IMG/VR virus record: IMGVR_UViG_3300010412_000009
Coordinates: 1 to 64,000 of that record
Direction: 5' to 3' (one strand)
Source: a virus
Length of the DNA stretch: 64,000 bases
Both the position numbers and the translations under genes were made by a program. A model generated the notes under the pieces. The model had not been told where the DNA came from and did no database searches. It saw nothing but the letters and a program-made list of their open reading frames with translations. Numbering within the stretch: the stretch's first letter is position 1; every line of letters starts with the position of its first letter. Below, piece by piece: positions 1 to 64,000 of the stretch.

Positions 1-1
1 G

Positions 2-106
2 GTCACTAAAGCCCATGATTCAGGACTATTTTCGTTGGTAGAGTCAGAGATAATTTCTAAAGCGATTAGAACAATATCCCAAAATAATTTACAAGAAAGC
101 AATTAA
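2..106 (+). CDS. 3' end of an unidentified plus-strand gene (partial)
   Basis: An open frame enters from the left edge and stops at TAA 104-106, giving 34 residues ending in QESN. It is directly followed by a strong hairpin terminator, and it converges on the capsid gene, so it is likely the tail end of a real gene. Too little is visible to name it. Confidence 0.5.
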   Translation, partial: VTKAHDSGLFSLVESEIISKAIRTISQNNLQESN

Positions 107-107
107 T

Positions 108-146
108 AAAAAAAAAAAGGACAGAATATTCTGTCCTTTTTTTTTT
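108..146. terminator. bidirectional intrinsic terminator
   Basis: A perfect inverted repeat (AAGGACAGAAT/ATTCTGTCCTT) is flanked by A and T runs on both sides, so it can end transcription of both the plus-strand gene stopping at 106 and the capsid gene stopping at 168. Confidence 0.9.
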
Positions 147-167
147 CGTACTATATTGAAGAATTGA

Positions 168-1991
168 TTACCTCAATTCATTCAAGTCAAATGATCTAAC
201 ACCATCAATAGTCACCTTACCATAGAATCTGTTGTTAACCATCTTCTTAGCGTATCTTGTCATGATACCCTTGATAGGTGTAAAGTTGAATGGGTTATAC
301 ATTGTAGGTGTCAACTGAACTGGTACATACGGTGCGTAAATGTAACCTGTGTCAAGTAATGACGTACCTTTGTGTCCCATGATCAATGTGTTCGGTGGGA
401 AATAAGGATCACGATATACTTGATATCTACCACCCAAAGTACCGATTCTTTCGATACCCATATTGTACTGATCTTGTTCAGGAGCCGCGTTAGATACGTG
501 GAAGTATTCTAAATCGTCAAAGATTGCACTAATCTCAGATGATACCACAATCCAGTTCGCGCCACCACGAAGTGTTGACTTGTGGATTTGTGCTGACAAT
601 TGGTTAATTGTTGTAATCAACGTTTGATTCCAATCTTTTTGAGTGTACGCAGTTGTTTGTGACAATCTTCTCCATCCATTGTAATCCCATCTCAACGACC
701 AAGCAGCGCCTTTACGTAAGTCTCTAAGAATTTCACGGTCAATCTCTGCTGCAATTTGCTCAGATAATAGAGCCGTTAATTCTGCCTCCGCATCAATGTT
801 GTGGAATGCTGAAACGTCTTGAGCCAATTCAGGTGACCACTGAGCCCTTAGTTTTCTTTCAGTAACCGATACAGTTACTTTGTCAAGACGGAAAGAAACC
901 TCACCGATTTGATCTTCAAACTCAAGACCTTTGTATCTCCTATATACCGCAGTGAATGAAGTACCACTCAAAGCTTCGGTAATGTAAGCACCTGTGTAAC
1001 CATCAATTGTATCACCTGTACAAGTAACACACTGAGGACATTGTAGGTCTACTTCAAGATAAATACAACCTTCTTCGTCGCAAATATCAAAATAAGAACC
1101 GTCACCATTACCAGTTGGCCAAGTAACATTCGCCCTTTGTCCGTATTTTACAATACCCTTACCATATTGTTGAGTTACTACTCTAAACAATAGGTTTGTA
1201 CCAGTTTCAATATCACAACCTTGAGCAGTATCAACTGTTAACCCAGCACCTTTAGTTACTCTCAAGTCAGACAAGAATGCTTCTGTATCCATCTCATTAC
1301 CATCAGGTCCAATAAGTCTACCCTGTCCAGCATTCGCAAAACCACAAAGTTTTACAATAGCCTTTCTATAGATACCGACATCACTAGTACCTGTCGCAAT
1401 TTGAAAATCAACTAAAGATCCGTTAGTCCACTTCAATAGACCTGCATCTTGAGTAATCGCAGTCCACTGTCCTTTTGAATAGTCGAACAAACCACCAGGA
1501 TTCAATCCAGGTTCGTTACCTTCATAGAACAAATCATATAGGTTCTTAGTGTAACCCTCAGTACCATATCCTTGCCCTTTATTAATTGTAGGGTTTGATG
1601 GTGCTCCTAACGGAGAATAGTGTTCACCAGATCTTGTTCCAGTCGCTCCTGAATATCCCTGAATTTCAGGAACAAAATAAAACAACTGGCCAATAGGTAA
1701 GTTCATCGCTTGAACTGAAACGATATCGTTTGCCAATAATTTAGAGAATACTCTTCTAATTATCGGGAAAACAACAGTTTCAAACGAACCTGAAGAATCT
1801 GATGAAGATGCTTCGTTTATTAAATATGCTGCCTGGTTTTCATACAACTGAGCAACATTCTCTTTCAAATGACCTTTTAAGCCCTCAAGGAAACCTAAAT
1901 CACTCCATTTGTTGATGGTGTCCTCTTTAATTACTTTTAAGTGTTTTAGTCCTATATTACCAACTAATCCACTTTCTAATAATGATCCCAT
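168..1991 (-). CDS. 23: Major capsid protein, T4 gp23-like
   Basis: 607 residues, longer than T4 gp23 (521). The N-terminal third carries the gp23 hallmarks: a helical start, then VVFPIIRRVFSKLLANDIV at about residues 73-91, followed by PIGQLFYF. This forms the hexameric lattice of the head. T4 gp23 is matured by the prohead protease after an (I/L/V)-x-E site; here INE at residues 58-60 followed by Ala is the obvious candidate, so mature protein would start near residue 61. The gene lies at the end of a head gene array with scaffold, protease, portal and terminase upstream, the same order logic as T4. A cysteine pair (CPQCVTC) near residues 317-323 lies in a probable inserted surface domain. 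The gp23 call is firm; the cleavage site is inferred. Confidence 0.95.
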   Translation of the reverse strand: MGSLLESGLVGNIGLKHLKVIKEDTINKWSDLGFLEGLKGHLKENVAQLYENQAAYLINEASSSDSSGSFETVVFPIIRRVFSKLLANDIVSVQAMNLPIGQLFYFVPEIQGYSGATGTRSGEHYSPLGAPSNPTINKGQGYGTEGYTKNLYDLFYEGNEPGLNPGGLFDYSKGQWTAITQDAGLLKWTNGSLVDFQIATGTSDVGIYRKAIVKLCGFANAGQGRLIGPDGNEMDTEAFLSDLRVTKGAGLTVDTAQGCDIETGTNLLFRVVTQQYGKGIVKYGQRANVTWPTGNGDGSYFDICDEEGCIYLEVDLQCPQCVTCTGDTIDGYTGAYITEALSGTSFTAVYRRYKGLEFEDQIGEVSFRLDKVTVSVTERKLRAQWSPELAQDVSAFHNIDAEAELTALLSEQIAAEIDREILRDLRKGAAWSLRWDYNGWRRLSQTTAYTQKDWNQTLITTINQLSAQIHKSTLRGGANWIVVSSEISAIFDDLEYFHVSNAAPEQDQYNMGIERIGTLGGRYQVYRDPYFPPNTLIMGHKGTSLLDTGYIYAPYVPVQLTPTMYNPFNFTPIKGIMTRYAKKMVNNRFYGKVTIDGVRSFDLNELR

Positions 1992-2028
1992 GATTATTTA
2001 GTTTTTTATGTTTTTTTATTGTTTATAT

Positions 2029-3438
2029 TCAACGAATTTTTTTCATTAAATCTTTAATTCTAGCAAATTGTGGATTTTCATAAGTTTTAGACTCATGTAA
2101 CTTGGTTGCACCTGAAGTATGCGTCTTATTAATCTTATTGAGTTGTTCTTCAACAATATTTTTACCACCTTGCTTATTAAGTTCATTTTTAATCCGTCTG
2201 TATGTTGATTTAGATTCTTTAATCGTATTCACATCATCAAAACGCTTGATGATATTGAGTTTCTCACTCTTTGTTGTTGAATGTTCAGTAAACAATCTAA
2301 CCGCATACGCTAAGTTGCTATTAAATACCGCAACTTCGGTTAATTTATCCTTAATTTGCTTTAATGCTTTGATATACTCACCATTTTTCTCTTTTAGAGC
2401 CTTATTCTCATTCATGAGTTTTTTAATTGTCATATTCATTTTAGAATCAATAGTCTTACTATTCTTTTTAGATTCTACTTCTAAATGTCTTGGTGCAGTT
2501 CTTGGTTTCTTTAAACCATTTCTACCCCATTTTTTTCCATTACCAAGAGTTCTTGAAGCCTCCTTTGTTTCCTTTTTCTCAACTTTGGTATCATCATCTT
2601 CTTCTTCACTCATTTCTATTTCATACATTTTTTCTTCTAAATCATTACCGACAATTGGTTCATCGTCTTCAAAGTCCATGTCATCGAATTCATCATCTTC
2701 AAAATCCATATCACTGAATTCATCATCTTCGTAATCATCAAGTTCTTTGAAACCGTCATCTTCAAATTCATCATCTTCAAAGTCCATGTCATCGAATTCA
2801 TCACCCTCATCCATATAGTCAAATTCGCCATCACCGAAAGATTCCTTAAACATTTCAATTTCATTAGGTGATAGTTGAATAATGTATTCCGAATCCGTGT
2901 CAGTATCTTTAATATTTAAATTGTCCCCATCTCTGGTTACAACGATTTTATCTTCACCATCTAACTTCTTAAACACTTTTAATGTCTCATCACTACTCCA
3001 ATCTCTGGCATCGATAACATCATCATCACCATCCATATCTTGAAAGTCTTCCAACTCGTCTTCCTCATCGCCTTCAAGGTCATCTAAGTCTTCCAACTCG
3101 TCTTCCTCATCGCCTTCAAGGTCATCTAAGTCTTCCAACTCGTCTTCCTCATCGCCTTCAAGGTTATTAATTTCATCGTCTTCAGTGTCATCAATATCGT
3201 CATCAGCTTCTGTTGTTTCTTCGGAATCTTTCTTCCCCTTTTTCTTACCTTCAACGATATTGCCACTTGATTTTTTCTTATTACTCACACCAGTCTTACT
3301 AATAGACTCTTGTACTAATTGGTCAATTTCTTCCTTCATAGTTAAAGAAAGTATTTCTTCTCCATTCTCAGACACTCTCTTTTGTACTTCCTGTAGCTGA
3401 ATTAAAGCGTCTTCGATTAAATTTTTCTTTTGTGACAT
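2029..3438 (-). CDS. Acidic prohead core/scaffold-like protein (gp22 position)
   Basis: 469 residues. Residues about 75-265 are extremely acidic and repetitive: three 14-residue copies of a DLEGDEEDELED unit, then several DDMDFEDDEF units. The C-terminal 150 residues are basic and predicted coiled coil (MNENKALKEKNGEYIKALKQ), with a segment AVFNSNLAYAVRLFTEHSTT that resembles scaffold proteins of marine T4-like phages. It sits between the capsid gene and the prohead protease gene, the place of T4 gp22. Scaffold proteins fill the prohead and are degraded by gp21. I infer the scaffold role from position, charge and coiled coil, not from full sequence similarity. Confidence 0.7.
   Translation of the reverse strand: MSQKKNLIEDALIQLQEVQKRVSENGEEILSLTMKEEIDQLVQESISKTGVSNKKKSSGNIVEGKKKGKKDSEETTEADDDIDDTEDDEINNLEGDEEDELEDLDDLEGDEEDELEDLDDLEGDEEDELEDFQDMDGDDDVIDARDWSSDETLKVFKKLDGEDKIVVTRDGDNLNIKDTDTDSEYIIQLSPNEIEMFKESFGDGEFDYMDEGDEFDDMDFEDDEFEDDGFKELDDYEDDEFSDMDFEDDEFDDMDFEDDEPIVGNDLEEKMYEIEMSEEEDDDTKVEKKETKEASRTLGNGKKWGRNGLKKPRTAPRHLEVESKKNSKTIDSKMNMTIKKLMNENKALKEKNGEYIKALKQIKDKLTEVAVFNSNLAYAVRLFTEHSTTKSEKLNIIKRFDDVNTIKESKSTYRRIKNELNKQGGKNIVEEQLNKINKTHTSGATKLHESKTYENPQFARIKDLMKKIR
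2642..2800. repeat. Degenerate in-frame repeats coding DDMDFEDDEF
   Basis: Near-repeated units of about 30 bp reading TCATCTTCAAAGTCCATGTC and variants, encoding the second acidic tract of the scaffold-like protein. The length is in frame throughout, so the repeat number may vary among relatives without breaking the gene. Confidence 0.75.
3046..3164. repeat. 42-bp tandem repeat, about 2.8 copies
   Basis: Three consecutive copies starting at 3046, 3088 and 3130 are identical over the sequence present. Each unit is 42 bp (14 codons) and encodes an acidic DLEGDEEDELED block of the scaffold-like protein. Perfect identity suggests recent expansion. Confidence 0.95.
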
Positions 3439-3555
3439 TTTAGTATTTTTTTATTTGTTTAATCAAATAGACATATTTTTAGATATGACTATCTGAAATA
3501 TAAATATATATAATTTTAGAAAAATACTAATATAAGGGTATAAAAGGTGGGAAAT

Positions 3556-3590
3556 AAAAAAAAACACCTCAAATTTGAGGTGTTTTTATA
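3556..3590. terminator. intrinsic terminator
   Basis: AAACACCTCAAATTTGAGGTGTTTT forms a perfect hairpin flanked by A and T tracts. It lies between the holin-like gene ending at 3618 and the scaffold-like gene starting at 3438, so it ends the upstream minus-strand transcript. Confidence 0.88.
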
Positions 3591-3617
3591 TAAAAAAATC
3601 AGGAACGTGTTACAAAA

Positions 3618-3866
3618 TTACGCTGTTGGAGTTTCTTTTTTCTTGAAAAGTTCTTTCAATCGATTCCATAATGAATCATCTCTACCAATGAAAAATCCAA
3701 ATAATGCTGTAAGAGCACCAATTGCGAGATCAAGATTATTGAATACTAGATCCAAATTTTCTGAAATCCAAGCAACAAAATCATTAAGTGCTGGTACATT
3801 AAAAAATACCAAAACAGCACCTACTGAAGTTAATATGTGTCGGATAATTGATTTAATATTGTCCAT
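3618..3866 (-). CDS. Small two-helix membrane protein, holin candidate
   Basis: 82 residues. Two hydrophobic helices are visible at about residues 10-24 and 46-60, separated by an amphipathic stretch, and the C-terminus is short and strongly basic (LKELFKKKETPTA). Size, two helices and charged tail are typical of phage holins, but such small membrane proteins are diverse. No lysozyme gene is adjacent; cell-wall enzymes are at 23-25 kb. The holin role is an inference from topology only. Confidence 0.5.
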   Translation of the reverse strand: MDNIKSIIRHILTSVGAVLVFFNVPALNDFVAWISENLDLVFNNLDLAIGALTALFGFFIGRDDSLWNRLKELFKKKETPTA

Positions 3867-3935
3867 TTTAAATATCTTTATTAGTTTATTATATTCACTA
3901 TATAAATATATCTAAATTTGAAATAGTTTTGATTT

Positions 3936-4157
3936 TTACTCAATAACTTCATCAATTCTAGATTCTACAGCGGATGTTACTCTCCAGTCGTACGCCAAGT
4001 TTTGATACTTTTCAGTTACTTTTGCCTCAGCGTCAGTACAATTAAATGCTTTAACTAATTTTTGTTCCACAATTTTTTTAATTTTACCAGACTCTTCATC
4101 AGGTATGAAACTATTGACTTTTACAACAAAGTACTTTTCATCTAAATTATTTACCAT
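3936..4157 (-). CDS. Small protein resembling DUF4494
   Basis: 73 residues. The pattern KYFVVKVNSFIPDEESGKIK, then KKIVEQKLVKAFNCTDAEAKVTE, resembles the DUF4494 family of Bacteroidetes and their phages, in which a short beta-strand region precedes a conserved helix rich in T-x-A-E-A. Function of that family is unknown. It lies between the holin-like gene and the prohead protease gene, only 11 bp from the latter. The family match is from memory of the motif and is moderate. Confidence 0.6.
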   Translation of the reverse strand: MVNNLDEKYFVVKVNSFIPDEESGKIKKIVEQKLVKAFNCTDAEAKVTEKYQNLAYDWRVTSAVESRIDEVIE

Positions 4158-4168
4158 AATATTTAATT

Positions 4169-4903
4169 TTATTTTGATAAATAATGTGTTAATTTATTCA
4201 TTAAGTCAATAGATTTGGATAATGATTTCCCTTTTTCATTTTCTCTAATTTCCTCTTCCAAATTCTCCTCATACATGTGTCTATCATCTTTATTAAAGAA
4301 CACATAAGCACCTGGTGTGGAAGGTGATGATACTAAATCGAAACAAATTAATTCAAAATCTTCTTGAACTTCATTATATTCACCTTTTTTTGCCAAAGAA
4401 CCGACACCTCTTGATGATATACCTAAAGTAACCCCTTGTCTTAATAAATTTGCTGCTTGATCTCCTTTACAGGAAATAATCCCCATCTTATGAAATGCTG
4501 GTGATGTTAATAACCTTAATTTACCCATTAAGATATTATCATCCCACCATATTTCTGTTATAATGTGTGAAGTCCTATCTAAATCAATTAATGATGAATC
4601 GGGATGATTTAATTCACTTAAAGCGACTCCCTTATCAATCATTTTTTGATATTTTTCGGATTCTCTTTTTAAGATTTTCTCACCATAAAGACGCTTATTT
4701 CTGTTGGGCACTCCGTATTTTTGTAATACGGCATACATTTCAAAAGGTTTTGAATAATCGAGGAAATTTTTAGACTCTTCGATTATTTTTTTATTTTCAA
4801 GGAGATCGGGTGAAATATATCCCGCATCTTCCTCGATCAATATCCCAAAGCCGCTTTCATTTGGTTTTAATATTTTCATATCACATAATATTTTCAATAC
4901 CAT
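4169..4903 (-). CDS. 21: Prohead core protease, T4 gp21-like
   Basis: 244 residues, near the usual length for this family. It carries the S-H protease signature of herpesvirus/T4 prohead proteases: ELNHP around residue 97 gives the catalytic His, and GISSRGVGS around residue 157 gives the catalytic Ser. The region DFELICFDLVSSPSTPGAYV is also characteristic. In T4 the enzyme matures the head by cutting capsid, scaffold and internal proteins after (I/L)-x-E. This activity matters here because many other proteins in the window carry such sites at their N-terminus. Start chosen at the ATG about 23 nt from an upstream ATATTTATA motif; the second Met (residue 9) is an alternative. Confidence 0.92.
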   Translation of the reverse strand: MVLKILCDMKILKPNESGFGILIEEDAGYISPDLLENKKIIEESKNFLDYSKPFEMYAVLQKYGVPNRNKRLYGEKILKRESEKYQKMIDKGVALSELNHPDSSLIDLDRTSHIITEIWWDDNILMGKLRLLTSPAFHKMGIISCKGDQAANLLRQGVTLGISSRGVGSLAKKGEYNEVQEDFELICFDLVSSPSTPGAYVFFNKDDRHMYEENLEEEIRENEKGKSLSKSIDLMNKLTHYLSK

Positions 4904-4926
4904 ACATAATACATATGGTTCTGATT

Positions 4927-4935
4927 TATAAATAT
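4927..4935 (-). promoter_or_regulatory. late-type promoter motif ATATTTATA
   Basis: On the minus strand this reads ATATTTATA, 23 nt before the ATG of the prohead protease gene. The same motif precedes many late-type genes in this window. Confidence 0.5.
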
Positions 4936-4940
4936 ATTAA

Positions 4941-5408
4941 TTATGTAATATATTCCAAACTTAAAAAGTTTTTGTTTGTTTTTGTGGGATAGTAATCAAA
5001 TTTACTTTTTAACATTAAAACATTATTAATTATTGAATCTGAATATAATTCCATTAATCTAATAATTTCAGGTGATTTAAAGTCAAATCCATTAGTCTCA
5101 TTTAGAAAGAAATGAGAGTCTATTGACATAAAAGAACGTTTATTTAACTCAATCCCACTATATCTAAGATCCATATCAACAATAAACTTATCTTTAAAAA
5201 TAGAAATGTCGTTGATATCCAATAAATGATGTTTAATCTCCCTTGATATGATATTTATGTGAGTTCTTGGGTTTTCAATATATTGATTAGGTTCTACCCA
5301 AGAATTAATGTTTAAGTATAAAGATTTGAATTCGATACAATCTACTGTACCATATCTAATATTAAACGAAGGGTGGATTTTTAATAATTGTTTTTTTCCT
5401 TTTTTCAT
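4941..5408 (-). CDS. Unidentified protein between portal and protease genes
   Basis: 155 residues, no recognised family. Composition is mixed alpha/beta with no signal peptide or membrane helix; the N-terminus is basic (MKKGKKQLLKIHPSFN). Its place in the head operon suggests a head assembly or virion role. Nothing more can be said from the sequence. Confidence 0.7.
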   Translation of the reverse strand: MKKGKKQLLKIHPSFNIRYGTVDCIEFKSLYLNINSWVEPNQYIENPRTHINIISREIKHHLLDINDISIFKDKFIVDMDLRYSGIELNKRSFMSIDSHFFLNETNGFDFKSPEIIRLMELYSDSIINNVLMLKSKFDYYPTKTNKNFLSLEYIT

Positions 5409-5501
5409 TAACTAACATATTAAACTAATTTATTTGTAAAAAAAAAATGTTACCATTAAAAATAGTAACATTATTAATTTAATATGTCAAATATCTATAA
5501 T

Positions 5502-6227
5502 TTATAAAGTTTTGACGAAATTTTGTAATTTATACAATGAAATTGCGTTAATATCGTCAGTCTCAATTTTCTGGATGGTTTCATTTATCTTACCAATAAG
5601 TTCAGAATCCTCAGTACTTTCTTCTTGAATAAGAACTAACTTATCTTTAACCAAATTTTTAAGAGCATAATACCTTTCTTTAATTTGATTATCATTTAGT
5701 TTGTTTAACTCAACAACAGTACTTATTTCTTCAGGTGTAAGATTTTCAAAATACGATTCTATTGATTTATTAGCAATTTCAACCAATTGATCTAAAGGTA
5801 AACTATAATCTAATTTTTCTTTTGGTGATACCATTAATGTTTCCGCGATCTTATTTCTTGATTTTAATCTTTCTTCAATTAATGATACTTTATTAGATAA
5901 TGCAATGTCAATATGTTTATACTTATTTTCACACTTAACATCTGATACCCATTCTACTAATGGTTTTAAATTTAAATTACCTTTTATGTTAGTGTAAGTA
6001 ATCATACATTCAGTAATAAATTCCTTCGCAAATTCTTTATCATACCCTTTGTTCTCAGATAATAAATTATATATATGATAAACTTTAGCGATAGTGTCGT
6101 TTTTTAAAACTAAGTTTTTAAATTCAACAATATTTCTATCAAAAGTTTTTGTTTTGTAAGACTCAACTAACTTACGTTCAATTTTAGATTTTAATTCACC
6201 AAATGTCATTGTATTATATTTAATCAT
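5502..6227 (-). CDS. Unidentified helical protein, head operon
   Basis: 241 residues, predicted almost entirely helical, with charged heptad-like stretches (KVSLIEERLKSRNKIAETL and KLVLIQEESTEDSELIGKIN). The start codon lies 5 bp downstream of the portal gene stop, so the two are surely co-transcribed. No family recognised. A portal- or prohead-associated role is inferred from position. Confidence 0.75.
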   Translation of the reverse strand: MIKYNTMTFGELKSKIERKLVESYKTKTFDRNIVEFKNLVLKNDTIAKVYHIYNLLSENKGYDKEFAKEFITECMITYTNIKGNLNLKPLVEWVSDVKCENKYKHIDIALSNKVSLIEERLKSRNKIAETLMVSPKEKLDYSLPLDQLVEIANKSIESYFENLTPEEISTVVELNKLNDNQIKERYYALKNLVKDKLVLIQEESTEDSELIGKINETIQKIETDDINAISLYKLQNFVKTL

Positions 6228-6232
6228 AAATA

Positions 6233-8176
6233 TTAGCTTTTTATAAGTTTTTCAATTTCAGTTGAGATTTTATTTAAGTTTTTTGCTTTATTTAACCTAT
6301 CTAAATTGTATTTTCGTCTCGTTGTTTCTAGAATTAAATTTTTTCTATCTTCTTCGGATTCAGGTGTTAATTCTTCGGTATTTTCTCCTTCACCGCCTAA
6401 TTCTCCTTCACCGCCTAATTCTCCTTCACCACCAAGGTCACCACCTAATCCACCGCCTCCGCCAAATTCACCACCGCCAAATTCACCACCAAGGTCACCA
6501 CCAAGGTCACCACCGCCAAATTCACCACCAAGGTCACCACCGAATCCACCGCCTCCGCCGAATCCACCGCCTCCGCCAAATTCACCACCTTGTGTTTGTC
6601 CCGAAACAACACCTTTACCACCATAAATCCTATCAATGTCGTCAAATATTCCGGTACGTCCAATTACTGATGCGGTATTTTGAAGTTCGTTGGCAACTGC
6701 ACGTTCAATTCTCTGTTGTTGTAAATCTAATTTAATGTCTTCATCTGACATATTTAGGAAATGTTTCTTAGCAAACGAATGTGATAAAGGTTGAATTCCT
6801 TCCACAGGTGATACAGCATCTCTATACAACATAATTTTTTCCTTCCATATGTCGTTTTTAAGAATCTCAGCTTGACTAGATGGGTTTGTTAATGTTAAAA
6901 CAAAGTTATCCAACTCATCTTCGAATCCCAACAAGAACAAATGAATAATTGCTATTTTATTCAATTCCTGTAACATACTCTTCTGAATTCGATTGATAGT
7001 TCTCGCAAATCTAACGTCCTGTTGTGCCAAATTTTTACCATCACCAACACTTTCTTCCCAACCCAAATAAGGCTTAGGGATTCTAAGTGCAGTCAATAAC
7101 TTCTTTTGAATATATTCAATATCGGCAATTTCGGACAAGTTACTAGCCCCTGGTAGTGTATCTATTGGACTTGGTGCTCCCATATCTCTAACAGGAATAA
7201 AATAATCCTGATCAACTGCCATTTGATTAAATCTTAAATCAGTATTTCCATTTTCATCGACAATTTGATCTCGTTTGAATTTATTTGCGACTTTTTGTAC
7301 GTACTGTTCAGCATCTTTATCATCCATGTTCCCAACAAAGACTTTAAAAATACGTCTTTCAGGTGCTCTTGATGTACGATAGATTAACATTGCATCTTCT
7401 GCAAGTACTAATTGCTTCCATATTCTACGAACTTTTTCTAGCATTGAAGTACCGTATGGTAGTCGTCTATCATCACCTAAAAGCCTAAAATGGGCAATTT
7501 CCCAAGTTTTAAAAGTCATATTTCTAGACTTCCAATTAAAATGCATTACATCAATATCCTGAGTCCCGCTAGCGGTCTTATCTGTCTTCATACCAGCCTC
7601 AACTCTTTCAATCTCAACTACGGGTAATTGTAAACATCCTGTAACACCATTCTTCTCATCTAATTTTAGAAACACAAAATTATCCCCATATTTGCAAGTA
7701 TTTCTTACCCACATAGGTAAATTGGTATTAATATCTAACGCATTGTTAAATAAATCAGCCAAAATAGATTTGATTCTTTTTGATTCCGAATATATTTGTA
7801 ATATATGTCCATTATCATCAGCAGTAGTACTTTCTTCTGAATAGATATCTAAAGCCGCCCCTATTTCAGGAAAGTATTCCATCGACTCATAATCATAAAA
7901 CGCAGCCAATCTATTCGGTTCATAATAAACCCCTTGTCCATACAAATTGGTCTCAACTTTAACCCATTGTTGAGCCATATAATGCGTTTGTTGGGCTTGT
8001 AATAACGCAAGTTCATATTCTTGCTTACTTCGTGTCTTTAAAATAACCTCTTTATCAAATGTCTTAAACGTTGGGTATTCATCTCCAAGTTGAGAATTTG
8101 GACCAAACACACCTGACAATTTTTGCCATATTGTAAGCGGAGCCTGTTGATTATTATTCTGATTATTATTTTCCAT
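6233..8176 (-). CDS. 20: Portal protein, T4 gp20-like
   Basis: 647 residues against 524 in T4 gp20. The family core is clear: FNWKSRNMTFKTWEIAHFRL, RRLPYGTSMLEKVRRIWKQ, then LAEDAMLIYRTSRAPERRIF, followed by QKKLLTALRIPKPYLGWEE. The portal is the dodecameric ring at the unique vertex through which DNA is packaged and ejected, and on which the prohead is nucleated. The extra length is a glycine-rich C-terminal tail (about residues 530-605) of GGEFGGGGGFGG and GGEGELGG units, followed by a charged helical end. That tail is unusual for a portal. Confidence 0.94.
   Translation of the reverse strand: MENNNQNNNQQAPLTIWQKLSGVFGPNSQLGDEYPTFKTFDKEVILKTRSKQEYELALLQAQQTHYMAQQWVKVETNLYGQGVYYEPNRLAAFYDYESMEYFPEIGAALDIYSEESTTADDNGHILQIYSESKRIKSILADLFNNALDINTNLPMWVRNTCKYGDNFVFLKLDEKNGVTGCLQLPVVEIERVEAGMKTDKTASGTQDIDVMHFNWKSRNMTFKTWEIAHFRLLGDDRRLPYGTSMLEKVRRIWKQLVLAEDAMLIYRTSRAPERRIFKVFVGNMDDKDAEQYVQKVANKFKRDQIVDENGNTDLRFNQMAVDQDYFIPVRDMGAPSPIDTLPGASNLSEIADIEYIQKKLLTALRIPKPYLGWEESVGDGKNLAQQDVRFARTINRIQKSMLQELNKIAIIHLFLLGFEDELDNFVLTLTNPSSQAEILKNDIWKEKIMLYRDAVSPVEGIQPLSHSFAKKHFLNMSDEDIKLDLQQQRIERAVANELQNTASVIGRTGIFDDIDRIYGGKGVVSGQTQGGEFGGGGGFGGGGGFGGDLGGEFGGGDLGGDLGGEFGGGEFGGGGGLGGDLGGEGELGGEGELGGEGENTEELTPESEEDRKNLILETTRRKYNLDRLNKAKNLNKISTEIEKLIKS
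6386..6595. repeat. Gly/Glu-rich coding repeats in the portal gene tail
   Basis: Short repeats of TCACCACCAAGG and CCGCCTCCGCCAAATTC alternate here and encode the glycine-rich C-terminal tract of the portal protein. All units are multiples of three. Confidence 0.85.
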
Positions 8177-8213
8177 ACTAAAAAATATAGTTTAATTTAA
8201 AGAAAATTAAATA

Positions 8214-9977
8214 CTATTTAATTTTCCCGAATAACCATAAATAGTCTTGATAATCTTTTGGTGTCGTTGGTCTATTAACAGGTCTTCTCATATGATTTGG
8301 TACATATTGCTCAAAACTAGTTGGAGGTCTTAAATTATCATTATCATTGACTGTCCATAGATCGAGTAATACTTTGGTTTGTTCATCAACTTTTTGTAAT
8401 TTGGAGAATGAATTTTCTGCAACATAAGTTGCCATTGCCATACCCTGAATTAAATCGTCGTGATGTCCTTTTTGATGATCAGGCTTACCATTTCTATAAA
8501 TAAATGTACCCATTTCATTATGAAGTCTTTGACTATATATCCTAAAACCGTTTCTAATAGCCTCCTCAAAAGATGCAATTATTTGAACCCTTTTATTGTT
8601 ATATGAAATTCCGGGTATTTTATCTTGAATATTAGTATTCCACATCACGTCAACTGACTGATTATCGTAATATAGGTTTTTATATCCTAACTCAACCAAT
8701 TTTCGTGAAGTTGCAACACCCATACCACCAGTAATGTCAATAACGATAAAACAAGAATACATAGTAGCCCATTTATAGGCAATTTCTGCGATGACATCAG
8801 GGGGTACTTTGCCTAAATACTCAACAACTTGTTCTCGATTGTCAAAATCAATGATTTGAAATGTCGTAAAATCTTCACTATCTCCACGACTAACATCTAT
8901 TGCCATAATGTATTTATGACCAGGAACGGGATCTTTCCAAATCCAAAGAGCATTTCCCATTAGTTTTGCTTCTGGTTCACATAACATTGTTTTATTAATT
9001 TCCTCCAATAATTTGGCATCAAAAACGTTATCACCTGATCCAATAAATGATGATTCTATCTCTTGAGCAACTTTTCTCTTATCATATTTTAATTTTTTAA
9101 CCATATTTTCAAACCAAGTTGAATATGGTGAGTACCCATCATCTATAAGTTTTTTAATCTGAGAAAAATCCCTTTCTTCGTACTCTACATGACTAAAATC
9201 AATTATATCATATTTACTATCGTCATTAGTATGATGTTCTCTTATGAATTTAATAATATCGTCAGTTTTCACCATTTTTAAATCTGATGAATATCTAGGA
9301 TCTTTCCACCATATCAATTCTGTAATCTTAAATTCATTCATATTACGAATTGCCTGGTTATATATCGTATAGTATATTGGATCATAACCGTTAGGTGTTG
9401 AAATCACAATGATTTTACCTCCCGTAGATAATGACGCCATACAAGCAGCCCAAAAATCATCATCCGCCTCAATAAACGCCGCTTCATCCATAATAAGAAC
9501 AGTCGGGGTAAACCCTCTTAACGCGTCTTTAGATGTTGCAACCGCCTTTACTTCTGAATTATTGTGCTTTAATTTGTAATGCTTTTGAGAGTTCTTCTTA
9601 TCGTCAAATTCAACACCTAACCAATCAGGCCATTGTCTTGTGAATTCTTTGATTTTGTTCGCCATTTCAATTGAAGTGTCCAATTTATTGGCAATTATCA
9701 AAATCTTTTCAGGTGATGTTGAACGAGCAAATGATATTTTTTTGGACGCCCAAGCTGCGGTTACCGTTGAAACACCAGCCTGTCTATATTTCTTAGCGAT
9801 GTTTTCTTCATACTTTTCGTAATTACTAACTAATTCGATTTGGTCAGGAAATAATTTAAATGGGACATACTGTGATATTGTATTATCGTAAGTCTGTAGA
9901 TAGGTTTCTATTGCGTATATTGAACTTTTTTGACATTTAGCATACTCTAAAAGTATGCGCTCTTTCATGTTGTTCAT
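8214..9977 (-). CDS. 17: Terminase large subunit, T4 gp17-like
   Basis: 587 residues, close to T4 gp17 (610). Motifs seen in order: a Walker A-like KKYRQAGVST at about residues 62-71, Walker B VLIMDEAAF near residue 165, the coupling motif VISTPNG near 197, and the RuvC-like nuclease domain with MAIDVSRGDSEDF near 362 and the late acidic cluster HHDDLIQG near 507. It packages DNA into the prohead through the portal and cuts the concatemer. No small terminase was recognised in the window. Confidence 0.95.
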   Translation of the reverse strand: MNNMKERILLEYAKCQKSSIYAIETYLQTYDNTISQYVPFKLFPDQIELVSNYEKYEENIAKKYRQAGVSTVTAAWASKKISFARSTSPEKILIIANKLDTSIEMANKIKEFTRQWPDWLGVEFDDKKNSQKHYKLKHNNSEVKAVATSKDALRGFTPTVLIMDEAAFIEADDDFWAACMASLSTGGKIIVISTPNGYDPIYYTIYNQAIRNMNEFKITELIWWKDPRYSSDLKMVKTDDIIKFIREHHTNDDSKYDIIDFSHVEYEERDFSQIKKLIDDGYSPYSTWFENMVKKLKYDKRKVAQEIESSFIGSGDNVFDAKLLEEINKTMLCEPEAKLMGNALWIWKDPVPGHKYIMAIDVSRGDSEDFTTFQIIDFDNREQVVEYLGKVPPDVIAEIAYKWATMYSCFIVIDITGGMGVATSRKLVELGYKNLYYDNQSVDVMWNTNIQDKIPGISYNNKRVQIIASFEEAIRNGFRIYSQRLHNEMGTFIYRNGKPDHQKGHHDDLIQGMAMATYVAENSFSKLQKVDEQTKVLLDLWTVNDNDNLRPPTSFEQYVPNHMRRPVNRPTTPKDYQDYLWLFGKIK

Positions 9978-9987
9978 TTATCTCAAT

Positions 9988-11265
9988 TTAGGACAAATTA
10001 ATACCTAAATCACCTAATAAATTATTAAATTCATCATCGTCATCATTATCCGATGAATATTCATCATGTTGTTGATTTAATTCTTGAACAATTTCATCAA
10101 CCATACGATTTAAAATTTCAGTGCCTCTAGGATTTCCTCTCATAATCAATCTCGCCAATTGGAAAAACTCTTCAGTATCCAAGGCCGAAAATTTTGAAAA
10201 TAAATAGGTTTGTATCCACTTTTTATCCTCATCATAAAGTTTATTAGGATATGCTTCTCTAAATTTCTCCCAAAATATTGGACCTAATCTAATATCCCAT
10301 GTCTCATCTGCCATAGTATCAGTACTTGCCATTACCATCTTTGCTTGTTCAGGATCATCAGGAAGACCATGAGTTCCCGCAACGTCCATAACTCCCTTAA
10401 TAATTTCATGTACCAATATTGGGAATATTATCCCTTTTGCTTTAATTATTGTCTTATCATTTTCTTCATCATAATCAACTTCTTCACTACCGGAAACCGA
10501 TTGTCCCATCATCATAGATACTTGCTCATCAGAAAACATCCAATATGCAATATCTAGTAATGACATTAAACTACCATACATATTAACAAGATTCGGATCA
10601 AGTCTATCTAGTTCATTTTTAACTAAATTGAACATGTAATGTCCTTTCTTTGCAGATCCTTGTATTAATGAATTAATAAATCTTCTTTTTACTTTCTCAA
10701 GATTGAAATTATCAAGAGCATCATTTAATTGATCAATGTCAATGTCAGAACTCTGAAATGTATTCATAATTTCTTCTTCATCAAAGTCCTCAGGTTCTTT
10801 TTTAAAGTTAGACGTATCTATTTCTCCAACACCAACTAATTTAGCGTCGATACTAAAAAACTCATTATCAACACCCATATCTTTTAATACCAAGTCTACC
10901 GCTAAACGTTCTAAATATTCTTTATGTCTAGACTCAATCTGTAAGATATTCATAAGTAGAGATTGTGTCATTTGAACCATTTGAATTAATCCGTTCCTTG
11001 ATGTTGTAAAATTTCTAAGCCCTGTATATTGACTAACTTTACTAACTAAATCCGCAAACCTCTTAGAAGCCGCCCTTTCTTCAAAGGACATACCACCTTC
11101 CCTTCCAGTAGGAATTGCAGGGTTATCTGAAAATGGAGTTTGACCTCTTTCTATCTTACTCTGTAATGAAGGCTCCATTCTCTCAGGACTATCCCCATAA
11201 TCAATAGGAGCTTCCAATATTCTCCTATTTATAATATTATCAAGATTATTTTTACTTATTTTCAT
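9988..11265 (-). CDS. Probable virion protein with capsid-targeting-like N-terminus
   Basis: 425 residues, unrecognised. It starts MKISKNNLDNIINRRILEAP, which matches the general pattern of a short N-terminal targeting cassette ending at ILE followed by Ala, a plausible prohead protease site at residues 16-18. The rest is helical and acidic, with an Asp-rich C-terminus (SDNDDDDEFNNLLGDL). It lies in the head operon, 10 bp from the terminase gene, so a structural or internal head role is likely. Confidence 0.75.
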   Translation of the reverse strand: MKISKNNLDNIINRRILEAPIDYGDSPERMEPSLQSKIERGQTPFSDNPAIPTGREGGMSFEERAASKRFADLVSKVSQYTGLRNFTTSRNGLIQMVQMTQSLLMNILQIESRHKEYLERLAVDLVLKDMGVDNEFFSIDAKLVGVGEIDTSNFKKEPEDFDEEEIMNTFQSSDIDIDQLNDALDNFNLEKVKRRFINSLIQGSAKKGHYMFNLVKNELDRLDPNLVNMYGSLMSLLDIAYWMFSDEQVSMMMGQSVSGSEEVDYDEENDKTIIKAKGIIFPILVHEIIKGVMDVAGTHGLPDDPEQAKMVMASTDTMADETWDIRLGPIFWEKFREAYPNKLYDEDKKWIQTYLFSKFSALDTEEFFQLARLIMRGNPRGTEILNRMVDEIVQELNQQHDEYSSDNDDDDEFNNLLGDLGINLS

Positions 11266-11266
11266 A

Positions 11267-11929
11267 TTATTTATTGAAAATTGACCCGTATCTTAACCAA
11301 GAAGGTAATGACGATTTAGGTTCTTGACCTGCCTTTGGGTTAGGTTTATGTTTAGGTTTGAAAGGATTTTTCTTATCTGGTTTTGGAGTAGTAATACCTG
11401 GCTTAACATCTGGTTTTGTTTTAGGCGGGGCAGGTGCAATTTCTTGTTCCATAGTCTCACTTTTTTTACCCTTTATATAACTTTCCAGATCTTTCTTCTT
11501 AATTGAAGGTTTAATTTCTTTCTTAACCATTTCGACAATAAACTTTTCAATCATTAAATCCTCATTCATCGTTTTCTTAACATCCTTCACACATCTCTCA
11601 TATTTTCTTTTCTGAGCTTTAGTCCAATCACTTCGTTTAGATGTTCCAAATTCATCAGCCATTTGACTTGTACAAATTGCCCAAGGATTATTCTTATCCT
11701 TACCTTTTTTCTTTTCAGTCATTTCACCCTCATAAGTCATATAAGGACGTTTTTCTCTTTGAGCGATTTTTTCTGCATCTGAATTTGCAGGGACTTTAAG
11801 TACACCAGTTGTCTCATTCTCTGAAATCAATCTACTATGTAGTAGATTAATCTGATGTTCATTTAATTTGGATATAGATGTCTTTGACAATCCAAATTTT
11901 AATAACTCTTTACGTTTATTGTTTGTCAT
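11267..11929 (-). CDS. Basic virion-associated protein
   Basis: 220 residues from the ATG at 11929; an upstream TTG in frame is a weaker start. A Cys-containing block NPWAICTSQMADEFGTSKRS, then DWTKAQKRKYERCVKDVKK, resembles a module seen in virion proteins of other large T4-like phages. The C-terminal 70 residues are Pro/Lys-rich (KPKHKPNPKAGQEPK) and likely disordered. An LISE site near residue 36 could be a prohead protease cut. Function unknown. Confidence 0.7.
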   Translation of the reverse strand: MTNNKRKELLKFGLSKTSISKLNEHQINLLHSRLISENETTGVLKVPANSDAEKIAQREKRPYMTYEGEMTEKKKGKDKNNPWAICTSQMADEFGTSKRSDWTKAQKRKYERCVKDVKKTMNEDLMIEKFIVEMVKKEIKPSIKKKDLESYIKGKKSETMEQEIAPAPPKTKPDVKPGITTPKPDKKNPFKPKHKPNPKAGQEPKSSLPSWLRYGSIFNK

Positions 11930-12320
11930 AATCAACAATTTGTTTAAAAATTAAATCTCTTGCATATAATTTATCGACAACCGAATCATACGGCTCTCCA
12001 AATCTAAAATACAATCTATCCTTATTTTCAGGACACGTATCATAACTCTCCCACGCTAACGCCACAATACCATCCACAGCCTCATACATTGAAAACACAT
12101 ACGAATCCTGAATTAATTCCAGATCAACTTTTGGTGTTTGTAGTTCATATACTTTTGAAATGTATTTAATATCTGGAGGTTCAGGGTTTGAATTCGCAGG
12201 AATTTCATCCCATCCTTCACCCCATATTTCAAGTTCAATACTATTATCACCAAATATAAATTCATAGGTATACTCACCTTTATGATTAACACCCAATGAA
12301 TTTACAAAAATTAATTTCAT
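11916..12320 (-). CDS. Conserved phage protein of unknown function
   Basis: 134 residues. The beginning MKLIFVNSLGVNHKGEYTYE, then EIWGEGWDEIPA and DAVDGIVALAWE-like text (EAVDGIVALAWESYD), is a pattern I associate with a conserved hypothetical of T4-like phages. It overlaps both neighbours by a few bases, so it is translationally coupled within the head operon. No catalytic motif is apparent. Confidence 0.75.
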   Translation of the reverse strand: MKLIFVNSLGVNHKGEYTYEFIFGDNSIELEIWGEGWDEIPANSNPEPPDIKYISKVYELQTPKVDLELIQDSYVFSMYEAVDGIVALAWESYDTCPENKDRLYFRFGEPYDSVVDKLYARDLIFKQIVDYDKQ

Positions 12321-12655
12321 TTTTTATTTAACCAATTTTTCATTAGACGATAAAATTTTATTGTTGTATCAGGTTTTTTCTTATGATATAATGATGTTTC
12401 TTCAAAAGAATCAAAATCAATATCATCAGAATCAAATCCATCGGATACCAACATATCATAAACTTTATCGTAATTAATTTTACCATAATGATCCTCTTTT
12501 AGATCATTGGATTCATTTTGTTTAACTATAGAACCCTTACCTTTTGGCCAATTCTTTTTAGCTCTCAAAGCAAATAATATTTCACTTTCTTTTTCTTTTA
12601 TTTTCTGAGGTACTTTTTTCCCCTCTTTCTGATATTTTTCACTTTCTCTCTTCAA
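12317..12655 (-). CDS. C-terminal extension or separate protein, probably made by frameshift
   Basis: The open frame actually continues upstream of the TTG at 12655 to about 12775, with protein-like text (TEKWDKDVEVKKTGEHSDKT, then LGELRKELSKLKRESEKYQ), but contains no ATG or GTG there. It is in the -1 frame relative to the gene ending at 12751, whose last codons run through an A8 tract. The segment KESEILFALRAKKNWPKGKG resembles the C-terminal part of virion proteins in marine T4-like phages. I think it is the downstream part of the 12751-13821 protein, joined by -1 slippage on the poly-A or split by a homopolymer sequencing error. Confidence 0.65.
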   Translation of the reverse strand: MKRESEKYQKEGKKVPQKIKEKESEILFALRAKKNWPKGKGSIVKQNESNDLKEDHYGKINYDKVYDMLVSDGFDSDDIDFDSFEETSLYHKKKPDTTIKFYRLMKNWLNKK

Positions 12656-12750
12656 CTTAGAAAGTTCTTTTCTTAACTCACCAAGTGTTTTATCTGAATG
12701 CTCACCAGTTTTCTTAACCTCGACATCCTTATCCCATTTTTCTGTAATTT

Positions 12751-13821
12751 CTACCTTTTTTTTCGGACTTTTTTTTTACCGCCATCCTCCAAATAACTTA
12801 AAATTACTTGATCCACAGTACTTTCAATAAACAATTCATTCATAATTGATTCCAAAAATGCATCATCATCATCATCACCTTCCTTAGGTTCTTCCACCTT
12901 CTTTTTTGGTTTGATATCAACATCTTCAATATCCGAATCAGATTCTAAGTCTGAATCAATATCTGCATCCATATCATCACCCATATCTGCATCCACATCT
13001 ATGTTTTCAGAATTTTCGAAATTATCTAAAATTTCGTCTTTATCATCTTCATCTAAATTATTTAAATTAAGCGCAGATAAAATTGAATTTAGAACATATT
13101 TAATTTCTTTTGATTCAAGATTTTTACTTTCTTCGTAAGTTCTAATTTTTTGACCCAATTTTCCTACCAATTTTTGAATTCCCTTATAGGTAACCATTTC
13201 ATCATCCTCCATATCATCGGCAGGCATTTCATCACCCATATCACCTCCCATATCATCGGCAGGCATTTCATCACCCATATCACCTCCCATATCATCGGCA
13301 GGCATTTCATCACCCATATCACCTCCTAAATCACCTCCCATATCATCAGCTGGCATTTCACCACCTGACCCTTGTGGTTGTGGTGATGGAAGATCTAAAT
13401 CAGGTAAATCCATATCTGAAGCATCTGCCGATGGTTCAGGTCTTGGTGTTTTAAGAACATATTTCTTTTGTTCGCCAAATAAAGAAACACCATCTTTATT
13501 CCCGTGAATCTCATTAAGTTCACGTGCCAATAAATTCAATTTTCTTAGTGCTTTTGAATATGATGACGAATATTTTCTATTTTCGATAGGTGACAAATAT
13601 TCTGTCTTACTTTCATCAACTCTTCTCTTTATAATATAACCCAACTTTTCATGAACAATTTCATACTCACGCCCATCTGCCAATACTCTTGAGTATACAT
13701 CTTTACTGGTTTCATTAACTGGTTGAGGAATTGTTTCCTTATATCTTGCAATTTCAAGAATTCTCTTTATTTTTGCATCCCCAGTTAGTTTTTCACTACC
13801 AATAGGTTTTAAATCTGACAT
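12751..13821 (-). CDS. Acidic repetitive virion/core protein
   Basis: 356 residues. Residues about 1-130 form a basic helical domain; about 150-205 are tandem copies of GDMGDEMPADDMG; about 270-330 are Asp-rich. A conserved-looking module AFLESIMNELFIESTVDQVI follows, with two (I/L)-x-E sites (FLE, FIE). The stop comes right after KKKVRKKR encoded by A-runs. Length, acidity and sites suggest a prohead core or internal protein. The reading frame likely continues into the 12317 region by -1 frameshift. Confidence 0.75.
   Translation of the reverse strand: MSDLKPIGSEKLTGDAKIKRILEIARYKETIPQPVNETSKDVYSRVLADGREYEIVHEKLGYIIKRRVDESKTEYLSPIENRKYSSSYSKALRKLNLLARELNEIHGNKDGVSLFGEQKKYVLKTPRPEPSADASDMDLPDLDLPSPQPQGSGGEMPADDMGGDLGGDMGDEMPADDMGGDMGDEMPADDMGGDMGDEMPADDMEDDEMVTYKGIQKLVGKLGQKIRTYEESKNLESKEIKYVLNSILSALNLNNLDEDDKDEILDNFENSENIDVDADMGDDMDADIDSDLESDSDIEDVDIKPKKKVEEPKEGDDDDDAFLESIMNELFIESTVDQVILSYLEDGGKKKVRKKR
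13211..13327. repeat. 39-bp tandem repeat, 3 copies
   Basis: Three adjacent, essentially identical 39-bp units begin at 13211, 13250 and 13289, encoding MPADDMGGDMGDE. A fourth, diverged copy follows toward 13360. In-frame expansion within an acidic virion protein, like the scaffold repeats at 3046. Confidence 0.9.
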
Positions 13822-13836
13822 AATCTATGTTTTTAA

Positions 13837-14016
13837 TTAAGAATTTAATCCGTTAAAGCCACCAAGAGTCACAGATGTTAATTGTACAATAGTATTACCA
13901 CTACCATCCATCATTACAGGATGTGGTACAACTACCTCTCGTACAGTTTCAGTGCCACCGCTAACGCACTTGACACACACTTTATAATCATAAGTCCCTG
14001 AGCTCAATGTTGACAT
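13837..14016 (-). CDS. Small unidentified protein, 59 residues
   Basis: ATG at 14016 and stop at 13837-13839 give MSTLSSGTYDYKVCVKCVSG and a beta-rich remainder ending NGLNS. The spacing of CVKC followed by a run of Val/Thr and Gly suggests a small beta domain. It fills the gap between two genes on the same strand, and an ATATTTATA-like sequence lies just upstream at about 14030. Short, but the gap-free fit argues that it is real. Confidence 0.7.
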   Translation of the reverse strand: MSTLSSGTYDYKVCVKCVSGGTETVREVVVPHPVMMDGSGNTIVQLTSVTLGGFNGLNS

Positions 14017-14056
14017 AACTCATTTTTATATATAAATATTAATTATTCGTTATAAA

Positions 14057-14797
14057 TTATCCTAATGACAAATTTTTATCTAAAATATTATTTTTATAAT
14101 CAAACAGTTTTTGAATATATCCATTTCTTCTAAGTACCTTAAATGTTAGATTTTCATATGATGTTTCACCACTTGTTTCCAAACCTTTTGACCTATAACT
14201 TTTAAGTTTATCTTTCAATCGTTGTATTCTATCAATAATAACATCAATATATTCAGGAGACAAGTCTTTTGTTTCCTGAATTAACTCATCAATTTTTTCC
14301 GTCCAAGATTTAACTTTATCTGATAATAATTTCTCATCAATGGTAAAATCACTTTGTTTTGATGGTTTTTTTACCCAAGTATCAAACACTAAAGAATATA
14401 TTCCTGAACTATAATGCTCTTCATTAGAATCTTGAACATAAACTTCAACATCATGTTTGAAAATTTTTATCTGATGATTTAAATTGAATAGGATTTTTTT
14501 TAGTCTAAAAATTTCCTCCAAAAGTTCCACTTGATCTTCGGGAAATTGTTGATAATTAATAACAATGTGAAGATCAACATCAGAATAATCAGACCAATTA
14601 TAATTTACCAAAGATCCTGTTAATATCACATCATCAACAAAAACATCAAGTCCAATAAAATTAATGAATTCATACGCAATTTCTAAAAGTCTATTACGTA
14701 TTGAACCATTAATGGAATTACCTGTCTCATCCCAAAATTTAGGATAAAGATCAGATTTGAACTCAAGACTTTGTATTATACTCGAATTATTTGGCAT
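14057..14797 (-). CDS. Nucleotidyltransferase-fold protein (Pol beta superfamily)
   Basis: 246 residues. The minimal nucleotidyltransferase signature is visible: ILTGSLVNYNWSDYSDVDLH at about residues 58-77, i.e. GS followed by D-x-D, with a further acidic residue in HDVEVYV near 118. Such enzymes transfer nucleotides to nucleotides, proteins or RNA. The C-terminal part is helical and charged. Substrate cannot be told. It sits at the end of the head operon, so it could be a virion or late protein. Confidence 0.75.
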   Translation of the reverse strand: MPNNSSIIQSLEFKSDLYPKFWDETGNSINGSIRNRLLEIAYEFINFIGLDVFVDDVILTGSLVNYNWSDYSDVDLHIVINYQQFPEDQVELLEEIFRLKKILFNLNHQIKIFKHDVEVYVQDSNEEHYSSGIYSLVFDTWVKKPSKQSDFTIDEKLLSDKVKSWTEKIDELIQETKDLSPEYIDVIIDRIQRLKDKLKSYRSKGLETSGETSYENLTFKVLRRNGYIQKLFDYKNNILDKNLSLG

Positions 14798-14820
14798 ACC
14801 TTATAAATATAAATACTTCC

Positions 14821-15063
14821 TTAAATCTTTTTGTATTTATACTTTTTGGAGATATTCTTATGGAAAAAACTTCCCTGAGATTCAGACATTCTAAATTTTG
14901 TATACATACTGTGAGGGACATTATCATACTGATATCTTACACCAGTCTTGAATTCAACCACCAACTCGCTTGTACTTGTATCATACTCAGTCTTAACAAT
15001 ATTACTTGACTTAATCTCGTTAATGATTTTAGTACCTTCAATCTGTTCTTTTACAATACCCAT
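14821..15063 (-). CDS. KTSC domain protein
   Basis: 80 residues. The C-terminal half fits the KTSC domain: GVRYQYDNVPHSMYTKFRMS followed by ESQGSFFHKNISKKYKYKK, with the V-P-x-x-x-Y and S-x-G-x-F-F spacing of that family. KTSC proteins occur in many phages and bacteria and are of unknown function. Confidence 0.85.
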   Translation of the reverse strand: MGIVKEQIEGTKIINEIKSSNIVKTEYDTSTSELVVEFKTGVRYQYDNVPHSMYTKFRMSESQGSFFHKNISKKYKYKKI

Positions 15064-15126
15064 AATTGAAAAATTTTGATAATTTAATTATTTGTCGTAC
15101 ATTTGCTATATATATCACACAATATA

Positions 15127-15135
15127 ATATTTATA
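15127..15135 (+). promoter_or_regulatory. late-type promoter motif ATATTTATA
   Basis: ATATTTATA lies 16 nt before the ATG at 15152, on the coding strand. Because this gene is on the plus strand, the match shows that the motif is strand-specific and not just local AT richness. Confidence 0.6.
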
Positions 15136-15151
15136 AATACAATCTAATATT

Positions 15152-16066
15152 ATGAAGTTTATCATAAAGGAAAGTCAACTAAGTGTATTATTATCTGAAA
15201 ATGAGGATATTGATAATATTAACTATAGCGACAAGGAATTGTCAGATATGATATTCTCAAAATTAAATGGATATCGTCAAGAATTGGTGGATGAAGTTAA
15301 GTATGGAATATATGATATCCTCAGATTAATTAAAATATATAGGAGGCAAACTAAATTAGACATAACCACAACCAAATTCTATCAAAATAGTTTAAAGAGT
15401 TCCGATATTTTATTGAAATATGGTATTATTTCATATTCTGAACACAATTCCTTTGGTAAAAAACTTCTTACCAGATCCTTAAATTTAGTTTATGATGATG
15501 AAGGAAATTGGGATATTATAAATAAATTGAATACTAACTACACTGCACTCGCCAGGATAATTACAGATATATTAATGGAAAATCTATCCAAACCAAATAC
15601 AAGTGAAAAATTTCAAAATTTTATTAACGATATCTTACATTCCGAAACTTTAAAAGAAAAAAACATAGGTTATAAGTTAAAAAAATTATTAAAATGGTAC
15701 TTTACACCTAAAAGGTTGGGATTATTAAAAAATTATACCCATATGATTTCTGACACATCATCTAGTGGTGATAATAGTGAACATCACATATCAAATTTTT
15801 TAGAAAGTAAAGGTTATGAGATTTTAGACATTCCAGGTGAAGGTAATTTTGTTGACATGATGTATTCTATTGATATGATAGTAAAAACACCAAAAGGTAA
15901 TGTTGTCACAATTCAAATAAAAACAAGTGAATTTCAATTAAATAATTTTATACAAGATAAACTGAATAATCCGAGCAGTAAAAAGTATAGATATGTTGAT
16001 ATTATATTAATACCATATAAAAATGGTATTAAAGGATATAATTTTAATTTAAATAAAGAGATATAA
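15152..16066 (+). CDS. PD-(D/E)XK-like nuclease with capsid-targeting-like N-terminus
   Basis: 304 residues. It opens with MKFIIKESQLSVLLSENED, matching the shared N-terminal cassette of several proteins here and offering LSE near residue 16 as a prohead protease site. The C-terminal third looks like a PD-(D/E)XK nuclease: EHHISNFLESKGYEILDIPG, then YSIDMIVKTPKG with the key Asp, and VTIQIKTSEFQ giving the Q-x-K motif. Such domains cut DNA. The middle is helical. A packaged DNase could attack host DNA on entry; that role is inference. It is a rare plus-strand gene and ends at a shared terminator. Confidence 0.75.
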   Translation: MKFIIKESQLSVLLSENEDIDNINYSDKELSDMIFSKLNGYRQELVDEVKYGIYDILRLIKIYRRQTKLDITTTKFYQNSLKSSDILLKYGIISYSEHNSFGKKLLTRSLNLVYDDEGNWDIINKLNTNYTALARIITDILMENLSKPNTSEKFQNFINDILHSETLKEKNIGYKLKKLLKWYFTPKRLGLLKNYTHMISDTSSSGDNSEHHISNFLESKGYEILDIPGEGNFVDMMYSIDMIVKTPKGNVVTIQIKTSEFQLNNFIQDKLNNPSSKKYRYVDIILIPYKNGIKGYNFNLNKEI

Positions 16067-16093
16067 AAAAACCCCTCAAATTTGAGGGGTTTT
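16065..16093. terminator. bidirectional intrinsic terminator
   Basis: AAACCCCTCAAATTTGAGGGGTTTT forms a perfect 10-bp hairpin with A and T runs on its sides, between two convergent genes (nuclease-like and Hsp20). Confidence 0.93.
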
Positions 16094-16097
16094 CATT

Positions 16098-16553
16098 TTA
16101 ATTAATCTTAATTGTCGTTGATTTCTTTTTTGTTTCCTCATTTTTTTTCATTCCAGGGATAAATAACGTTAGAATCCCATCCGCAATTGTTGCTTCCACT
16201 TTATTGAAATCAATTTCACCTGTTGGAAGACTGAAATCAATGGATTCTGTTCTTTTTTCTGAACCCAAATTAACTTCTCTTTCACCTGAAACTGTTATTT
16301 GTCGATTTTCACCTGAGATATTAAGATTTTCTTTGTTGAATCCAGGTACTTTTATCAAAAAGTAACACCCATCATCAAGACATACTGTCTCATAGGTAAT
16401 ATCTCTATTATCCTCACCTTTCATCATTGGAGTACGTTTTGTTTCGTAATACATCCAAACAGGGTTCATAAATTCATTTCTGGAATAAAAATCATGCCCA
16501 AAAAATTGCTCAAAAATGTTGTCAAAAGATCCAAAATAATTTTTCCTTCTCAT
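16098..16553 (-). CDS. Small heat shock protein, Hsp20/alpha-crystallin family
   Basis: 151 residues, normal for the family. The alpha-crystallin domain runs from about residue 50 to 140: DGCYFLIKVPGFNKENLNIS, then ITVSGERE and the signature ADGILTLFIPG, with the C-terminal I-x-I (TTIKIN) that docks between subunits. It is an ATP-independent holdase. Hsp20 proteins are known in T4-like cyanophages, where they are suggested to help structural assembly. It is divergent from the Clp unfoldase gene, with about 170 bp between them. Confidence 0.93.
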   Translation of the reverse strand: MRRKNYFGSFDNIFEQFFGHDFYSRNEFMNPVWMYYETKRTPMMKGEDNRDITYETVCLDDGCYFLIKVPGFNKENLNISGENRQITVSGEREVNLGSEKRTESIDFSLPTGEIDFNKVEATIADGILTLFIPGMKKNEETKKKSTTIKIN

Positions 16554-16724
16554 AATATTTTTATTTTATTAGTTTATTGTTAATTTACAAAAAATATCAA
16601 TCAAAGTCAATGCCGATATTAATTCAATGACAAAATGTCATATACAATATGTCGTTTTGACAGATAAATTAACCTATGGACTTTTGGTATGTTTTTTCCT
16701 ATAATTTAAAAAAAACTGAAAATT

Positions 16725-18728
16725 ATGTTGGATTATATGGATGACGGACCAAGTAAAGTAAGAAGTTCAGGTGGACAATCACAAACTCCAGTTCTTGACA
16801 ATTTTAGTCGGGATTTGATTAAACTAGCCGAAGAAGGTAAATTAGACCCTGTTATTGGTAGAGATGATGAGATTAAACGTATTGCCCAAATACTAAGTAG
16901 AAGAAAGAAAAACAACCCAATTATTATTGGAGATCCTGGATGTGGTAAAACTGCAATTGTTGAGGGTTTGGCGATTAAGATTCAGAAAGGTGAATGTCCT
17001 CGTAACTTGGCGGATAAACGTATCGTGACATTAGACATCACATCATTAGTGGCAGGTACAAAGTACCGAGGTCAATTTGAGGAACGAATGAAAATTATTA
17101 TGGATGAACTTAGAGACGATCCAAACACCATCATCTTCATTGATGAAATTCATACAATTGTTGGTGCCGGTAATGCCTCAGGTTCTTTGGATGCTTCAAA
17201 TATTTTTAAACCCGCATTGGCAAGAGGTGAATTACAATGTATTGGTGCGACAACACTTGATGAGTATAAAAAACACATCGAGAAAGATGGTGCTCTTGAG
17301 AGGAGATTTCAAAAAATTATTGTCGATGGTACAACAAAAGAACAGACACTAACGATTTTAAAGAATATCAGACAATATTATGAAGATTATCATAAAGTTT
17401 CTTATTCTGATGAAATATTAGAGAAATGTGTTGAGTTAGCAGACAGATATATCACGGATAGAGAATTTCCCGATAAGGCAATTGATATTTTGGATGAAGT
17501 TGGATCAAGATGCAAAGTAGACATTAAATCTCCAACAATTATTGACGAATTAAAGAAAGAGGCTCAAAAAATTAAAGACGAAAAAATCAATGTAGTTCGA
17601 GAACAGAGATATGAAGAGGCTGCCAACTTAAGAGATAAGGAAAAGAAAATTCTAATCAAGTTAAAAACTGAGAACGAGAAGTTTGAAGATTCTTTGACTA
17701 AAGAAAAGAAAAAAGTTACACTGGATGTACTATATGATGTAATTTCAGGGATATCCAAAATACCAGTTCAAAAACTTTCATCAAACGAAACAAAAAGACT
17801 TAAACATCTCAGTGATAAATTGAAAGAGAATGTGATTGGGCAAGATATTGCTATCGATAAAATATCAAGATCAATTAGAAGACATAGATTAGGTATTAAT
17901 AACCCAAACAAACCCATTGGGTCATATATCTTTTTGGGTTCAACAGGTGTGGGCAAAACATTAATGGCAAAGAAAATTGCCGAGGAAGTATTTGGTAGTT
18001 CTGATGCCCTAATCAGAGTTGATATGTCTGAATATCAAGAAAAGCATTCAATATCAAAATTAATTGGTTCTCCTCCTGGATATATTGGTTACGATGATGG
18101 AGGACAATTAACAGATAAGGTTAAGAATAATCCATACTCTGTTATTCTTTTTGATGAAATTGAAAAGGCAAATTCAGATGTATTCTCAACATTACTTCAA
18201 GTTCTTGATGATGGACATATGACAGATGGTTTGGGAAGAAAGGTTAATTTTAAGAATACCATAATCATAATGACATCAAACTTAGGGATTAAAAAATTAC
18301 AAGAGTTTGGTAAAGGTATTGGTTTTGATACAAATAACGGATCCTTTGTCGATGCTGACATTAGAGAACGTGAATTGAAGAAAGAACTTAAAAAGTTTTT
18401 TGCTCCTGAATTTTTAAATCGTATCGATGATATTATAGTATTTAATAATTTAAATCAAAACGATATTAGTAAAATTGTTGAAATTGAACTTAAAATTTTA
18501 TCTGACAGGATGGATTCCTTGGGTTATAAGATATCTTTTGATGAGAGTATTATCAATCACATATCTGAAGTCGGATTTGATGATGTATATGGAGCAAGAC
18601 CTCTAAAACGAGCAATTCAAAGTGAAGTTGAAGACTATATTTCCGATATGATAATTGATAATAAAATTAAAAAATCAAAATCATATCAGGTTAAATACGA
18701 CTCGGAATCCAAATCTTGTACTATATAA
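16725..18728 (+). CDS. ClpA/ClpC-type AAA+ unfoldase lacking the N-domain
   Basis: 667 residues: two AAA+ modules but no Clp N-terminal repeat domain (usual ClpC is about 820). D1 has [15 protein letters not shown] near residue 73 and [12 protein letters not shown] near 140; a short UVR-like helical linker ([19 protein letters not shown]) follows; D2 has [19 protein letters not shown] near 404 and [15 protein letters not shown] near 475. FGKGIGFDT around residue 525 looks like the IGF loop that docks on ClpP. It would unfold substrates and feed a peptidase; a phage ClpP lies at 25331. Missing the N-domain, it must recognise substrates differently from host ClpC. Confidence 0.92.
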
Positions 18729-18758
18729 AAAAAAGCCGTCAAATGACGGCTTTTTTTT
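18727..18758. terminator. bidirectional intrinsic terminator
   Basis: AAAAGCCGTCAAATGACGGCTTTT hairpin with flanking A and T runs between the convergent Clp and peptidase genes. Confidence 0.95.
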
Positions 18759-19617
18759 AATCCCAAAGACTATAATATCGTCTTAACTTATTGTTATGGT
18801 TATATAAATTATCCCCCTCATACTCGTAGTTTGAATATCCCAAACTTTCAATCATTCTTCTACCCAATTCAACCCCATTGAAAGTATCCTTTACTACTAC
18901 ATATTCATCTCTTCTGTGCATATTATAATATCCTATTGATATATTAATACACGAAAAATTGAATAGTTTTTTTAATGAATAAACGTCAGTATATGGATGT
19001 CTCATATATTCAAGATGATTTCCAACACCCTCTTTCAATATTTGATCGCATGTTTTGAAGAAATCCGAATTCCTATCAAATAATACCTCACCAAAACACA
19101 CTTCAGTAACCATGTAATCTTCTGGTGCGTCAAATTGTATTGCATATCCGACATTCTTAAAAAAGGACGGATCGGCATTTTTAGAACCAATACAACCTAC
19201 TTCCTCAGACACAAAAAACGCCGCCTTCAAATAGGGTAATTCCTTTAGTAGTGTGAGACATGCGAATACACCACACTTATCATCACCACCAATACCTACA
19301 GGATATCCTGCATCGTTATACGCCTTCAAGGATAGTGATAAATTACCTTGAGAATCTTTAAGAGTTTCCTCTCTTACGTTAATAGTGTCGATGTGATGTA
19401 CGGTATCCGTATGCGACACAACACAAGGGTAATACTCAGGCTCATTGTCATCTATTTTTTTTGTTGCATAAACATTCAAATAAGTATCGACATAATATTC
19501 AATATTATTATCTTTAAGCCATTGAGTAATATACTCAACCATTCGATGTTCTTCAAATGTTTTTGTGGGTATTGATAATACCTCTTTCAGGAAATCTAAA
19601 TCATACATACTATTCAT
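18757..19617 (-). CDS. M20/M28-type metallopeptidase (peptidase T-like)
   Basis: 286 residues, shorter than PepT (about 410), apparently lacking the dimerisation lid. Zinc-site motifs are in order: VVSHTDTVHHID near residue 68, GIGGDDKCGVFA near 110, FFVSEEVGCIGS near 135, QFDAPED near 160 and NMHRRDE near 236. Such enzymes trim N-terminal residues from short peptides. Its neighbour is the Clp unfoldase gene and the phage has ClpP, so it may finish degradation of Clp-released peptides; that link is inferred. The start is ATG 19617; the second Met (residue 4) is possible. Confidence 0.85.
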   Translation of the reverse strand: MNSMYDLDFLKEVLSIPTKTFEEHRMVEYITQWLKDNNIEYYVDTYLNVYATKKIDDNEPEYYPCVVSHTDTVHHIDTINVREETLKDSQGNLSLSLKAYNDAGYPVGIGGDDKCGVFACLTLLKELPYLKAAFFVSEEVGCIGSKNADPSFFKNVGYAIQFDAPEDYMVTEVCFGEVLFDRNSDFFKTCDQILKEGVGNHLEYMRHPYTDVYSLKKLFNFSCINISIGYYNMHRRDEYVVVKDTFNGVELGRRMIESLGYSNYEYEGDNLYNHNNKLRRYYSLWD

Positions 19618-19631
19618 ATTAAATATTTACA

Positions 19632-19663
19632 CAAAGATACGTTTTTTTTTTGACATTCACAAA
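19632..19663 (-). promoter_or_regulatory. Bacteroidetes-type promoter for the metallopeptidase
   Basis: On the minus strand TATCTTTG (-7 element, complement of 19632-19639) is preceded after 20 nt by TTTG (-33, complement of 19660-19663). The consensus of primary-sigma promoters in Bacteroidetes is TTTG-N19-21-TAnnTTTG. It interleaves with the divergent tmRNA promoter. Confidence 0.8.
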
Positions 19664-19680
19664 TATTTATCGTATATTTG
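19649..19680 (+). promoter_or_regulatory. Bacteroidetes-type promoter for tmRNA
   Basis: TTTGACA at 19649-19655 and TATATTTG at 19673-19680 are separated by 20 nt, matching the Bacteroidetes -33/-7 consensus. The tmRNA 5' end is at 19702. Confidence 0.82.
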
Positions 19681-19701
19681 TATTGTGTTCTTTGAAAATA
19701 T

Positions 19702-20126
19702 GGGCCTAAATGGAATCGACGTGGTATTGATGTAATTAAGGCAGCTCGCAGTGTAATTCTATCCTGCGTTAAAAAGGAGAATTAATCAATAAGTGGCAAT
19801 ATCGCTTCTTCTTTGGCAATCGAGGCTGTTTTAAACAGTGACGTAAATGGTGGTCGTGCTATCAGCATGGTTTCCGAGCCAGTGGCTTTTGCAGAGGCTA
19901 TTTAATCAAAATCTGCAGACTGACCTACCATGTGTAGGAACAGTAACGAATCCGTGAAAGCGGATTCTGATCCGGCCTTTACCTATGGTAAGGGACTAAC
20001 AAAGGCTTTCTTCGTAGTGCCAGTAAACAACGAAGTGGTGGAGTTGTCGGGATTCAATCCCAAATGGCTGTAATTCCTTAATTGCTGATTTATTTACGGA
20101 CGTGGGTTCGATACCCACTAGGTCCA
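19702..20126 (+). ncRNA. ssrA: tmRNA (transfer-messenger RNA) with an unusually long predicted tag
   Basis: The acceptor stem is complete: GGGCCTA at 19702-19708 pairs with TAGGTCC at 20119-20125, discriminator A, no encoded CCA. AATGGAATCGAC follows the 5' stem as in other tmRNAs, and the 3' end has a proper T arm (GTGGG TTCGATA CCCAC). PK1 is visible: CGCAG 19747/CTGCG 19764 with TAATTCT 19754 pairing to AGAATTA 19778. Eleven nt later the AATAAGT sequence precedes the resume codon, best read as GGC 19795. That frame stays open for 36 codons to TAA 19903, and this stop lies in the loop of a TGCAGA/TCTGCA hairpin, just as in E. coli helix H5. Further helices follow (PK2-4 region). tmRNA frees stalled ribosomes and tags the product for proteolysis. 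Confidence 0.93.
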
Positions 20127-20129
20127 CTA

Positions 20130-20290
20130 AAACTCGTTGCCGTTGTGTCCGACACTTACGAGGGTTGTAATACATCGAAAGGTGAAAATTCAACTACAAG
20201 TGCAATGATAGATTACTTAGGTAATCAAATTCGGACAAACTCATTCCCTAAAGTCCCTGATGTAATGACATCAAACTTTAGGTGTTTTTA
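20130..20290 (+). ncRNA. Structured RNA region downstream of tmRNA (candidate)
   Basis: Several clean hairpins follow one another: CTCGT 20133/ACGAG 20158 enclosing GTGTC/GACAC; GATTAC 20211/GTAATC 20220; and a long one at 20247-20282 where CCTAAAGT pairs with ACTTTAGG and TGATGT with ACATCA around an AATG loop. An open frame runs through part of this stretch but has no convincing start. It may be tmRNA 3' trailer or a separate small RNA. Confidence 0.5.
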
Positions 20291-20301
20291 ATAATGTTAA
20301 C

Positions 20302-20374
20302 ATACACGACCCGCTTCCCATAAGAACAGCGTGCTGAGGCTTTGATGGATACGCGTCCATTATTAATCGTGTAT
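20302..20374 (+). ncRNA. Candidate small RNA closed by an 8-bp stem
   Basis: ATACACGA at 20302-20309 pairs perfectly with TCGTGTAT at 20367-20374, and ATGGA 20345/TCCAT 20356 forms an inner hairpin. The element lies between the tmRNA block and a strong terminator, in a stretch without coding potential. No known RNA family recognised. Confidence 0.45.
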
Positions 20375-20382
20375 TTTAAATT

Positions 20383-20414
20383 AAAAAAGGTAAGGAGAAA
20401 TCCTTACCTTTTTT
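20383..20414. terminator. bidirectional intrinsic terminator
   Basis: AAGGTAAGGA-GAAA-TCCTTACCTT hairpin with A and T tails. It ends both the plus-strand RNA block and the minus-strand ribonucleotide reductase gene. Confidence 0.95.
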
Positions 20415-23087
20415 TTATCCACATTTAGATGAACCACAATCTATACATCGGACACATCCTTCCTCAAATATTACTCTATCTGAACCACAGTCATAACAAG
20501 TACCATTAATTTTAGTACCGTCTTTAATGTATTTTTTCAATGCTCTAACAACACCTGACTTCCATGTATTGATAGTGTCCTCAGTGAACGACATATTTTC
20601 AATTGTTTCGGTTACATAATATATCGGCATCCCATGTCTCAACATAGAACTAATCAATCTGGCATAATTCCAATATTCTTTATGAAATGCCTTTGACAAT
20701 CCCTCAACAATACACTTGCCTTCTTCACAATCATATTCAAAGTCATAAGACTTATTACCATCTATTTTTGTCTTAATGATAATACCATCATCAATGTTAT
20801 TAGGTACTTTAAACATATCTGATGGTCCGGTAAAGATCTCATAAGGTCTACCGTTCAACAAACCAACAAAGGCAATCCATTTCTCATATTTATTTTGAAA
20901 TCTAATTACTTTACACGGTAACCTTTTAGGTCTTTTTGGAGCATCCACATCACCAAATGTTCGTTCAGTATCTTTAGCGTCGTTACTAACCAAAACACCT
21001 GTACGACAACCATCTCGATATACAGTAACTCCTTTAAGTCCGGCATCCCATGCTTTCTCATAAATTTTTGCAACATCTTCTTCTGTTACATCATTTGGTA
21101 AGTTTATGGTTGACGATATTGAATGTGTTACATATTTTTGAATAATACCTTGTAATTCAACTCTTTTCTCCCAATCAATATCATTTGCAATACTTTGATA
21201 CCAAGGAGATACCTCAAATAATTTCTGAACCTCCTCACTTGACATTCTCATTACTTGTTCATCTCGACTAATACCTGATATCATATCCTCAATATGCATT
21301 ATCGCCCAATTCCTAAACTTAGGATGCATAACTGGATATTCCTGCCAATTATCTCCATTCTGATCTGTGAAATCAACTCTAACACCTTTATCATTTGGAT
21401 TAATCTTCTTTCTACGCATATAATATGGTGAAAATAAAGGTTCAATACCTGAGGTTGTTTGTGTCATAATTGATACAGAACCCGTAGGTGCGACAGTACT
21501 AAACGATATATTACGTCTACCGTACTTTTGCATTCTTGCAAATTGTTCAGGATATATTTGCTGAACAAAATTATACCATCGATTACCACTTTTTTCAATA
21601 TTAGGATCCCACCCTTTAAACGATCCTTTTAATATTGACATATCAATAGTTGCATCCAATTCTGCCTTCATTATTGTATAATAAACAGAATCTATTATTT
21701 TAAAACTTTCGTTGGAATCGTATTTAACATTTAACGCCGCCAACATATCACCCAAGGAAGTAATACCATTTCCTGTTCTTCTACCTGAAGATGCGACATC
21801 ATAAATTTTTTCCCATAATTCAAGTTCAGTTCTTTTGGTGGTTTCGTCTTCCGGGTCTGATTTTATTTTATTAATAATATTTTTAATATAACCTAATTCA
21901 ATATCAACTAAAATATCGCCAAGATATTGTTGTTCATAACTGATTTGATATAATTTACCATAATCAATTTCTGCATTAACATTAAATGGGTTCTTAACAA
22001 AACTAAATAAATTCTTTGCAATCAACCTACATGCATCAAATGGTTGCATGAAAATTTCACCACAAGGATTAGTGGTAATTCCACGATATTGTGGATATAC
22101 ACCATCGGGAGAATAATCCCAGTGGTTGTCGATAAAAATGATACCAGGTTCGGCAGAATCCCAAGCACAGTGAATAATGGTATTCCAATAATCACGAGCT
22201 TTAATTCTCTTAAAATAATGTTTACCACCGTCCTTAGTCTCTCTTTCAACAAGGACATTATACTCTTCCTGATCCATTTGAGCCATATCGCAGGCTTCTT
22301 GTGGTAAATCAACAGGAAACCTCAAGATGTAATCATCGTCATTCCTAACAGCCTCCATAAAGTCATTGGTTATCATTACAGATATATTAGCACCAGTAAC
22401 TTTACTTCTATCTTGTTTTGCAGTAATAAATCCTAACGAATCAGGATGACGAATACTTGTACTCAACATCAAAGCCCCTCTTCTACCATCCTGAGCAACT
22501 TCTCTCGTTGTATTTGAATACCTTTCCATAAATGACGGCATACCAGTTGAAGTAATGGCAGCGTTTTTAACTCTTGTTTTTTCTGGACGAATTGTACTTA
22601 AATCCAAACCAACACCACCACGTCTCTTCATTAGTTGAGCCATTTCCTCATCTTTCTTACAGATTCCACCATAGGAATCTTCGGGCTGACCGATGACAAA
22701 ACAATTGCTAAGCGATCCAACCGAGCTTGTATTACCTAATTGAGACATTACCGATCCTTGAGGGACAATGTAGTTGAAGTTTTTAAACAACTCGTAAATC
22801 TCGTCTTCGGATAGAATATTATTTCTTAATTTACCGTAATCGGATAATTCAATGTCTTCCTTATCGTTTGGGGGGTTTATAAATTGCGCATCATAGAAAT
22901 GTTTCGCCAACCTTCTATGCATTTCATCAGGTGTTTTTTCAAAAAAACCATCCTCAGTTTTAAGTTGGTACTTATTCATCCACACATCAGTTGCCAACTC
23001 ATCACCATTAAAATAATCTAAAACGATTTGCCTATACTTATCATTCATTTTTATTTTAATGATACTAATTATATCATTACTTGTCAA
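20415..23087 (-). CDS. nrdJ: Class II (adenosylcobalamin-dependent) ribonucleotide reductase
   Basis: 890 residues. It reduces ribonucleotides to deoxyribonucleotides. Active-site pieces: SLSNCFVIGQ near residue 126 (first redox Cys), NPCGEIFMQPFDACRLIAKN near 343 (N-C-E radical motif), GALMLSTSIRHPD near 207. The second half carries the TSCPD domain typical of NrdJ (LPCKVIRFQNKYEKWIAFVG) and ends in a four-Cys zinc ribbon-like tail (CYDCG...CVRCIDCGSSKCG) that holds the shuttle cysteines. No NrdB partner is present, consistent with class II. Start: ATG 23087 overlaps the upstream stop; Met14 at 23048 (MNDKYRQIVLDYF) may be the real start. Phages use such enzymes to supply dNTPs; cobalamin must come from the host. 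Confidence 0.92.
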   Translation of the reverse strand: MTSNDIISIIKIKMNDKYRQIVLDYFNGDELATDVWMNKYQLKTEDGFFEKTPDEMHRRLAKHFYDAQFINPPNDKEDIELSDYGKLRNNILSEDEIYELFKNFNYIVPQGSVMSQLGNTSSVGSLSNCFVIGQPEDSYGGICKKDEEMAQLMKRRGGVGLDLSTIRPEKTRVKNAAITSTGMPSFMERYSNTTREVAQDGRRGALMLSTSIRHPDSLGFITAKQDRSKVTGANISVMITNDFMEAVRNDDDYILRFPVDLPQEACDMAQMDQEEYNVLVERETKDGGKHYFKRIKARDYWNTIIHCAWDSAEPGIIFIDNHWDYSPDGVYPQYRGITTNPCGEIFMQPFDACRLIAKNLFSFVKNPFNVNAEIDYGKLYQISYEQQYLGDILVDIELGYIKNIINKIKSDPEDETTKRTELELWEKIYDVASSGRRTGNGITSLGDMLAALNVKYDSNESFKIIDSVYYTIMKAELDATIDMSILKGSFKGWDPNIEKSGNRWYNFVQQIYPEQFARMQKYGRRNISFSTVAPTGSVSIMTQTTSGIEPLFSPYYMRRKKINPNDKGVRVDFTDQNGDNWQEYPVMHPKFRNWAIMHIEDMISGISRDEQVMRMSSEEVQKLFEVSPWYQSIANDIDWEKRVELQGIIQKYVTHSISSTINLPNDVTEEDVAKIYEKAWDAGLKGVTVYRDGCRTGVLVSNDAKDTERTFGDVDAPKRPKRLPCKVIRFQNKYEKWIAFVGLLNGRPYEIFTGPSDMFKVPNNIDDGIIIKTKIDGNKSYDFEYDCEEGKCIVEGLSKAFHKEYWNYARLISSMLRHGMPIYYVTETIENMSFTEDTINTWKSGVVRALKKYIKDGTKINGTCYDCGSDRVIFEEGCVRCIDCGSSKCG

Positions 23088-23652
23088 TTGGAAGGTTCAA
23101 TCCTTTTGCTATTCTTTGACTAATAAAATTATTTACAGTCTGTTGAAGTGATGTTGGTTCAGAATCTCCTTTTAAATCTAATGTTGGGTTTTTTGTTGTA
23201 ACACCTTGTTTTTTATATCCAATATGGAAATGACCTCCTGTCGATCTGGAACTAGGGTTCTGATATTCATCAATAAAGTGAAAATTAGGATATTTTGGAA
23301 TTACTTTACCGACACAGTATTTACCATTTTTATATGGTTCTGATGTGAAATCAATTGCAAGCCCCTTTGGGTGAAGACTTTTTGGATCTCTAGAATGATA
23401 CTTGTCATTACCTGCGGTTATTCTAAATTTACATCTAGGACAACATTTTGACATATCCCTAATGAAAGACTGAAACTCTCGTGAAAATTCATAATCAATA
23501 TCACCATTATTATCTAACTCGCCACTAGTACCACCTTTAACTTCAACGTTTGGGAGAGAACTAACAACCCTTTCCAACTCATCTGAATTGACAGCCTCAA
23601 TCAAATATTTTTGAATTTCTCCATATTGTCTTTCATTTATTATTATTTTCAT
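23077..23652 (-). CDS. M15-type peptidase with capsid-targeting-like N-terminus
   Basis: 191 residues. The N-terminus MKIIINERQYGEIQKYLIEA matches the shared cassette, with LIE followed by Ala at residues 17-19 as a prohead protease site. The remainder resembles D,D-carboxypeptidase/endolysin-like M15 metallopeptidases: SLHPKGLAIDFTSEP near residue 95 gives the H-x(6)-D zinc pair and GGHFHIGYKK near 143 the third ligand and catalytic H-x-H. It would cut stem peptides of peptidoglycan. If packaged, it could act during entry; otherwise it is a lysis enzyme. It overlaps nrdJ by 11 bp. Confidence 0.83.
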   Translation of the reverse strand: MKIIINERQYGEIQKYLIEAVNSDELERVVSSLPNVEVKGGTSGELDNNGDIDYEFSREFQSFIRDMSKCCPRCKFRITAGNDKYHSRDPKSLHPKGLAIDFTSEPYKNGKYCVGKVIPKYPNFHFIDEYQNPSSRSTGGHFHIGYKKQGVTTKNPTLDLKGDSEPTSLQQTVNNFISQRIAKGLNLPIDK

Positions 23653-23670
23653 ATGACAAGATTATGATTA

Positions 23671-24282
23671 TCAGATATGAATCCCTAAAGATTCTGTTTC
23701 TTGTTTAATATCTTTCAATATAAGTTCATTAAAAGTACCATCTGTAATATAATCCTCAGGTATCTCACTATAAGCCCATTCAATACCAAGGACAGCAATT
23801 AGGTTTTTATTTTTATCGTAAATAGGGCAAGTTACAATTGCATAACTACCATGTGATTGGATTGTTGCTCTTGTAAAGACATCAGGAATTTCTTCAGTAT
23901 CAGAATAACACATTTTCATATCTATCGTATTTTTAATTAACCAAGTGTAATGACTAACTAAAATATTACGATATCTACCCGATAATCTTTCCAATCCGCC
24001 AGATGCAACTTCATATGTCATCGTTGACTTTTGCATAGGTAGATCAGTATAAAAATTACCACCATTATGATATTGTATAATATATACTCTATCGGAATTA
24101 TATTTACGCTTAATTTCGTTTAAAACGAAATGAATTACTTGGTCTTTTTCGACTTGTCTGACCACAAATTTATCTTTTTTCTTATATTCGGATACTTTTC
24201 TAAAATAACCAGCAGATATCAGGGCGACAATTATAGACGAAAATGATATTATGAAAGATTCAATGATATTAGTTATGTCCAT
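23671..24282 (-). CDS. Membrane-anchored GAF-like protein
   Basis: 203 residues. A hydrophobic helix at about residues 8-26 (FIISFSSIIVALISAGYF) anchors it. The soluble part, with DRVYIIQYHNGGNFYTDL near 64 and YAIVTCPIYDKNKNLIAVLG near 147, has the strand order of a GAF-type domain, a fold often used for ligand sensing. Which ligand, if any, is unknown. Two copies of an AATATTTATT-like motif lie upstream at about 24300-24325, suggesting late expression together with the M15 peptidase. Confidence 0.65.
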   Translation of the reverse strand: MDITNIIESFIISFSSIIVALISAGYFRKVSEYKKKDKFVVRQVEKDQVIHFVLNEIKRKYNSDRVYIIQYHNGGNFYTDLPMQKSTMTYEVASGGLERLSGRYRNILVSHYTWLIKNTIDMKMCYSDTEEIPDVFTRATIQSHGSYAIVTCPIYDKNKNLIAVLGIEWAYSEIPEDYITDGTFNELILKDIKQETESLGIHI

Positions 24283-24354
24283 AATAAAAAAAATGTTTAA
24301 AATAAATATTACATAAAATAAATATCATTAAATTCAAACAATACCCATATCAAG

Positions 24355-24570
24355 TCATATTCCTTTTTCTTTTTTGATATAGAACTTATTACGATTTTCT
24401 ATCCAATCTGTAGATGTTTTAAACTCATTCCACGCAATCTCATCTTTTAATTCAGATAAAACCTCCTCCCTAACCAAAATAAATCCCTCAGGAGCAATTC
24501 TTTTGTACTTTTCATAGTAATGTTCCTTAATCTTATTTTTAATCCACTCAGGTAACGCATTTGATTCCAT
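24355..24570 (-). CDS. Small unidentified protein, 71 residues
   Basis: Charged helical protein (MESNALPEWIKNKIKEHYYE) without membrane segment or known domain. It stands alone between two genes with similar orientation. Confidence 0.6.
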   Translation of the reverse strand: MESNALPEWIKNKIKEHYYEKYKRIAPEGFILVREEVLSELKDEIAWNEFKTSTDWIENRNKFYIKKEKGI

Positions 24571-24582
24571 AATATATTAATT

Positions 24583-25284
24583 TTAAAATATACAAAAATA
24601 ACAAATATTATCAGGTAATATGACAAAAGTATCTCTTTTATAACCATCATACAATGGATTTAGTTCATATACTAAAGTGGAATCCAAATTAGTACACTCC
24701 AATATCCTATCAATAGTGATATACCCTTTAATTAAAAACTTATCATATTTATAATCATCAGGACATTCAAAATTTAAAAAAAGTTTTGAGTATCTCTTTA
24801 CCTTACTAACAAATTGTTTTGTCTCCCTTGGAGATTCTTCCAATATCTCTCGATAAGAAAGACCTTCTTTCATTAATTTAAAAACATTACCCTCACCCCA
24901 ATTCCAAGCAATTAAAACGTAATTCCAATCTTTGAATTTATCGTGTAGATATCTTAAATATTGACATGCGACTTCCGTTGACTTTAAAATACACATCCTC
25001 TCATCCAACTCATCGTCATAACTGATTTCATACATTTTAGCCACAATAGGTGTGATTTGCCAAGGACCAACAGCCCCAACACCTGATTTAGCATTCAAAC
25101 TTAACCCTGATTCTACAATAGGAATTACTTTATATTTTTCAGGAATATCATACTCATCAAAATATATGGACATCAAGTCTGAAAACTTACACAACTCACT
25201 TAGTAGTTGTTTTTCGTAATAATTTTGAGAGGATAGGGGTGTTGATAATGCAATTAAAAATACATAAATTAATGTTCTAATCAT
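24583..25284 (-). CDS. Secreted lytic transglycosylase (SLT/MltD-like)
   Basis: 233 residues from ATG 25284; a GTG nine bases upstream is less likely. A signal peptide is plain (MIRTLIYVFLIALSTPLSSQ). The SLT domain shows IPIVESGLSLNAKSGVGAVG with the catalytic Glu near residue 57, GPWQITP near 73 and AWNWGEGNVFKL near 124. It cleaves glycan strands of peptidoglycan. The C-terminal region has a LysM-like start (GYITIDRILECTNLDSTLVY). It may degrade the wall at lysis or late assembly. Confidence 0.87.
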   Translation of the reverse strand: MIRTLIYVFLIALSTPLSSQNYYEKQLLSELCKFSDLMSIYFDEYDIPEKYKVIPIVESGLSLNAKSGVGAVGPWQITPIVAKMYEISYDDELDERMCILKSTEVACQYLRYLHDKFKDWNYVLIAWNWGEGNVFKLMKEGLSYREILEESPRETKQFVSKVKRYSKLFLNFECPDDYKYDKFLIKGYITIDRILECTNLDSTLVYELNPLYDGYKRDTFVILPDNICYFCIF

Positions 25285-25330
25285 AATCGTCACTTTTTTT
25301 TAACAAATAAAAGATAAATATACAAAAAAT

Positions 25331-26008
25331 ATGGAAAATTGCAATTATTTAGGACGTGAATTTCAGAACTATTATGTTAATCACTTGGGAAACGGATCAC
25401 TGGATCTTCACTATTTTGAAAATTCGATGACGCCTTACATCTTAGAAGAGAGGGAATTACGAGCAACACAGATTGATATTTTCTCTCGGTTAATGAGAGA
25501 TAGGATTTTATGGGTTGCGGGTCCTGTCAACGACAGAATGTCAACAATAGTACAAGCACAATTAATGTACTTGGATTCTGTAGATACTATGGATATAACA
25601 ATGCACATTGATTCTCCTGGTGGTTCTGTAAAGTCAGGGTTGAGTATGGTAGATGTGATGCATTATATAAATTCAGATATCAAAACTGTGAATACAGGAT
25701 TGGCGGCTTCTATGGGTTCTGTATTATTGGCGGCAGGGACTAAGGGTAAGAGATCATCTCTAAGATTTTCCAGAACAATGCTACATCACTCATCCGCAGG
25801 GTTTCAGGGAAATATACAAGATGCCACAATAACATATGAACAATGGCAAAGATATAATCAAATTTTATTTGAACTTCTAGGCGATTTTTGTGGTAAAGAT
25901 CCCGAACAAGTAAAAAAAGACGCTGAAAGAGATTTTTGGTTGAGTAGTGAAGAGGCTCTTAATTACGGGTTAATAGATAATATCATTCAAAAAAAAGGAG
26001 GGAAATAA
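25331..26008 (+). CDS. clpP: ClpP-type serine protease
   Basis: 225 residues. ClpP landmarks: HIDSPGGSVKSGLSMVDVM near residue 96, the nucleophile in GLAASMGSVLLAAG near 125, catalytic His in RTMLHHSSAGFQG near 150 and the acidic residue in DAERDFWLSSEEA near 198. It forms the barrel in which an AAA+ partner degrades unfolded proteins. An N-terminal extension of about 25 residues precedes the core and could be a propeptide. With the phage Clp unfoldase (16725) and tmRNA it could make a self-contained proteolytic route. T4-like phages also use ClpP-type enzymes rarely for prohead maturation, but gp21 is present here for that. Confidence 0.92.
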   Translation: MENCNYLGREFQNYYVNHLGNGSLDLHYFENSMTPYILEERELRATQIDIFSRLMRDRILWVAGPVNDRMSTIVQAQLMYLDSVDTMDITMHIDSPGGSVKSGLSMVDVMHYINSDIKTVNTGLAASMGSVLLAAGTKGKRSSLRFSRTMLHHSSAGFQGNIQDATITYEQWQRYNQILFELLGDFCGKDPEQVKKDAERDFWLSSEEALNYGLIDNIIQKKGGK

Positions 26009-26019
26009 TTCCCTCCTTA
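25989..26019 (+). terminator. intrinsic terminator overlapping the clpP stop
   Basis: AAGGAGGGAAATAATTCCCTCCTT forms a hairpin that includes the TAA of clpP, with A-rich 5' flank; the 3' U-run is short, so termination may be modest. Confidence 0.65.
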
Positions 26020-26061
26020 TCGGATTAATGATTAAGCCTCCATTTATTAGGATTAATTAAC

Positions 26062-26772
26062 TTATATTGACGCAGTATTATTATTTCTCATTGCTCCAAC
26101 GTATGATGAATATTTTTGAGTTGCCGCTTTGGACATGTTAGTTAAAAACCCACAAATCGCAGTGGCAATCATATCTTCAATTTTGTTCATCATCTTACTA
26201 TCATTTACAAATGTTGATGTTAGATAATTTCTCATCATGATAGCAATATTACCCAATAACCCGCCCTTATCTTCATAATTTCCTGTTAATTTTTGGGATA
26301 TAAGTGCCTCAGGTAATGATTCAGTAATTTTAGATGCGATAAACCTACAATCAAACAAATGTGGTAAATCATTATAATCAATGTTACCAATAGTAACTGT
26401 AATGATTCTACCAAATGTTGATTTTGGGTTTATTTTTAACATTTTACATATTTTAGCCGCGATTTTTTCTTGTAAAGTATCCACAAACGAACCAAAAGCC
26501 CCATCACCTGCAATGGATTTTAAAATATTAAAAAAACCACCGACACTCTCACTAATAAGACTATTTCGATACCCTTGTTCTTGAAGATAAGCAACTTCAT
26601 TAATTAATGATGTTGACAATTCATCAACATTAATAGAATTATTCTTTAATGAAGATTCAAAAATAAACCCTAAACGATTTTTAATTATCTTTTCTTCTGT
26701 TAAGACTCTACTCTTAGTTTCCTTAAATTCGTTTAATTTATGTTGTATTTTTTTTCTTTTTTGATTTTTCAT
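26062..26772 (-). CDS. Probable internal head protein with several prohead protease-like sites
   Basis: 236 residues. The basic N-terminal part contains VLTEEKIIKNRLGFIFESSL, LINE and LISE within the first 90 residues, i.e. three or four (I/L/F)-x-E sites. After LISESVGGFFNILKSIAG the protein is helical and rather hydrophobic, with Gly-rich loops. No family recognised. A motif ATATTTATA lies 16 nt before the ATG. I infer a late virion protein matured by the phage protease. Confidence 0.7.
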   Translation of the reverse strand: MKNQKRKKIQHKLNEFKETKSRVLTEEKIIKNRLGFIFESSLKNNSINVDELSTSLINEVAYLQEQGYRNSLISESVGGFFNILKSIAGDGAFGSFVDTLQEKIAAKICKMLKINPKSTFGRIITVTIGNIDYNDLPHLFDCRFIASKITESLPEALISQKLTGNYEDKGGLLGNIAIMMRNYLTSTFVNDSKMMNKIEDMIATAICGFLTNMSKAATQKYSSYVGAMRNNNTASI

Positions 26773-26788
26773 AATCCAAACACTTTAT

Positions 26789-26797
26789 TATAAATAT
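26789..26797 (-). promoter_or_regulatory. late-type promoter motif ATATTTATA
   Basis: Minus-strand ATATTTATA, 16 nt from the ATG at 26772. Confidence 0.6.
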
Positions 26798-26803
26798 ATT
26801 GAT

Positions 26804-27013
26804 TTACCATAATGGATTTGCCTTCCCTCTGGTAATATTATAAGAATCCGACCATTTTGTATTTCCAATTTGATTTCCTGGACCTCTAGAAACTCCAGAT
26901 TCCCATTTTTTCATAGGAGTTCCCCCACCACTACCACCAAAAGTATCCTGTTCAATAAATTCACCTTTATTGTCCATATATTGATCCATAAATTTTATTA
27001 GATCAGGTAACAT
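26804..27013 (-). CDS. Small unidentified protein, 69 residues
   Basis: Gly/Lys-rich protein with FGGSGGGTPMKKWESGVSRG and a C-terminal TRGKANPLW. No membrane segment. It is 2 bp downstream of the gene ending at 27016, so it is in the same transcript. Confidence 0.65.
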   Translation of the reverse strand: MLPDLIKFMDQYMDNKGEFIEQDTFGGSGGGTPMKKWESGVSRGPGNQIGNTKWSDSYNITRGKANPLW

Positions 27014-27015
27014 AA

Positions 27016-27324
27016 TTAACTTTTTTTAGGTATCCTATCAGGAAACTCACGATAATATTCATTTAGCATGTCAATTAGTTCTTCGGTTTCCAAAGAATAA
27101 TCATCATCATAATCAACGTCATATTGATTATTTATTCTAAATAAATCATAAATCTTAGTTGTAATGGTGTTGTTAATATCATTAACATCCAAAATAGAAA
27201 TGACATCCTCCCTAACCTCATCATCACCATCTTCTGAGGTTTTAAACACCACATCGATAATACCACTATTGATATTAGTATCAAATACAATAATATCAAC
27301 TACCTCAATCAAATTATTTTCCAT
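27016..27324 (-). CDS. Small acidic unidentified protein, 102 residues
   Basis: Strongly acidic, with beta-type text in the first half (VVDIIVFDTNINSGIIDVVF) and an Asp/Glu-rich helical end. Overlaps the start region of the upstream gene by 11 bp. No family recognised. Confidence 0.65.
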   Translation of the reverse strand: MENNLIEVVDIIVFDTNINSGIIDVVFKTSEDGDDEVREDVISILDVNDINNTITTKIYDLFRINNQYDVDYDDDYSLETEELIDMLNEYYREFPDRIPKKS

Positions 27325-27535
27325 CTTGTTTATTTATATTATGATTTTTATATTGTGAAACTTCATTCTTATTATTAAGAGTTATTCCATTCTTATCATT
27401 TGCAAAATCCTGAACGTTTAATTCTTGTGTGTTCGGTGTATTTTGAAGTCTAACATTACCTTCATAGGGTTTAATATATTTTTTTAGAATATTATCTCTT
27501 TCCTCATCACTGATATTTAATTGTCTATACGGCAT
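27314..27535 (-). CDS. Small protein with ISDEERDNIL N-terminal cassette
   Basis: 73 residues: MPYRQLNISDEERDNILKKY followed by an Asn/Gln-rich, probably disordered tail. The start matches the second N-terminal cassette (ISExEKxxIL.KYNI) shared by at least four other proteins of this window. Preceded by a TATATTTATG motif 23 nt from the ATG. Probably a packaged internal protein; the body has no recognisable domain. Confidence 0.7.
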   Translation of the reverse strand: MPYRQLNISDEERDNILKKYIKPYEGNVRLQNTPNTQELNVQDFANDKNGITLNNKNEVSQYKNHNINKQDGK

Positions 27536-27558
27536 AACTAAAAGTATTTTTTTCAGAC

Positions 27559-27567
27559 CATAAATAT
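27559..27567 (-). promoter_or_regulatory. late-type promoter motif ATATTTATG
   Basis: Minus-strand ATATTTATG upstream of the ATG at 27535. A plus-strand copy for the divergent gene follows at 27582. Confidence 0.5.
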
Positions 27568-27581
27568 ATATAAAATTATGA

Positions 27582-27590
27582 ATATTTATG
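27582..27590 (+). promoter_or_regulatory. late-type promoter motif ATATTTATG
   Basis: Plus-strand ATATTTATG ends 15 nt before the ATG at 27606, the same spacing as on the minus strand elsewhere. Its position fixes 27606 rather than the in-frame ATG at 27588 as start. Confidence 0.6.
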
Positions 27591-27605
27591 ATAAATAGTA
27601 ATTAT

Positions 27606-28208
27606 ATGAAAATAATAATATCAGAAACGCAATATAAACAAATTATATTAGAATCTGAAAAATCTAAAATAATTTCTGATATTAAATCATTATTTTCAAA
27701 AGGAAATAAAATATATCACGATTTCCTTCATATGGCGAAGTTAGATTTTAAATTCGCTGCCACATATTCAAACGTTATCGGAGGACTTGGAGTTCCTTTA
27801 TCTGCATACATTTTATCTCAAAGTGATAGTCTTGATGGTGTAGCCGCTAATTATTTAGCGTGCGCAATTGTTGTCTCTTTTTTGGTTAATAATAAGAAAA
27901 CTAAAGATTTAATAGAAAAAGATATCTCCAATCACGGACTTGAGAATGAATATCAGAAGTATCGTAAATATTACAAAAAATATTTACATAAGTCGATAAA
28001 GTTTCTTAAAATTTTAGGTATGACAACTGCCGATATTACATCAATGGTAGCCTATTCATTTGTAATTCCAATATTACCTGAACTTATGAAAATATCCAAC
28101 ATGGAATACCCTGATATGGGAATTATTGTTAAAAGTCTTGTGATGTATACTGGACTTACAGGATTGACTGTTATTTTAAGAAATTTCCTACATAAAAGAA
28201 AACATTAA
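27606..28208 (+). CDS. Membrane protein with capsid-targeting-like N-terminus
   Basis: 200 residues from 27606. It begins MKIIISETQYKQIILESEKS, the clearest example of the shared cassette, with ILE followed by Ser at residues 14-16. After that come about four hydrophobic segments: near residues 53-70 (TYSNVIGGLGVPLSAYIL), 76-90, 135-160 and 170-190. A membrane protein that carries a head-targeting leader could be packaged and inserted in the host membrane on infection, for example for DNA entry or exclusion; this is a hypothesis. One of few plus-strand genes. Confidence 0.75.
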   Translation: MKIIISETQYKQIILESEKSKIISDIKSLFSKGNKIYHDFLHMAKLDFKFAATYSNVIGGLGVPLSAYILSQSDSLDGVAANYLACAIVVSFLVNNKKTKDLIEKDISNHGLENEYQKYRKYYKKYLHKSIKFLKILGMTTADITSMVAYSFVIPILPELMKISNMEYPDMGIIVKSLVMYTGLTGLTVILRNFLHKRKH

Positions 28209-29249
28209 TCACCAATACCCACCATAACTACCACTCAAACCTAATTGTTTCGCATATCTAGGAACTCTACACGCCCAATATCCTGGAGTTGTTTTGTCTT
28301 TCTTCTGAGAACAATTGTGTCTTTCAGAAAATGCCTTTCTCGCCTTAGGATCTTTTATTTTTACAGCCAAATTCTGTCCACCGCCCGCAGCCCCAAATGA
28401 AACTTTCTTAACTTTCTTGGTTTTAGGATCCATAACATACACATAAAATTTTTTACTCCCACCTCTCTTTGGTTTGTTGAGTTCAACTTGTTTCCCCTGA
28501 TACTCCGTCTCAATTAATGGAAAATCTAAAGGTACTTGATTTGGAATCACCCTATAATCCTTATCCTTAGTATTTAGAATATTTCCATCAATTAATCTTA
28601 CCGTATTATTTCCAACATTTTCAACAATCATTATTTTGTTAGAATCCCATTCACCATTTATTTTTCTCTCAACTAAAGATCCGATAGTATAATCATAATA
28701 TTCACCAAACTTACCTAAATCAGTCGTTTTAATAATCTCCAAATCATCCTTAGCTAGAAATAATCTACCTTGAGTATGTAAATCTCTAGCCTCATTCCAT
28801 AATTGAAAGAATTTATCTGATCCTGGTCGATAAACATTTTTAACTAGAGGTATTTTATTATCAATATGGTACTTCATACCTTTACTAACACTGATACTAT
28901 CGGATTCTGATATTACTGGGTAGTTAAGTTTTTTCCGTTCATTTAAGAAATCATCAGACATTAAACTAACAATAACTTTACCATTTTCAAGATCGGAGAT
29001 TTCGTAATCTTCAATATTATATAATGAATTTCCCAACTTAACAATCTCATCCGCAAATTTCATTGCTAAATCTTGTTTCTCACCATCTCGGCTTAATATA
29101 GTTTTCTTATCACCAAAAGAAGTAATTCCAGATGTTTTAGTATCGTCATATATCAAATAATATGTCTTTACATTATTTAATTTATTTTTTTTCGGTATCT
29201 TAACTTCAATTTGGTATTTCCTTGATAATTTTCCTATCCTGTCGTTCAT
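28209..29249 (-). CDS. Large conserved late protein with ARHNC-type C-terminal module
   Basis: 346 residues. The C-terminal 90 residues carry KFYVYVMDPKTKKVKKVSFG, then KIKDPKARKAFSERHNCSQK and KTTPGYWACRVPRYAKQLG, a module I know from C-termini of proteins in many marine T4-like phages, of unknown function; its conserved Cys pair and Gly-Tyr-Trp suggest a metal or nucleic acid contact. The first 250 residues are unrecognised beta-rich sequence. Not preceded by a clear promoter motif; likely in the transcript starting at 29727. Confidence 0.75.
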   Translation of the reverse strand: MNDRIGKLSRKYQIEVKIPKKNKLNNVKTYYLIYDDTKTSGITSFGDKKTILSRDGEKQDLAMKFADEIVKLGNSLYNIEDYEISDLENGKVIVSLMSDDFLNERKKLNYPVISESDSISVSKGMKYHIDNKIPLVKNVYRPGSDKFFQLWNEARDLHTQGRLFLAKDDLEIIKTTDLGKFGEYYDYTIGSLVERKINGEWDSNKIMIVENVGNNTVRLIDGNILNTKDKDYRVIPNQVPLDFPLIETEYQGKQVELNKPKRGGSKKFYVYVMDPKTKKVKKVSFGAAGGGQNLAVKIKDPKARKAFSERHNCSQKKDKTTPGYWACRVPRYAKQLGLSGSYGGYW

Positions 29250-29253
29250 TATG

Positions 29254-29430
29254 TTATTCTAAGAATGAATGTTGTTTATTTAGTTCGGCAAATACTAGAT
29301 CACTAATCTCATAATGAGTGAGATTGGTAACACTTTTATTAATTCTATCATACTCATTAAAAAAAACATTTTGTAAATTGTGTCGATAAATATATGTCAT
29401 AATCATCTCAAAACGACTTTCATTACTCAT
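29254..29430 (-). CDS. Small unidentified protein, 58 residues
   Basis: ATG 29430, stop 29254-29256: MSNESRFEMIMTYIYRHNLQ then NVFFNEYDRINKSV and an ending NKQHSFLE. It fills a 187-bp gap in a tightly packed array (6 bp to the upstream gene, 4 bp to the downstream one), which supports it despite the short length. Confidence 0.72.
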   Translation of the reverse strand: MSNESRFEMIMTYIYRHNLQNVFFNEYDRINKSVTNLTHYEISDLVFAELNKQHSFLE

Positions 29431-29436
29431 TTTACT

Positions 29437-29727
29437 CTATTTATTTAGGTTTGATTTTGTTATTTCCAATTGAGCCGTGAAATCCCTGTCCACGTAAGTT
29501 AAAAAAGAATCCAAAGTAACACAATCTAATTTTTTTGCGGAAAAATCCCATTTTTTCCTAAAATTATAAAATAAATTTTCTGTCGTAATAATTTGATCAA
29601 ATGAAGTACAAGAAATTAATGTCTCTATTACTTTGCGATACTCATTAAATATTTTCGAAAACTCAATAGATTCTTTCTTTGTTTTCGAAAAAAAACTATC
29701 ATTCAGTGTTAAAAGTTCTTGTATCAT
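29437..29727 (-). CDS. Small unidentified protein, 96 residues
   Basis: Helical, Phe/Lys-rich (MIQELLTLNDSFFSKTKKES). No signal or domain. First gene of the transcript that continues to 28209. Confidence 0.65.
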   Translation of the reverse strand: MIQELLTLNDSFFSKTKKESIEFSKIFNEYRKVIETLISCTSFDQIITTENLFYNFRKKWDFSAKKLDCVTLDSFLTYVDRDFTAQLEITKSNLNK

Positions 29728-29744
29728 ATTTTTTTGTTTCTAGT

Positions 29745-29753
29745 TATAAATAT
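29745..29753 (-). promoter_or_regulatory. late-type promoter motif ATATTTATA
   Basis: Minus-strand ATATTTATA, 17 nt from the ATG at 29727. Confidence 0.58.
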
Positions 29754-29801
29754 ATAAAATATATATTAAATTTTTAAATAAACCATTAATCCTATTTTTT
29801 T

Positions 29802-30077
29802 ATGAATAATAAGCTACCTTTTGTTGAAAAGATTTCAGGAGATACAAATATACGATTTTTTTCTGAAACAACAAAGAAATCCGAATTTAAATGGCATAGA
29901 GATGGTGAAGATAGAATAATTACGTGTCGTCATGATACAGACTGGGAATTTCAAAAAGATAATGAACTACCTCAAAAAATCATAAAAAATAAACCAATTA
30001 GAATAAAAAAAGATGAATGGCATAGACTAATCAAAGGGAGTAATGACCTTACTCTGGAAATTATAAAACAATATTAA
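29802..30077 (+). CDS. Small cupin-like protein
   Basis: 91 residues. WHRDGEDRIITCRHDTDWEF, followed by QKDNELPQKIIKNKPIRIKK and WHRLIKGSNDLTLEI, resembles a single-domain cupin-like phage protein with His at both metal-ligand positions (HRD and WHRL). The known relatives in T4-like phages have no assigned role. The stop overlaps the convergent gene by 4 bp. Confidence 0.65.
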   Translation: MNNKLPFVEKISGDTNIRFFSETTKKSEFKWHRDGEDRIITCRHDTDWEFQKDNELPQKIIKNKPIRIKKDEWHRLIKGSNDLTLEIIKQY

Positions 30078-30361
30078 GGGATATCTTCTTTTTCAGATAT
30101 GGTATTATTATCATTTTGATCATCCTTTTTATTGGGTTTGCTTGAATATCTTCTAAATTTCTCAAAAACACCAAGACCCAATCCTGCAACAACAATCCAA
30201 GCTAATGTCTCAAACATAAATTCTGGCGCCATCCAATTATTTGACTTAAATACCGCCATAAATGTCATAATTATTAGCGATATTAATGTTATTAATGCGG
30301 CAAACCTTTTGCTAGAAACATCCTCACTTGAGGACAATAGATTTTTAAAGAATTCAATCAT
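30074..30361 (-). CDS. Two-helix membrane protein, holin candidate
   Basis: 95 residues: basic/charged start, helices at about residues 22-40 (FAALITLISLIIMTFMAVF) and 50-68 (TLAWIVVAGLGLGVFEKF), and a long hydrophilic C-tail (KPNKKDDQNDNNTISEKEDI). Topology fits class II holins, and it is next to a secreted nuclease gene. Function inferred from topology only. Confidence 0.55.
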   Translation of the reverse strand: MIEFFKNLLSSSEDVSSKRFAALITLISLIIMTFMAVFKSNNWMAPEFMFETLAWIVVAGLGLGVFEKFRRYSSKPNKKDDQNDNNTISEKEDIP

Positions 30362-30388
30362 ACTTATAAATATCTAACAAATAACAAT

Positions 30389-31024
30389 ATGAGATATTTC
30401 TTAAGTTTTTTATTTTCATTAGTATTTACTTTTTCTTTTTGTCAAATACCCGATACGGTTATAACAACAGATATCTATAAATCATACTTTAGTTACGACA
30501 TTAAATCAACTATATTCGTCAAATATAAACTATACCAAGGTGGTGGTGATTGTAGTAGATCAAACTATAAATTTAAGAATGATACCAAAATTAATATGAT
30601 ACATAATAAAGATTATCGTAAGTCTGGTTATGATAGAGGTCACTTGGCAAATGCAGAAGACTTTGCATTTGATTGTAATAAAATTGAACAAACATTTAGG
30701 TTATATAATTGTATCCCCCAAACACCAAATTTAAATAGAGGTAATTTTAAAAAAGACGAATCTTTAATTAGAAGATTATCAAAAACTGATTCATTATTAA
30801 TAATGACTGGTGGTATTTTCATTAATAAAACCAGTCCGAATGGATTGATTATAGTCCCTGACTATTGTTTTAAAATAGTTAAAAACCTTAAAACAAATAA
30901 CATCATATATGTCATTCTATATAAGAATGATGATGCCTCTACAAGGACTATAATCACAATTGATGAATTAAATTTAATTCATCACGAAGATATTGATTAT
31001 TTAGAATACATCTCAGACTATTAA
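30389..31024 (+). CDS. Secreted DNA/RNA non-specific endonuclease
   Basis: 211 residues. An N-terminal signal peptide (MRYFLSFLFSLVFTFSFCQ) is followed by a beta-beta-alpha-Me nuclease domain: GYDRGHLANAEDF near residue 79 is the D-R-G-H catalytic motif and NCIPQTPNLNRGNFKKDE near 108 holds the Mg-binding Asn. Such enzymes degrade DNA and RNA outside the cytoplasm. A phage-coded exported nuclease could recycle host nucleic acid in the periplasm or clear DNA at lysis. Plus-strand, with TATAAATAT upstream at 30365. Confidence 0.87.
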   Translation: MRYFLSFLFSLVFTFSFCQIPDTVITTDIYKSYFSYDIKSTIFVKYKLYQGGGDCSRSNYKFKNDTKINMIHNKDYRKSGYDRGHLANAEDFAFDCNKIEQTFRLYNCIPQTPNLNRGNFKKDESLIRRLSKTDSLLIMTGGIFINKTSPNGLIIVPDYCFKIVKNLKTNNIIYVILYKNDDASTRTIITIDELNLIHHEDIDYLEYISDY

Positions 31025-31025
31025 A

Positions 31026-32921
31026 TTAGTCAAACTTAGGTGTAAACATCCCATTTTCAATTTCTTCATAATAATCACTTAACCATTTTGAGTTCTTAAT
31101 CAATCTATCATTACCCGTCAAATTCAAAATCTGTAGGTTAGGAATATTCACAATTGATTTTGGTAAAGAATCTATTGTACTATCCTTCAGTAGTAAGTAT
31201 CTCAAATTTCTCAATTCTGATATTGAGTCTGAAAGTGTTTTAACATTATTAATCGCTAATGTCTCCAAGTTAGGGAATGATTCAATAAACTTATCTGTAA
31301 GTTCAACAGGTATCTTATCTGACGGTTCATAAGATATCTTATTCACTGATTTACCATAGTTAGAATAAATGTCAACAAATTTATCAAATCCAAACAAATT
31401 CACAACTCTAGCAGGTAATGAATTATCATTTAATTTAAGTTGATTTGAGACACTTCCTGAAAAATCAGAGCTACTTAATCTTGATATCAACTCCTTTTTA
31501 ATCTGTATTAGTTTATTAATTACCGACTTTTCATTAGTAGTATTAATCAAATATCTCAAAACATCATAGTCAGATTGGTCAATAGTTTTTAATGATTTAT
31601 TATTAGATAATATGTTAGACATTCTATTTGAGATATAATAATTAATTATATCATCTGATGACATTTTAATTTGATTATAGGTTAAATTAAACCCTAATGC
31701 AATGTATTTCTTTCTTAGAGAATCTGTTAAGTTTGAATATACGATATTCCCCCAACTACTTGGATTATCATTATCTCCAAGACTAGGACTATTAATTTCC
31801 AACCAGATCTCAGCAGCCTCTTCACTACCAAGCTCTTTTATTGGATCACTTTGTATTCTAACATTTTTGTATTTAGAAAATAATTCTTCTTCCTCAGGAG
31901 TTAGCGGCTTTGGTTTAAATATATGCTCTAATCCTTTCAATTTAGGACATTTACTATATGCAGTATCCCAACTAACAATATGACCGCCACCATACGTTGA
32001 GTTACCTCTATCGGCAATACGAATATCCCCATCTCTATCAACAAGAATAACTAAAGCATAATCCAAATCATCATAAGGTAAATCCTCATTAATTACAAAA
32101 TATATCGTCAGGGATTTATCAAACCTATAGTTATAATACATGTTACCAGATCCCTTTCGACTAATACACCAACTCCTACCTTTTGCTAATTGAATACATG
32201 CGTTTTTACTTTCACTTAAGTAAATTTTTAAGTTATTTTTATCATATACAAGGTTTAACTCTTCATCCCAAACCTTCCTACTCTCTTCCTTAGAGACACC
32301 ATGTTTGGAGTTATAACTATCCACCAGATGTTCAAGTTCGGTAAAACTCATTGATGTTAGAATTTTAGAATTAACATCAATATCATCAACAATTCGTAAA
32401 TATGAGTCAATGTAGAATTTTACAATAGTATTATCTAAATTAGGTGTCTTCTTTTGAAAATATTGTGGTGCGTTTCTACGAATCAAGTCTTCATAATCTT
32501 TTTCAAGCATTTCAACTAGATCATAATAACCAATATTTTTGATATTTTGAAATTCCTTTGGTAGAAATGGTCTCACTTCCAAATACTTTTTAATTACCAA
32601 TGATAATTGAGTTTTGTCAACTCCTTCTGTTGTTTTTTTGAAGTAGTTAAATATATTCTTTATCGTCTTACCTGATGATTTTGCATCAATAAGAGTTTTC
32701 AACTCATCATAACTATATTTAAAAATGTCTCGTTGTTCAGGAGGTAACCCATTTTTATATCTACCAAAAGCTTCGATGTATTTTAATATTACATCATCAC
32801 CATCAGTAGTTTGTGTCTTAAATTTCCCAACCAACTGATCAATAATCTTTTGATTAACCTCAGACAATCGAACTTTTGTTCTCGATTTAACCGCATTACT
32901 TAAACTATCTAATACTTTCAC
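31026..32921 (-). CDS. Large protein with WCI-type domain and leucine-rich repeats
   Basis: 631 residues, GTG start. The middle has LSESKNACIQLAKGRSWCIS near residue 233, then a strand-rich stretch ending DYALVILVDRDGDIRIADRG. The same domain recurs in the 38049 protein (KYGSGTRWCISGKNNN). The C-terminal 110 residues form leucine-rich repeats (NLETLAINNVKTLSDSISEL, RNLRYLLLKDSTIDSLPKSI, NLQILNLTGNDRL), a protein-binding scaffold. The N-terminal 220 residues are helical. No enzymatic assignment. LRR domains suggest an interaction with a host or virion protein. Confidence 0.75.
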   Translation of the reverse strand: MKVLDSLSNAVKSRTKVRLSEVNQKIIDQLVGKFKTQTTDGDDVILKYIEAFGRYKNGLPPEQRDIFKYSYDELKTLIDAKSSGKTIKNIFNYFKKTTEGVDKTQLSLVIKKYLEVRPFLPKEFQNIKNIGYYDLVEMLEKDYEDLIRRNAPQYFQKKTPNLDNTIVKFYIDSYLRIVDDIDVNSKILTSMSFTELEHLVDSYNSKHGVSKEESRKVWDEELNLVYDKNNLKIYLSESKNACIQLAKGRSWCISRKGSGNMYYNYRFDKSLTIYFVINEDLPYDDLDYALVILVDRDGDIRIADRGNSTYGGGHIVSWDTAYSKCPKLKGLEHIFKPKPLTPEEEELFSKYKNVRIQSDPIKELGSEEAAEIWLEINSPSLGDNDNPSSWGNIVYSNLTDSLRKKYIALGFNLTYNQIKMSSDDIINYYISNRMSNILSNNKSLKTIDQSDYDVLRYLINTTNEKSVINKLIQIKKELISRLSSSDFSGSVSNQLKLNDNSLPARVVNLFGFDKFVDIYSNYGKSVNKISYEPSDKIPVELTDKFIESFPNLETLAINNVKTLSDSISELRNLRYLLLKDSTIDSLPKSIVNIPNLQILNLTGNDRLIKNSKWLSDYYEEIENGMFTPKFD

Positions 32922-32949
32922 AATCTGTTATTTTATTTATTAATAAATA

Positions 32950-33420
32950 TTATGTTATAGAATCAAAATCAATATACGTAACAAACACCTCCTCACCTGA
33001 TAAAATTGCCTTACTAACAATAGAATAAATTCTTCGGTAAGCATCGGTAGATTCACCAATAAATCCGCCTTTTGTTATGTTTTGAGTAACACTATTCCCA
33101 AGTAATAAACAACCTGAAGTATCATCATCGTCATTCCCAATATGCCATAAGATATAATCAAAATTTGGGACATTTAAAACCTGAATCATTCCTTTATGAA
33201 TATCAGGAAATCTTGTCTTATATCTATTATGAAAACCACCCTCAGTTCTTAACCCTAAACGATATTTACCAGCAGGTATCCTAGTTTCATGCATTACTTT
33301 TTTCTCCCTATACTCATCCTCCAAAGTAAAACATAAAAACTCCCTTCCGTTGGTAGTATCAAATAATAAACCTAAAGTCGAATCTTTTTGTGATGAAAAT
33401 CTAATAACTTCTAGTAACAT
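32950..33420 (-). CDS. DUF5675-like protein
   Basis: 156 residues from ATG 33420, chosen because ATATTTATA ends 13 nt upstream; a TTG is in frame six bases earlier. The pattern ETRIPAGKYRLGLRTEGGFH, KGMIQVLNVPNFDYILWHIG and DDDTSGCLLLGNS matches DUF5675, a family common in Bacteroidetes and phages with a conserved His-Ile-Gly and Cys near the putative active site. It is often near lysis genes and may act on peptidoglycan, but the activity is not established. Confidence 0.85.
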   Translation of the reverse strand: MLLEVIRFSSQKDSTLGLLFDTTNGREFLCFTLEDEYREKKVMHETRIPAGKYRLGLRTEGGFHNRYKTRFPDIHKGMIQVLNVPNFDYILWHIGNDDDDTSGCLLLGNSVTQNITKGGFIGESTDAYRRIYSIVSKAILSGEEVFVTYIDFDSIT

Positions 33421-33433
33421 AATCAAATTTTAC

Positions 33434-33442
33434 TATAAATAT
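33434..33442 (-). promoter_or_regulatory. late-type promoter motif ATATTTATA
   Basis: Minus-strand ATATTTATA 13 nt before the ATG at 33420. Confidence 0.6.
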
Positions 33443-33456
33443 ATTAGATATTAAAA

Positions 33457-34458
33457 TTAATCAGTCCTAACTAAACAATACCATTTACCATCATAGTGAT
33501 ATTCATGTGTCTCATTATCATACGTACCTATAGAATACCCAATACCGCCATAATCGACATACTCTTTAGCTAATTTATCAAAATCAAAATAGTTCTCAAG
33601 TTTAATACCAAACATGTCAGAAATTGACTTATAATCACCATTACTAATATTGTATTCATACTCACTAATTTCAGATGATATTCGTCGTTCAACATATTCA
33701 TCAATTAAATCCTCATATTCAATGTCTGACATATCATCATCTCGCTCAACTTCATCATATGCCTCATCACGATAATCAGATTCCCAATCACGTACATAAG
33801 CTTCAATATCAGATAAAAGTTTATCATTGTCAAAATAACTAGAGTTTCGAGACATCAATTCAATTAAATCGTTACCAGAATATCCATCATTAAAAATTTC
33901 TTTTTGTCTATCAATTGCAAATTTCACCATATCATCATCAGTTCCCATCAAAAAATCCCCAACATCAATACCAATCTCAATACATCCATCATATTCATAA
34001 TAAGATTTAACTTCAGCATATAATATAGTATGATCATAATTATCTTCACCATACTCTTCATCAAAATAATCTTTAATATCGTATATATTATCTTCAAGGA
34101 CTAGTTTTTCAAAAAAACCAATCATCATAGGCGTATCAAATGCCTTCTCATTTCTTAATTTTCTTTTAAGTAATTTATCTCTAATACGGTCCAATCTACG
34201 TCCATAAGGTGATCCACTAGTATAGATATATTTATAAGAATTAACATTAATTTTTTTTACGCTACTGTTCGATAAATCTAAAATACCCTGAAATATAAAA
34301 TCACCTGTCAAGTACTCAATAGGAGTTCTAGATAAATCAGCCTTACTAGTAACAATTATCCTATCCGCTTTATAAACCTTAAACAATAAGTTAGATTTAT
34401 AATTAACAGCATACATACTATCCTCAAATTCTTTCCCTGATATGCTAACTGTTCTCAT
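33457..34458 (-). CDS. Acidic unidentified protein, 333 residues
   Basis: Strongly acidic, Tyr/Asp-rich in the second half (YRDEAYDEVERDDDMSDIEY). The N-terminal 90 residues are beta-type (MRTVSISGKEFEDSMYAVNY). No known domain. Acidic Asp/Tyr-rich phage proteins sometimes mimic DNA, but nothing specific supports that here. ATATTTATG motif 14 nt before the start. Confidence 0.7.
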   Translation of the reverse strand: MRTVSISGKEFEDSMYAVNYKSNLLFKVYKADRIIVTSKADLSRTPIEYLTGDFIFQGILDLSNSSVKKINVNSYKYIYTSGSPYGRRLDRIRDKLLKRKLRNEKAFDTPMMIGFFEKLVLEDNIYDIKDYFDEEYGEDNYDHTILYAEVKSYYEYDGCIEIGIDVGDFLMGTDDDMVKFAIDRQKEIFNDGYSGNDLIELMSRNSSYFDNDKLLSDIEAYVRDWESDYRDEAYDEVERDDDMSDIEYEDLIDEYVERRISSEISEYEYNISNGDYKSISDMFGIKLENYFDFDKLAKEYVDYGGIGYSIGTYDNETHEYHYDGKWYCLVRTD

Positions 34459-34472
34459 ATATTATATTTACC

Positions 34473-34480
34473 ATAAATAT
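34473..34480 (-). promoter_or_regulatory. late-type promoter motif ATATTTATG
   Basis: Minus-strand ATATTTATG about 14 nt before the ATG at 34458. Confidence 0.55.
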
Positions 34481-34487
34481 CATAATA

Positions 34488-34898
34488 TTAGTATTGAGAT
34501 AACTCCCATACATTATCTGAATTTAATCTAACCGACATAATATGCGGTAAATCCCATTCAGATGGTTTTATTATAGATAATATGACACCATTTTTATTAC
34601 TATCATACAAATGATAAATATCACCAACTTTAGGGGTAAATGAATATTTTGAAGATAAAACCAATTTATTTATCTCATACTGGTGATATAATTTTCTATA
34701 TTCATCTATAATCTCCTTAAACTTAACATCAAATAATGTGTTGATTTTTGATATTGACTCTTGTTTCGAAATATCAGTAATTTCTTGAGTAATTACTGGT
34801 GACGATAAATTAGTTGGGTATGGTAAAAGATGTGAAATGAATTTATCATTTTCATAGTCATACACAACATTATCAGGATATTTTCTATTTTTACCCAT
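34488..34898 (-). CDS. DUF2452-like protein (flavobacterial family)
   Basis: 136 residues. KYPDNVVYDYENDKFISHLL, PYPTNLSSPVI, then FTPKVGDIYHLYDSNKNGVI and LSIIKPSEWDLPHIMSVRLN agree with DUF2452, a conserved hypothetical family of Bacteroidetes: P-D-N-V-Y, L-P-Y-x-T-N, G-x-x-Y-H-L-Y and S-L-I-x-P-x-E-W landmarks are all present. Function unknown. It starts 6 bp after the IscA-like gene, so the two form one unit and may have been captured together from a host. Confidence 0.82.
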   Translation of the reverse strand: MGKNRKYPDNVVYDYENDKFISHLLPYPTNLSSPVITQEITDISKQESISKINTLFDVKFKEIIDEYRKLYHQYEINKLVLSSKYSFTPKVGDIYHLYDSNKNGVILSIIKPSEWDLPHIMSVRLNSDNVWELSQY

Positions 34899-34904
34899 AA
34901 AAGA

Positions 34905-35231
34905 TTAAAGAGAAAATGATTCTCCACAACCACAAGTTCTTGTTGCTTGTGGATTGTTAAATATGAATCCTTTACCATTTAAACCATCACTAAAATCAAG
35001 TGTGGTTTCGAACAAATATAAAAAACTTTTATTATCAACAACAATGGAAACATCTCCATGATCAAATTTTTGATCGAAATCCATCATCTCATTATCAAAT
35101 TCTAATTTATATGTCAAACCAGAACAACCGCCACTAGTTACTTTAACACGCAAAAAATGAGAGTCATCAAGGTTATCAGACTCTCTTAAATGTAGAATTC
35201 TTTTTTTTGCATTTTCCGTTATGTATATCAT
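34905..35231 (-). CDS. A-type iron-sulfur carrier (IscA/SufA/HesB family)
   Basis: 108 residues, full family length. The three cluster-binding cysteines are in place: VTSGGCSGLTY near residue 34 and TCGCGESFSL at the C-terminus. VDNKSFLYLFETTLDF matches the rest. The family hands Fe-S clusters to apo-proteins. HesB-like genes occur in marine T4-like phages. Possible client here is unclear; none of the phage enzymes in the window is an obvious Fe-S protein. Start at the ATG 35231 with a normal family N-terminus (MIYITENAKKRIL). Confidence 0.93.
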   Translation of the reverse strand: MIYITENAKKRILHLRESDNLDDSHFLRVKVTSGGCSGLTYKLEFDNEMMDFDQKFDHGDVSIVVDNKSFLYLFETTLDFSDGLNGKGFIFNNPQATRTCGCGESFSL

Positions 35232-35272
35232 GCAAGTATAATTTACTTACAAATATAAGGAAAGTTATTCAT

Positions 35273-35665
35273 TTAAACAATAGGCTTGTTTTGATTGAAA
35301 AATAAACTAACTTTTTCCCTATTTGAGGTTACTATAAAGTTAGTTAAAATTCCTGAATCTTTATATTCTTTAAGAGTTTTAACTACTTTTTTTAAATTTT
35401 CCTTATCTCTGAGAGAATTGTTTGTTTTGGACAATGAAATCAATGCCATGTTAACATTCTCTTTTAGATTAGATACTTTAACTATACTATCAACAGGACC
35501 TAATACTTGTTTGATATAATTCTCATTCAAAACAATTTTATTATTCCTTGTAGATTCCTTAATCAAGGAATCAGTTGTATTTTTTTTAGATTTAACAACC
35601 CCTTGAAGTTTATTTTTTATTATATCTTTCAATTGGTTTTCTGTAATTAAAAATAACTTCCCCAT
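35273..35665 (-). CDS. Small basic protein with capsid-targeting-like N-terminus
   Basis: 130 residues. MGKLFLITENQLKDIIKNKL is a variant of the shared cassette (ITENQ, then hydrophobic helix); LIKE followed by Ser near residue 37 is a possible cut. The remainder is basic and helical (KENLKKVVKTLKEYKDSGIL). No domain recognised. Late-type motif 14 nt upstream. Likely an internal head protein. Confidence 0.7.
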   Translation of the reverse strand: MGKLFLITENQLKDIIKNKLQGVVKSKKNTTDSLIKESTRNNKIVLNENYIKQVLGPVDSIVKVSNLKENVNMALISLSKTNNSLRDKENLKKVVKTLKEYKDSGILTNFIVTSNREKVSLFFNQNKPIV

Positions 35666-35679
35666 TGCTTATATTTTAT

Positions 35680-35688
35680 TATAAATAT
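35680..35688 (-). promoter_or_regulatory. late-type promoter motif ATATTTATA
   Basis: Minus-strand ATATTTATA, 14 nt before the ATG at 35665. Confidence 0.6.
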
Positions 35689-35704
35689 ACTGGTCTAAGG
35701 AAAA

Positions 35705-36727
35705 TTACTCTCCAAGAGTCGTAATTATTTTATCTACCACCAAATACGGATTTGCATTTGCTGCAGGTCTCCTATCTTCTAAATACCCTTTCCATCCGTG
35801 ATTTATAGTATATACTGGTATTCTAATTGACGCTCCACGATCTGAAACACCATAAGAAAATTTATCAATATGTTGAGTTTCGTGTTTTCCTGTTAACCTT
35901 TTATCGTTTTCACTACCATACACCGCAATATGTTCTTTATGTTTTTTACGCAATTTTTCACATATATCAATAAACAACTCTTGACCGCCGACTTCTCTTG
36001 TTTCATAATTTGAAAAGTTAACATGTAATCCTGCACCATTCCAATCACCATCAAGAGGTTTAGGTTTAAGTGTTATTCTAACTTTAAATTTTTCAGATAT
36101 TTCAAATAAAAGATATCTTGATACAATAAGATCATCCGCGGCTTTCTTAGGTGTAACCCCAAAAACTTGATATTCCCACTGTCCTTTTAATACCTCAGCA
36201 TTTGTACCTGTTAAATTAATACCAACTTGGAAACATCTTGTAGCGTGAACTTCAACAAGATCTCTTAAACTAACTTCATCATAACCAACGCCACAATAAT
36301 ATTCACCTTGTTCTTTTGCACGTCCAGTTTCATCAAATAATCCGTAAGGATGTCCCTTACTATCCAATATTGTATATTCTTGTTCAAACCCAAACCAAAA
36401 CGAATTCGTAAATTCAGATTCTATAATACGATTCCTATGATTGGATTTGTGAGGAGTCCCATCTGCATTATATACTTCACATAATACAATGTAGGTGTTA
36501 TAACTTCCAGTATCTTGATAAACACGAACAGGTTTTAATATACAATCAGAATCATTTCCTTCTGCTTGCTTTGTTGATGACCCGTCAAAAGACCACTCAG
36601 GTACGGTAGATAACATAAAAGGTTTAAAATCATCTGACGGATAATATTTAGTTTTAGATCTAATATTTGGTTCTGTTCCATATCCGTCCAACCAAATATA
36701 CTTCAAAGTTACAACTCTATCATTCAT
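35705..36727 (-). CDS. glnA: Glutamine synthetase, type II
   Basis: 340 residues, full length for the GSII (eukaryote-type) class also found in Bacteroidetes. Landmarks: YIWLDGYGTEPNIRSKTKYY at the N-terminus, PEWSFDGSSTKQAEGNDSD near residue 39, FGFEQEYTILDSKGHPYG near 112, GDWNGAGLHVNFSNYETREV near 226 and SDRGASIRIPVYT near 284. All substrate and metal residues I can place (the E-x-E pair, N-G-A-G-x-H-x-N, R-G-A-S-I-R) are present, so it is probably active, making glutamine from glutamate, ammonia and ATP. A very unusual phage gene; could support nucleotide synthesis or rewire host nitrogen sensing. Confidence 0.94.
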   Translation of the reverse strand: MNDRVVTLKYIWLDGYGTEPNIRSKTKYYPSDDFKPFMLSTVPEWSFDGSSTKQAEGNDSDCILKPVRVYQDTGSYNTYIVLCEVYNADGTPHKSNHRNRIIESEFTNSFWFGFEQEYTILDSKGHPYGLFDETGRAKEQGEYYCGVGYDEVSLRDLVEVHATRCFQVGINLTGTNAEVLKGQWEYQVFGVTPKKAADDLIVSRYLLFEISEKFKVRITLKPKPLDGDWNGAGLHVNFSNYETREVGGQELFIDICEKLRKKHKEHIAVYGSENDKRLTGKHETQHIDKFSYGVSDRGASIRIPVYTINHGWKGYLEDRRPAANANPYLVVDKIITTLGE

Positions 36728-36730
36728 ATT

Positions 36731-37105
36731 TTACAATTTTTCTTTCCCGAATAATATGCCGTGAAAATAAAAACTGTCACAATGCGTTATTTGAAATACT
36801 ATATCGTGAGCGTAATTTAATGTATCTTTAAATTCTTCAAAATGAATGACACCATCATAATCACTAACATATTTATTATTATAGTATAAAATAAATTGCC
36901 TGTCAACTACAATTCGATAAGTACTATCAACACTACGATAACTTGGGAGAACTAATCTTTTTGTATCCAAAGAATAACCAATATAATCTTCAAGACAGGT
37001 TTTACCTTGAACATCACCCATCACATCAAGAGATATTATCTCAATCAAAGGTTCTTTAGTACATGAAATAAATAATACCAAGAAAATAGCATATAGAATT
37101 CTCAT
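36731..37105 (-). CDS. Small lipoprotein
   Basis: 124 residues. MRILYAIFLVLFISCTKEPL is a lipoprotein signal with the lipobox FISC, so the mature protein starts at Cys15 and is membrane-anchored. The body is beta-type and unrecognised. It lies 3 bp upstream of the glutamine synthetase start and has its own Bacteroidetes-type promoter. Phage lipoproteins often serve in superinfection exclusion; that is only a possibility. Confidence 0.78.
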   Translation of the reverse strand: MRILYAIFLVLFISCTKEPLIEIISLDVMGDVQGKTCLEDYIGYSLDTKRLVLPSYRSVDSTYRIVVDRQFILYYNNKYVSDYDGVIHFEEFKDTLNYAHDIVFQITHCDSFYFHGILFGKEKL

Positions 37106-37121
37106 ATCAATTAATTTTACT

Positions 37122-37152
37122 CAAAGATAGGTTAAAAAAATGAAATAACAAA
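37122..37152 (-). promoter_or_regulatory. Bacteroidetes-type promoter
   Basis: Minus strand: TATCTTTG (37122-37129) with TTTG (37149-37152), 19 nt apart, upstream of the lipoprotein and glutamine synthetase genes. Confidence 0.72.
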
Positions 37153-37153
37153 A

Positions 37154-37615
37154 TTATTTCTTTTTACTTTTCTTACATTTAAATGGATCACGACTCCAAG
37201 ATCCAATATTATCAGCCAAATACAATCTACCTAATTGAACATCTTCACCCTCATTGAAATTGAGATTATATTTCATCACAATATGAGAATATACGTGATT
37301 ATCGTTGTTTTTATATGTTTTGGGTGAATTTACTTTAGTGTTGAATACTTTGAACATCGTTGAATTTCTAAAACTACCATCAGTATCAAACATAAATTGA
37401 GCGGCAATTCCAGGATAATAACAATTTATCCATTCTCTAAATCCGTTACCCTCATTTTTAGACCTGAATGGTGGGTTGTAGTTTTTAGTTGTTGATTCCG
37501 GTAAATAATGATTTTGACTAGCAGAGATATGCTGAGTTAATATATTTCTTTTTTCTTCCTCCGAAATATTATACACGTTAGTTTTGATTGGCATTTCTCT
37601 GAATATTTCTTTCAA
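37154..37615 (-). CDS. Protein with ISEEEKRNIL N-terminal cassette
   Basis: 153 residues from ATG 37615, or 146 from Met8 at 37594. NVYNISEEEKRNILTQHISA matches the shared cassette; LPE followed by Ser near residue 40 could be the cut. The body, FREWINCYYPGIAAQFMFDT then DGSFRNSTMFKVFNTK, looks like a small domain I have seen near peptidoglycan-related phage proteins, but I cannot name it. The end is Lys-rich. It overlaps the upstream cassette gene by 38 bp. Confidence 0.7.
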   Translation of the reverse strand: MKEIFREMPIKTNVYNISEEEKRNILTQHISASQNHYLPESTTKNYNPPFRSKNEGNGFREWINCYYPGIAAQFMFDTDGSFRNSTMFKVFNTKVNSPKTYKNNDNHVYSHIVMKYNLNFNEGEDVQLGRLYLADNIGSWSRDPFKCKKSKKK

Positions 37616-37997
37616 TCGATGGTTTTATTTGGTTTTGGAGAACATTTAGCGCCTCTATAATTGATCTAGATGATTTAAAGTCGCCACGAAAAACTGGACC
37701 ACTTAACAATGGATTTAAGAAATCGTGATAATTAACTTTTCTACCTAAATTCGCAAACTTCCTAGTGAAGAATTCTTGAATATCAAAAATCATCTCACCA
37801 CCATCACCCATTATAAAATATTTAAGAGTTTTATTTGATAAATCAGGTTTAACTCCAACTTGAATCGACCCATACGGACCTAATTTTATTGTAACTAAAT
37901 CAGTGGCACTTCTTATTTGCTCACTAATATCATTTTTAGTGATATTATATAATCCGAGTATTCTACTTTTCTCACTCTCAGATATTCTTGTTCTCAT
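37578..37997 (-). CDS. Protein with ISESEKSRIL N-terminal cassette
   Basis: 139 residues from ATG 37997, fixed by the ATATTTATT motif 13 nt upstream; ATGs further 5' would lie inside the promoter. MRTRISESEKSRILGLYNIT is a clear cassette; DISE followed by Gln near residue 27 is a site. The remainder (LGPYGSIQVGVKPDLSNKTL) is beta-type and unrecognised. Confidence 0.72.
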   Translation of the reverse strand: MRTRISESEKSRILGLYNITKNDISEQIRSATDLVTIKLGPYGSIQVGVKPDLSNKTLKYFIMGDGGEMIFDIQEFFTRKFANLGRKVNYHDFLNPLLSGPVFRGDFKSSRSIIEALNVLQNQIKPSIERNIQRNANQN

Positions 37998-38010
37998 AAC
38001 AATCCTTTCC

Positions 38011-38019
38011 AATAAATAT
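38011..38019 (-). promoter_or_regulatory. late-type promoter motif ATATTTATT
   Basis: Minus-strand ATATTTATT, 13 nt before the ATG at 37997. Confidence 0.55.
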
Positions 38020-38033
38020 ATCATAAACACAAA

Positions 38034-38066
38034 AAAAAAAATGGGTGACTAACCACCCATTTCTTT
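38034..38066 (-). terminator. hairpin terminator over the 38049 gene stop
   Basis: AAATGGGTG pairs with CACCCATTT around GACTAAC, with a long A/T tract downstream on the minus strand. The stop codon of the 38049 gene is inside the hairpin. Confidence 0.75.
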
Positions 38067-38906
38067 TTCAAATAAATCTAACCTCTCTTTAAGATTACCA
38101 ATAGTATCTGTAACATCTGTTAATAATTTTTTATCAACAAAATCAGTAAGACTATACCCCATAGATTTAAATGTTGCTATGTCATTATCACAAATCCCAA
38201 TAATTTCGATAAATTTATTGTTAATAGTTTTAATTTTGGTTTCAACCTTATCTATTTTGGAAACAGCATTTGCATGTTTTCTAATAGTATTTATAAGATT
38301 GAATAAATTTTCATCCAAGTAAAATAAGTTTTTACTTACTGCACTTGGACTAATATTAGTATCCTTTTCATTATAAAAATCAAATTCACCATACAAAGGA
38401 TCTGACTTATCAATTAAAATCACAAATTTAGTTTTTTTAGATATTATAAAATATATGTAGTGACTATTATTATAACTATTAAATAAATTATTATTTTTAC
38501 CTGAAATGCACCATCTAGTCCCTGAACCATATTTTATAGAACCTGCTTCAGTTTTAATGTGTAAGACAAATAAATTTTCGTCTTTATAAATTTCAGTAAC
38601 ATTATCTTCTTTGATAAAACTTTTCTCAAATTTAATATCCTCAGCCTCTCTAATAATAGTCGTTAAGACTGCAAAGTCTTTATATTGTTCTGAGTATATA
38701 TCTTTATTTTTAATATAGGGTAAAAGACTATCAAATTTTTTAACTACATCTTTAATAATTTTAGTTGATATTTTTAGAGTGGATGATAAATAGCACATAT
38801 AGTCCAGGTACTTTTTAGTTGGTGTAGTATCAGCTGCATTAAGAGAGTTAAAAGTCCTAGCATTAATACCGGAGTACTTCTTTCTAATATCATCCACTTT
38901 AGACAT
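38049..38906 (-). CDS. WCI-type domain protein, paralogous to the 31026 protein
   Basis: 285 residues. Central TEAGSIKYGSGTRWCISGKN, then YIYFIISKKTKFVILIDKSD, parallels the LAKGRSWCISRKGSG domain of the 631-residue protein at 31026. The conserved core is a Gly-x-x-W-C-I turn followed by strands. Here the C-terminus is helical and coiled-coil like rather than LRR. Function unknown. Confidence 0.72.
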   Translation of the reverse strand: MSKVDDIRKKYSGINARTFNSLNAADTTPTKKYLDYMCYLSSTLKISTKIIKDVVKKFDSLLPYIKNKDIYSEQYKDFAVLTTIIREAEDIKFEKSFIKEDNVTEIYKDENLFVLHIKTEAGSIKYGSGTRWCISGKNNNLFNSYNNSHYIYFIISKKTKFVILIDKSDPLYGEFDFYNEKDTNISPSAVSKNLFYLDENLFNLINTIRKHANAVSKIDKVETKIKTINNKFIEIIGICDNDIATFKSMGYSLTDFVDKKLLTDVTDTIGNLKERLDLFEKEMGG

Positions 38907-38956
38907 AATAATATTTTTTTATTGTTAGACAACAAAGATAACACTTTTTTCTCAAA

Positions 38957-38992
38957 TAAAAAAAAGAGGCAAACAAATTTACCTCTTTTTTT
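38957..38992 (-). terminator. intrinsic terminator
   Basis: AAAAAGAGG pairs with CCTCTTTTT around a 14-nt loop. It ends the RNA-repair operon, whose last gene stops at 39022. Confidence 0.78.
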
Positions 38993-39021
38993 GTAAAAAA
39001 TAACAAATTAAATAACACTAC

Positions 39022-39609
39022 TTATTGTTTCTGAATATTATCATCAATCAATACGTTCATTGGAATTTGTCCATTATACAAACTATCCACCTTTTCATCA
39101 TGATCAAGTAAAAATGTTAATATTTTATCCTTAATACCTGTTTGCTTAATCCCCTCAGACACTTTTGGACAATGAACAAAGTTTTCTAAGTTAGAAAGAT
39201 TTAGATCATCGACACAAACCCAAGATGTTACATCATTCGACTCCAAAAATTGTTTAATTTCAATAACTCTAATGTCTTCAAGGTTATTACCATTCTTAAC
39301 ATCATTAAGTGATGGAGTGTATTCCAAGGGCATTTTTACCACACCCTGAGATTTATAATACTCTCTCATCTCTTCAAGAGTTGCATGTTTTTTCCAATCC
39401 GAACTAATTACAATTTCTGCATTTGTTTTGATTAGAATTTCATTAAGAATTGCAACTGCCTTTCTATCAAAATTATCAAAACGGTGTAATACACTTAATT
39501 CAGACGAACTTTGTCCTCGTTTTCTTCGATGTCTTTGTTTAGTAAATCTACTTCCAAACTGTCTGGATGTTACGATTACCCCATCATGATCCAAAAAAAT
39601 TACTTTCAT
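39022..39609 (-). CDS. HAD-fold phosphatase, RNA-repair operon
   Basis: 195 residues. FLDHDGVIV near residue 5 is the HAD nucleophile motif D-x-D-G-V, and AEIVISSDWKKHATLEEMRE near 64 is motif II in the form seen in RNA-repair-associated HADs. VCVDDLNLSNLENF near 131 supplies the third motif. The start codon overlaps the ligase stop (ATGA, 4 bp), so it is the last gene of a kinase-ligase-phosphatase unit. It could remove 3' phosphates, the role of the phosphatase half of T4 PseT; inferred from context. Confidence 0.8.
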   Translation of the reverse strand: MKVIFLDHDGVIVTSRQFGSRFTKQRHRRKRGQSSSELSVLHRFDNFDRKAVAILNEILIKTNAEIVISSDWKKHATLEEMREYYKSQGVVKMPLEYTPSLNDVKNGNNLEDIRVIEIKQFLESNDVTSWVCVDDLNLSNLENFVHCPKVSEGIKQTGIKDKILTFLLDHDEKVDSLYNGQIPMNVLIDDNIQKQ

Positions 39610-40634
39610 AGTTTAGTAAATTCAGGTCTAATTGAATTCCATATCATATTATCAATATTATGTCCATTTCTAAGAGCGAAAAAATATCTCTTATTTGGAT
39701 TATTGATTATTGATAATGCAAACTCTTTTTGTGTTACATCACCAAGTAGTTCATTAACGTTTTCATATTCAAAGATAATGCCTTTTTTCTTAGTATCAAA
39801 GTGATTTCTAAGATTATTCTCATAATCTTTTATTTTTGAATAGAATTCGTCTGGCACATCTTCAAGAAGTTGAGACATACTACCTCCATTAGATAACACC
39901 TCCCAAACTGCGGTTGTCGAGATATTTGTCATTATCTTGTGTAACCTTAAGTACTCGTCACTCTTAATCTTAACCCTATCGTTATTTGAGAACTTAATAA
40001 CAAATCCTTCAAAATTAGATCCTATCATATCCTTAAGTGTGGAATAGTCAGAAATTCCATCATATTTCCTAACAACATCCACTTTTGATTCTTTAGATAT
40101 ATCTACAATATGAGAATATGAGTGTTCTGTACCACAAATAGTCTTAACAGCACCAAGTAACACTAGTTTTTCAACATCGCCATAATTAACAACAATCCTA
40201 TTCCAAGGAGCAATAAACTCATATAGATATGTTGTATTTACATCCAAAATAGAAGTATTCATACTATCTATAATTTGTTGAGCTGCAATTGCTTGATCTG
40301 AAGTAAAAGAACCTCTAGATGCTACAACCCACCTATCATTGTAATTAAATACAATAATTAACGATCCGTCCATTTTCTCATAAACTTCAAAATCTGACGT
40401 TGGTGAGTGCATATTTTCACTAAGGTTGAAAAACTTTCTAAATGGACGACCAACAATTTCACCTGTTATTTCATTAATAACTAAGCCACGAGCCATTAAT
40501 GTGATTTCATCCCATTTACCTTCGTATTGAGTATTCACACTATAATTCCATATACTTAAAGGAAAAGATGGGTGAAATTGTGATATCACCCATCCTTCTT
40601 CTTTATATTCCCGTAATCTATTTAATAATTCCAT
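39606..40634 (-). CDS. rnlA: T4 RNA ligase 1-like (Rnl1 family)
   Basis: 342 residues, near T4 RnlA (374). Nucleotidyltransferase motifs in order: VYEKMDGSLIIVF with catalytic Lys near residue 87, VVASRGSF near 103, YLYEFIAPWNRIVVNYG near 141, GSNFEGFVIKFSNNDRVKIK near 210-232. The N-terminal LMARGLVINEITGEIVGRPF is typical of Rnl1. In T4 this enzyme reseals tRNA cut by the host anticodon nuclease. It is flanked by a P-loop kinase and a HAD phosphatase. Confidence 0.93.
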   Translation of the reverse strand: MELLNRLREYKEEGWVISQFHPSFPLSIWNYSVNTQYEGKWDEITLMARGLVINEITGEIVGRPFRKFFNLSENMHSPTSDFEVYEKMDGSLIIVFNYNDRWVVASRGSFTSDQAIAAQQIIDSMNTSILDVNTTYLYEFIAPWNRIVVNYGDVEKLVLLGAVKTICGTEHSYSHIVDISKESKVDVVRKYDGISDYSTLKDMIGSNFEGFVIKFSNNDRVKIKSDEYLRLHKIMTNISTTAVWEVLSNGGSMSQLLEDVPDEFYSKIKDYENNLRNHFDTKKKGIIFEYENVNELLGDVTQKEFALSIINNPNKRYFFALRNGHNIDNMIWNSIRPEFTKL

Positions 40635-40638
40635 AGTC

Positions 40639-41070
40639 TTATAATTTTACTGAAAAACGATTTCTCATCTTTTCAATATGTTCATCAGGAACATTATGGG
40701 TATTGATTCCATTATGTCGGTTCTCAACAATTATTGAAAATACCATATACCCATAAGTTTCAGCCAATTCAAAATACTTATCCATTTCCCATTCCATAGT
40801 AAATGTATTGGACACACCAATCTTAGGTACACCCCATTTCATAGCATCCTCAACACCTTTTTGACAATCAATATGAGCCTCTTTCAACAATGAAGAATCA
40901 AACTCATATACGCCATCATATTGATGTCTATTAAGTATTTCACCTGTTTCAGGATCTTTACTAACATAAAAATAACTATCAGCCTCAAACATCAAATCTG
41001 ATATTGTTGATACCAATGTTGATTTGCCAGATCCTGGTAATCCTCTTACAATGTATAATATTTTTTTCAT
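40639..41070 (-). CDS. P-loop polynucleotide/nucleotide kinase
   Basis: 143 residues. YIVRGLPGSGKSTLVSTISD is a Walker A, and HIDCQKGVEDAMKWGVPKIG then VSNTFTMEWEMDKYFELAE resembles the AAA_33 kinase type common in phages. No phosphatase domain is fused, unlike T4 PseT, but a separate HAD gene lies in the same operon. The likely job is 5' phosphorylation of cleaved RNA before ligation. Confidence 0.85.
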   Translation of the reverse strand: MKKILYIVRGLPGSGKSTLVSTISDLMFEADSYFYVSKDPETGEILNRHQYDGVYEFDSSLLKEAHIDCQKGVEDAMKWGVPKIGVSNTFTMEWEMDKYFELAETYGYMVFSIIVENRHNGINTHNVPDEHIEKMRNRFSVKL

Positions 41071-41071
41071 G

Positions 41072-41809
41072 TTATTTCTTTTTCATCGTTGGTGATAGCC
41101 ACAAATTTTTACCAAACACCGCTTCCATAAATTTAGGTTCAATAGAATCAATTTCTGAAAACAATCTAAGTGTTTTTATTGTGTCAGCACGCATCATTTT
41201 ATCAACTTCCTCTCGAATTCTTTCAACACTAACAACCAATTCAAGTTTTTCAATCAAATTCGGTTGAAACATTGCAATCCAAACTTTAGGGTCAATTCTA
41301 AATCCTTTAGTTACTGAGAACCTCAGGGCTCTCAACATTCTAAGAGGATCATCCATAAAAGTAACCTTAGGGTCCAATGGAGTGATTAGAACTTTATCTT
41401 TAAGAGCGAATTTCCCATCAAAAGGGTCGATAATATTACCATCAACATCCTCTGCCATTGCGTTTACTGTGAAATCTCTACGAATCAAATCATCTTCAAG
41501 AGTTCCAAGCTCCAAAATAGGTCTTCGTGTCCCTTCAACATACCCAACCTCTTTTCTAGCCATAACAAAATCCGCAGTAGTTCCTTCAAATTTACTACCT
41601 TTAGGGAATTTTGCTCTGATTGTGAACATATCAGGTGTTGATAAGAATATTTCAAACCCTTCAGATTCCATCCAAGATTTCATCTCAAAGAATCCTTCTT
41701 CAACAGATTTACTACAATCGTCAAGAACAAATGTAAAATCAATATCTTTAGAATCAATACCTAACAATTTGTCCCTAACACATCCACCGACTTTAAATAA
41801 TTTTGGCAT
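41072..41809 (-). CDS. CCA-adding enzyme/poly(A) polymerase-like nucleotidyltransferase
   Basis: 245 residues, much shorter than bacterial CCA enzymes (about 400). Head-domain motifs are intact: FKVGGCVRDKLLGIDSKDID near residue 5 with G-G-x-V-R-D and D-x-D, DLIRRDFTVNAMAEDVDG near 106, and DDPLRMLRALRFSV near 150. The C-terminal body and tail domains are mostly missing. It could rebuild or complete tRNA 3' ends; most tRNA genes in the window do not encode CCA. It opens an operon with kinase, ligase and HAD genes. A TATCTTTG sequence lies just upstream at 41830-41837 without a clear -33. Confidence 0.87.
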   Translation of the reverse strand: MPKLFKVGGCVRDKLLGIDSKDIDFTFVLDDCSKSVEEGFFEMKSWMESEGFEIFLSTPDMFTIRAKFPKGSKFEGTTADFVMARKEVGYVEGTRRPILELGTLEDDLIRRDFTVNAMAEDVDGNIIDPFDGKFALKDKVLITPLDPKVTFMDDPLRMLRALRFSVTKGFRIDPKVWIAMFQPNLIEKLELVVSVERIREEVDKMMRADTIKTLRLFSEIDSIEPKFMEAVFGKNLWLSPTMKKK

Positions 41810-41881
41810 ATCTTAATTTCTTTGTATTACAAAGATACTATAATTTATTAGTACTAAAAAATATTATGAGGTAATTTTCAA

Positions 41882-42133
41882 TTAAAATTTATTCGCAATT
41901 TTAGTAATAAATTCAATTTCTTCATTTGATAAGAATAATCTGTTTTTACTCAATTTACTTAATAACTCTGAAAACATCTTATCATTAAGATTCTGATTAT
42001 CTTTAACATAAAATAATTCAGGATATTCCTCCTTCAATATATCAACAAGTTCACGTAGTTCAGACGTACTACAACTATCAATATACTCACTAGGATCAAT
42101 ATCAATATCACTACAAAGTTCAAAATTAGCCAT
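41882..42133 (-). CDS. Small acidic unidentified protein, 83 residues
   Basis: Helical, acidic (MANFELCSDIDIDPSEYIDS, then CSTSELRELVDILKEEYPEL). No known domain. It is 10 bp downstream of the 42144 gene and co-transcribed with it. Confidence 0.68.
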   Translation of the reverse strand: MANFELCSDIDIDPSEYIDSCSTSELRELVDILKEEYPELFYVKDNQNLNDKMFSELLSKLSKNRLFLSNEEIEFITKIANKF

Positions 42134-42143
42134 AATTTCTATT

Positions 42144-43037
42144 TTATACTGTTACCAATTTATTATGTTCATTATATTCATTAATTAGATACTCAGGATC
42201 TGGAATCGCTCTATTATATTTACCAGTGCTAGACATAACCGAGTTAATAAAATCTTCAACTACTGTCATCCGAGCTTTTTCACGAATCCAAGTTTTACCA
42301 GATTCCATATATGATGGAGTATATTCGATATCACATGTTTTACCAGTAGAACTAATACTTATGACTTTAATGAACTTAAGGTAAGTACTATCTTTTTTAC
42401 GAGAACTAAAATAAATTGTCGGATATGTATACCTATTCTCTTCATGTTTTTCAAACATAACACCATCGGTTGTGATCCGATCCCAAAAATCATTCCTCAA
42501 AATTGATTTAATTTGAGCTTTAATTTCACTTCTACGATTATGATATGGTTTAACCGTATTCGAAATAATGTTATTTACATGATTTGATTTGGAAACTACA
42601 TTAATAACTTCAGAAATCAAGCTATGTTTTCTGTCTAAAATACATTCAACAAAGTCAACAATTTTTCGGAGAATAGTGATGTCAGACGACTGGACTTCTT
42701 TAAAACGATTAATTGTTATTTCAAAATCATTTTTCCTAATATGAAAAAGAGTCTCTTCACCCCTAAACCTAAGATCAACATAATGTTTAACCTCAATAAT
42801 TGGAACATAATAATCTCCCCAATCTTTTACTGTAAATCTAGTAGAATACTGTGAATATTCAACATTGAAAACACTATTTTGATTAACAAATTCAGGGAAT
42901 ACCCTTTCCCAAATAGACGTAAGTTCTTTTATTACATTAACCCTACTAACACCGTTACCAACAACTTCTAACTCAACACCAAGTTTATTGTACTCTTCAA
43001 TGAGACTTACAATTTGGAGATTCATAACTTCATTCAT
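42144..43037 (-). CDS. Unidentified protein, 297 residues
   Basis: Mixed alpha/beta; a central beta-rich region (SRFTVKDWGDYYVPIIEVKH-like, with Arg and Lys clusters) and a long helix (HNRRSEIKAQIKSILRNDFW). No recognisable motif, signal or membrane segment. Has its own Bacteroidetes-type promoter, so probably early or middle expression. Confidence 0.7.
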   Translation of the reverse strand: MNEVMNLQIVSLIEEYNKLGVELEVVGNGVSRVNVIKELTSIWERVFPEFVNQNSVFNVEYSQYSTRFTVKDWGDYYVPIIEVKHYVDLRFRGEETLFHIRKNDFEITINRFKEVQSSDITILRKIVDFVECILDRKHSLISEVINVVSKSNHVNNIISNTVKPYHNRRSEIKAQIKSILRNDFWDRITTDGVMFEKHEENRYTYPTIYFSSRKKDSTYLKFIKVISISSTGKTCDIEYTPSYMESGKTWIREKARMTVVEDFINSVMSSTGKYNRAIPDPEYLINEYNEHNKLVTV

Positions 43038-43064
43038 TTTGTAGTGTTATAATTGATTAGACTA

Positions 43065-43095
43065 CAAATATACAACATTATTTTCTATCCACAAA
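43065..43095 (-). promoter_or_regulatory. Bacteroidetes-type promoter
   Basis: Minus strand: TATATTTG (43065-43072) and TTTG (43092-43095) separated by 19 nt, upstream of the 42144 gene. Confidence 0.72.
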
Positions 43096-43111
43096 ATATC
43101 AAGAAAAAAAA

Positions 43112-43528
43112 TTACAATAATAAATTCTTATTATCCAATGTCTCAAAATAGAATACACCTGAAAATGGCTTATCTTCCGTTATATCAAAATATTCCGCTA
43201 TTTTTAATAAATATTGTTTTCTCTTTATTGATGTTTCAACTTTCGGATTTTTAGGTAGTTTCTTTAATCTTTCATGTAAACCACCTAAAAACCAATCACG
43301 AAATGTCTCCAAGGGTAACCCACCTTTATAATGGTTAATTAATCTTTGGGCTGGCATCAAATTATTAATATGATTCATTTCCAACAAATTAAGTTGATAA
43401 CTTCTAACTTCAAATTCTATTTTTGGGATTAAATGATCAACTTGCCAATCATCCTCTAATAACGTTCCTGAATATGCACATCTCCCATCAAACTTATTAT
43501 ATACTAAATCCCTATCAATTTTCTTCAT
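43112..43528 (-). CDS. HNH endonuclease
   Basis: 138 residues from ATG 43528 (MKKIDRDLVYNKFDGRCAYS); an upstream in-frame ATG would add 17 hydrophobic residues inside the neighbour gene. HNH core: CAYSGTLLEDDWQVDHLIPK with the D-H pair, then MNHINNLMPAQRLINHYKGG with N and H. Only one Cys of the usual zinc-binding pairs is present, so it is a zinc-less or divergent HNH. May be a homing-type or host-attack nuclease. Overlaps the HAD gene by 14 bp. Confidence 0.85.
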   Translation of the reverse strand: MKKIDRDLVYNKFDGRCAYSGTLLEDDWQVDHLIPKIEFEVRSYQLNLLEMNHINNLMPAQRLINHYKGGLPLETFRDWFLGGLHERLKKLPKNPKVETSIKRKQYLLKIAEYFDITEDKPFSGVFYFETLDNKNLLL

Positions 43529-44087
43529 AATATAAATCAAGAACAGATTTATTGAGAATGTCAATACATTTGTTGGCAATTTCTTTCGTCAAACCAAATT
43601 TTCTACTAACCAAAATGAAATGTTCTCTTTGTCCATACAACATATCACTATCATCATCAAGAATAACATAGTTTTCAACATCAGATTTATCTATCCATTC
43701 CTTTTGCCGATCCTTAGACCAATTAATTCTCTGAAAACCTTTATCCTTTAACCAATGTTTAATTTCAACACCTCTATCTATTACATAAGTACTATCGTTA
43801 TGCTTATAAATAATTCTAGGCGTTTTATCTATCACTTCACCGACAAACCCACATTCTTTTAAGATATTACCCAATTCTTCAGTTGTATGTCCAAGTCTCC
43901 ACGTTGACGATACCACAACTTTAGCCCCTGTCTCACGAATGATATAATTTAAATTCTCGACAGATTCAGGATCTATATCACTTTCTGTACTAGCCTCACA
44001 TTCACCACTCTTTATACTTTTATACCGCCTCTCATACCAATTTTCGTGATTTAAAACGCCATCAAAATCTAAAAATATTACTTTCAT
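43515..44087 (-). CDS. HAD-fold hydrolase, second copy
   Basis: 190 residues. FLDFDGVLNHENW near residue 5 is HAD motif I, AKVVVSSTWRLGHTTEELGN near 54 motif II and NYVILDDDSDMLYG near 142 motif III with acidic metal ligands. It resembles the 39022 protein in length and layout, and the two may be paralogues, perhaps acting on RNA ends or nucleotides. Confidence 0.8.
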   Translation of the reverse strand: MKVIFLDFDGVLNHENWYERRYKSIKSGECEASTESDIDPESVENLNYIIRETGAKVVVSSTWRLGHTTEELGNILKECGFVGEVIDKTPRIIYKHNDSTYVIDRGVEIKHWLKDKGFQRINWSKDRQKEWIDKSDVENYVILDDDSDMLYGQREHFILVSRKFGLTKEIANKCIDILNKSVLDLYYEEN

Positions 44088-44093
44088 TATTTA

Positions 44094-44441
44094 CTATTCA
44101 ATAGGGTTGTCTTTCTCATATTCCAGTAACTTGAATTTCAACTCGCGGTTCTCTTCAATAATATTAATTACAGATTTCAACATCACATACATAGCTGCAT
44201 TATCAAACACAATAGGACGATTATCACCCACTAACTTATAGAGACTGTTTAATGTAATAAAATCAATATCTTTAGAGATGCTTTTAGATATATAATTTCC
44301 CATATCCGCACTATGAGTAATGACTATAGGTATATTATCACCATCAAAATTCTCCAGACCTTCTTTTATCAATTTAGTATGTCCTTTTTGTCTTGTTGAG
44401 ATGTAGTACTCATACAATAATTTAAAATCACTATGTTTCAT
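44094..44441 (-). CDS. Possible degenerate P-loop protein, 115 residues
   Basis: Short alpha/beta protein. STRQKGHTKLIKEGLENFDG looks like a divergent Walker A (R-Q-x-G-x-T), followed by a strand IPIVITHSADMGNYI and another RPIVFDNAAMYVMLK with an Asp after four hydrophobic residues. This layout is seen in small phage P-loop-like proteins. Nucleotide binding is a guess. Confidence 0.6.
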   Translation of the reverse strand: MKHSDFKLLYEYYISTRQKGHTKLIKEGLENFDGDNIPIVITHSADMGNYISKSISKDIDFITLNSLYKLVGDNRPIVFDNAAMYVMLKSVINIIEENRELKFKLLEYEKDNPIE

Positions 44442-44492
44442 AATTTATTCTTTTTTATTCCTAAAAAAAATGTAAAATTATTTGATACCATA

Positions 44493-44909
44493 TTATAATG
44501 TATGATTTTCCCATTTTCCTTCAGGATATGAAGGATTTATATAACAAGATAGTTTATACCACCCCTTATTATCTTTCTTTTTCCAATAACCACGATATGC
44601 ATCTTCATCGTGAAATGGTGTTAAGTTTATTTGCTGGAATGTTTCAACGATTTTGTCTAAAAACATATTAGGAATATCATCACCTTCAAACTCAAACTCG
44701 CAACAAATCCAAACCTCACATTTCTCAGTTTTCCCATAACCATATGACAATAATTCAGGATAAAAAACAAGATAATAATCTTTGTTATTATATTTACACG
44801 TTAAACAAAAAGTATCCTGTTGTTTGAATTTATTAGGGAATGTCTTTAACAATAAATCTTGGATTTCCTCAATCTCTTTATTAGTCTCAACGGCTAAATT
44901 AATATCCAT
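44493..44909 (-). CDS. Unidentified protein, 138 residues
   Basis: Acidic alpha/beta protein rich in aromatic residues (YRGYWKKKDNKGWYKLSCYI). Four cysteines are spread and do not form a ribbon. No family recognised. Confidence 0.65.
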   Translation of the reverse strand: MDINLAVETNKEIEEIQDLLLKTFPNKFKQQDTFCLTCKYNNKDYYLVFYPELLSYGYGKTEKCEVWICCEFEFEGDDIPNMFLDKIVETFQQINLTPFHDEDAYRGYWKKKDNKGWYKLSCYINPSYPEGKWENHTL

Positions 44910-44955
44910 TCTTTTTTCTTTAAATATAGATAAAAATATTTAAACTATCAAATAG

Positions 44956-45038
44956 TACCGAAGGAGGGTCTCGAACCCCCACGTCATTATGACAACACCT
45001 TTTGAGGATGCCGTGTCTACCAATTCCACCACTCCGGC
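44956..45038 (-). tRNA. tRNA-Leu(CAA)
   Basis: Acceptor GCCGGAG pairs with CTTCGGT, discriminator A, no encoded CCA. D arm GGTGGAATTGGTAGACAC, anticodon loop CTCAAAA (CAA) closed by GCATC/GGTGT, long variable arm, T loop TTCGAGA. Class II length (83 nt) fits leucine. Confidence 0.93.
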
Positions 45039-45042
45039 ATGG

Positions 45043-45115
45043 AGCGAATGATGGGATTCGAACCCACAACCATCTGCATGGCAAGCAGATACTCTACCAA
45101 TTGAGCTACATTCGC
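45043..45115 (-). tRNA. tRNA-Gly(GCC)
   Basis: Acceptor GCGAATG/CATTCGC, discriminator T, and CCA encoded directly after it. Anticodon stem TCTGC/GCAGA with loop TTGCCAT. Five bases separate it from tRNA-Leu. Confidence 0.95.
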
Positions 45116-45128
45116 AAATGAAACCTAA

Positions 45129-45341
45129 CTACTTAGGTTTCCATTGAGTATTTCTGTTATGCTTCCAAGTTTTGTACATTCGTACCTGATATGGTAACAG
45201 AAATTTTTTCTTTCGTTTATATCCTTTTGGATAGTAGTACCCCCAACCTTCATCATAATAGATTGGGAATCTTTTTTTGAGACAGATTCTATTGTATGTT
45301 CTACTATCTGTCGTCGTCTTTAAAACAATAACATCTTTCAT
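45129..45341 (-). CDS. Small basic protein, 70 residues
   Basis: Very basic and aromatic (PIYYDEGWGYYYPKGYKRKK). It lies between tRNA genes and is flanked on both sides by the same hairpin sequence (AAACCTAA/TTAGGTTT at about 45121 and 45348). Charge suggests nucleic acid binding; no family recognised. Confidence 0.65.
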   Translation of the reverse strand: MKDVIVLKTTTDSRTYNRICLKKRFPIYYDEGWGYYYPKGYKRKKKFLLPYQVRMYKTWKHNRNTQWKPK

Positions 45342-45409
45342 TTTAATTAGGTTTTAGTAAACCTAACTAAATGTACCTCTATTTCTGAACTTCATATTTA
45401 CAAGTTTTG

Positions 45410-45483
45410 TGGGCCCTGTAGGACTTGAACCTACGACTTTTTGATTATGAGTCAAACGTTCTGACCAACTGAACTAAGAGCCC
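45410..45483 (-). tRNA. tRNA with CAU anticodon (Met or Ile2)
   Basis: Acceptor GGGCTCT/AGGGCCC, discriminator A, no CCA. D arm TTAGTTCAGTTGGTCAGAAC, anticodon stem TTTGA/TCAAA with loop CTCATAA, T loop TTCAAGT. CAU can be elongator Met or lysidine-modified Ile2; I cannot separate these by eye. Confidence 0.93.
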
Positions 45484-45494
45484 TGTTTGTTCTA

Positions 45495-45525
45495 CAAAGA
45501 TATTAAAAAAGATGGAGAGTTCAAA
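45495..45525 (-). promoter_or_regulatory. Bacteroidetes-type promoter for tRNA cluster
   Basis: Minus strand: TATCTTTG (45495-45502) and TTTG (45522-45525), spacing 19, immediately upstream of the CAU tRNA. Confidence 0.78.
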
Positions 45526-46581
45526 CTATTCTCCACCTTCAATTAAAAATTTATTTGAAATAACCTTAAAACTAATACTGTTATCTCGACTTCTAACAAC
45601 AATACCCTCCCTTTCTTTATTCGGATTTAATTGAGACTTACCCTCAGCGAATGATAAGATTTCATCAATCGCTTTAGGTAATTCAAATTCACCTGATTGA
45701 AAAAGAACTGGAACTGTCTCAAGTTTAAGTTCATCTCTTACGATCTTAATAAATTTGTCATACTTAACTTTTGTTTGAGTGTCAATATCAAACAAGTTGA
45801 AAATTCTGACAGTTTGTCCTTTAATCTTATATGGATTACCTTGAATACCCTCACCAATAAGTTCACCTTGAACTGCAACATTAAAATTCAAAGATGCTAA
45901 TTTATCCTTAAGGTTTAATTGTTTCGCGACAGACCAAAAAGAGTTTGTATCTTCTTCAAGAAGTTCCAAATTTCGAGAGCATACACCAAACTCACCATTA
46001 TTGTAATAATAAGTCGCAGATGTACCATCCAGTTTTTCAGTCACATAAAACTCAAATGGAATTGACGTATTTACCCATTCTTTATATTCCTCAACAAGAT
46101 TCTGAACTCTTTCTTCATCTGTTTTTGGAATAAATGACGGAAACCATCCCTTAATTTTTCCAGACAACTGAGCAGGAATTGGTTTTTCATATTTGATAAT
46201 TCCCAACATATCGGTAACGTCCAAACCTTCAAACCAATCCATTGTCAAATTATTCGTTTTCCTCTCGTAGATAGAATATCCATCTTTAAGAGGAATAATC
46301 AATCCTTGACTAATCTGACCTCTCAATCTAATAGTCTTCAATCTAAAGCCCTCAGTTCCATCTGCTAGTTTAATATACGATGTTTTTCTCAGGAACTCAA
46401 ATTCAGGTTCAATCGGAAGAAGACTATCAATCTCACAATAAACAACCAAATCGCCCACTTTATGTCCAACATTTTTTGCAACAACAACTTTCCACCCATC
46501 AACAGTAGCCACTTCAATCATATCCGCATTTGGAATAGGTTGAATATCTTTAATTCTTCTAATTTTTGCTAATTCTCTCAT
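45526..46581 (-). CDS. RNA ligase of the DraRnl (Rnl5) type
   Basis: 351 residues. Unlike T4 ligases it begins with an OB-fold domain (AKIRRIKDIQPIPNADMIEV, KVGDLVVYCEIDSLLP), then the ligase core: YVTEKLDGTSATYYYNNGEF with the catalytic Lys near residue 185, VQGELIGEGIQGNPY near 240, EREGIVVRSRDNSISFKVIS near 325. This architecture is that of Deinococcus DRB0094, which seals nicked duplex RNA with 3'-OH/5'-P. It is the second RNA ligase of the phage and lies directly upstream of tRNA genes. Confidence 0.9.
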   Translation of the reverse strand: MRELAKIRRIKDIQPIPNADMIEVATVDGWKVVVAKNVGHKVGDLVVYCEIDSLLPIEPEFEFLRKTSYIKLADGTEGFRLKTIRLRGQISQGLIIPLKDGYSIYERKTNNLTMDWFEGLDVTDMLGIIKYEKPIPAQLSGKIKGWFPSFIPKTDEERVQNLVEEYKEWVNTSIPFEFYVTEKLDGTSATYYYNNGEFGVCSRNLELLEEDTNSFWSVAKQLNLKDKLASLNFNVAVQGELIGEGIQGNPYKIKGQTVRIFNLFDIDTQTKVKYDKFIKIVRDELKLETVPVLFQSGEFELPKAIDEILSFAEGKSQLNPNKEREGIVVRSRDNSISFKVISNKFLIEGGE

Positions 46582-46598
46582 AATACTATTATTTTTTA

Positions 46599-47096
46599 TT
46601 ACCGACTTAAAAACCCATCAACAAACCCTTCTTCATATATCTCACGAGAATCTTTGAAAAAATATTTTGAGTTTCTCTTTTCAGCCAACATCATCGCATA
46701 CCTTTCACTTTGTTTCATATCATCAATGATATTCATAAATTTATCAAAAGTATTCGGAAGTCGTTTCAATTCTTTTCGAATCCCATAAGCACTAATAACT
46801 GCCTTATCATATCTTTTAATAATCTTACCTGATATACGTTTTCCTCTAAGTGTACGATCATAAATTGATACCTCATTCAAATTCGTCATCCAAGAAACAT
46901 AACGAATTTTACCTTCATTATGAAAAAGTAACTTGGCAAAGTAAACCCCTTGTCTCCTCGATTTTAGATAATTCTCAACTTCGCGATGATACCCTTTAAC
47001 TACAAAATTTTCATTTTTAGTTAAAACAAATGCGGTAACATATGCACCACCAAACATACCTCGTTCACCTGAATTTGGAACAATAATCTCCACCAT
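46599..47096 (-). CDS. Unidentified protein, 165 residues
   Basis: Basic protein (GKRISGKIIKRYDKAVISAY) with a Gly-rich beta start (MVEIIVPNSGERGMFGGAYV). No known domain. It lies 17 bp upstream of the DraRnl-type ligase start and is probably transcribed with it. Confidence 0.7.
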   Translation of the reverse strand: MVEIIVPNSGERGMFGGAYVTAFVLTKNENFVVKGYHREVENYLKSRRQGVYFAKLLFHNEGKIRYVSWMTNLNEVSIYDRTLRGKRISGKIIKRYDKAVISAYGIRKELKRLPNTFDKFMNIIDDMKQSERYAMMLAEKRNSKYFFKDSREIYEEGFVDGFLSR

Positions 47097-47116
47097 TTTA
47101 TTATAAATTTATTATG

Positions 47117-47281
47117 TTAATAAAAAAAGTAGTCCGTATTGGGTATTATAAGCGGCCTAATTATACATTTACCACAACGGACTACATAAAACGGGTCGTT
47201 TAAGCCTTCAAATACTCGTTGACCACCAAAATCTTTAAGTTCAATATTATTTGTTTTTTTCAAACATCTGCTCCAAAGCAT
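47117..47281 (-). CDS. Small Cys-containing ORF overlapping its upstream neighbour
   Basis: 54 residues from ATG 47281; the first dozen codons overlap the 47247 gene in the +1 frame. The unique part reads NNIELKDFGGQRVFEGLNDP then FYVVRCGKCIIRPLIIPN. It may be an independent small gene or a frameshifted extension of the upstream gene, which ends in an A-run. Confidence 0.4.
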   Translation of the reverse strand: MLWSRCLKKTNNIELKDFGGQRVFEGLNDPFYVVRCGKCIIRPLIIPNTDYFFY

Positions 47282-47513
47282 TTCTAAGTCTAACGTGATT
47301 CTCTTTACCACGTTCAACCGCAGCGCCACCTGTACCACCTTTACTATTAACCCCCAACAATTCACCATCTTTCTCCAAAACAGCAACAATATAATTTCTG
47401 TTATTTACGGTAACATTTCTAATATTACCGTATTTATATCCTTCCATAAGATACTTTACAATTACGTCAAGTTGCTTTTCTGAGTAAAAATCTTTGTGTA
47501 TTTGAGGTATCAT
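47247..47513 (-). CDS. Small unidentified protein, 88 residues
   Basis: MIPQIHKDFYSEKQLDVIVK, then NNRNYIVAVLEKDGELLGVN and a Gly-rich segment before a basic helix. Own Bacteroidetes-type promoter. No family recognised. The 3' end contains GAAAAAAACAAATAA. Confidence 0.68.
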   Translation of the reverse strand: MIPQIHKDFYSEKQLDVIVKYLMEGYKYGNIRNVTVNNRNYIVAVLEKDGELLGVNSKGGTGGAAVERGKENHVRLRNALEQMFEKNK

Positions 47514-47530
47514 ATTCTGTTATTGTTATA

Positions 47531-47562
47531 CAAAGATAAGACATGTTTTTTAAACTACCAAA
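47531..47562 (-). promoter_or_regulatory. Bacteroidetes-type promoter
   Basis: Minus strand: TATCTTTG (47531-47538) and TTTG (47559-47562), spacing 20, upstream of the 47247 gene. Confidence 0.75.
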
Positions 47563-47566
47563 TTTT

Positions 47567-48406
47567 TTAAGATAAATCTTCTCTCGATCCACCATTTGTT
47601 CCTGATGTTAATCTAACAGCAACAATATCAGTAATATTTAATTTTGGTATTGCCTCTCTTAAAGATACCGCACATCTAAAATCAGAAGAGCTCCATTCAT
47701 CCCAATACGTATAATCCATATATTTTGAGTGAAATAACATACTAACACTACTAATTTGTCGATGAACAAAAGGAAACCCTACTTTATAGACTTGTCTTCT
47801 ATTTAAATCAGGTATTTGAGATCCGTCAGGATACTCAAAAGTGTTAATATGAAAAGTATCTTCATCATGATCTAATATCACTTTAGATAATCTATCCAAT
47901 ACTTCGTTGTTATATAAAACATCATCATCATCTAAATACATAATCCACCCGCCCTTAACAGCACGTTCCGCTATTTTCAAATAACTGTCATATGGAAAAT
48001 GTATTGCATGTTCCCTCCAAGTCTCATTAGGTACTGATGATTCAATTCCCGTAATAGGATTTATAAAAATTATCGGATCAACAGGTAAATGAATATCTTT
48101 ATAGTCTTCAACTTCATCGTACTGATAATCTAAATAGTCATGATCAGGATTTAAATAACTTTCGGTTTGTGGATTATGATTCCAACTAACCTTTAGATTT
48201 GGGATTCTTCTTTTATTAGGTACTCTAACCAAAGTCATCCTACCATTTTTATCGAACTCTTTTAAATAATCATACATCTCTTGAGTTTCATAGGTGACAA
48301 TATGATTAAATTTACCATAAGTTTGACTATGTATGGATTCGTAGTTTAATTTAAAATAGTTAGGTCTAGATGCTCTTGTGATTATATTAATCAAAGGATA
48401 TTCCAT
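47567..48406 (-). CDS. Glycosyltransferase, GT-A fold (GT2-like)
   Basis: 279 residues. PLINIITRASRPNYFKLNYE SIHSQTY-type start and GGWIMYLDDDDVLYNNEVLD near residue 155, with the D-x-D metal motif, are typical of GT2 family enzymes. The middle insertion carries several acidic/Tyr segments. Phage glycosyltransferases modify DNA bases, capsid or host surface; the target cannot be told. Confidence 0.8.
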   Translation of the reverse strand: MEYPLINIITRASRPNYFKLNYESIHSQTYGKFNHIVTYETQEMYDYLKEFDKNGRMTLVRVPNKRRIPNLKVSWNHNPQTESYLNPDHDYLDYQYDEVEDYKDIHLPVDPIIFINPITGIESSVPNETWREHAIHFPYDSYLKIAERAVKGGWIMYLDDDDVLYNNEVLDRLSKVILDHDEDTFHINTFEYPDGSQIPDLNRRQVYKVGFPFVHRQISSVSMLFHSKYMDYTYWDEWSSSDFRCAVSLREAIPKLNITDIVAVRLTSGTNGGSREDLS

Positions 48407-48451
48407 ATATTTATTTTGTTAAATAATATGGAACTATCAACTAAATGTAAA

Positions 48452-48733
48452 TTATTTTGGAATATTATTATAGATACTAACAAGAACATTAAAGGCTTTT
48501 AATGTCTTATCACCAAAAATCCCATCAATATTACCAGGATCCAAATTAGGATTACCTATTTCAGTTGACAATTGTTTCAATTTAGTCTGAATTTCATTGA
48601 CAGCAGGTAATCTTCTATACATTCGCTTACCACTATTTGTATTTTGGTTCTGGACTTTATTTACAGAACCTCGTTGTTCCAATATATTATATTTGGACAA
48701 TATTTCCCTTTTTTCAGATTCACTTATTTTCAT
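48452..48733 (-). CDS. Peptidoglycan-binding protein with ISESEKREIL cassette
   Basis: 93 residues. MKISESEKREILSKYNILEQ is a textbook example of the second cassette, ending ILE followed by Gln (residues 17-19). After a short linker the rest is a PG_binding_1-like repeat: EIQTKLKQLSTEIGNPNLDP then GNIDGIFGDKTLKAFNVLV. The product would be a small wall-binding protein delivered with the head contents. Start overlaps the upstream stop by 4 bp. Confidence 0.8.
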   Translation of the reverse strand: MKISESEKREILSKYNILEQRGSVNKVQNQNTNSGKRMYRRLPAVNEIQTKLKQLSTEIGNPNLDPGNIDGIFGDKTLKAFNVLVSIYNNIPK

Positions 48734-49593
48734 TTCTTAACAACATTTAAATGAAACCCACCATCAACGCAATGGAAACTACCAGTTCGTTGTAATTTAT
48801 TATTAACATATTCCTCAAATCTTCCCGTAGGATATAAATTGTATATCTTTTTGGAAAAAGTATTTCTAACTTGAATTGCAATATCGTTTTGTTGTAACAA
48901 TTCAAATTGATCTGTTGATACGCAAGGGTATTGTTTAATCCATTCAACCTCATCAAGAGATTGTGATTGGACTGATTTAGGTTGAATAGTTTGAATCTTC
49001 TCCAAATTATCAACTTTAGGATTTTGATTAGATTGTGTTGTTGATTTATAATTTGCCTTGACAAAATCAAATAAAGCATTGAACGACAATAATGTTTGTT
49101 TCCCAACAACACCATCAATCGGGCCTGGTGATGGTATTCCATTCTGTGATAAAGTCGTTAATGTTTGTTGCATTTGCTTTGCCTGTGGTGTACTACTAAT
49201 ATATTGATTTTGTTTATTAGTATTAGACTTTACCTTATTCATTATTGAGGTGGATACATTACCTGTATCTGTATACTTGATATTGTTGGTTTGTTGACTT
49301 CTATCACAAGTGAACGTATAAATTTTAGCATTCTCCAAGTTAAATGCATATCCATCTGCCGTATGTAATAAATTATCAATTAGTATTGCATAATCAGACC
49401 CACCAATTTCACTAACACTACCAATCCCAAGTGAAGGTAATTCATTGACACTAACTTTTCTAACATATTTTCCTTGATCATTATTAATCATCCATAGAAC
49501 ACAAGGTTGTGATAACCAAGGATCACCATTTACATTAGTTGGATTTTTTCTTTTATTTCCCCATCTTCTTATTTGTTCTATAATACCTCCCAT
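48730..49593 (-). CDS. Protein with PG-binding-like domain, packaged-protein operon
   Basis: 287 residues. It starts MGGIIEQIRRWGNKRKNPTN, with IIE followed by Gln at residues 4-6 as a minimal site. Near residue 145 MQQTLTTLSQNGIPSPGPID then GVVGKQTLLSFNALFDFVK is a PG_binding_1-like repeat, similar to the one in the neighbouring 93-residue protein. Beta-type domains flank it. Part of a three-gene operon from 50761. Confidence 0.7.
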   Translation of the reverse strand: MGGIIEQIRRWGNKRKNPTNVNGDPWLSQPCVLWMINNDQGKYVRKVSVNELPSLGIGSVSEIGGSDYAILIDNLLHTADGYAFNLENAKIYTFTCDRSQQTNNIKYTDTGNVSTSIMNKVKSNTNKQNQYISSTPQAKQMQQTLTTLSQNGIPSPGPIDGVVGKQTLLSFNALFDFVKANYKSTTQSNQNPKVDNLEKIQTIQPKSVQSQSLDEVEWIKQYPCVSTDQFELLQQNDIAIQVRNTFSKKIYNLYPTGRFEEYVNNKLQRTGSFHCVDGGFHLNVVKK

Positions 49594-49594
49594 C

Positions 49595-50761
49595 TTATTT
49601 CAATAAATCATTTTGTGGTTGAGTTCGTTGTTTTGGTTGTGTCTGTTGAGTTGATTGAGAATTACTAGTCTGTTTTTGAGTTGTTTGCGATGGGTAATTA
49701 CTTTTTTCAAGCCTTCTACCACCCACAAGTGCTGACTTGTAGCCTGAAGTCATAAGATGTCTTAAAGTCCCTTTAACCTCAACAACAACTTTTGGATCCA
49801 TACTTCTAATAAAAGTATTGAACCACCCTTTAAATCCTGACCCACCAATAAAGTCGTTAATGTACTTAGTATAATTTAATATTAATAAATTAGTAAATTC
49901 ACGAGAATATAAATCATAATTATCGGCTTGCCCTATCTTATCAATATTAGATTTTGCCTGCTTATGAATAGCATCTCGAATATCTTTAGGTAATTTGGAC
50001 ATTCCGCCTTGCTTAAATAAGTAAGATTTAAACGAGTCCTGAATTGAATATAAAAATCTTTTTTTACCCGGAGATGTCCAAGAATTTCCCAATCTTAATC
50101 TTCCTTGTCTTGTTAAATATGCCTGAGGAATTTCACTAACCACTAATTTACCTACAACTCTCCCTGCGGTACTCACAACATTACCACCTGCTTTAGTTAA
50201 AAAATCCCCTATCGATACCACCAGTTTTATAATAAAATCAATAATTTTATCGTCTATTTGTCCTGGAATCAGTCGTTTAATTGGTACTAAAGTGTTTATT
50301 ATCATTTTCACACCTTTACTAATCCCAGACTTGTTATTCGCAATTGTTTGCAACATCTTTGATGTATTTGGGTTATTCGCAACTGATTGAACTAAAGTGT
50401 TTGCGGCTGCGGAGGAATTACCATCACCGATCTTTCTGATAATATCTGCAGTGACATTAACAGGTAATCCCTTAAAAAGAGTTCGAAGACTAAGTGTAAC
50501 AGTCGAACCAACAACAGGAATAATACCAACGAATGAAAGTAGTCCATTAAGTCCGTGAGGATGGAAGTTACCTTGATTTATTGCTCTTGCAAAATATACA
50601 ATACCATTAATAAAATCAACAGCATCTCCAATACCAGGAACAAGTCCAACATAATCAGCGATTTGCTGAGCCTTATCCAACCAATTTTGTTCCGAAATTA
50701 TATTATATTTCTCTAATATTTGATTCTTCTCTTCCTCAGAAACAATAATTCTTTGTCCCAT
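49595..50761 (-). CDS. Toxin-like protein with ISEEEKNQIL cassette
   Basis: 388 residues. MGQRIIVSEEEKNQILEKYN is the cassette; ILE (17-19) and ISE (24-26) followed by Gln are sites. Next comes DYVGLVPGIGDAVDFINGIV, then GLLSFVGIIPVVGSTVTLSL, resembling the pre-toxin (PT-TG type) segments of polymorphic toxins with their V-P-G-I-G-D pattern. The middle is amphipathic and hydrophobic; the C-terminus is Gln/Thr-rich and disordered. No catalytic toxin domain is recognised. Late-type motif 16 nt upstream. A packaged effector or pore-forming protein is the working hypothesis. Confidence 0.72.
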   Translation of the reverse strand: MGQRIIVSEEEKNQILEKYNIISEQNWLDKAQQIADYVGLVPGIGDAVDFINGIVYFARAINQGNFHPHGLNGLLSFVGIIPVVGSTVTLSLRTLFKGLPVNVTADIIRKIGDGNSSAAANTLVQSVANNPNTSKMLQTIANNKSGISKGVKMIINTLVPIKRLIPGQIDDKIIDFIIKLVVSIGDFLTKAGGNVVSTAGRVVGKLVVSEIPQAYLTRQGRLRLGNSWTSPGKKRFLYSIQDSFKSYLFKQGGMSKLPKDIRDAIHKQAKSNIDKIGQADNYDLYSREFTNLLILNYTKYINDFIGGSGFKGWFNTFIRSMDPKVVVEVKGTLRHLMTSGYKSALVGGRRLEKSNYPSQTTQKQTSNSQSTQQTQPKQRTQPQNDLLK

Positions 50762-50777
50762 TAATGTAGGGTTTTTT

Positions 50778-50786
50778 TATAAATAT
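50778..50786 (-). promoter_or_regulatory. late-type promoter motif ATATTTATA
   Basis: Minus-strand ATATTTATA, 16 nt before the ATG at 50761; heads the three-gene operon to 48452. Confidence 0.62.
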
Positions 50787-50830
50787 CCTACAATAAGAAA
50801 AGAACCATATTAATATTAGAATTAATTTAG

Positions 50831-50902
50831 TACCCCCACCCCGATTCGAACAGGGATCTTTTGGTCCGTAGCCAAATATTCTCTCCATTAAACTACAGGG
50901 GC
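50831..50902 (-). tRNA. tRNA-Arg(ACG)
   Basis: Acceptor GCCCCTG/TGGGGGT with wobble pairs, discriminator A, no CCA. D arm GTAGTTTAATGGAGAGAAT, anticodon stem TTTGG/CCAAA with loop CTACGGA, T loop TTCGAAT. Confidence 0.92.
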
Positions 50903-50906
50903 GACT

Positions 50907-51404
50907 TTAATAGTCAAATTTTAATTTTACAATTCTATCGTATCCTCTAGGTGGTAATATGTCAATATCTTCGGGCTTTACACTATAAGCACATCTATCA
51001 CAGTCCCAAAGAGCCCTTGATATCCCTTCTTTAAAATCTTCTTCATTGTTGTAGATAAAAAAAGGTAATCTCAATACTAATGGATTTGGTAAATATTTTT
51101 TATGTAGTTCATGTGAGAATTGAATAAATTTATCATTTTCACCATTATTTACGGACTCCTCATATGCTTTCATTCTAGCATCGTCGAGTTCATAAAATTT
51201 TATCTCATCCTCATCACTAACTTGTACTACATTTGAACCTTTTAAATAGTCGCAAGATAGATTAGGTAATTGTTTAACAATTTCCTCTCCAACATATGTG
51301 CCAAAATAAAAATCGATACTATGTTCTTTACTGACAAATTTTGTCATTCTTTTTCTATATCTTTTTCGACTACGATTATTTAAAAGTTTCTTTAATATTC
51401 CCAT
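50907..51404 (-). CDS. Unidentified protein, 165 residues
   Basis: Basic N-terminus (MGILKKLLNNRSRKRYRKRM) followed by an acidic helical body and a C-terminal ALWDCDRCAYSVKPEDIDIL with a Cys pair. No family recognised. Confidence 0.68.
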   Translation of the reverse strand: MGILKKLLNNRSRKRYRKRMTKFVSKEHSIDFYFGTYVGEEIVKQLPNLSCDYLKGSNVVQVSDEDEIKFYELDDARMKAYEESVNNGENDKFIQFSHELHKKYLPNPLVLRLPFFIYNNEEDFKEGISRALWDCDRCAYSVKPEDIDILPPRGYDRIVKLKFDY

Positions 51405-51417
51405 AACAAAAATTTAA

Positions 51418-51750
51418 TTAGTCCAATCCTAGTGATCTGAACCAGTTAACTACCCGCAACATAAATTTACTTTTCATCGAATAACGCCATTCTCCAGTAA
51501 GAATGAATTTAATTGGCATCGATAGTGTAAGTAATACGAACAGAATCAATGCGAACGGAAGAGTTAATCTAATCCACCAAGGCCCATAACACTTCTCTTC
51601 TGTATAGAAGTTAAGGTTTAATTTAATGAACCTATCGGCTAGTTCCTCACTAGAAACCATATTCAATTCAGGAAACTGCTCTTTAAACTTTGGAATATAG
51701 TTCAAATAACCATGACTCCAAGTTCTTTTTAATTTACGAAAAATACCCAT
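51418..51750 (-). CDS. Small membrane protein, 110 residues
   Basis: One strong hydrophobic segment near residues 62-88 (RLTLPFALILFVLLTLSMPI). N-terminus is basic (MGIFRKLKRTWSHGYLNYIP). Similar starts (MGI.KKL) in this and the next gene suggest a loose relation. Function unknown. Confidence 0.65.
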   Translation of the reverse strand: MGIFRKLKRTWSHGYLNYIPKFKEQFPELNMVSSEELADRFIKLNLNFYTEEKCYGPWWIRLTLPFALILFVLLTLSMPIKFILTGEWRYSMKSKFMLRVVNWFRSLGLD

Positions 51751-51768
51751 TTTAAAAAATTTAATTTG

Positions 51769-51859
51769 TTCCCCCGGTGAGACTCGAACTCACATCCAAT
51801 ACGTTAAAAGCGTATGGCTTGTTCCCTTTCGGTACTAATTCCAATTCAGCTACGGAGGA
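51769..51859 (-). tRNA. tRNA-Lys(UUU) with an enlarged D-loop
   Basis: Acceptor TCCTCCG/CGGGGGA, discriminator A, anticodon stem ATACG/CGTAT with loop CTTTTAA (TTT), T arm GTGAG TTCGAGT CTCAC. Total 91 nt: the D arm is enlarged by about 18 nt, with TACCGAAAGGGA forming a GAAA-capped hairpin inside the loop. The paralogue at 60733 has a normal D arm, so an insertion is likely. Confidence 0.82.
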
Positions 51860-51867
51860 ATGAAACT

Positions 51868-52053
51868 TTAATCCATTATTTGAATACATAACCATACAAG
51901 TAGAGTACTAATTAACCACCAATCCGGTGCTAAGTACGATATCAATGATGTTGGTCTTTCAACCCACTTTCCATAGTACTTAAAGCTTAGTACAATGCGG
52001 ATAAAAAATACCATTACTAAAGCAAACGCAATTAATCCGACAACAATCTTCAT
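51868..52053 (-). CDS. Small membrane protein, 61 residues
   Basis: N-terminal membrane helix (MKIVVGLIAFALVMVFFIRI) and a second hydrophobic stretch near the C-terminus (APDWWLISTLLVWLCIQIMD). No family recognised. Confidence 0.65.
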   Translation of the reverse strand: MKIVVGLIAFALVMVFFIRIVLSFKYYGKWVERPTSLISYLAPDWWLISTLLVWLCIQIMD

Positions 52054-52256
52054 TCGTCAAAAAATTTAAATCTATTGGAATCAATTTGTATCCATTGCCC
52101 ATCTCTTGCTCCAAAACGTAAAATTTTACGACCTATCCAAGATGCACTTGAAAAAGTGCCATCATCGTTTTTCTGATATTTAATAACTCGATTCATTATA
52201 AATGGTGATAAAAAATCAAGTACAAACCAATGAGCAAATCGTTCAAATATTCTCAT
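52050..52256 (-). CDS. Small unidentified protein, 68 residues
   Basis: MRIFERFAHWFVLDFLSPFI is an amphipathic helix; the rest is charged with SASWIGRKILRFGARDGQWI. Overlaps the next gene by 4 bp (ATGA), so translation is coupled. Confidence 0.65.
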   Translation of the reverse strand: MRIFERFAHWFVLDFLSPFIMNRVIKYQKNDDGTFSSASWIGRKILRFGARDGQWIQIDSNRFKFFDE

Positions 52257-52269
52257 AATATTTAATTAT

Positions 52270-52398
52270 TTAAGACGCAATTAACTGAAGAAAAAAGAAT
52301 GCAATTACAATAACAAATAATAATACATCACCTATACCACTAACAGGTTCTCTATCTTCTTTTGTGTATGGATCAATTTCAGGATGATTATCTTTCAT
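52270..52398 (-). CDS. Tiny membrane protein, 42 residues
   Basis: ATG 52396-52398, stop 52270-52272. MKDNHPEIDPYTKEDREPVS is polar and is followed by one membrane helix, GIGDVLLFVIVIAFFFLQLI, ending AS. Fills a 160-bp gap between a gene and tRNA-Glu; polar head plus single helix is a coherent small protein. Confidence 0.68.
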   Translation of the reverse strand: MKDNHPEIDPYTKEDREPVSGIGDVLLFVIVIAFFFLQLIAS

Positions 52399-52417
52399 TA
52401 TTAATTATTTTTGTTGA

Positions 52418-52490
52418 AGCGCGGACGGGTCTCGAACCCGCGACCTCCGCCTTGAAAGAGCGACGACTTGAGCCACTTCGTCCTCCGCGC
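52418..52490 (-). tRNA. tRNA-Glu(UUC)
   Basis: Acceptor GCGCGGA/TCCGCGC, D stem GAC/GTC with GAAGTGGCTCAA loop, anticodon loop CTTTCAA (TTC), T arm GCGGG TTCGAGA CCCGT. Anticodon stem TCGCT/GGCGG relies on wobble pairs. No CCA encoded. Confidence 0.9.
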
Positions 52491-52517
52491 CAATTAAAAC
52501 ATATATTTAAAACAAAA

Positions 52518-52585
52518 ACATGTACACCAGCGTTCCACTGGATCTCCGTTTCTAGTGTTTTATTACCGTTAAACTATGTACATGT
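52518..52585 (-). ncRNA. tRNA-like structured element or decayed tRNA
   Basis: Ends are the palindromes ACATGTAC and GTACATGT. On the minus strand TAGTTTAACGGTAATAAAAC is an orthodox D arm, but the part where anticodon and T arms should be has only a 7-bp mismatched hairpin (CACTAGA/TCCAGTG) and no TTCNANN loop. Could be a decayed tRNA or a specialised small RNA. Confidence 0.4.
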
Positions 52586-52606
52586 TTCACAACGTTGTCA
52601 AATACA

Positions 52607-52915
52607 CTATTCGGATAACTTAAGTTCCATCAATTTAAAATTACCCATTATTGTTTTGAAATTATCATTCAACCATTGACGACATTCGTTCACATCATTA
52701 AATTCTTTTTTAAGTGTTACCCACATCCAGCTACAATTTGGATTGTTATCATCAAACTTATCACCATCTTTAACCACCATAAATCTAACCTTAAATTTAT
52801 CTAGCTCTATTTGATCAATAAAACCAACGATATTTTTCTTTAGTTTAATGTCATGAATGTCGTGATAATGTGGAAAAGTTCCTTTATTTTTCTTAAATGT
52901 GAATTTAGTTGCCAT
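52607..52915 (-). CDS. Small unidentified protein, 102 residues
   Basis: Lys- and aromatic-rich, beta-type (FKVRFMVVKDGDKFDDNNPN) with a C-terminal helix (ECRQWLNDNFKTIMGNFKLM). TATCTTTG at 52936-52943 upstream suggests its own promoter, though no good -33 is seen. Confidence 0.68.
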   Translation of the reverse strand: MATKFTFKKNKGTFPHYHDIHDIKLKKNIVGFIDQIELDKFKVRFMVVKDGDKFDDNNPNCSWMWVTLKKEFNDVNECRQWLNDNFKTIMGNFKLMELKLSE

Positions 52916-52981
52916 AGTTGTGATTGTTTGTGTTACAAAGATACGGCAAATAATCTAAAATAAAAAAAATTCAGAGAAAAA

Positions 52982-53344
52982 TTATGACCAATTTTCAAAC
53001 CCACATATTCGACAAGTGTAATAATCTTTATGTGAATCATGTCCTGTATATGTCATTTTATGGGAACAAGACTCTTGATATGCCAAAATCGATTTCGACA
53101 GTCTTTCTTTTTCCAATTTCAATTCCGCCCTTAAGTTATGTAATTTTTCAAACACATCATTATTATCAACACCAAGACTATGTTTATCGTATATTCCATA
53201 TAATTTATTTATCATTGTCTTGAGATTATCAATCTCATTTTTCAATTCAACCCATTTCGACAATTGAGAATATATTGAACTATTCTTATCAACGTCTTTA
53301 AGGGTAAACTCATTTATATAAAAATAGGATTTTGTCTCTTCCAT
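52982..53344 (-). CDS. Coiled-coil protein with C-terminal zinc ribbon
   Basis: 120 residues. Residues 25-85 are a coiled coil (WVELKNEIDNLKTMINKLYG, LHNLRAELKLEKERLSKSIL); the end has SCSHKMTYTGHDSHKDYYTC and RICGFENW, a Cys-His/Cys-Cys ribbon. Likely a small nucleic-acid or protein adaptor. Confidence 0.7.
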   Translation of the reverse strand: MEETKSYFYINEFTLKDVDKNSSIYSQLSKWVELKNEIDNLKTMINKLYGIYDKHSLGVDNNDVFEKLHNLRAELKLEKERLSKSILAYQESCSHKMTYTGHDSHKDYYTCRICGFENWS

Positions 53345-53358
53345 ATTACATCATTTTA

Positions 53359-53637
53359 TTATTGTTCGTCTCTAACATATTTTTCATAAAAAATTATCTT
53401 ACCCTCCATCACCCCCAAAGAAGATTTTTCTTGGAATGTCTTAGTTGTTGGTTGATATCCTTCAGGCATTTTTTGAGTTAAATACCACAACTGAGATTCT
53501 TTCCAAGTCGCATTAATCAACATTTCATTATCGGGTAGATAAATTCTCATTGTACCACCAAAATTTTTCGATCTACTGTTCTCAGTACACGAAAACAATC
53601 CAATTACTAATAGAACTACAATCAATATTTTTTTCAT
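53359..53637 (-). CDS. Small lipoprotein, 92 residues
   Basis: MKKILIVVLLVIGLFSCTEN is a lipoprotein signal with lipobox LFSC, mature N-terminus Cys17. The body is beta-type without known family. Phage lipoproteins may block superinfection; unproven here. Confidence 0.75.
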   Translation of the reverse strand: MKKILIVVLLVIGLFSCTENSRSKNFGGTMRIYLPDNEMLINATWKESQLWYLTQKMPEGYQPTTKTFQEKSSLGVMEGKIIFYEKYVRDEQ

Positions 53638-53644
53638 CTTTTCA

Positions 53645-53902
53645 TTATTTTTGTTTCCTTCCCATCATTTTAAAAACTGTTACTTTTCTGGTACTATCTA
53701 ATCTGTATCTAAAATCTTTTAGTACCACATCAAGACTATCTGACAATCTCTCTTGTTGTTTCCATTCAGGAAATTCTTCGTAGAACTTGCGAGTAGTATT
53801 TACATAATCTGAATACCAAAACCCAAACAACAATCCAATTACTACGAAAGCAAGAAAAATCACCCATCTAACACCATTAAAAAATCTATCCAACATATTC
53901 AT
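53645..53902 (-). CDS. Small membrane protein, 85 residues
   Basis: One membrane helix near residues 12-30 (WVIFLAFVVIGLLFGFWYSD) and an amphipathic, basic C-terminal part. It lies 7 bp from the lipoprotein gene and 3 bp from the ATP-grasp gene. Confidence 0.68.
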   Translation of the reverse strand: MNMLDRFFNGVRWVIFLAFVVIGLLFGFWYSDYVNTTRKFYEEFPEWKQQERLSDSLDVVLKDFRYRLDSTRKVTVFKMMGRKQK

Positions 53903-53905
53903 ATT

Positions 53906-54643
53906 TTATTGATTTTGAATTTCATTCCATCTAACTTTTAACAAATCAAAATACACATCTTCGGGGCATCCGTAAGGTCCGATAGCCCACATATCATTTA
54001 ACTCTACTACTTCACAGTTACCATTTGATAAAACGGCAATATCAATAGTGTAAGAATGTGGTAAATGTAGACTATTTGTAATTACTTTTGTCATTACATA
54101 ATTAATGAATGATGGATTGGGTAATTCCTGATAATCTCCACCATATATTGAAATGTTTACCAAATCAACCCCTTTAATGAACATTCTCCATTCACTAACA
54201 ATTTCGTGCTTGAATGGTTTTGAACATAAAAGTGGCCCATACCAATCATCAAGTTCAGGATATAAATCCCAATCACTTTTTTTTGTGGATACAAATCCTG
54301 TGAATTTCTTAACATCTCTTAAAGGTTTGACGAAGACAGGTGATGAATAATCAAGATTTCTCAAATCTTCAACAACCCAAGTATCTCTACCGAATATTGA
54401 CATATACTTACCAATATGTAATGGCATTGGTTTTTCAATTCCATACAGATCAAAAAAATATTCCATATACTCAACAGATCCTATTGGCATCGGTCTTTCT
54501 TCAATCAATCTATCTCTCACAATCGCAGCCTTAGATAATGACATTTTCTCAACATCATGACCAGCATTAGTAGCTCCAATCCAACCTTTAAAACAATAGT
54601 CAGATATTATTTCATTACCAAGAGATTCAACAACAACTTTCAT
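53906..54643 (-). CDS. ATP-grasp domain protein (DUF4343-like)
   Basis: 245 residues. VFVKPLRDVKKFTGFVSTKK near residue 103 is the Lys-bearing ATP-grasp strand; SEWRMFIKGVDLVNISIYGG near 150 and YTIDIAVLSNGNCEVVELND near 200 give the acidic metal-binding motif, with E-L-N-D at the end. ATP-grasp enzymes join a carboxylate to an amine. The substrate cannot be told; DUF4343 members occur in several phages. Confidence 0.82.
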   Translation of the reverse strand: MKVVVESLGNEIISDYCFKGWIGATNAGHDVEKMSLSKAAIVRDRLIEERPMPIGSVEYMEYFFDLYGIEKPMPLHIGKYMSIFGRDTWVVEDLRNLDYSSPVFVKPLRDVKKFTGFVSTKKSDWDLYPELDDWYGPLLCSKPFKHEIVSEWRMFIKGVDLVNISIYGGDYQELPNPSFINYVMTKVITNSLHLPHSYTIDIAVLSNGNCEVVELNDMWAIGPYGCPEDVYFDLLKVRWNEIQNQ

Positions 54644-54659
54644 TATTTATCAATTTTTA

Positions 54660-54935
54660 TTAAAATTCAAAATCAATATGATTATGTTCATCACAATCAA
54701 AAAAATCACCTTCACCTCTAACAAATGGAATCCATTTACCCATACCATCCTCATCTTCAACCATAACCATAATTTCACCTTTATTATTTTTACCAATAGA
54801 AGACAATCCACACCCTTCACAAAGATACGGACCAATTTGAAATCCGGGTTCCAATTCAGATGCAATCTCTTCTATATCAAAATCAGGTTTACAGAAACCC
54901 AACTCAAGTGCACAATTTGTACAAAATTCTGCCAT
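54660..54935 (-). CDS. Cys-rich small protein, 91 residues
   Basis: FCTNCALELGFC at the N-terminus and PYLCEGCGLSSI near residue 53 form two CxxC pairs, a likely zinc ribbon. C-terminal half is acidic (DEDGMGKWIPFVRGEGDFFD). No family recognised. Confidence 0.7.
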   Translation of the reverse strand: MAEFCTNCALELGFCKPDFDIEEIASELEPGFQIGPYLCEGCGLSSIGKNNKGEIMVMVEDEDGMGKWIPFVRGEGDFFDCDEHNHIDFEF

Positions 54936-55459
54936 TACACTAATTTTATTTTAAGTTTATATTCATCTCTCAACCGAAGTATCACTTCCGCATTCCCTTT
55001 AGCGTCATCAAGTGGGTGATGAGTATGTTTGGTTATTCTTAGATATTTCCACTGTGCTCGTGTATCACCCTTAATTCCTGCAAACATATCACCAATTCGT
55101 CTAGATGACCATCCAAATGGATTCGACCCAACAAACTTATGAAAATAATATGACATAAACATACCATCGAACTGATTATTGTCAGATATTAATATCGGTT
55201 TATTAACACAAACATTTTTTATCCAATCATTAAATTCTTTCATAACCTCTTGAGGATCCCTACCATTCAACATATCCTCTCTTCCATAACCAGAAACCGC
55301 CAAAGAATCTGGTATCCAATCATCTGAAATTGGTTTCATCACACCACTATAATAAGTGTCTTCCAACCCATCTCTAACAACCACCGCACCAAAATTAACC
55401 ATTGAGTATAACCCTGGTACTGGCCCATCGGATTCCACATCTACAACTATAAAACTCAT
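54935..55459 (-). CDS. DEDDh 3'-5' exonuclease
   Basis: 174 residues from ATG 55459 (MSFIVVDVESDGPVPGLYSM). ExoI is FIVVDVESDGP (D-x-E), ExoII NKPILISDNNQFDGMFM near residue 92, ExoIII HHPLDDAKGNAEVI near 147 with the H and D of DEDDh. It resembles RNase T/oligoribonuclease-type and DnaQ-type exonucleases. Substrate could be RNA or DNA. The ATG is 5 bp downstream of the previous gene stop; an upstream start would overlap it heavily. Confidence 0.87.
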   Translation of the reverse strand: MSFIVVDVESDGPVPGLYSMVNFGAVVVRDGLEDTYYSGVMKPISDDWIPDSLAVSGYGREDMLNGRDPQEVMKEFNDWIKNVCVNKPILISDNNQFDGMFMSYYFHKFVGSNPFGWSSRRIGDMFAGIKGDTRAQWKYLRITKHTHHPLDDAKGNAEVILRLRDEYKLKIKLV

Positions 55460-55463
55460 TTTA

Positions 55464-55799
55464 CTATATTTCTTTTTTAATTTTATTAATAGCATCAATA
55501 TCGTAATCAATATACTTATTCACCTCAACCACTATCCACGCAATTAAAGTCGAGTACTTAACTCTATCCAAAAGAATCGCATCATTATCTTTCCACCAAC
55601 CTGCAAATAATCCAAATGCGCCATTTTCAAAATTATTAGATTGTGGAGGTAATGTAAATCTTCGTATTTGTTTAGACTCATTCACTGTGAAACGGTCAAT
55701 CTCATCCTTAGTGAAATATTGATCCATAACATAATCAGGGACTCTAATTTTTAATTCAATCGTCCCACCATCTCTATATCTTTCAAAATTATAGCTCAT
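55464..55799 (-). CDS. Small unidentified protein, 111 residues
   Basis: MSYNFERYRDGGTIELKIRV then PDYVMDQYFTKDEIDRF and a helical end. Acidic/aromatic mix, no known domain. Overlaps the upstream gene start by 4 bp. Confidence 0.68.
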   Translation of the reverse strand: MSYNFERYRDGGTIELKIRVPDYVMDQYFTKDEIDRFTVNESKQIRRFTLPPQSNNFENGAFGLFAGWWKDNDAILLDRVKYSTLIAWIVVEVNKYIDYDIDAINKIKKEI

Positions 55800-56383
55800 T
55801 TTTTTTCTTCTATTTTTGGATTAAATACGGATTCTACTTCCAACAAAATAATACAACTACCGTCTTCCAAATAGTTGTGACAGACCTTAGAAACCGTTCC
55901 ACCAATAGAAGAACCATCAAGATAAGGTCTTGATAATACAATAGTTTCTCCTACCCTTGGAATATGGGTCAAATTTTCAAATCGTTTAAATATCAAACTA
56001 CCATCTTCGTCGTAAATACTAATCAATACTTTAGTTCGTTTCACTAAACATGTGGCACTCGTATAATCTAGCCTACCCATTATTTCTTTTCGAGACAGTA
56101 CAATCTTTTCAGGTAACAAATCCACTTCATTATCTATCCTACACCCATCACAAATTTCATTACAATTTCCTGTCATATAATTCAAACAATTTTCACCTAA
56201 TCTAACATCCACATCGTTTTTAACATTAAGTTCAATAGAATCTTTAATTGAAAAATCAATAAATGAATCTAAATAATATCGATTACCATCATTCCATATT
56301 ACTATCGCCTCATTAATCCGATCTTTAGGAACTAATTTCAATAATTTTTTTAATTTTCGAACTGTCAATATTCCATTTTTCAT
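55796..56383 (-). CDS. Unidentified protein with central Cys cluster, 195 residues
   Basis: ATG 56383 (MKNGILTVRKLKKLLKLVPK) is 11 bp after the upstream stop; longer starts overlap that gene. GENCLNYMTGNCNEICDGCR near residue 68 may bind metal. The second half is beta-type with a short barrel look (VGETIVLSRPYLDGSSIGGT). No family recognised. Confidence 0.68.
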   Translation of the reverse strand: MKNGILTVRKLKKLLKLVPKDRINEAIVIWNDGNRYYLDSFIDFSIKDSIELNVKNDVDVRLGENCLNYMTGNCNEICDGCRIDNEVDLLPEKIVLSRKEIMGRLDYTSATCLVKRTKVLISIYDEDGSLIFKRFENLTHIPRVGETIVLSRPYLDGSSIGGTVSKVCHNYLEDGSCIILLEVESVFNPKIEEKK

Positions 56384-56393
56384 AAATAAAATT

Positions 56394-56873
56394 TTAATCC
56401 CACCAAGAATCAATATTTTTTCCAATAAAATCCCACAATAGTTTTTTGGCTTTATTGTGCTTCGCAACTGATTTATCTAATTCTACTTTCAACTTATTAT
56501 AAATTTCTTCAGAGTTTTCCCATTTCTCAAATTCAAATTGAATATTAAAATCATCAAAACACAAATCAAAAGCGTTTTTACCATATAATGATTCAATAAC
56601 ATTCTGATATTCCATCAGATATTTTTCAGTTTCATAAACATTATCAATCAACTTAATTGCCGTTCTAATTCTACTCGCCCTATCTTTCGCAGAAACAGTC
56701 ATCGCAGATTCACTTTCCATACGAGTCGCAAGATCTTCAAGATACATTTGAAATAAACGTATACCATATATCACATCAAAATCATACATTTTCCATATAA
56801 ATGGTACGTATTTTATCAAATTCTTTATTTGATATCGTTTTCTTTTTACCCAATATTGTAAATTATTCATCAT
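56394..56873 (-). CDS. Unidentified helical protein, 159 residues
   Basis: Long charged helices (AKDRASRIRTAIKLIDNVYE TEKYLMEYQ-type). MYLEDLATRMESESAMTVSA and C-terminal IGKNIDSWWD. A similar helical protein is common in phage accessory regions; I cannot assign a function. Confidence 0.68.
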   Translation of the reverse strand: MMNNLQYWVKRKRYQIKNLIKYVPFIWKMYDFDVIYGIRLFQMYLEDLATRMESESAMTVSAKDRASRIRTAIKLIDNVYETEKYLMEYQNVIESLYGKNAFDLCFDDFNIQFEFEKWENSEEIYNKLKVELDKSVAKHNKAKKLLWDFIGKNIDSWWD

Positions 56874-57018
56874 TTCTTTTTATTATATATGTTTTACCGT
56901 TCACATCAACTTTAATATTATGCAATGATATACCTTTTTCTCGACATTCACGAATTTTTCGTAAATTTTCTTTATTTTTTAACATTTCCCTAACTAAAGT
57001 ACTTAATGGTGCTTTCAT
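56863..57018 (-). CDS. Tiny basic protein, 51 residues
   Basis: ATG 57018, stop 56863-56865: MKAPLSTLVREMLKNKENLR, KIRECREKGISLHNIKVDVN and a short end. It overlaps the gene upstream by 4 bp and downstream by 11 bp, typical of coupled genes. The shape (basic helix, then a strand hairpin) may be a DNA-binding micro-protein. Confidence 0.7.
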   Translation of the reverse strand: MKAPLSTLVREMLKNKENLRKIRECREKGISLHNIKVDVNGKTYIIKRNDE

Positions 57019-57869
57019 AATTCTTCTACAGCATAAATTTCAGTAACTCTTAAACCACTAGAATTCCAACCATCATAAAGTTTCCCATCAATAACCGCGC
57101 AAACATGTCCCCTAACACTAACCACATATTTACCTTTCTTAAGTGATTTAACTGCGGTTGCAACAGTCATACCATTCTTATTAGCGATTGATTCAGGACA
57201 ATCATTAGGATTCTTAACACCATACTTAATATTGCATTTACTCCAAATTCTCTTCTTTTGAACCCCAAAATACTCAAGAACTTCATCCCATCTACTTTTT
57301 TTATAACCTCTAGTGTATTCATTACCAGTACTCAAAGGACTCCATCCTCTATCTGCCATTTGTTTATGAACATCAAAATAATCCGCACCTGTCACTGCAG
57401 CAAGGGTAAGGATCTGACAATTATTACTATGAGTATTACCTTTAGACCTATTAATATTGATATGATGAACTTCAACGCTATTCCTTCTCCTTTTTCTAAT
57501 AGGAGTTTCTCCGTCCTCATAATATCTTTTAAACACCATCCTATCACTAACCGTTACACTCCAATAACTTGAATAAGGACGATTAATACCAATGGCGTAA
57601 CTTCTTCCTTTCAATCTAACTTTCCAAAGTTCATGATCCTCTACGTCACGATACTGATTCCCAAACAAATAACTATCATTCTCGAAAGCATCACAACCAC
57701 CAACAATTTCGGCATCTTCAAATCTTGGGTTCTTTTTAAGAAAGTCCTCAAATAACTCATAAGTCCCATAAGTTACTTCTTGCCCTGTTAGGTTATTAAA
57801 TGCTGTATTAACATCATATCCCCAAAAATCTTTAGTTGTTTTTTGAACAAACAGGTCTTTGAATTTCAT
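57015..57869 (-). CDS. Putative papain-like cysteine protease
   Basis: 284 residues. NTHSNNCQILTLAAVTGADY near residue 150 looks like the Cys helix, and KGKYVVSVRGHVCAVIDGKL followed by YDGWNSSG near 250-265 gives His and Asp/Asn, the order of papain-fold peptidases. HHININRSKGNTHSN precedes the Cys. The N-terminal 140 residues are unrecognised, with a basic spot RKRRRNS. Substrate unknown; could cleave viral or host proteins or be a deubiquitinase-like amidase. Confidence 0.72.
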   Translation of the reverse strand: MKFKDLFVQKTTKDFWGYDVNTAFNNLTGQEVTYGTYELFEDFLKKNPRFEDAEIVGGCDAFENDSYLFGNQYRDVEDHELWKVRLKGRSYAIGINRPYSSYWSVTVSDRMVFKRYYEDGETPIRKRRRNSVEVHHININRSKGNTHSNNCQILTLAAVTGADYFDVHKQMADRGWSPLSTGNEYTRGYKKSRWDEVLEYFGVQKKRIWSKCNIKYGVKNPNDCPESIANKNGMTVATAVKSLKKGKYVVSVRGHVCAVIDGKLYDGWNSSGLRVTEIYAVEEL

Positions 57870-57898
57870 AGTTGACTAGTTTTTATTCTTTGATAACA

Positions 57899-57929
57899 CA
57901 AAGATACTAAAAAATTTTTAAACCACAAA
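57899..57929 (-). promoter_or_regulatory. Bacteroidetes-type promoter (copy 1 of a duplicated block)
   Basis: Minus strand: TATCTTTG (57899-57906) and TTTG (57926-57929), spacing 19, upstream of the papain-like gene. The block 57898-57942 recurs almost exactly at 59005-59051. Confidence 0.78.
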
Positions 57930-57938
57930 AAAAAATGG

Positions 57939-58012
57939 TAGGGGATGTTGGACTCGAACCAACGACACCTAGTATGTAACACTAGTGCTCTACTCTACTG
58001 AGCTAATCCCCC
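57939..58012 (-). tRNA. tRNA-Val(UAC)
   Basis: Acceptor GGGGGAT/ATCCCCT, discriminator A with CCA encoded next (57936-57938). Anticodon stem CTAGT/ACTAG with loop GTTACAT (TAC), T arm GTTGG TTCGAGT CCAAC. Confidence 0.94.
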
Positions 58013-58043
58013 ATAAAAACATTGAATTTAGAAGTCTTTAATA

Positions 58044-58595
58044 TCACTTTGATACATAACCCCTAACGTTTAATGATCGTTCAACACGTTCAATCTCAGG
58101 TATGTCATTTCTCAATTTAGCCTCTTCCAAGGTTTCCAACAAGTCAACAATATCTGGTGATGGTAATTCTTTAACTACCGTTGGGTTTACCTCTTCTTTT
58201 TCAATTTTCTTAGGTTTTGACAATCCATTAAGATTATTAAGAGCCTTAAATTTTCGTTTAATATCATGTAATGTTCTATTACCCTCACTATGATTGTAAA
58301 TCTTTGCATCACTAACATCTTGTTCAATATGAACCGTAAATTCCGAACTAAAATTATAACTAACAAACCCAACTTGACCAGTATCAAACCAAAGTTTAAT
58401 AATATACTGATTGTCACCAATTTCAATCATTCTGACATCCTCACAATGACGAGCAATGTCACTAGTTGTCAAATATGAAAAATTAAGATTTCCATTTGCA
58501 CCATCATCGAATACAATCGATTTTATCAATAGTATCAAATAACCTATAAGAAACCCAAGAATTAGAAATAATAATACCAACATTAGTTTAATCAT
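58044..58595 (-). CDS. Membrane-anchored unidentified protein, 183 residues
   Basis: N-terminal membrane helix (MIKLMLVLLFLILGFLIGYL) with a cytoplasmic body: beta-type middle (TSDIARHCEDVRMIEIGDNQ) and helical acidic end (DIVDLLETLEEAKLRNDIPE). No family recognised. Confidence 0.7.
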   Translation of the reverse strand: MIKLMLVLLFLILGFLIGYLILLIKSIVFDDGANGNLNFSYLTTSDIARHCEDVRMIEIGDNQYIIKLWFDTGQVGFVSYNFSSEFTVHIEQDVSDAKIYNHSEGNRTLHDIKRKFKALNNLNGLSKPKKIEKEEVNPTVVKELPSPDIVDLLETLEEAKLRNDIPEIERVERSLNVRGYVSK

Positions 58596-58624
58596 ACTAT
58601 CAATATGTTTTTAACAAAAAAAAA

Positions 58625-58906
58625 TTATTCTTCTTCTTCAATACATTTATCTAAAAAATGAACTACCGCATCCTCAATACTATCCCTCCAATCTTCTTTA
58701 TACGCAATAAATGTCGTATGTAGATCCTGAGGTTCAAATTCTATACCTTCAGGTATTTGTTGAAAACCATCAGTACACACTTGCCATCTTCCAAAATCAT
58801 CGTTGATGATTGCAGGACTAATACCATTTTTTTGAAATTCATCAAGAAGAATCTCAAGAGTAATTATTTTACTCAAATACTCGTACTTTAGTTCTTTTAG
58901 GTTCAT
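58625..58906 (-). CDS. Small acidic protein, 93 residues
   Basis: MNLKELKYEYLSKIITLEIL, then GRWQVCTDGFQQIPEGIEFE, ending in CIEEEE. Beta-type centre. No family recognised. Downstream of the CAU tRNA at 58923. Confidence 0.68.
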   Translation of the reverse strand: MNLKELKYEYLSKIITLEILLDEFQKNGISPAIINDDFGRWQVCTDGFQQIPEGIEFEPQDLHTTFIAYKEDWRDSIEDAVVHFLDKCIEEEE

Positions 58907-58922
58907 TTTTTTATAGTTTTAG

Positions 58923-58992
58923 TTGCGTCAATCGGATTCGAACCGATCGACCTGTGGATATGAGCCACTGGTGTACACCTAGTACTGACGCA
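58923..58992 (-). tRNA. Divergent tRNA with CAU anticodon
   Basis: Acceptor TGCGTCA/TGACGCA, discriminator A, T arm ATCGG TTCGAAT CCGAT are good. Anticodon stem GTGG/CCAC with loop CTCATAT. The D arm is odd: GTACTAGGTGTAC forms a 4-bp hairpin with a 5-nt loop, and T8 is replaced. 70 nt, no CCA. Probably functional but structurally unusual. Confidence 0.78.
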
Positions 58993-59005
58993 ATGTAATT
59001 GATAA

Positions 59006-59036
59006 CAAAGATACTAAAAAATTTTTAAATCACAAA
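59006..59036 (-). promoter_or_regulatory. Bacteroidetes-type promoter (copy 2 of a duplicated block)
   Basis: Minus strand: TATCTTTG (59006-59013) and TTTG (59033-59036), spacing 19, upstream of the divergent CAU tRNA. Confidence 0.75.
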
Positions 59037-59086
59037 AAAAAAATGGTAGGGAACGTATTTCCATCCCAAATCACGTAATCTATCCA

Positions 59087-59500
59087 TTATTTTCGTTTAA
59101 CATATAATATCTTAGGATAATATCCAAAAGTGTAAACAGTAACGGGACATAACCAAATTACCATATCTGGAATTCCTGTTGTGTCAGTCCAAACATAATC
59201 CCTACCAATATCATTATAACCATCAACTCGTTCTAATTTATGGTATGGTGTAGGAAATATTGATTTACTAACAACGACAGTAAATTCTCTTTCTTCATTT
59301 GGATTCTCATTGAATATGGTTTCACACATTGTTTCTGCACCTGAAACCATTGCCAAATGTTCCACAGGTCCAGGATATTCGTCAAATTTAACAAACCATT
59401 CATATGGTCTAGGACTACGGAATATAATTTCAATCCTTCCTGTGAATAGGAATTTAATCATCCTACCCAACATAATAAAAATAAATTTTATATTTTTCAT
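59087..59500 (-). CDS. Unidentified protein, 137 residues
   Basis: Start MKNIKFIFIMLGRMIKFLFT at 59500 gives an N-terminal amphipathic/hydrophobic helix; the upstream ATGs overlap another small gene. Body: RIEIIFRSPRPYEWFVKFDE, YPGPVEHLAMVSGAETMCET. No family recognised. Confidence 0.65.
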   Translation of the reverse strand: MKNIKFIFIMLGRMIKFLFTGRIEIIFRSPRPYEWFVKFDEYPGPVEHLAMVSGAETMCETIFNENPNEEREFTVVVSKSIFPTPYHKLERVDGYNDIGRDYVWTDTTGIPDMVIWLCPVTVYTFGYYPKILYVKRK

Positions 59501-59504
59501 AATA

Positions 59505-59600
59505 TTAATATCTCCATTTATGATAATCATCATTATTCATACCACCTAACGCAAAAATAATAAATAAAAATATCCCAAGGATAATTAATGCTGTTTTCAT
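59505..59600 (-). CDS. Tiny membrane protein, 31 residues
   Basis: ATG 59600, stop 59505-59507: MKTALIILGIFLFIIFALGG then MNNDDYHKWRY. One membrane helix and a short charged tail. Stop is 4 bp before the next ATG (59500). Similar in style to other tiny membrane genes of this region. Confidence 0.6.
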   Translation of the reverse strand: MKTALIILGIFLFIIFALGGMNNDDYHKWRY

Positions 59601-59614
59601 TTTTAATTATTTTG

Positions 59615-59752
59615 TTAATCCAAATAACTTTTTACATCACTGAACTTATATTTGTCACCAATAAGAAATTTACCATCTTTGAACACGCTATAAGATTGAG
59701 TATTCGCATTAAAGTAAATTGAAAACCCGTTTTTTTGTTTTACTAATAACAT
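59615..59752 (-). CDS. Small unidentified protein, 45 residues
   Basis: ATG 59752 gives MLLVKQKNGFSIYFNANTQS, YSVFKDGKFLIGDKYKFSDV then KSYLD, a beta-hairpin-rich mini-protein. A longer open frame exists but would run through tRNA-Lys, so this start is preferred. Confidence 0.65.
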   Translation of the reverse strand: MLLVKQKNGFSIYFNANTQSYSVFKDGKFLIGDKYKFSDVKSYLD

Positions 59753-59766
59753 AATGTTTATTTTAG

Positions 59767-59840
59767 TACCCCCATCAGGACTCGAACCTGAAACCTCGTG
59801 ATTAAGAGTCACGAGCTCTAACCAATTGAGCTATGAGGGT
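59767..59840 (-). tRNA. tRNA-Lys(CUU)
   Basis: Acceptor ACCCTCA/TGGGGGT, discriminator A, no CCA. D arm ATAGCTCAATTGGTTAGAGC, anticodon stem CGTGA/TCACG with loop CTCTTAA (CTT), T arm TCAGG TTCGAGT CCTGA. Confidence 0.94.
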
Positions 59841-59856
59841 ATGTTAATCCAATTTT

Positions 59857-60138
59857 CTAATTCCCAACTCTTTTAATGTGATACAATTTTCCATTAATAT
59901 CTAACCACCATTCATTCCTATTTGGATTATTTCGACATATATTCAATATATGTTGTTTTATTTCATTATCTGTTAATATATCATAATGTTCAATATGAAA
60001 AATGTCGTCAGGTGATGGTTTTTGTCTACTTATACCATACAATTTGTCCATTTTAGACATGTGACGAAGAGAAGCATTGAACAATATAATAACAAATATT
60101 ATAACTACAATAATTCCAAAAATCAATTCACCACTCAT
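59857..60138 (-). CDS. Small membrane protein, 93 residues
   Basis: Start MSGELIFGIIVVIIFVIILF is a strong membrane helix; the body is polar (HMSKMDKLYGISRQKPSPDD) with a Trp/Tyr end. No family recognised. Confidence 0.68.
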   Translation of the reverse strand: MSGELIFGIIVVIIFVIILFNASLRHMSKMDKLYGISRQKPSPDDIFHIEHYDILTDNEIKQHILNICRNNPNRNEWWLDINGKLYHIKRVGN

Positions 60139-60142
60139 ACAA

Positions 60143-60173
60143 CAAAGATAATGAAAAATTTCAGCATATCAAA
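60143..60173 (-). promoter_or_regulatory. Bacteroidetes-type promoter
   Basis: Minus strand: TATCTTTG (60143-60150) and TTTG (60170-60173), spacing 19, five bases upstream of the ATG at 60138, so the leader must be extremely short or absent. Confidence 0.75.
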
Positions 60174-60174
60174 T

Positions 60175-60702
60175 TTATGCAAATTTAAATTGTTTCAACC
60201 ATTTGCGAAGTTTTACTTGTGTCTCACCACCTATCATTTCTTCCCACTCATCATACACACCATCCACACCTGGAAAATCATAATCTTCATTTCTCAACTC
60301 AAGATAATCTTCAAAGTCAGGAAAATTTTCCTTGTCCCAAATTCTATCATCAACCAGGAATACTACCGCAGTAAGTTGATTACCCAAGTCAGGTTCAACA
60401 AATTCAGCACATCGTATCTTATTATCCAATAACCAATCTCGGTGTTGATTTAGTGTTCCTTGAGCAATTCCTGAAAAATCTCGGTTGTGATTAGTCGTAC
60501 CACCGTTCAGGATGATGAATGTTTTATCATTTGTCGCCCAATCATAATAAACAGATTCATATTCGGATTGTTCCAAACTAGTAATGTCTGTACAATATTT
60601 GAGTTGATATTCCACAACAGCGTGACCGAATTGGATGCCTTGCTGAATTGGTGATAAGTTATAAGGGACTAACCCATACATTCTATACCTTCTTTGTTCC
60701 AT
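60175..60702 (-). CDS. PTH2-like peptidyl-tRNA hydrolase homologue
   Basis: 175 residues from ATG 60702; an open frame continues upstream but through tRNA-Lys. YGLVPYNLSPIQQGIQFGHA VVEYQ-type text near residue 9, TFIILNGGTTNHNRD near 52 and FVEPDLGNQLTAVVFLVDDR near 100 recall the PTH2 fold (Q-G-x-Q-x-G-H-A, then E-P-D-L-x-x-x-x-T-A). PTH2 frees tRNA from dropped-off peptidyl-tRNA. The C-terminal 60 residues are an acidic extension. The fold call is fair; the catalytic lysine of PTH2 is not evident, so activity is uncertain. Confidence 0.68.
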   Translation of the reverse strand: MEQRRYRMYGLVPYNLSPIQQGIQFGHAVVEYQLKYCTDITSLEQSEYESVYYDWATNDKTFIILNGGTTNHNRDFSGIAQGTLNQHRDWLLDNKIRCAEFVEPDLGNQLTAVVFLVDDRIWDKENFPDFEDYLELRNEDYDFPGVDGVYDEWEEMIGGETQVKLRKWLKQFKFA

Positions 60703-60732
60703 ATTTATTTTGTGTTTTAATAAAAAAAATTG

Positions 60733-60806
60733 TTCCCCCGCTGGGGCTCGAACCCAGGACCCCCACTTTAAAAGAGTGGTGCATCTACCAACTGAGCTAC
60801 GGAGGA
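60733..60806 (-). tRNA. tRNA-Lys(UUU)
   Basis: Acceptor TCCTCCG/CGGGGGA, discriminator A, no CCA. D arm GTAGCTCAGTTGGTAGATGC, anticodon stem CCACT/AGTGG with loop CTTTTAA, T arm CTGGG TTCGAGC CCCAG. Same acceptor as the enlarged copy at 51769. Confidence 0.95.
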
Positions 60807-60818
60807 ATATCACTACAA

Positions 60819-61262
60819 TTACCTTGGTTTACCACCGAAATATTTTTCGGCGGCTTCCACAAAGTATTCCCTAAATTCAGGAGAATTATTAAACAACTCC
60901 CAAACTTTATCTTTATCAAAGACAACCTCATCCACTTTAACCGCTTCAGGATCTTCTCTTTGTGTAACATCTTGAAATCCAAGATCTAGTAACATTTGTT
61001 TGACCGCATCAGGACTATAATTCCAATACTTATCACTCTCACCGATTTCGATATCATAAATTTCCTTAAACAAATCAGTACAAGCCAACATACCTTGTAT
61101 TGATTCTGGAAACACTTCTATTTTGGGACAGTCTAAAAACTTCCAGCTAATACAAAATTCCACAAAATCATCATCATCGTCACCAACCATTATCCAAATT
61201 TCGGGATCACAGTTTCTATTATAAAACCAAGATTCATGATATACAACAAAACTTCTTTTCAT
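60819..61262 (-). CDS. Unidentified acidic protein, 147 residues
   Basis: ATG 61262 (MKRSFVVYHESWFYNRNCDP) is chosen because the promoter -7 element sits at 61285; a longer frame would start inside it. Acidic run GDDDDDFVEF and a helical C-terminus (VWELFNNSPEFREYFVEAAE). No family recognised. Confidence 0.72.
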   Translation of the reverse strand: MKRSFVVYHESWFYNRNCDPEIWIMVGDDDDDFVEFCISWKFLDCPKIEVFPESIQGMLACTDLFKEIYDIEIGESDKYWNYSPDAVKQMLLDLGFQDVTQREDPEAVKVDEVVFDKDKVWELFNNSPEFREYFVEAAEKYFGGKPR

Positions 61263-61284
61263 GTCATTTATTTTAATCTGATTA

Positions 61285-61315
61285 CAAAGATACAAAATAT
61301 TTTTGAGTTATCAAA
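61285..61315 (-). promoter_or_regulatory. Bacteroidetes-type promoter
   Basis: Minus strand: TATCTTTG (61285-61292) and TTTG (61312-61315), spacing 19, upstream of the ATG at 61262. Confidence 0.78.
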
Positions 61316-61339
61316 AGATTATATAATTATTGTTAAATT

Positions 61340-61525
61340 TTAATATTCAGGAAACCATTCTAATATTGTCACACCATATTCAGGCTCAATACCAAGAGCA
61401 TGCTGACAATGATATTTCGCCTCATTATATCTAATAAAAACACTATCGTCAGGAGTACTATATATACTTAACAATTGAATACCTATCTCGGTATCAAAAA
61501 TCTTATTAACCATTTCTTGTGTCAT
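61340..61525 (-). CDS. Small unidentified protein, 61 residues
   Basis: ATG 61525 (MTQEMVNKIFDTEIGIQLLS) avoids the overlapping tRNA-Cys. The end is EPEYGVTILEWFPEY. Compact acidic protein, no known family. Confidence 0.65.
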   Translation of the reverse strand: MTQEMVNKIFDTEIGIQLLSIYSTPDDSVFIRYNEAKYHCQHALGIEPEYGVTILEWFPEY

Positions 61526-61539
61526 AGTATTATATTTAG

Positions 61540-61611
61540 AGGTCGGGGTGGGATTTGAACCCACGTACAGAGTTTTGCAGACTCGCTTCTAACCCCTCGA
61601 AGCACCCGACC
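61540..61611 (-). tRNA. tRNA-Cys(GCA)
   Basis: Acceptor GGTCGGG/CCCGACC with discriminator T as usual for Cys, anticodon stem GAGT/ACTC with loop CTGCAAA, T arm GTGGG TTCAAAT CCCAC. No CCA encoded. Confidence 0.93.
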
Positions 61612-61618
61612 TAATTAA

Positions 61619-61942
61619 TTATCCCTTAACAATAAGTTCCACAGGTTCAGCACCTTCTTCAAGCCAATGTTCAACCAAACCTTCTGTTTCAGATGTGAGA
61701 TAATAGATGTGAGTATAAGGATCTCTCCAGTTAACACTCGTATCACCTTCCCTATTCCAAACACTAATAAGCCCTTTTTTCACCAAAGAACCGACAACAC
61801 CTCTAACAACTCTAGGACTCAAGTTTGTTTCTGCACAAACTTCACCGAGTCCAACATCACTAAATCCACGTTCTGCATACATTTCATTAACAAGAGCATC
61901 AATTACTTGTTTTTCCATCGGAGTGACTGTTACTTGTTTCAT
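61619..61942 (-). CDS. Winged-helix DNA-binding protein
   Basis: 107 residues. VTPMEKQVIDALVNEMYAER, EVCAETNLSPRVVRGVVGSL and VKKGLISVWNREGD give helix, recognition helix and wing of a MarR/BlaI-like winged helix. It may regulate phage or host genes. Own promoter at 61971. Confidence 0.8.
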   Translation of the reverse strand: MKQVTVTPMEKQVIDALVNEMYAERGFSDVGLGEVCAETNLSPRVVRGVVGSLVKKGLISVWNREGDTSVNWRDPYTHIYYLTSETEGLVEHWLEEGAEPVELIVKG

Positions 61943-61970
61943 AATCGTGTTTTTTTGTATTGTTATGACA

Positions 61971-62002
61971 CAAAGATAAGAACTTATTACAAAATAACCA
62001 AA
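61971..62002 (-). promoter_or_regulatory. Bacteroidetes-type promoter
   Basis: Minus strand: TATCTTTG (61971-61978) and TTTG (61999-62002), spacing 20, upstream of the winged-helix gene. Confidence 0.78.
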
Positions 62003-62029
62003 TTATCTAAGAATTAATTTATCGCATCA

Positions 62030-62224
62030 TTATACGATATTATCATTAGCACGAAGTAAAGTTTCCATAAATTGACAAACACGAGTAGTTGCCCAATCAT
62101 CAGGAACTTTACAATCAATTTCGACACCATGTCTTGTTGTCATCTCAACAATTCTCTTATCACTGAAATAAGTGGCAATTGATGAATTTCTTTGGAAAAC
62201 GATTTTAATAATATCTTCTTTCAT
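62030..62224 (-). CDS. Small unidentified protein, 64 residues
   Basis: MKEDIIKIVFQRNSSIATYF, then MTTRHGVEIDCKVPDDWATT and a helical end. TATCTTTG at 62246-62253 upstream suggests its own promoter. No family recognised. Confidence 0.68.
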   Translation of the reverse strand: MKEDIIKIVFQRNSSIATYFSDKRIVEMTTRHGVEIDCKVPDDWATTRVCQFMETLLRANDNIV

Positions 62225-62274
62225 ATGTGTAAATTATTTAGGTATCAAAGATACAAAAAAAAAAGAAATGGTAA

Positions 62275-63165
62275 CTATTTTTTTCTCCTTTTTAACACTT
62301 CGTCTCTAGAGACAAGAAAACTTAATTTAGGATTTGGATTATCCTCAGAATAAGGTAACACATTCTCCAATCGTCTTTCACAAAGATTAACATATTCTTC
62401 ATTAATATCAATTCCAATATAATGTCTTTTATTCATCTTTGCCATTTTTAGAGTTGTCCCGCTACCTGCCATCGGATCCAAAACAACGTCACCTACATCC
62501 GACCAACTTAAAATATGATCTTCAGCCAAACTTTCAGGAAATATTGCGGGATGTTGATGAGCATAATCATCTTTGGATGAAAATCCTTTGCCGTTATTAA
62601 TATACCACACATTATATCTTGTACCATATTCACCAACCACGAACTTATCTGATTTCTTCAAATCACCATCTTTTGTTCTTGCAGATGGTGTCCCAAAATT
62701 AGTATGTCCAGCCCATCTATTTGGTTTATCTTTTAAAAGGTTAACAGTCTTTGGCTTTCCTTTGGAAAAGACAAACATGTACTCAAATACTTGAGAATAT
62801 CTACCAACCTCAGGAAATGGAGCACCATTTTTATGATATATCATTGTATCATATAATGTGAATCCAATCTCCATAAACTTAAGTGCTTGTTTAAAAGAAC
62901 TCCCCGTCTCACCTCCGTTCTTAACCTGGTCATTTACCACCCAAACAACAACACCACCATTTTTTGTGACTCGATATAACTCACGAGCCATTTCTACAAA
63001 TGGAAAACTGAAACCATCTTCATAGACAATCTCATCTTTAATCTTACCATTATAACTTCTTAAATTATCATATGGCGGTGATGTTACTGTTAAGTCAATA
63101 ACATTATCATCGAAAGTCTTTAATACCTTTACGGCATCCCCTAAATATGTTTTGTTGTATTTCAT
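62275..63165 (-). CDS. DNA methyltransferase (N4-cytosine/N6-adenine type)
   Basis: 296 residues from ATG 63165. DLTVTSPPYDNLRSYNG near residue 26 is the catalytic (D/T/S)PPY, and VVLDPMAGSGTTLKMAKMNK near 228 binds AdoMet; motif IV before motif I is the beta-class order. SPPY is more common in N4-cytosine enzymes. It probably protects phage DNA from host restriction. No partner nuclease seen. Confidence 0.9.
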   Translation of the reverse strand: MKYNKTYLGDAVKVLKTFDDNVIDLTVTSPPYDNLRSYNGKIKDEIVYEDGFSFPFVEMARELYRVTKNGGVVVWVVNDQVKNGGETGSSFKQALKFMEIGFTLYDTMIYHKNGAPFPEVGRYSQVFEYMFVFSKGKPKTVNLLKDKPNRWAGHTNFGTPSARTKDGDLKKSDKFVVGEYGTRYNVWYINNGKGFSSKDDYAHQHPAIFPESLAEDHILSWSDVGDVVLDPMAGSGTTLKMAKMNKRHYIGIDINEEYVNLCERRLENVLPYSEDNPNPKLSFLVSRDEVLKRRKK

Positions 63166-63385
63166 GTTATATATTATATAAAAAAAATGGGGTCGGGACA
63201 AGGCATCCCGAACACCCTTCTTTCTATCATTTGTAGTTTCTATTTTACGTCTAAAAACACGTTAGGTAACAAAAGAGACGCTTCACATTCGGTGTTGCCC
63301 GTCCAAAATCGCCATTGTCTTTTAAGTTTTAGACTAAACTATGTTGTCTTCATTTGGCAGAACCCCAATCAAAAAATCACCTTGG
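63166..63385. other. Non-coding stretch with hairpins, no gene assigned
   Basis: No believable coding frame. On the minus strand CGGGA-TGCCTTG-TCCCG (63194-63210) is a 5-bp stem with a 7-nt loop, and ACGTC/GACGT-type repeats occur further in. GGGGTT near 63365 could pair with GACCCC near 63190, which would give a tRNA-like outer stem spanning about 175 nt. I cannot assign a known RNA. Confidence 0.35.
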
Positions 63386-63464
63386 TTGCGTTTGGAAGAT
63401 TCGAACTTCCCCCGGATCCGTCGATCAACACGGCTCATGAGACCGTCAGTACACCATTAACGCA
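63386..63464 (-). tRNA. Unusual tRNA with CAU anticodon and long variable region
   Basis: Acceptor TGCGTT/AACGCA, discriminator A, CCA encoded (63383-63385). Anticodon stem ACGGT/GCCGT with loop CTCATGA, T arm GGAAG TTCGAAT CTTCC. The D region (ATGGTGTACTG) is short and the variable region about 20 nt, atypical for a Met or Ile tRNA. Confidence 0.72.
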
Positions 63465-63564
63465 TGATACTTCTGTTCATTTAAATAGCGATTGGAAGAG
63501 TACCCACTCAATTACTGCCATCAGACAAACCAACCCCTCTTACGGAAAAACTATTTTTTATTAG

Positions 63565-63706
63565 TGGTGTAATTAGGACTCGAACCTAAATTTTCCTCGG
63601 ACATGCACCGAGACGATGTAGATTATCCTCAAGTAATAACTTTAGTGGAACGTTACTCACCTATAACTTACTCTCATAGGACAATACCCAATTCATCTTT
63701 TACACC
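63565..63706 (-). tRNA. tRNA-like gene with a roughly 70-nt D-loop insertion
   Basis: Acceptor GGTGTAA/TTACACC, discriminator A, T arm TTAGG TTCGAGT CCTAA and an anticodon-like hairpin CTCGG-TGCATGT-CCGAG are sound. D stem GATG/CATC encloses about 75 nt, including an ATTGTCCT/AGGATAAT helix with further pairing inside. Position 33 would be G if the anticodon is CAU, so identity is unclear. Total 142 nt. Confidence 0.62.
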
Positions 63707-63720
63707 ATAAGTTAATTAGT

Positions 63721-63805
63721 GGCGAGAGGGAGATTCGAACTCCCACACCTTTCGGTTCTTGGGTTATGAGCCCAAGGAGGCATCGCCAGCAGCCTTCATT
63801 CTCGC
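63721..63805 (-). tRNA. tRNA with CAU anticodon and class II-like variable arm
   Basis: Acceptor GCGAGA/TCTCGC, D stem AGGC/GCCT with TGCTGGCGAT loop, anticodon stem TTGGG/CCCAA with loop CTCATAA, variable arm ACC-GAAA-GGT, T arm GGGAG TTCGAAT CTCCC. A long, GAAA-capped variable arm on a CAU tRNA is unusual. Confidence 0.82.
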
Positions 63806-63814
63806 AATTTATTG

Positions 63815-63886
63815 ATCCTCTGTGGAGAATCGAACTCCATTATCCGGTTTACAAGACCGGCGCATCACCTTTTATGCTTCAGAGGA
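63815..63886 (-). tRNA. tRNA-Thr(UGU)
   Basis: Acceptor TCCTCTG/CAGAGGA, discriminator T, D stem GCAT/ATGC, anticodon stem CCGGT/ACCGG with loop CTTGTAA (TGT), T arm TGGAG TTCGATT CTCCA. No CCA encoded. Confidence 0.93.
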
Positions 63887-63908
63887 AGATAATTCCTTGT
63901 TATTTAGT

Positions 63909-64000
63909 TTAAAACAAACTACCTATCAAACTACCTAACAAATATAAGAAAGGATAGAATAATAAACAAGCAATAGCAATTATTTTTTTATATTTTTCCA
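63909..64000 (-). CDS. 3' end of a possible membrane protein (partial)
   Basis: An open frame enters from the right edge and ends at 63909 with IIAIACLLFYPFLYLLGSLI then GSLF, one hydrophobic helix. The start lies outside the window. Tiny membrane proteins are frequent in this region, so it may be real. Confidence 0.4.
   Translation of the reverse strand, partial: EKYKKIIAIACLLFYPFLYLLGSLIGSLF

Follow-up and report, generated by a model that had tools for sequence, protein, structure and literature searches.

Bacterial one-piece tmRNAs (RF00023) typically encode a short tag with an (L/M/V)AA-type end, and the commonest tag length in a database of 97,179 tmRNA sequences is 10 (PMC11915505). 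Among phages, tmRNA and SmpB are reported in huge phages (Al-Shayeb et al. 2020, PMC7162821), in an account whose available part contains nothing on tag conservation or on a linkage to ClpC/ClpP. Marine phages of the Melnitz type carry a tmRNA that is permuted, in two pieces and controlled by a glutamine riboswitch, described together with a survey of phage tmRNAs and the idea of amino-acid recycling (PMC9004378). Mycobacteriophage DS6A has a tag-less mini tmRNA (PMC4131195, PMC11915505). Phage tmRNA, SmpB and ClpP are already known separately; the open-licence literature yielded no description of a phage-specific tag that is conserved, or of such a tag linked to phage ClpC/ClpP.

The tmRNA gene considered here lies in a stretch of 64,000 nucleotides (the window), positions 1 to 64,000 of a 69,769-base IMG/VR virus record (IMGVR_UViG_3300010412_000009). 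A preliminary description made from the letters alone had proposed a phage tmRNA with a visible acceptor stem, PK1 and T arm, and had suggested a search with the Rfam tmRNA models. That search bears the proposal out: RF00023 matches the window over model positions 1-374 with 71.3 bits, above the gathering score of 47, and the three structural elements are all found on reading the sequence. The RNA and its upstream signals comprise the following features.

19650-19680, + strand: Bacteroidota-type promoter, with TTG at 19650-19652, a 20-nt spacer and TATATTTG at 19673-19680
19688-19695, + strand: boxA-like leader TTCTTTGA, a short way upstream of the mature 5′ end of the tmRNA, placed by comparison with clade leaders
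19702-20129, + strand: one-piece tmRNA (ssrA), the RF00023 match; its acceptor stem, T arm, H2 and PK1 are visible in the sequence
19747-19784, + strand: PK1 pseudoknot, 5′ of the resume codon, consisting of two perfect stems, 5 and 7 bp long, seen in the sequence
19795-19905, + strand: tag reading frame, with GGC resume codon, 36 codons and TAA at 19903-19905, placed by the resume-site matrix and the stop position
19888-19919, + strand: H5-like hairpin with the stop codon TAA 19903 in its loop (8-bp stem 19888-19895 / 19912-19919, -7.7 kcal/mol)

The acceptor stem pairs 19702-19708 with 20119-20125 (GGGCCUA/UAGGUCC) and contains the alanine-identity pair G3.U70, formed by G 19704 and U 20123; the discriminator base is 20126. 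The T arm at 20102-20118 has five pairs, the D-loop-like segment reads GGAATCGAC, and the H2 stem joins 19732-19741 to 20076-20085. In PK1, stem 1 is formed by CGCAG (19747-19751) and CTGCG (19764-19768), and stem 2 by TAATTCT (19754-19760) and AGAATTA (19778-19784). The fold of the tmRNA strand beats 100 of 100 shuffles (z = -3.9). ARAGORN does not call the window tmRNA, and recovers 25 of 70 tmRNAs of the clade described below.

The full-model match, the G3.U70 pair, the T arm, PK1 and the A at position -4 of the resume codon are shared with bacterial one-piece tmRNA, whereas the 36-codon tag with its EAI end departs from the typical short tag. Melnitz-type tmRNA has in common with the window RNA its occurrence in a phage, but is two-piece and permuted and stands in an unrelated context; a tight T-arm pattern matched only permuted tmRNAs of unrelated phages, and the window tmRNA DNA gave no similarity match among named phages. 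With the DS6A mini tmRNA the window RNA shares the tRNA-like domain, while also keeping PK1 and the tag frame. RNAs composed of the tRNA-like domain only, scoring above the RF00023 cut-off, were observed in the huge phages LR756508.1 (L140:1501-1612) and LR756511.1 (L141:1501-1637), which carry a full tmRNA besides this DS6A-like short RNA; the short RNAs could titrate host SmpB.

Relatives were collected from IMG/VR by a capsid-guided scan (80 loci; tmRNA in 9 of the 50 records searched) and a peptidase-guided scan (80 more loci; tmRNA in 64 of the 78 records searched with the covariance model). Single-protein scans with the peptidase and with ribonucleotide reductase returned no matches. The tag motif of the clade is present in 75 of 80 loci, the remaining five of which end near the peptidase. 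The phage is T4-like, its major head protein, portal and terminase matching head and packaging PHROGs; among named phages, Flavobacterium phage immuto, Microcystis phage Mel-JY01 and the uncultured LR756508.1 (484 kb) stand nearest to it. The promoter pattern TTG-N17-23-TAnnTTTG precedes 57 of 60 distinct clade tmRNAs, against 1.5% of shuffled upstream sequences, and relatives of the peptidase occur in contigs binned with Saprospiraceae/Haliscomenobacteraceae; the host is therefore probably a member of Bacteroidota. A boxA-like motif recurs in 50 of the 60 distinct leaders of the clade, compared with 3.4% of shuffles. The motif TTCTTTGA, which we take to resemble the boxA of rRNA leaders, suggests that the tmRNA may undergo rRNA-like antitermination.

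Some relatives (L371, L395, L401, L406, L407, L409 and L418) have a structured leader of about 75 bases between promoter and tmRNA, about 30-105 bases upstream of the latter, with a closing stem AAATCAC...GTGATTT, an inner stem GGCTCCCT/AGGGGGC and two hairpins. This leader has no Rfam match and is absent from the window; a further copy occurs in phage G001 (L255:6272), away from the tmRNA of that phage. It is possibly a riboswitch.

The alignment with related phages, which the preliminary description had called for to fix its proposed resume codon GGC 19795, favours that codon. The Rfam alignment sets the consensus UAAuU|GCA over UAAGU|GGC at 19795 in the window. A resume-site matrix built from 45 distinct sites of relatives, with the window excluded, gives 13.2 bits at this position (CAATAAGT|GGC), the next best score in the whole RNA being 2.7. 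The description had also named the frame that would displace its own, a 12-codon frame starting one base later. Translation resuming at that GCA (19796) would yield the tag AISLLLWQSRLF, short and of ordinary length, and the 11 nt from PK1 to this codon equal the spacing in E. coli tmRNA. However, the site scores -18.2 bits, has a G at -1 that is seen in none of the 45 clade sites, and leads to a stop 105 nt before the conserved GGAACAG, a distance that is 39-49 nt in most relatives (60 of 67 RNAs measured, a total that includes the window). The GCA frame is rejected as highly improbable. From the stop at 19903 the distance is 34 nt, which puts this stop about where those of the relatives lie. 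An A at -4 is present in 45 of 45 distinct clade sites and in the window as well; in E. coli tmRNA, the A at this position is essential and sets the frame (PMC2481249). An open frame of 36 codons arises in 14% of shuffles and is weak by itself, so that the case for the frame rests on the comparison with the clade. The H5 assignment is less secure: hairpins of -4 kcal/mol or below accompany 24% of clade stop codons and 17% of random positions in a simple and blunt scan. As far as sequence can decide, the resume frame at GGC 19795 is settled, and with it the earlier prediction of a 36-codon tag that does not end in LAA. The tag comprises 36 residues, GNIASSLAIEAVLNSDVNGGRAISMVSEPVAFAEAI (codons 19795-19902), with the C-terminus EAI; AISMVSEPVAFAEAI is one of its tryptic peptides.

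A tag of 21 or 22 residues is present in all 69 relatives read and is carried by the tmRNAs of nearly every phage sampled in the clade; the 49 distinct peptides, among them GNTFAKMAALGLTREAVVVAA and GNVLDKMALLGLVKQDELVAVA, follow the consensus GN(T/V)xxK(L/M)xxxGLxREExVVxA. Three residues, K6, G11 and L12, are invariant in 56 distinct tag DNAs despite being encoded by 2-5 different codons each, the third codon positions vary most, and pN/pS is 0.50 for close pairs. Given this constancy and the pattern of substitution, the clade tag peptide looks to be under selection at the protein level. The C-terminal end varies between VAA, AVA, TVA, VGA, VTA, VTI, VKA and VEA; the last residue is A in most tags, and the endings are mostly V-x-A or V-A. 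Sampled Bacteroidota genomes have tags of 9-10 residues ending in LAA or MAA in 32 of 32 ARAGORN calls, in a sample made up mostly of best-scoring loci and biased toward typical tags. An origin of the motif in a phage protein was considered and rejected, as six-frame scans of about 450 loci show the motif nowhere but in tmRNAs.

A tree of the ClpC-like proteins encoded beside these tmRNAs places some phages with GNVLNKM-type tags (e.g. L356, L337, L348 and L360) among those with GNTFAKM-type tags, as if tmRNA genes had been exchanged between phages; several of the GNVLNKM-type phages so placed carry the structured leader. Long tags also occur outside the clade: unrelated IMG/VR phage tmRNAs (L059, L098, L100, L029 and L103) encode tags of 24-31 residues ending in AVAA, ALA or ALAA, so that long phage tags probably arose more than once. 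The tmRNA of LR756508.1, the closest named record, has, in our reading, an independent 36-residue tag, GVNNADYES...KPAAV.

Within its own clade the window tag is an outlier, with S6, A11 and V12 in place of the invariant residues and with a length of 36 residues. Its first 16 residues (GNI...) resemble the clade tag (p = 0.0004 against shuffles), the first two residues being the main support for the resemblance, which drops to p = 0.037 without them. The tag continues for 15 residues beyond the first 21 to end in EAI, the closest clade ending being VTI, found in three peptides. In IMG/VR, a pattern for the extra residues has no matches, and the resume-site pattern of the window has 36, none passing both the 5′ and the 3′ tmRNA motif checks; no second copy of the window's 36-residue tag was found, and it is known from one sequence. 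The ClpC tree places the window on a long branch within the clade, with phages bearing 21-residue tags branching earlier (supports 90 and 89). On this branching order, the window tag is most likely a late expansion of the 21-residue form, a reading to be taken with caution given the long branches and the midpoint root. The lone position of the window, its loss of K6, G11 and L12, and the 14% chance of an open frame of this length would also fit a tag region in decay, read through accidentally after an insertion in a tmRNA that is losing its tagging role. The acceptor stem, T arm, PK1, high-scoring resume site, promoter and leader are nevertheless all intact, and the added stretch preserves both the frame and the stop position, so that we regard decay as quite unlikely.

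The surroundings of the tmRNA contain genes that may bear on the fate of tagged proteins and on the maturation of the RNA.

16098-16553, - strand: Hsp20 small heat-shock protein (PF00011, 41.8 bits)
16725-18728, + strand: ClpC-like AAA+ unfoldase of 667 aa, without N-domain and with an IGF loop (PDB; Pfam AAA_2 and ClpB_D2-small)
18757-19617, - strand: putative M42-type peptidase, between ClpC and the tmRNA (PHROG 4191 peptidase, E 2e-38)
25331-26008, + strand: ClpP peptidase with Ser/His/Asp triad (PF00574, 193.6 bits; PDB ClpP, E 8e-46)
41072-41809, - strand: poly(A) polymerase/CCA-adding enzyme head domain (PF01743, 69 bits)

The unfoldase has ClpC as its best PDB match (E 1e-211), with the match starting at ClpC residue 155, and combines two AAA+ domains with a ClpP-docking loop of the (I/V/L)GF type; an (I/V)GF loop is present in the ClpC-like unfoldase of 8 relatives. 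The triad segments of the ClpP, AASMG, MLHH and ERDFWLS, align to PDB ClpP. In their best PDB match, docking loop and triad, the two proteins are like bacterial ClpC-ClpP; unlike bacterial ClpC, whose N-domain binds adaptors, the phage protein yields no N-domain in the Pfam scan. The Pfam M42 score of the peptidase falls narrowly under the cut-off (21.3 vs 23.2). ClpC, peptidase and tmRNA occupy the same order and strands (ClpC and tmRNA forward, the peptidase reversed) in all 71 loci that contain both ClpC and tmRNA, and the window fits this block; within one clade, such synteny is partly due to common descent. ClpP lies 5 kb from the tmRNA in the window and is present in 7 of 7 records over 280 kb. 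This ClpP is not the prohead protease, for which a separate S77-type gene lies at 4169-4903.

Of the seven records over 280 kb, two encode SmpB: in G002 the gene lies about 7.3 kb from the tmRNA, in G101 about 0.5 kb. The others presumably use host SmpB; no SmpB is found in the 69.8-kb record of the window, a genome fragment. A large phage with a tmRNA and with SmpB in its relatives is comparable to the huge phages described in PMC7162821. CCA is not encoded at the 3′ end of the tmRNA, where CTA occupies the last three bases, and the protein with the poly(A) polymerase/CCA-adding head domain could mature this end.

The window also encodes a glutamine synthetase with both Pfam domains (35705-36727, - strand), two RNA ligases, one of the T4 Rnl1 type and another (39606-40634 and 45526-46581, - strand), and 12 tRNA genes called by ARAGORN between 44955 and 63886; the ligases and tRNA genes fit a set for tRNA repair and translation upkeep. 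A motif of the ISExEKxxIL type stands at the N-terminus of up to nine window proteins and is seen in none at an internal control position (ORFs near 15152, 27588, 35273, 37154, 37578, 48452, 49595 and others). The motif is possibly a signal for capsid targeting or processing.

We interpret the locus as a working tmRNA of a large T4-like Bacteroidota phage, whose tag is most likely read by the phage ClpC-ClpP, and assign this reading a probability of about 0.66. During infection, the RNA would receive its CCA from an enzyme of host or phage, be aminoacylated with alanine by the host, and be carried into ribosomes stalled on broken mRNA by host SmpB or, as in two relatives, by phage SmpB. It is predicted to append Ala and the 36-residue tag to the stalled proteins. 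Judging by gene proximity and motifs, their degradation would most likely fall to the phage ClpC-ClpP, with host Clp proteases contributing, and the peptidase might recycle the fragments. The long tag might serve as an unstructured handle for a ClpC without N-domain, and the benefit to the phage would lie in ribosomes and amino acids freed while the mRNAs of the cell are cut.

The main doubt about the mechanism concerns which protease reads the tag. A phage-read tag gains plausibility from the ClpC-like unfoldase and ClpP that these phages encode themselves. The suggestion in the preliminary description that the tag might be a different degron, or one disregarded by host proteases, stays conjectural. 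The endings of the relatives, mostly V-x-A or V-A, would also allow the clade tag to be an ordinary small hydrophobic C-terminal degron, with host ClpXP/ClpCP acting on it as on any ssrA-like tag and with the phage ClpC and ClpP nearby for other purposes. Ends such as VAA, AVA and TVA and the reliance of most clade phages on host SmpB agree with such host degradation. The most conserved tag residues are, however, the internal K6, G11 and L12 rather than the C-terminal pair, the clade tags differ wholly from the 9-10-residue tags of the hosts, and ClpC accompanies the tmRNA in 71 of 71 loci; reading by host proteases is a possible explanation that we doubt on balance. The tag might instead be no mark for destruction at all, ribosome rescue leaving a long tail that is neutral or has a role in localisation, in packaging or as a shield against host proteases. 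The window ending EAI and the relatives' VTI, VKA and VEA match known degrons poorly, and the conserved motif within the tag could be a binding site for some partner. The prevalence of a terminal A in the clade and the fixed neighbourhood with an unfoldase, together with ClpP, argue against a non-degradative tail, which we consider unlikely. A more specific form of the phage-read tag, in which the phage ClpC-ClpP recognises the internal motif rather than a C-terminal LAA, apart from host degrons, and the window represents a further change of this code, is put forward tentatively, as possible rather than probable.

With a clade tag unlike those of the hosts and adjoining genes for an unfoldase and ClpP, these phages may run a tag-and-destroy pathway of their own. 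The LAA rule for tmRNA tags is not universal, and the clade tag motif detects phage tmRNAs that escape ARAGORN and, at the cut-off applied, sometimes also the Rfam model. The conserved tag of the clade, unlike those of the sampled hosts and standing beside an unfoldase and ClpP, makes the question of why phages carry tmRNA testable.
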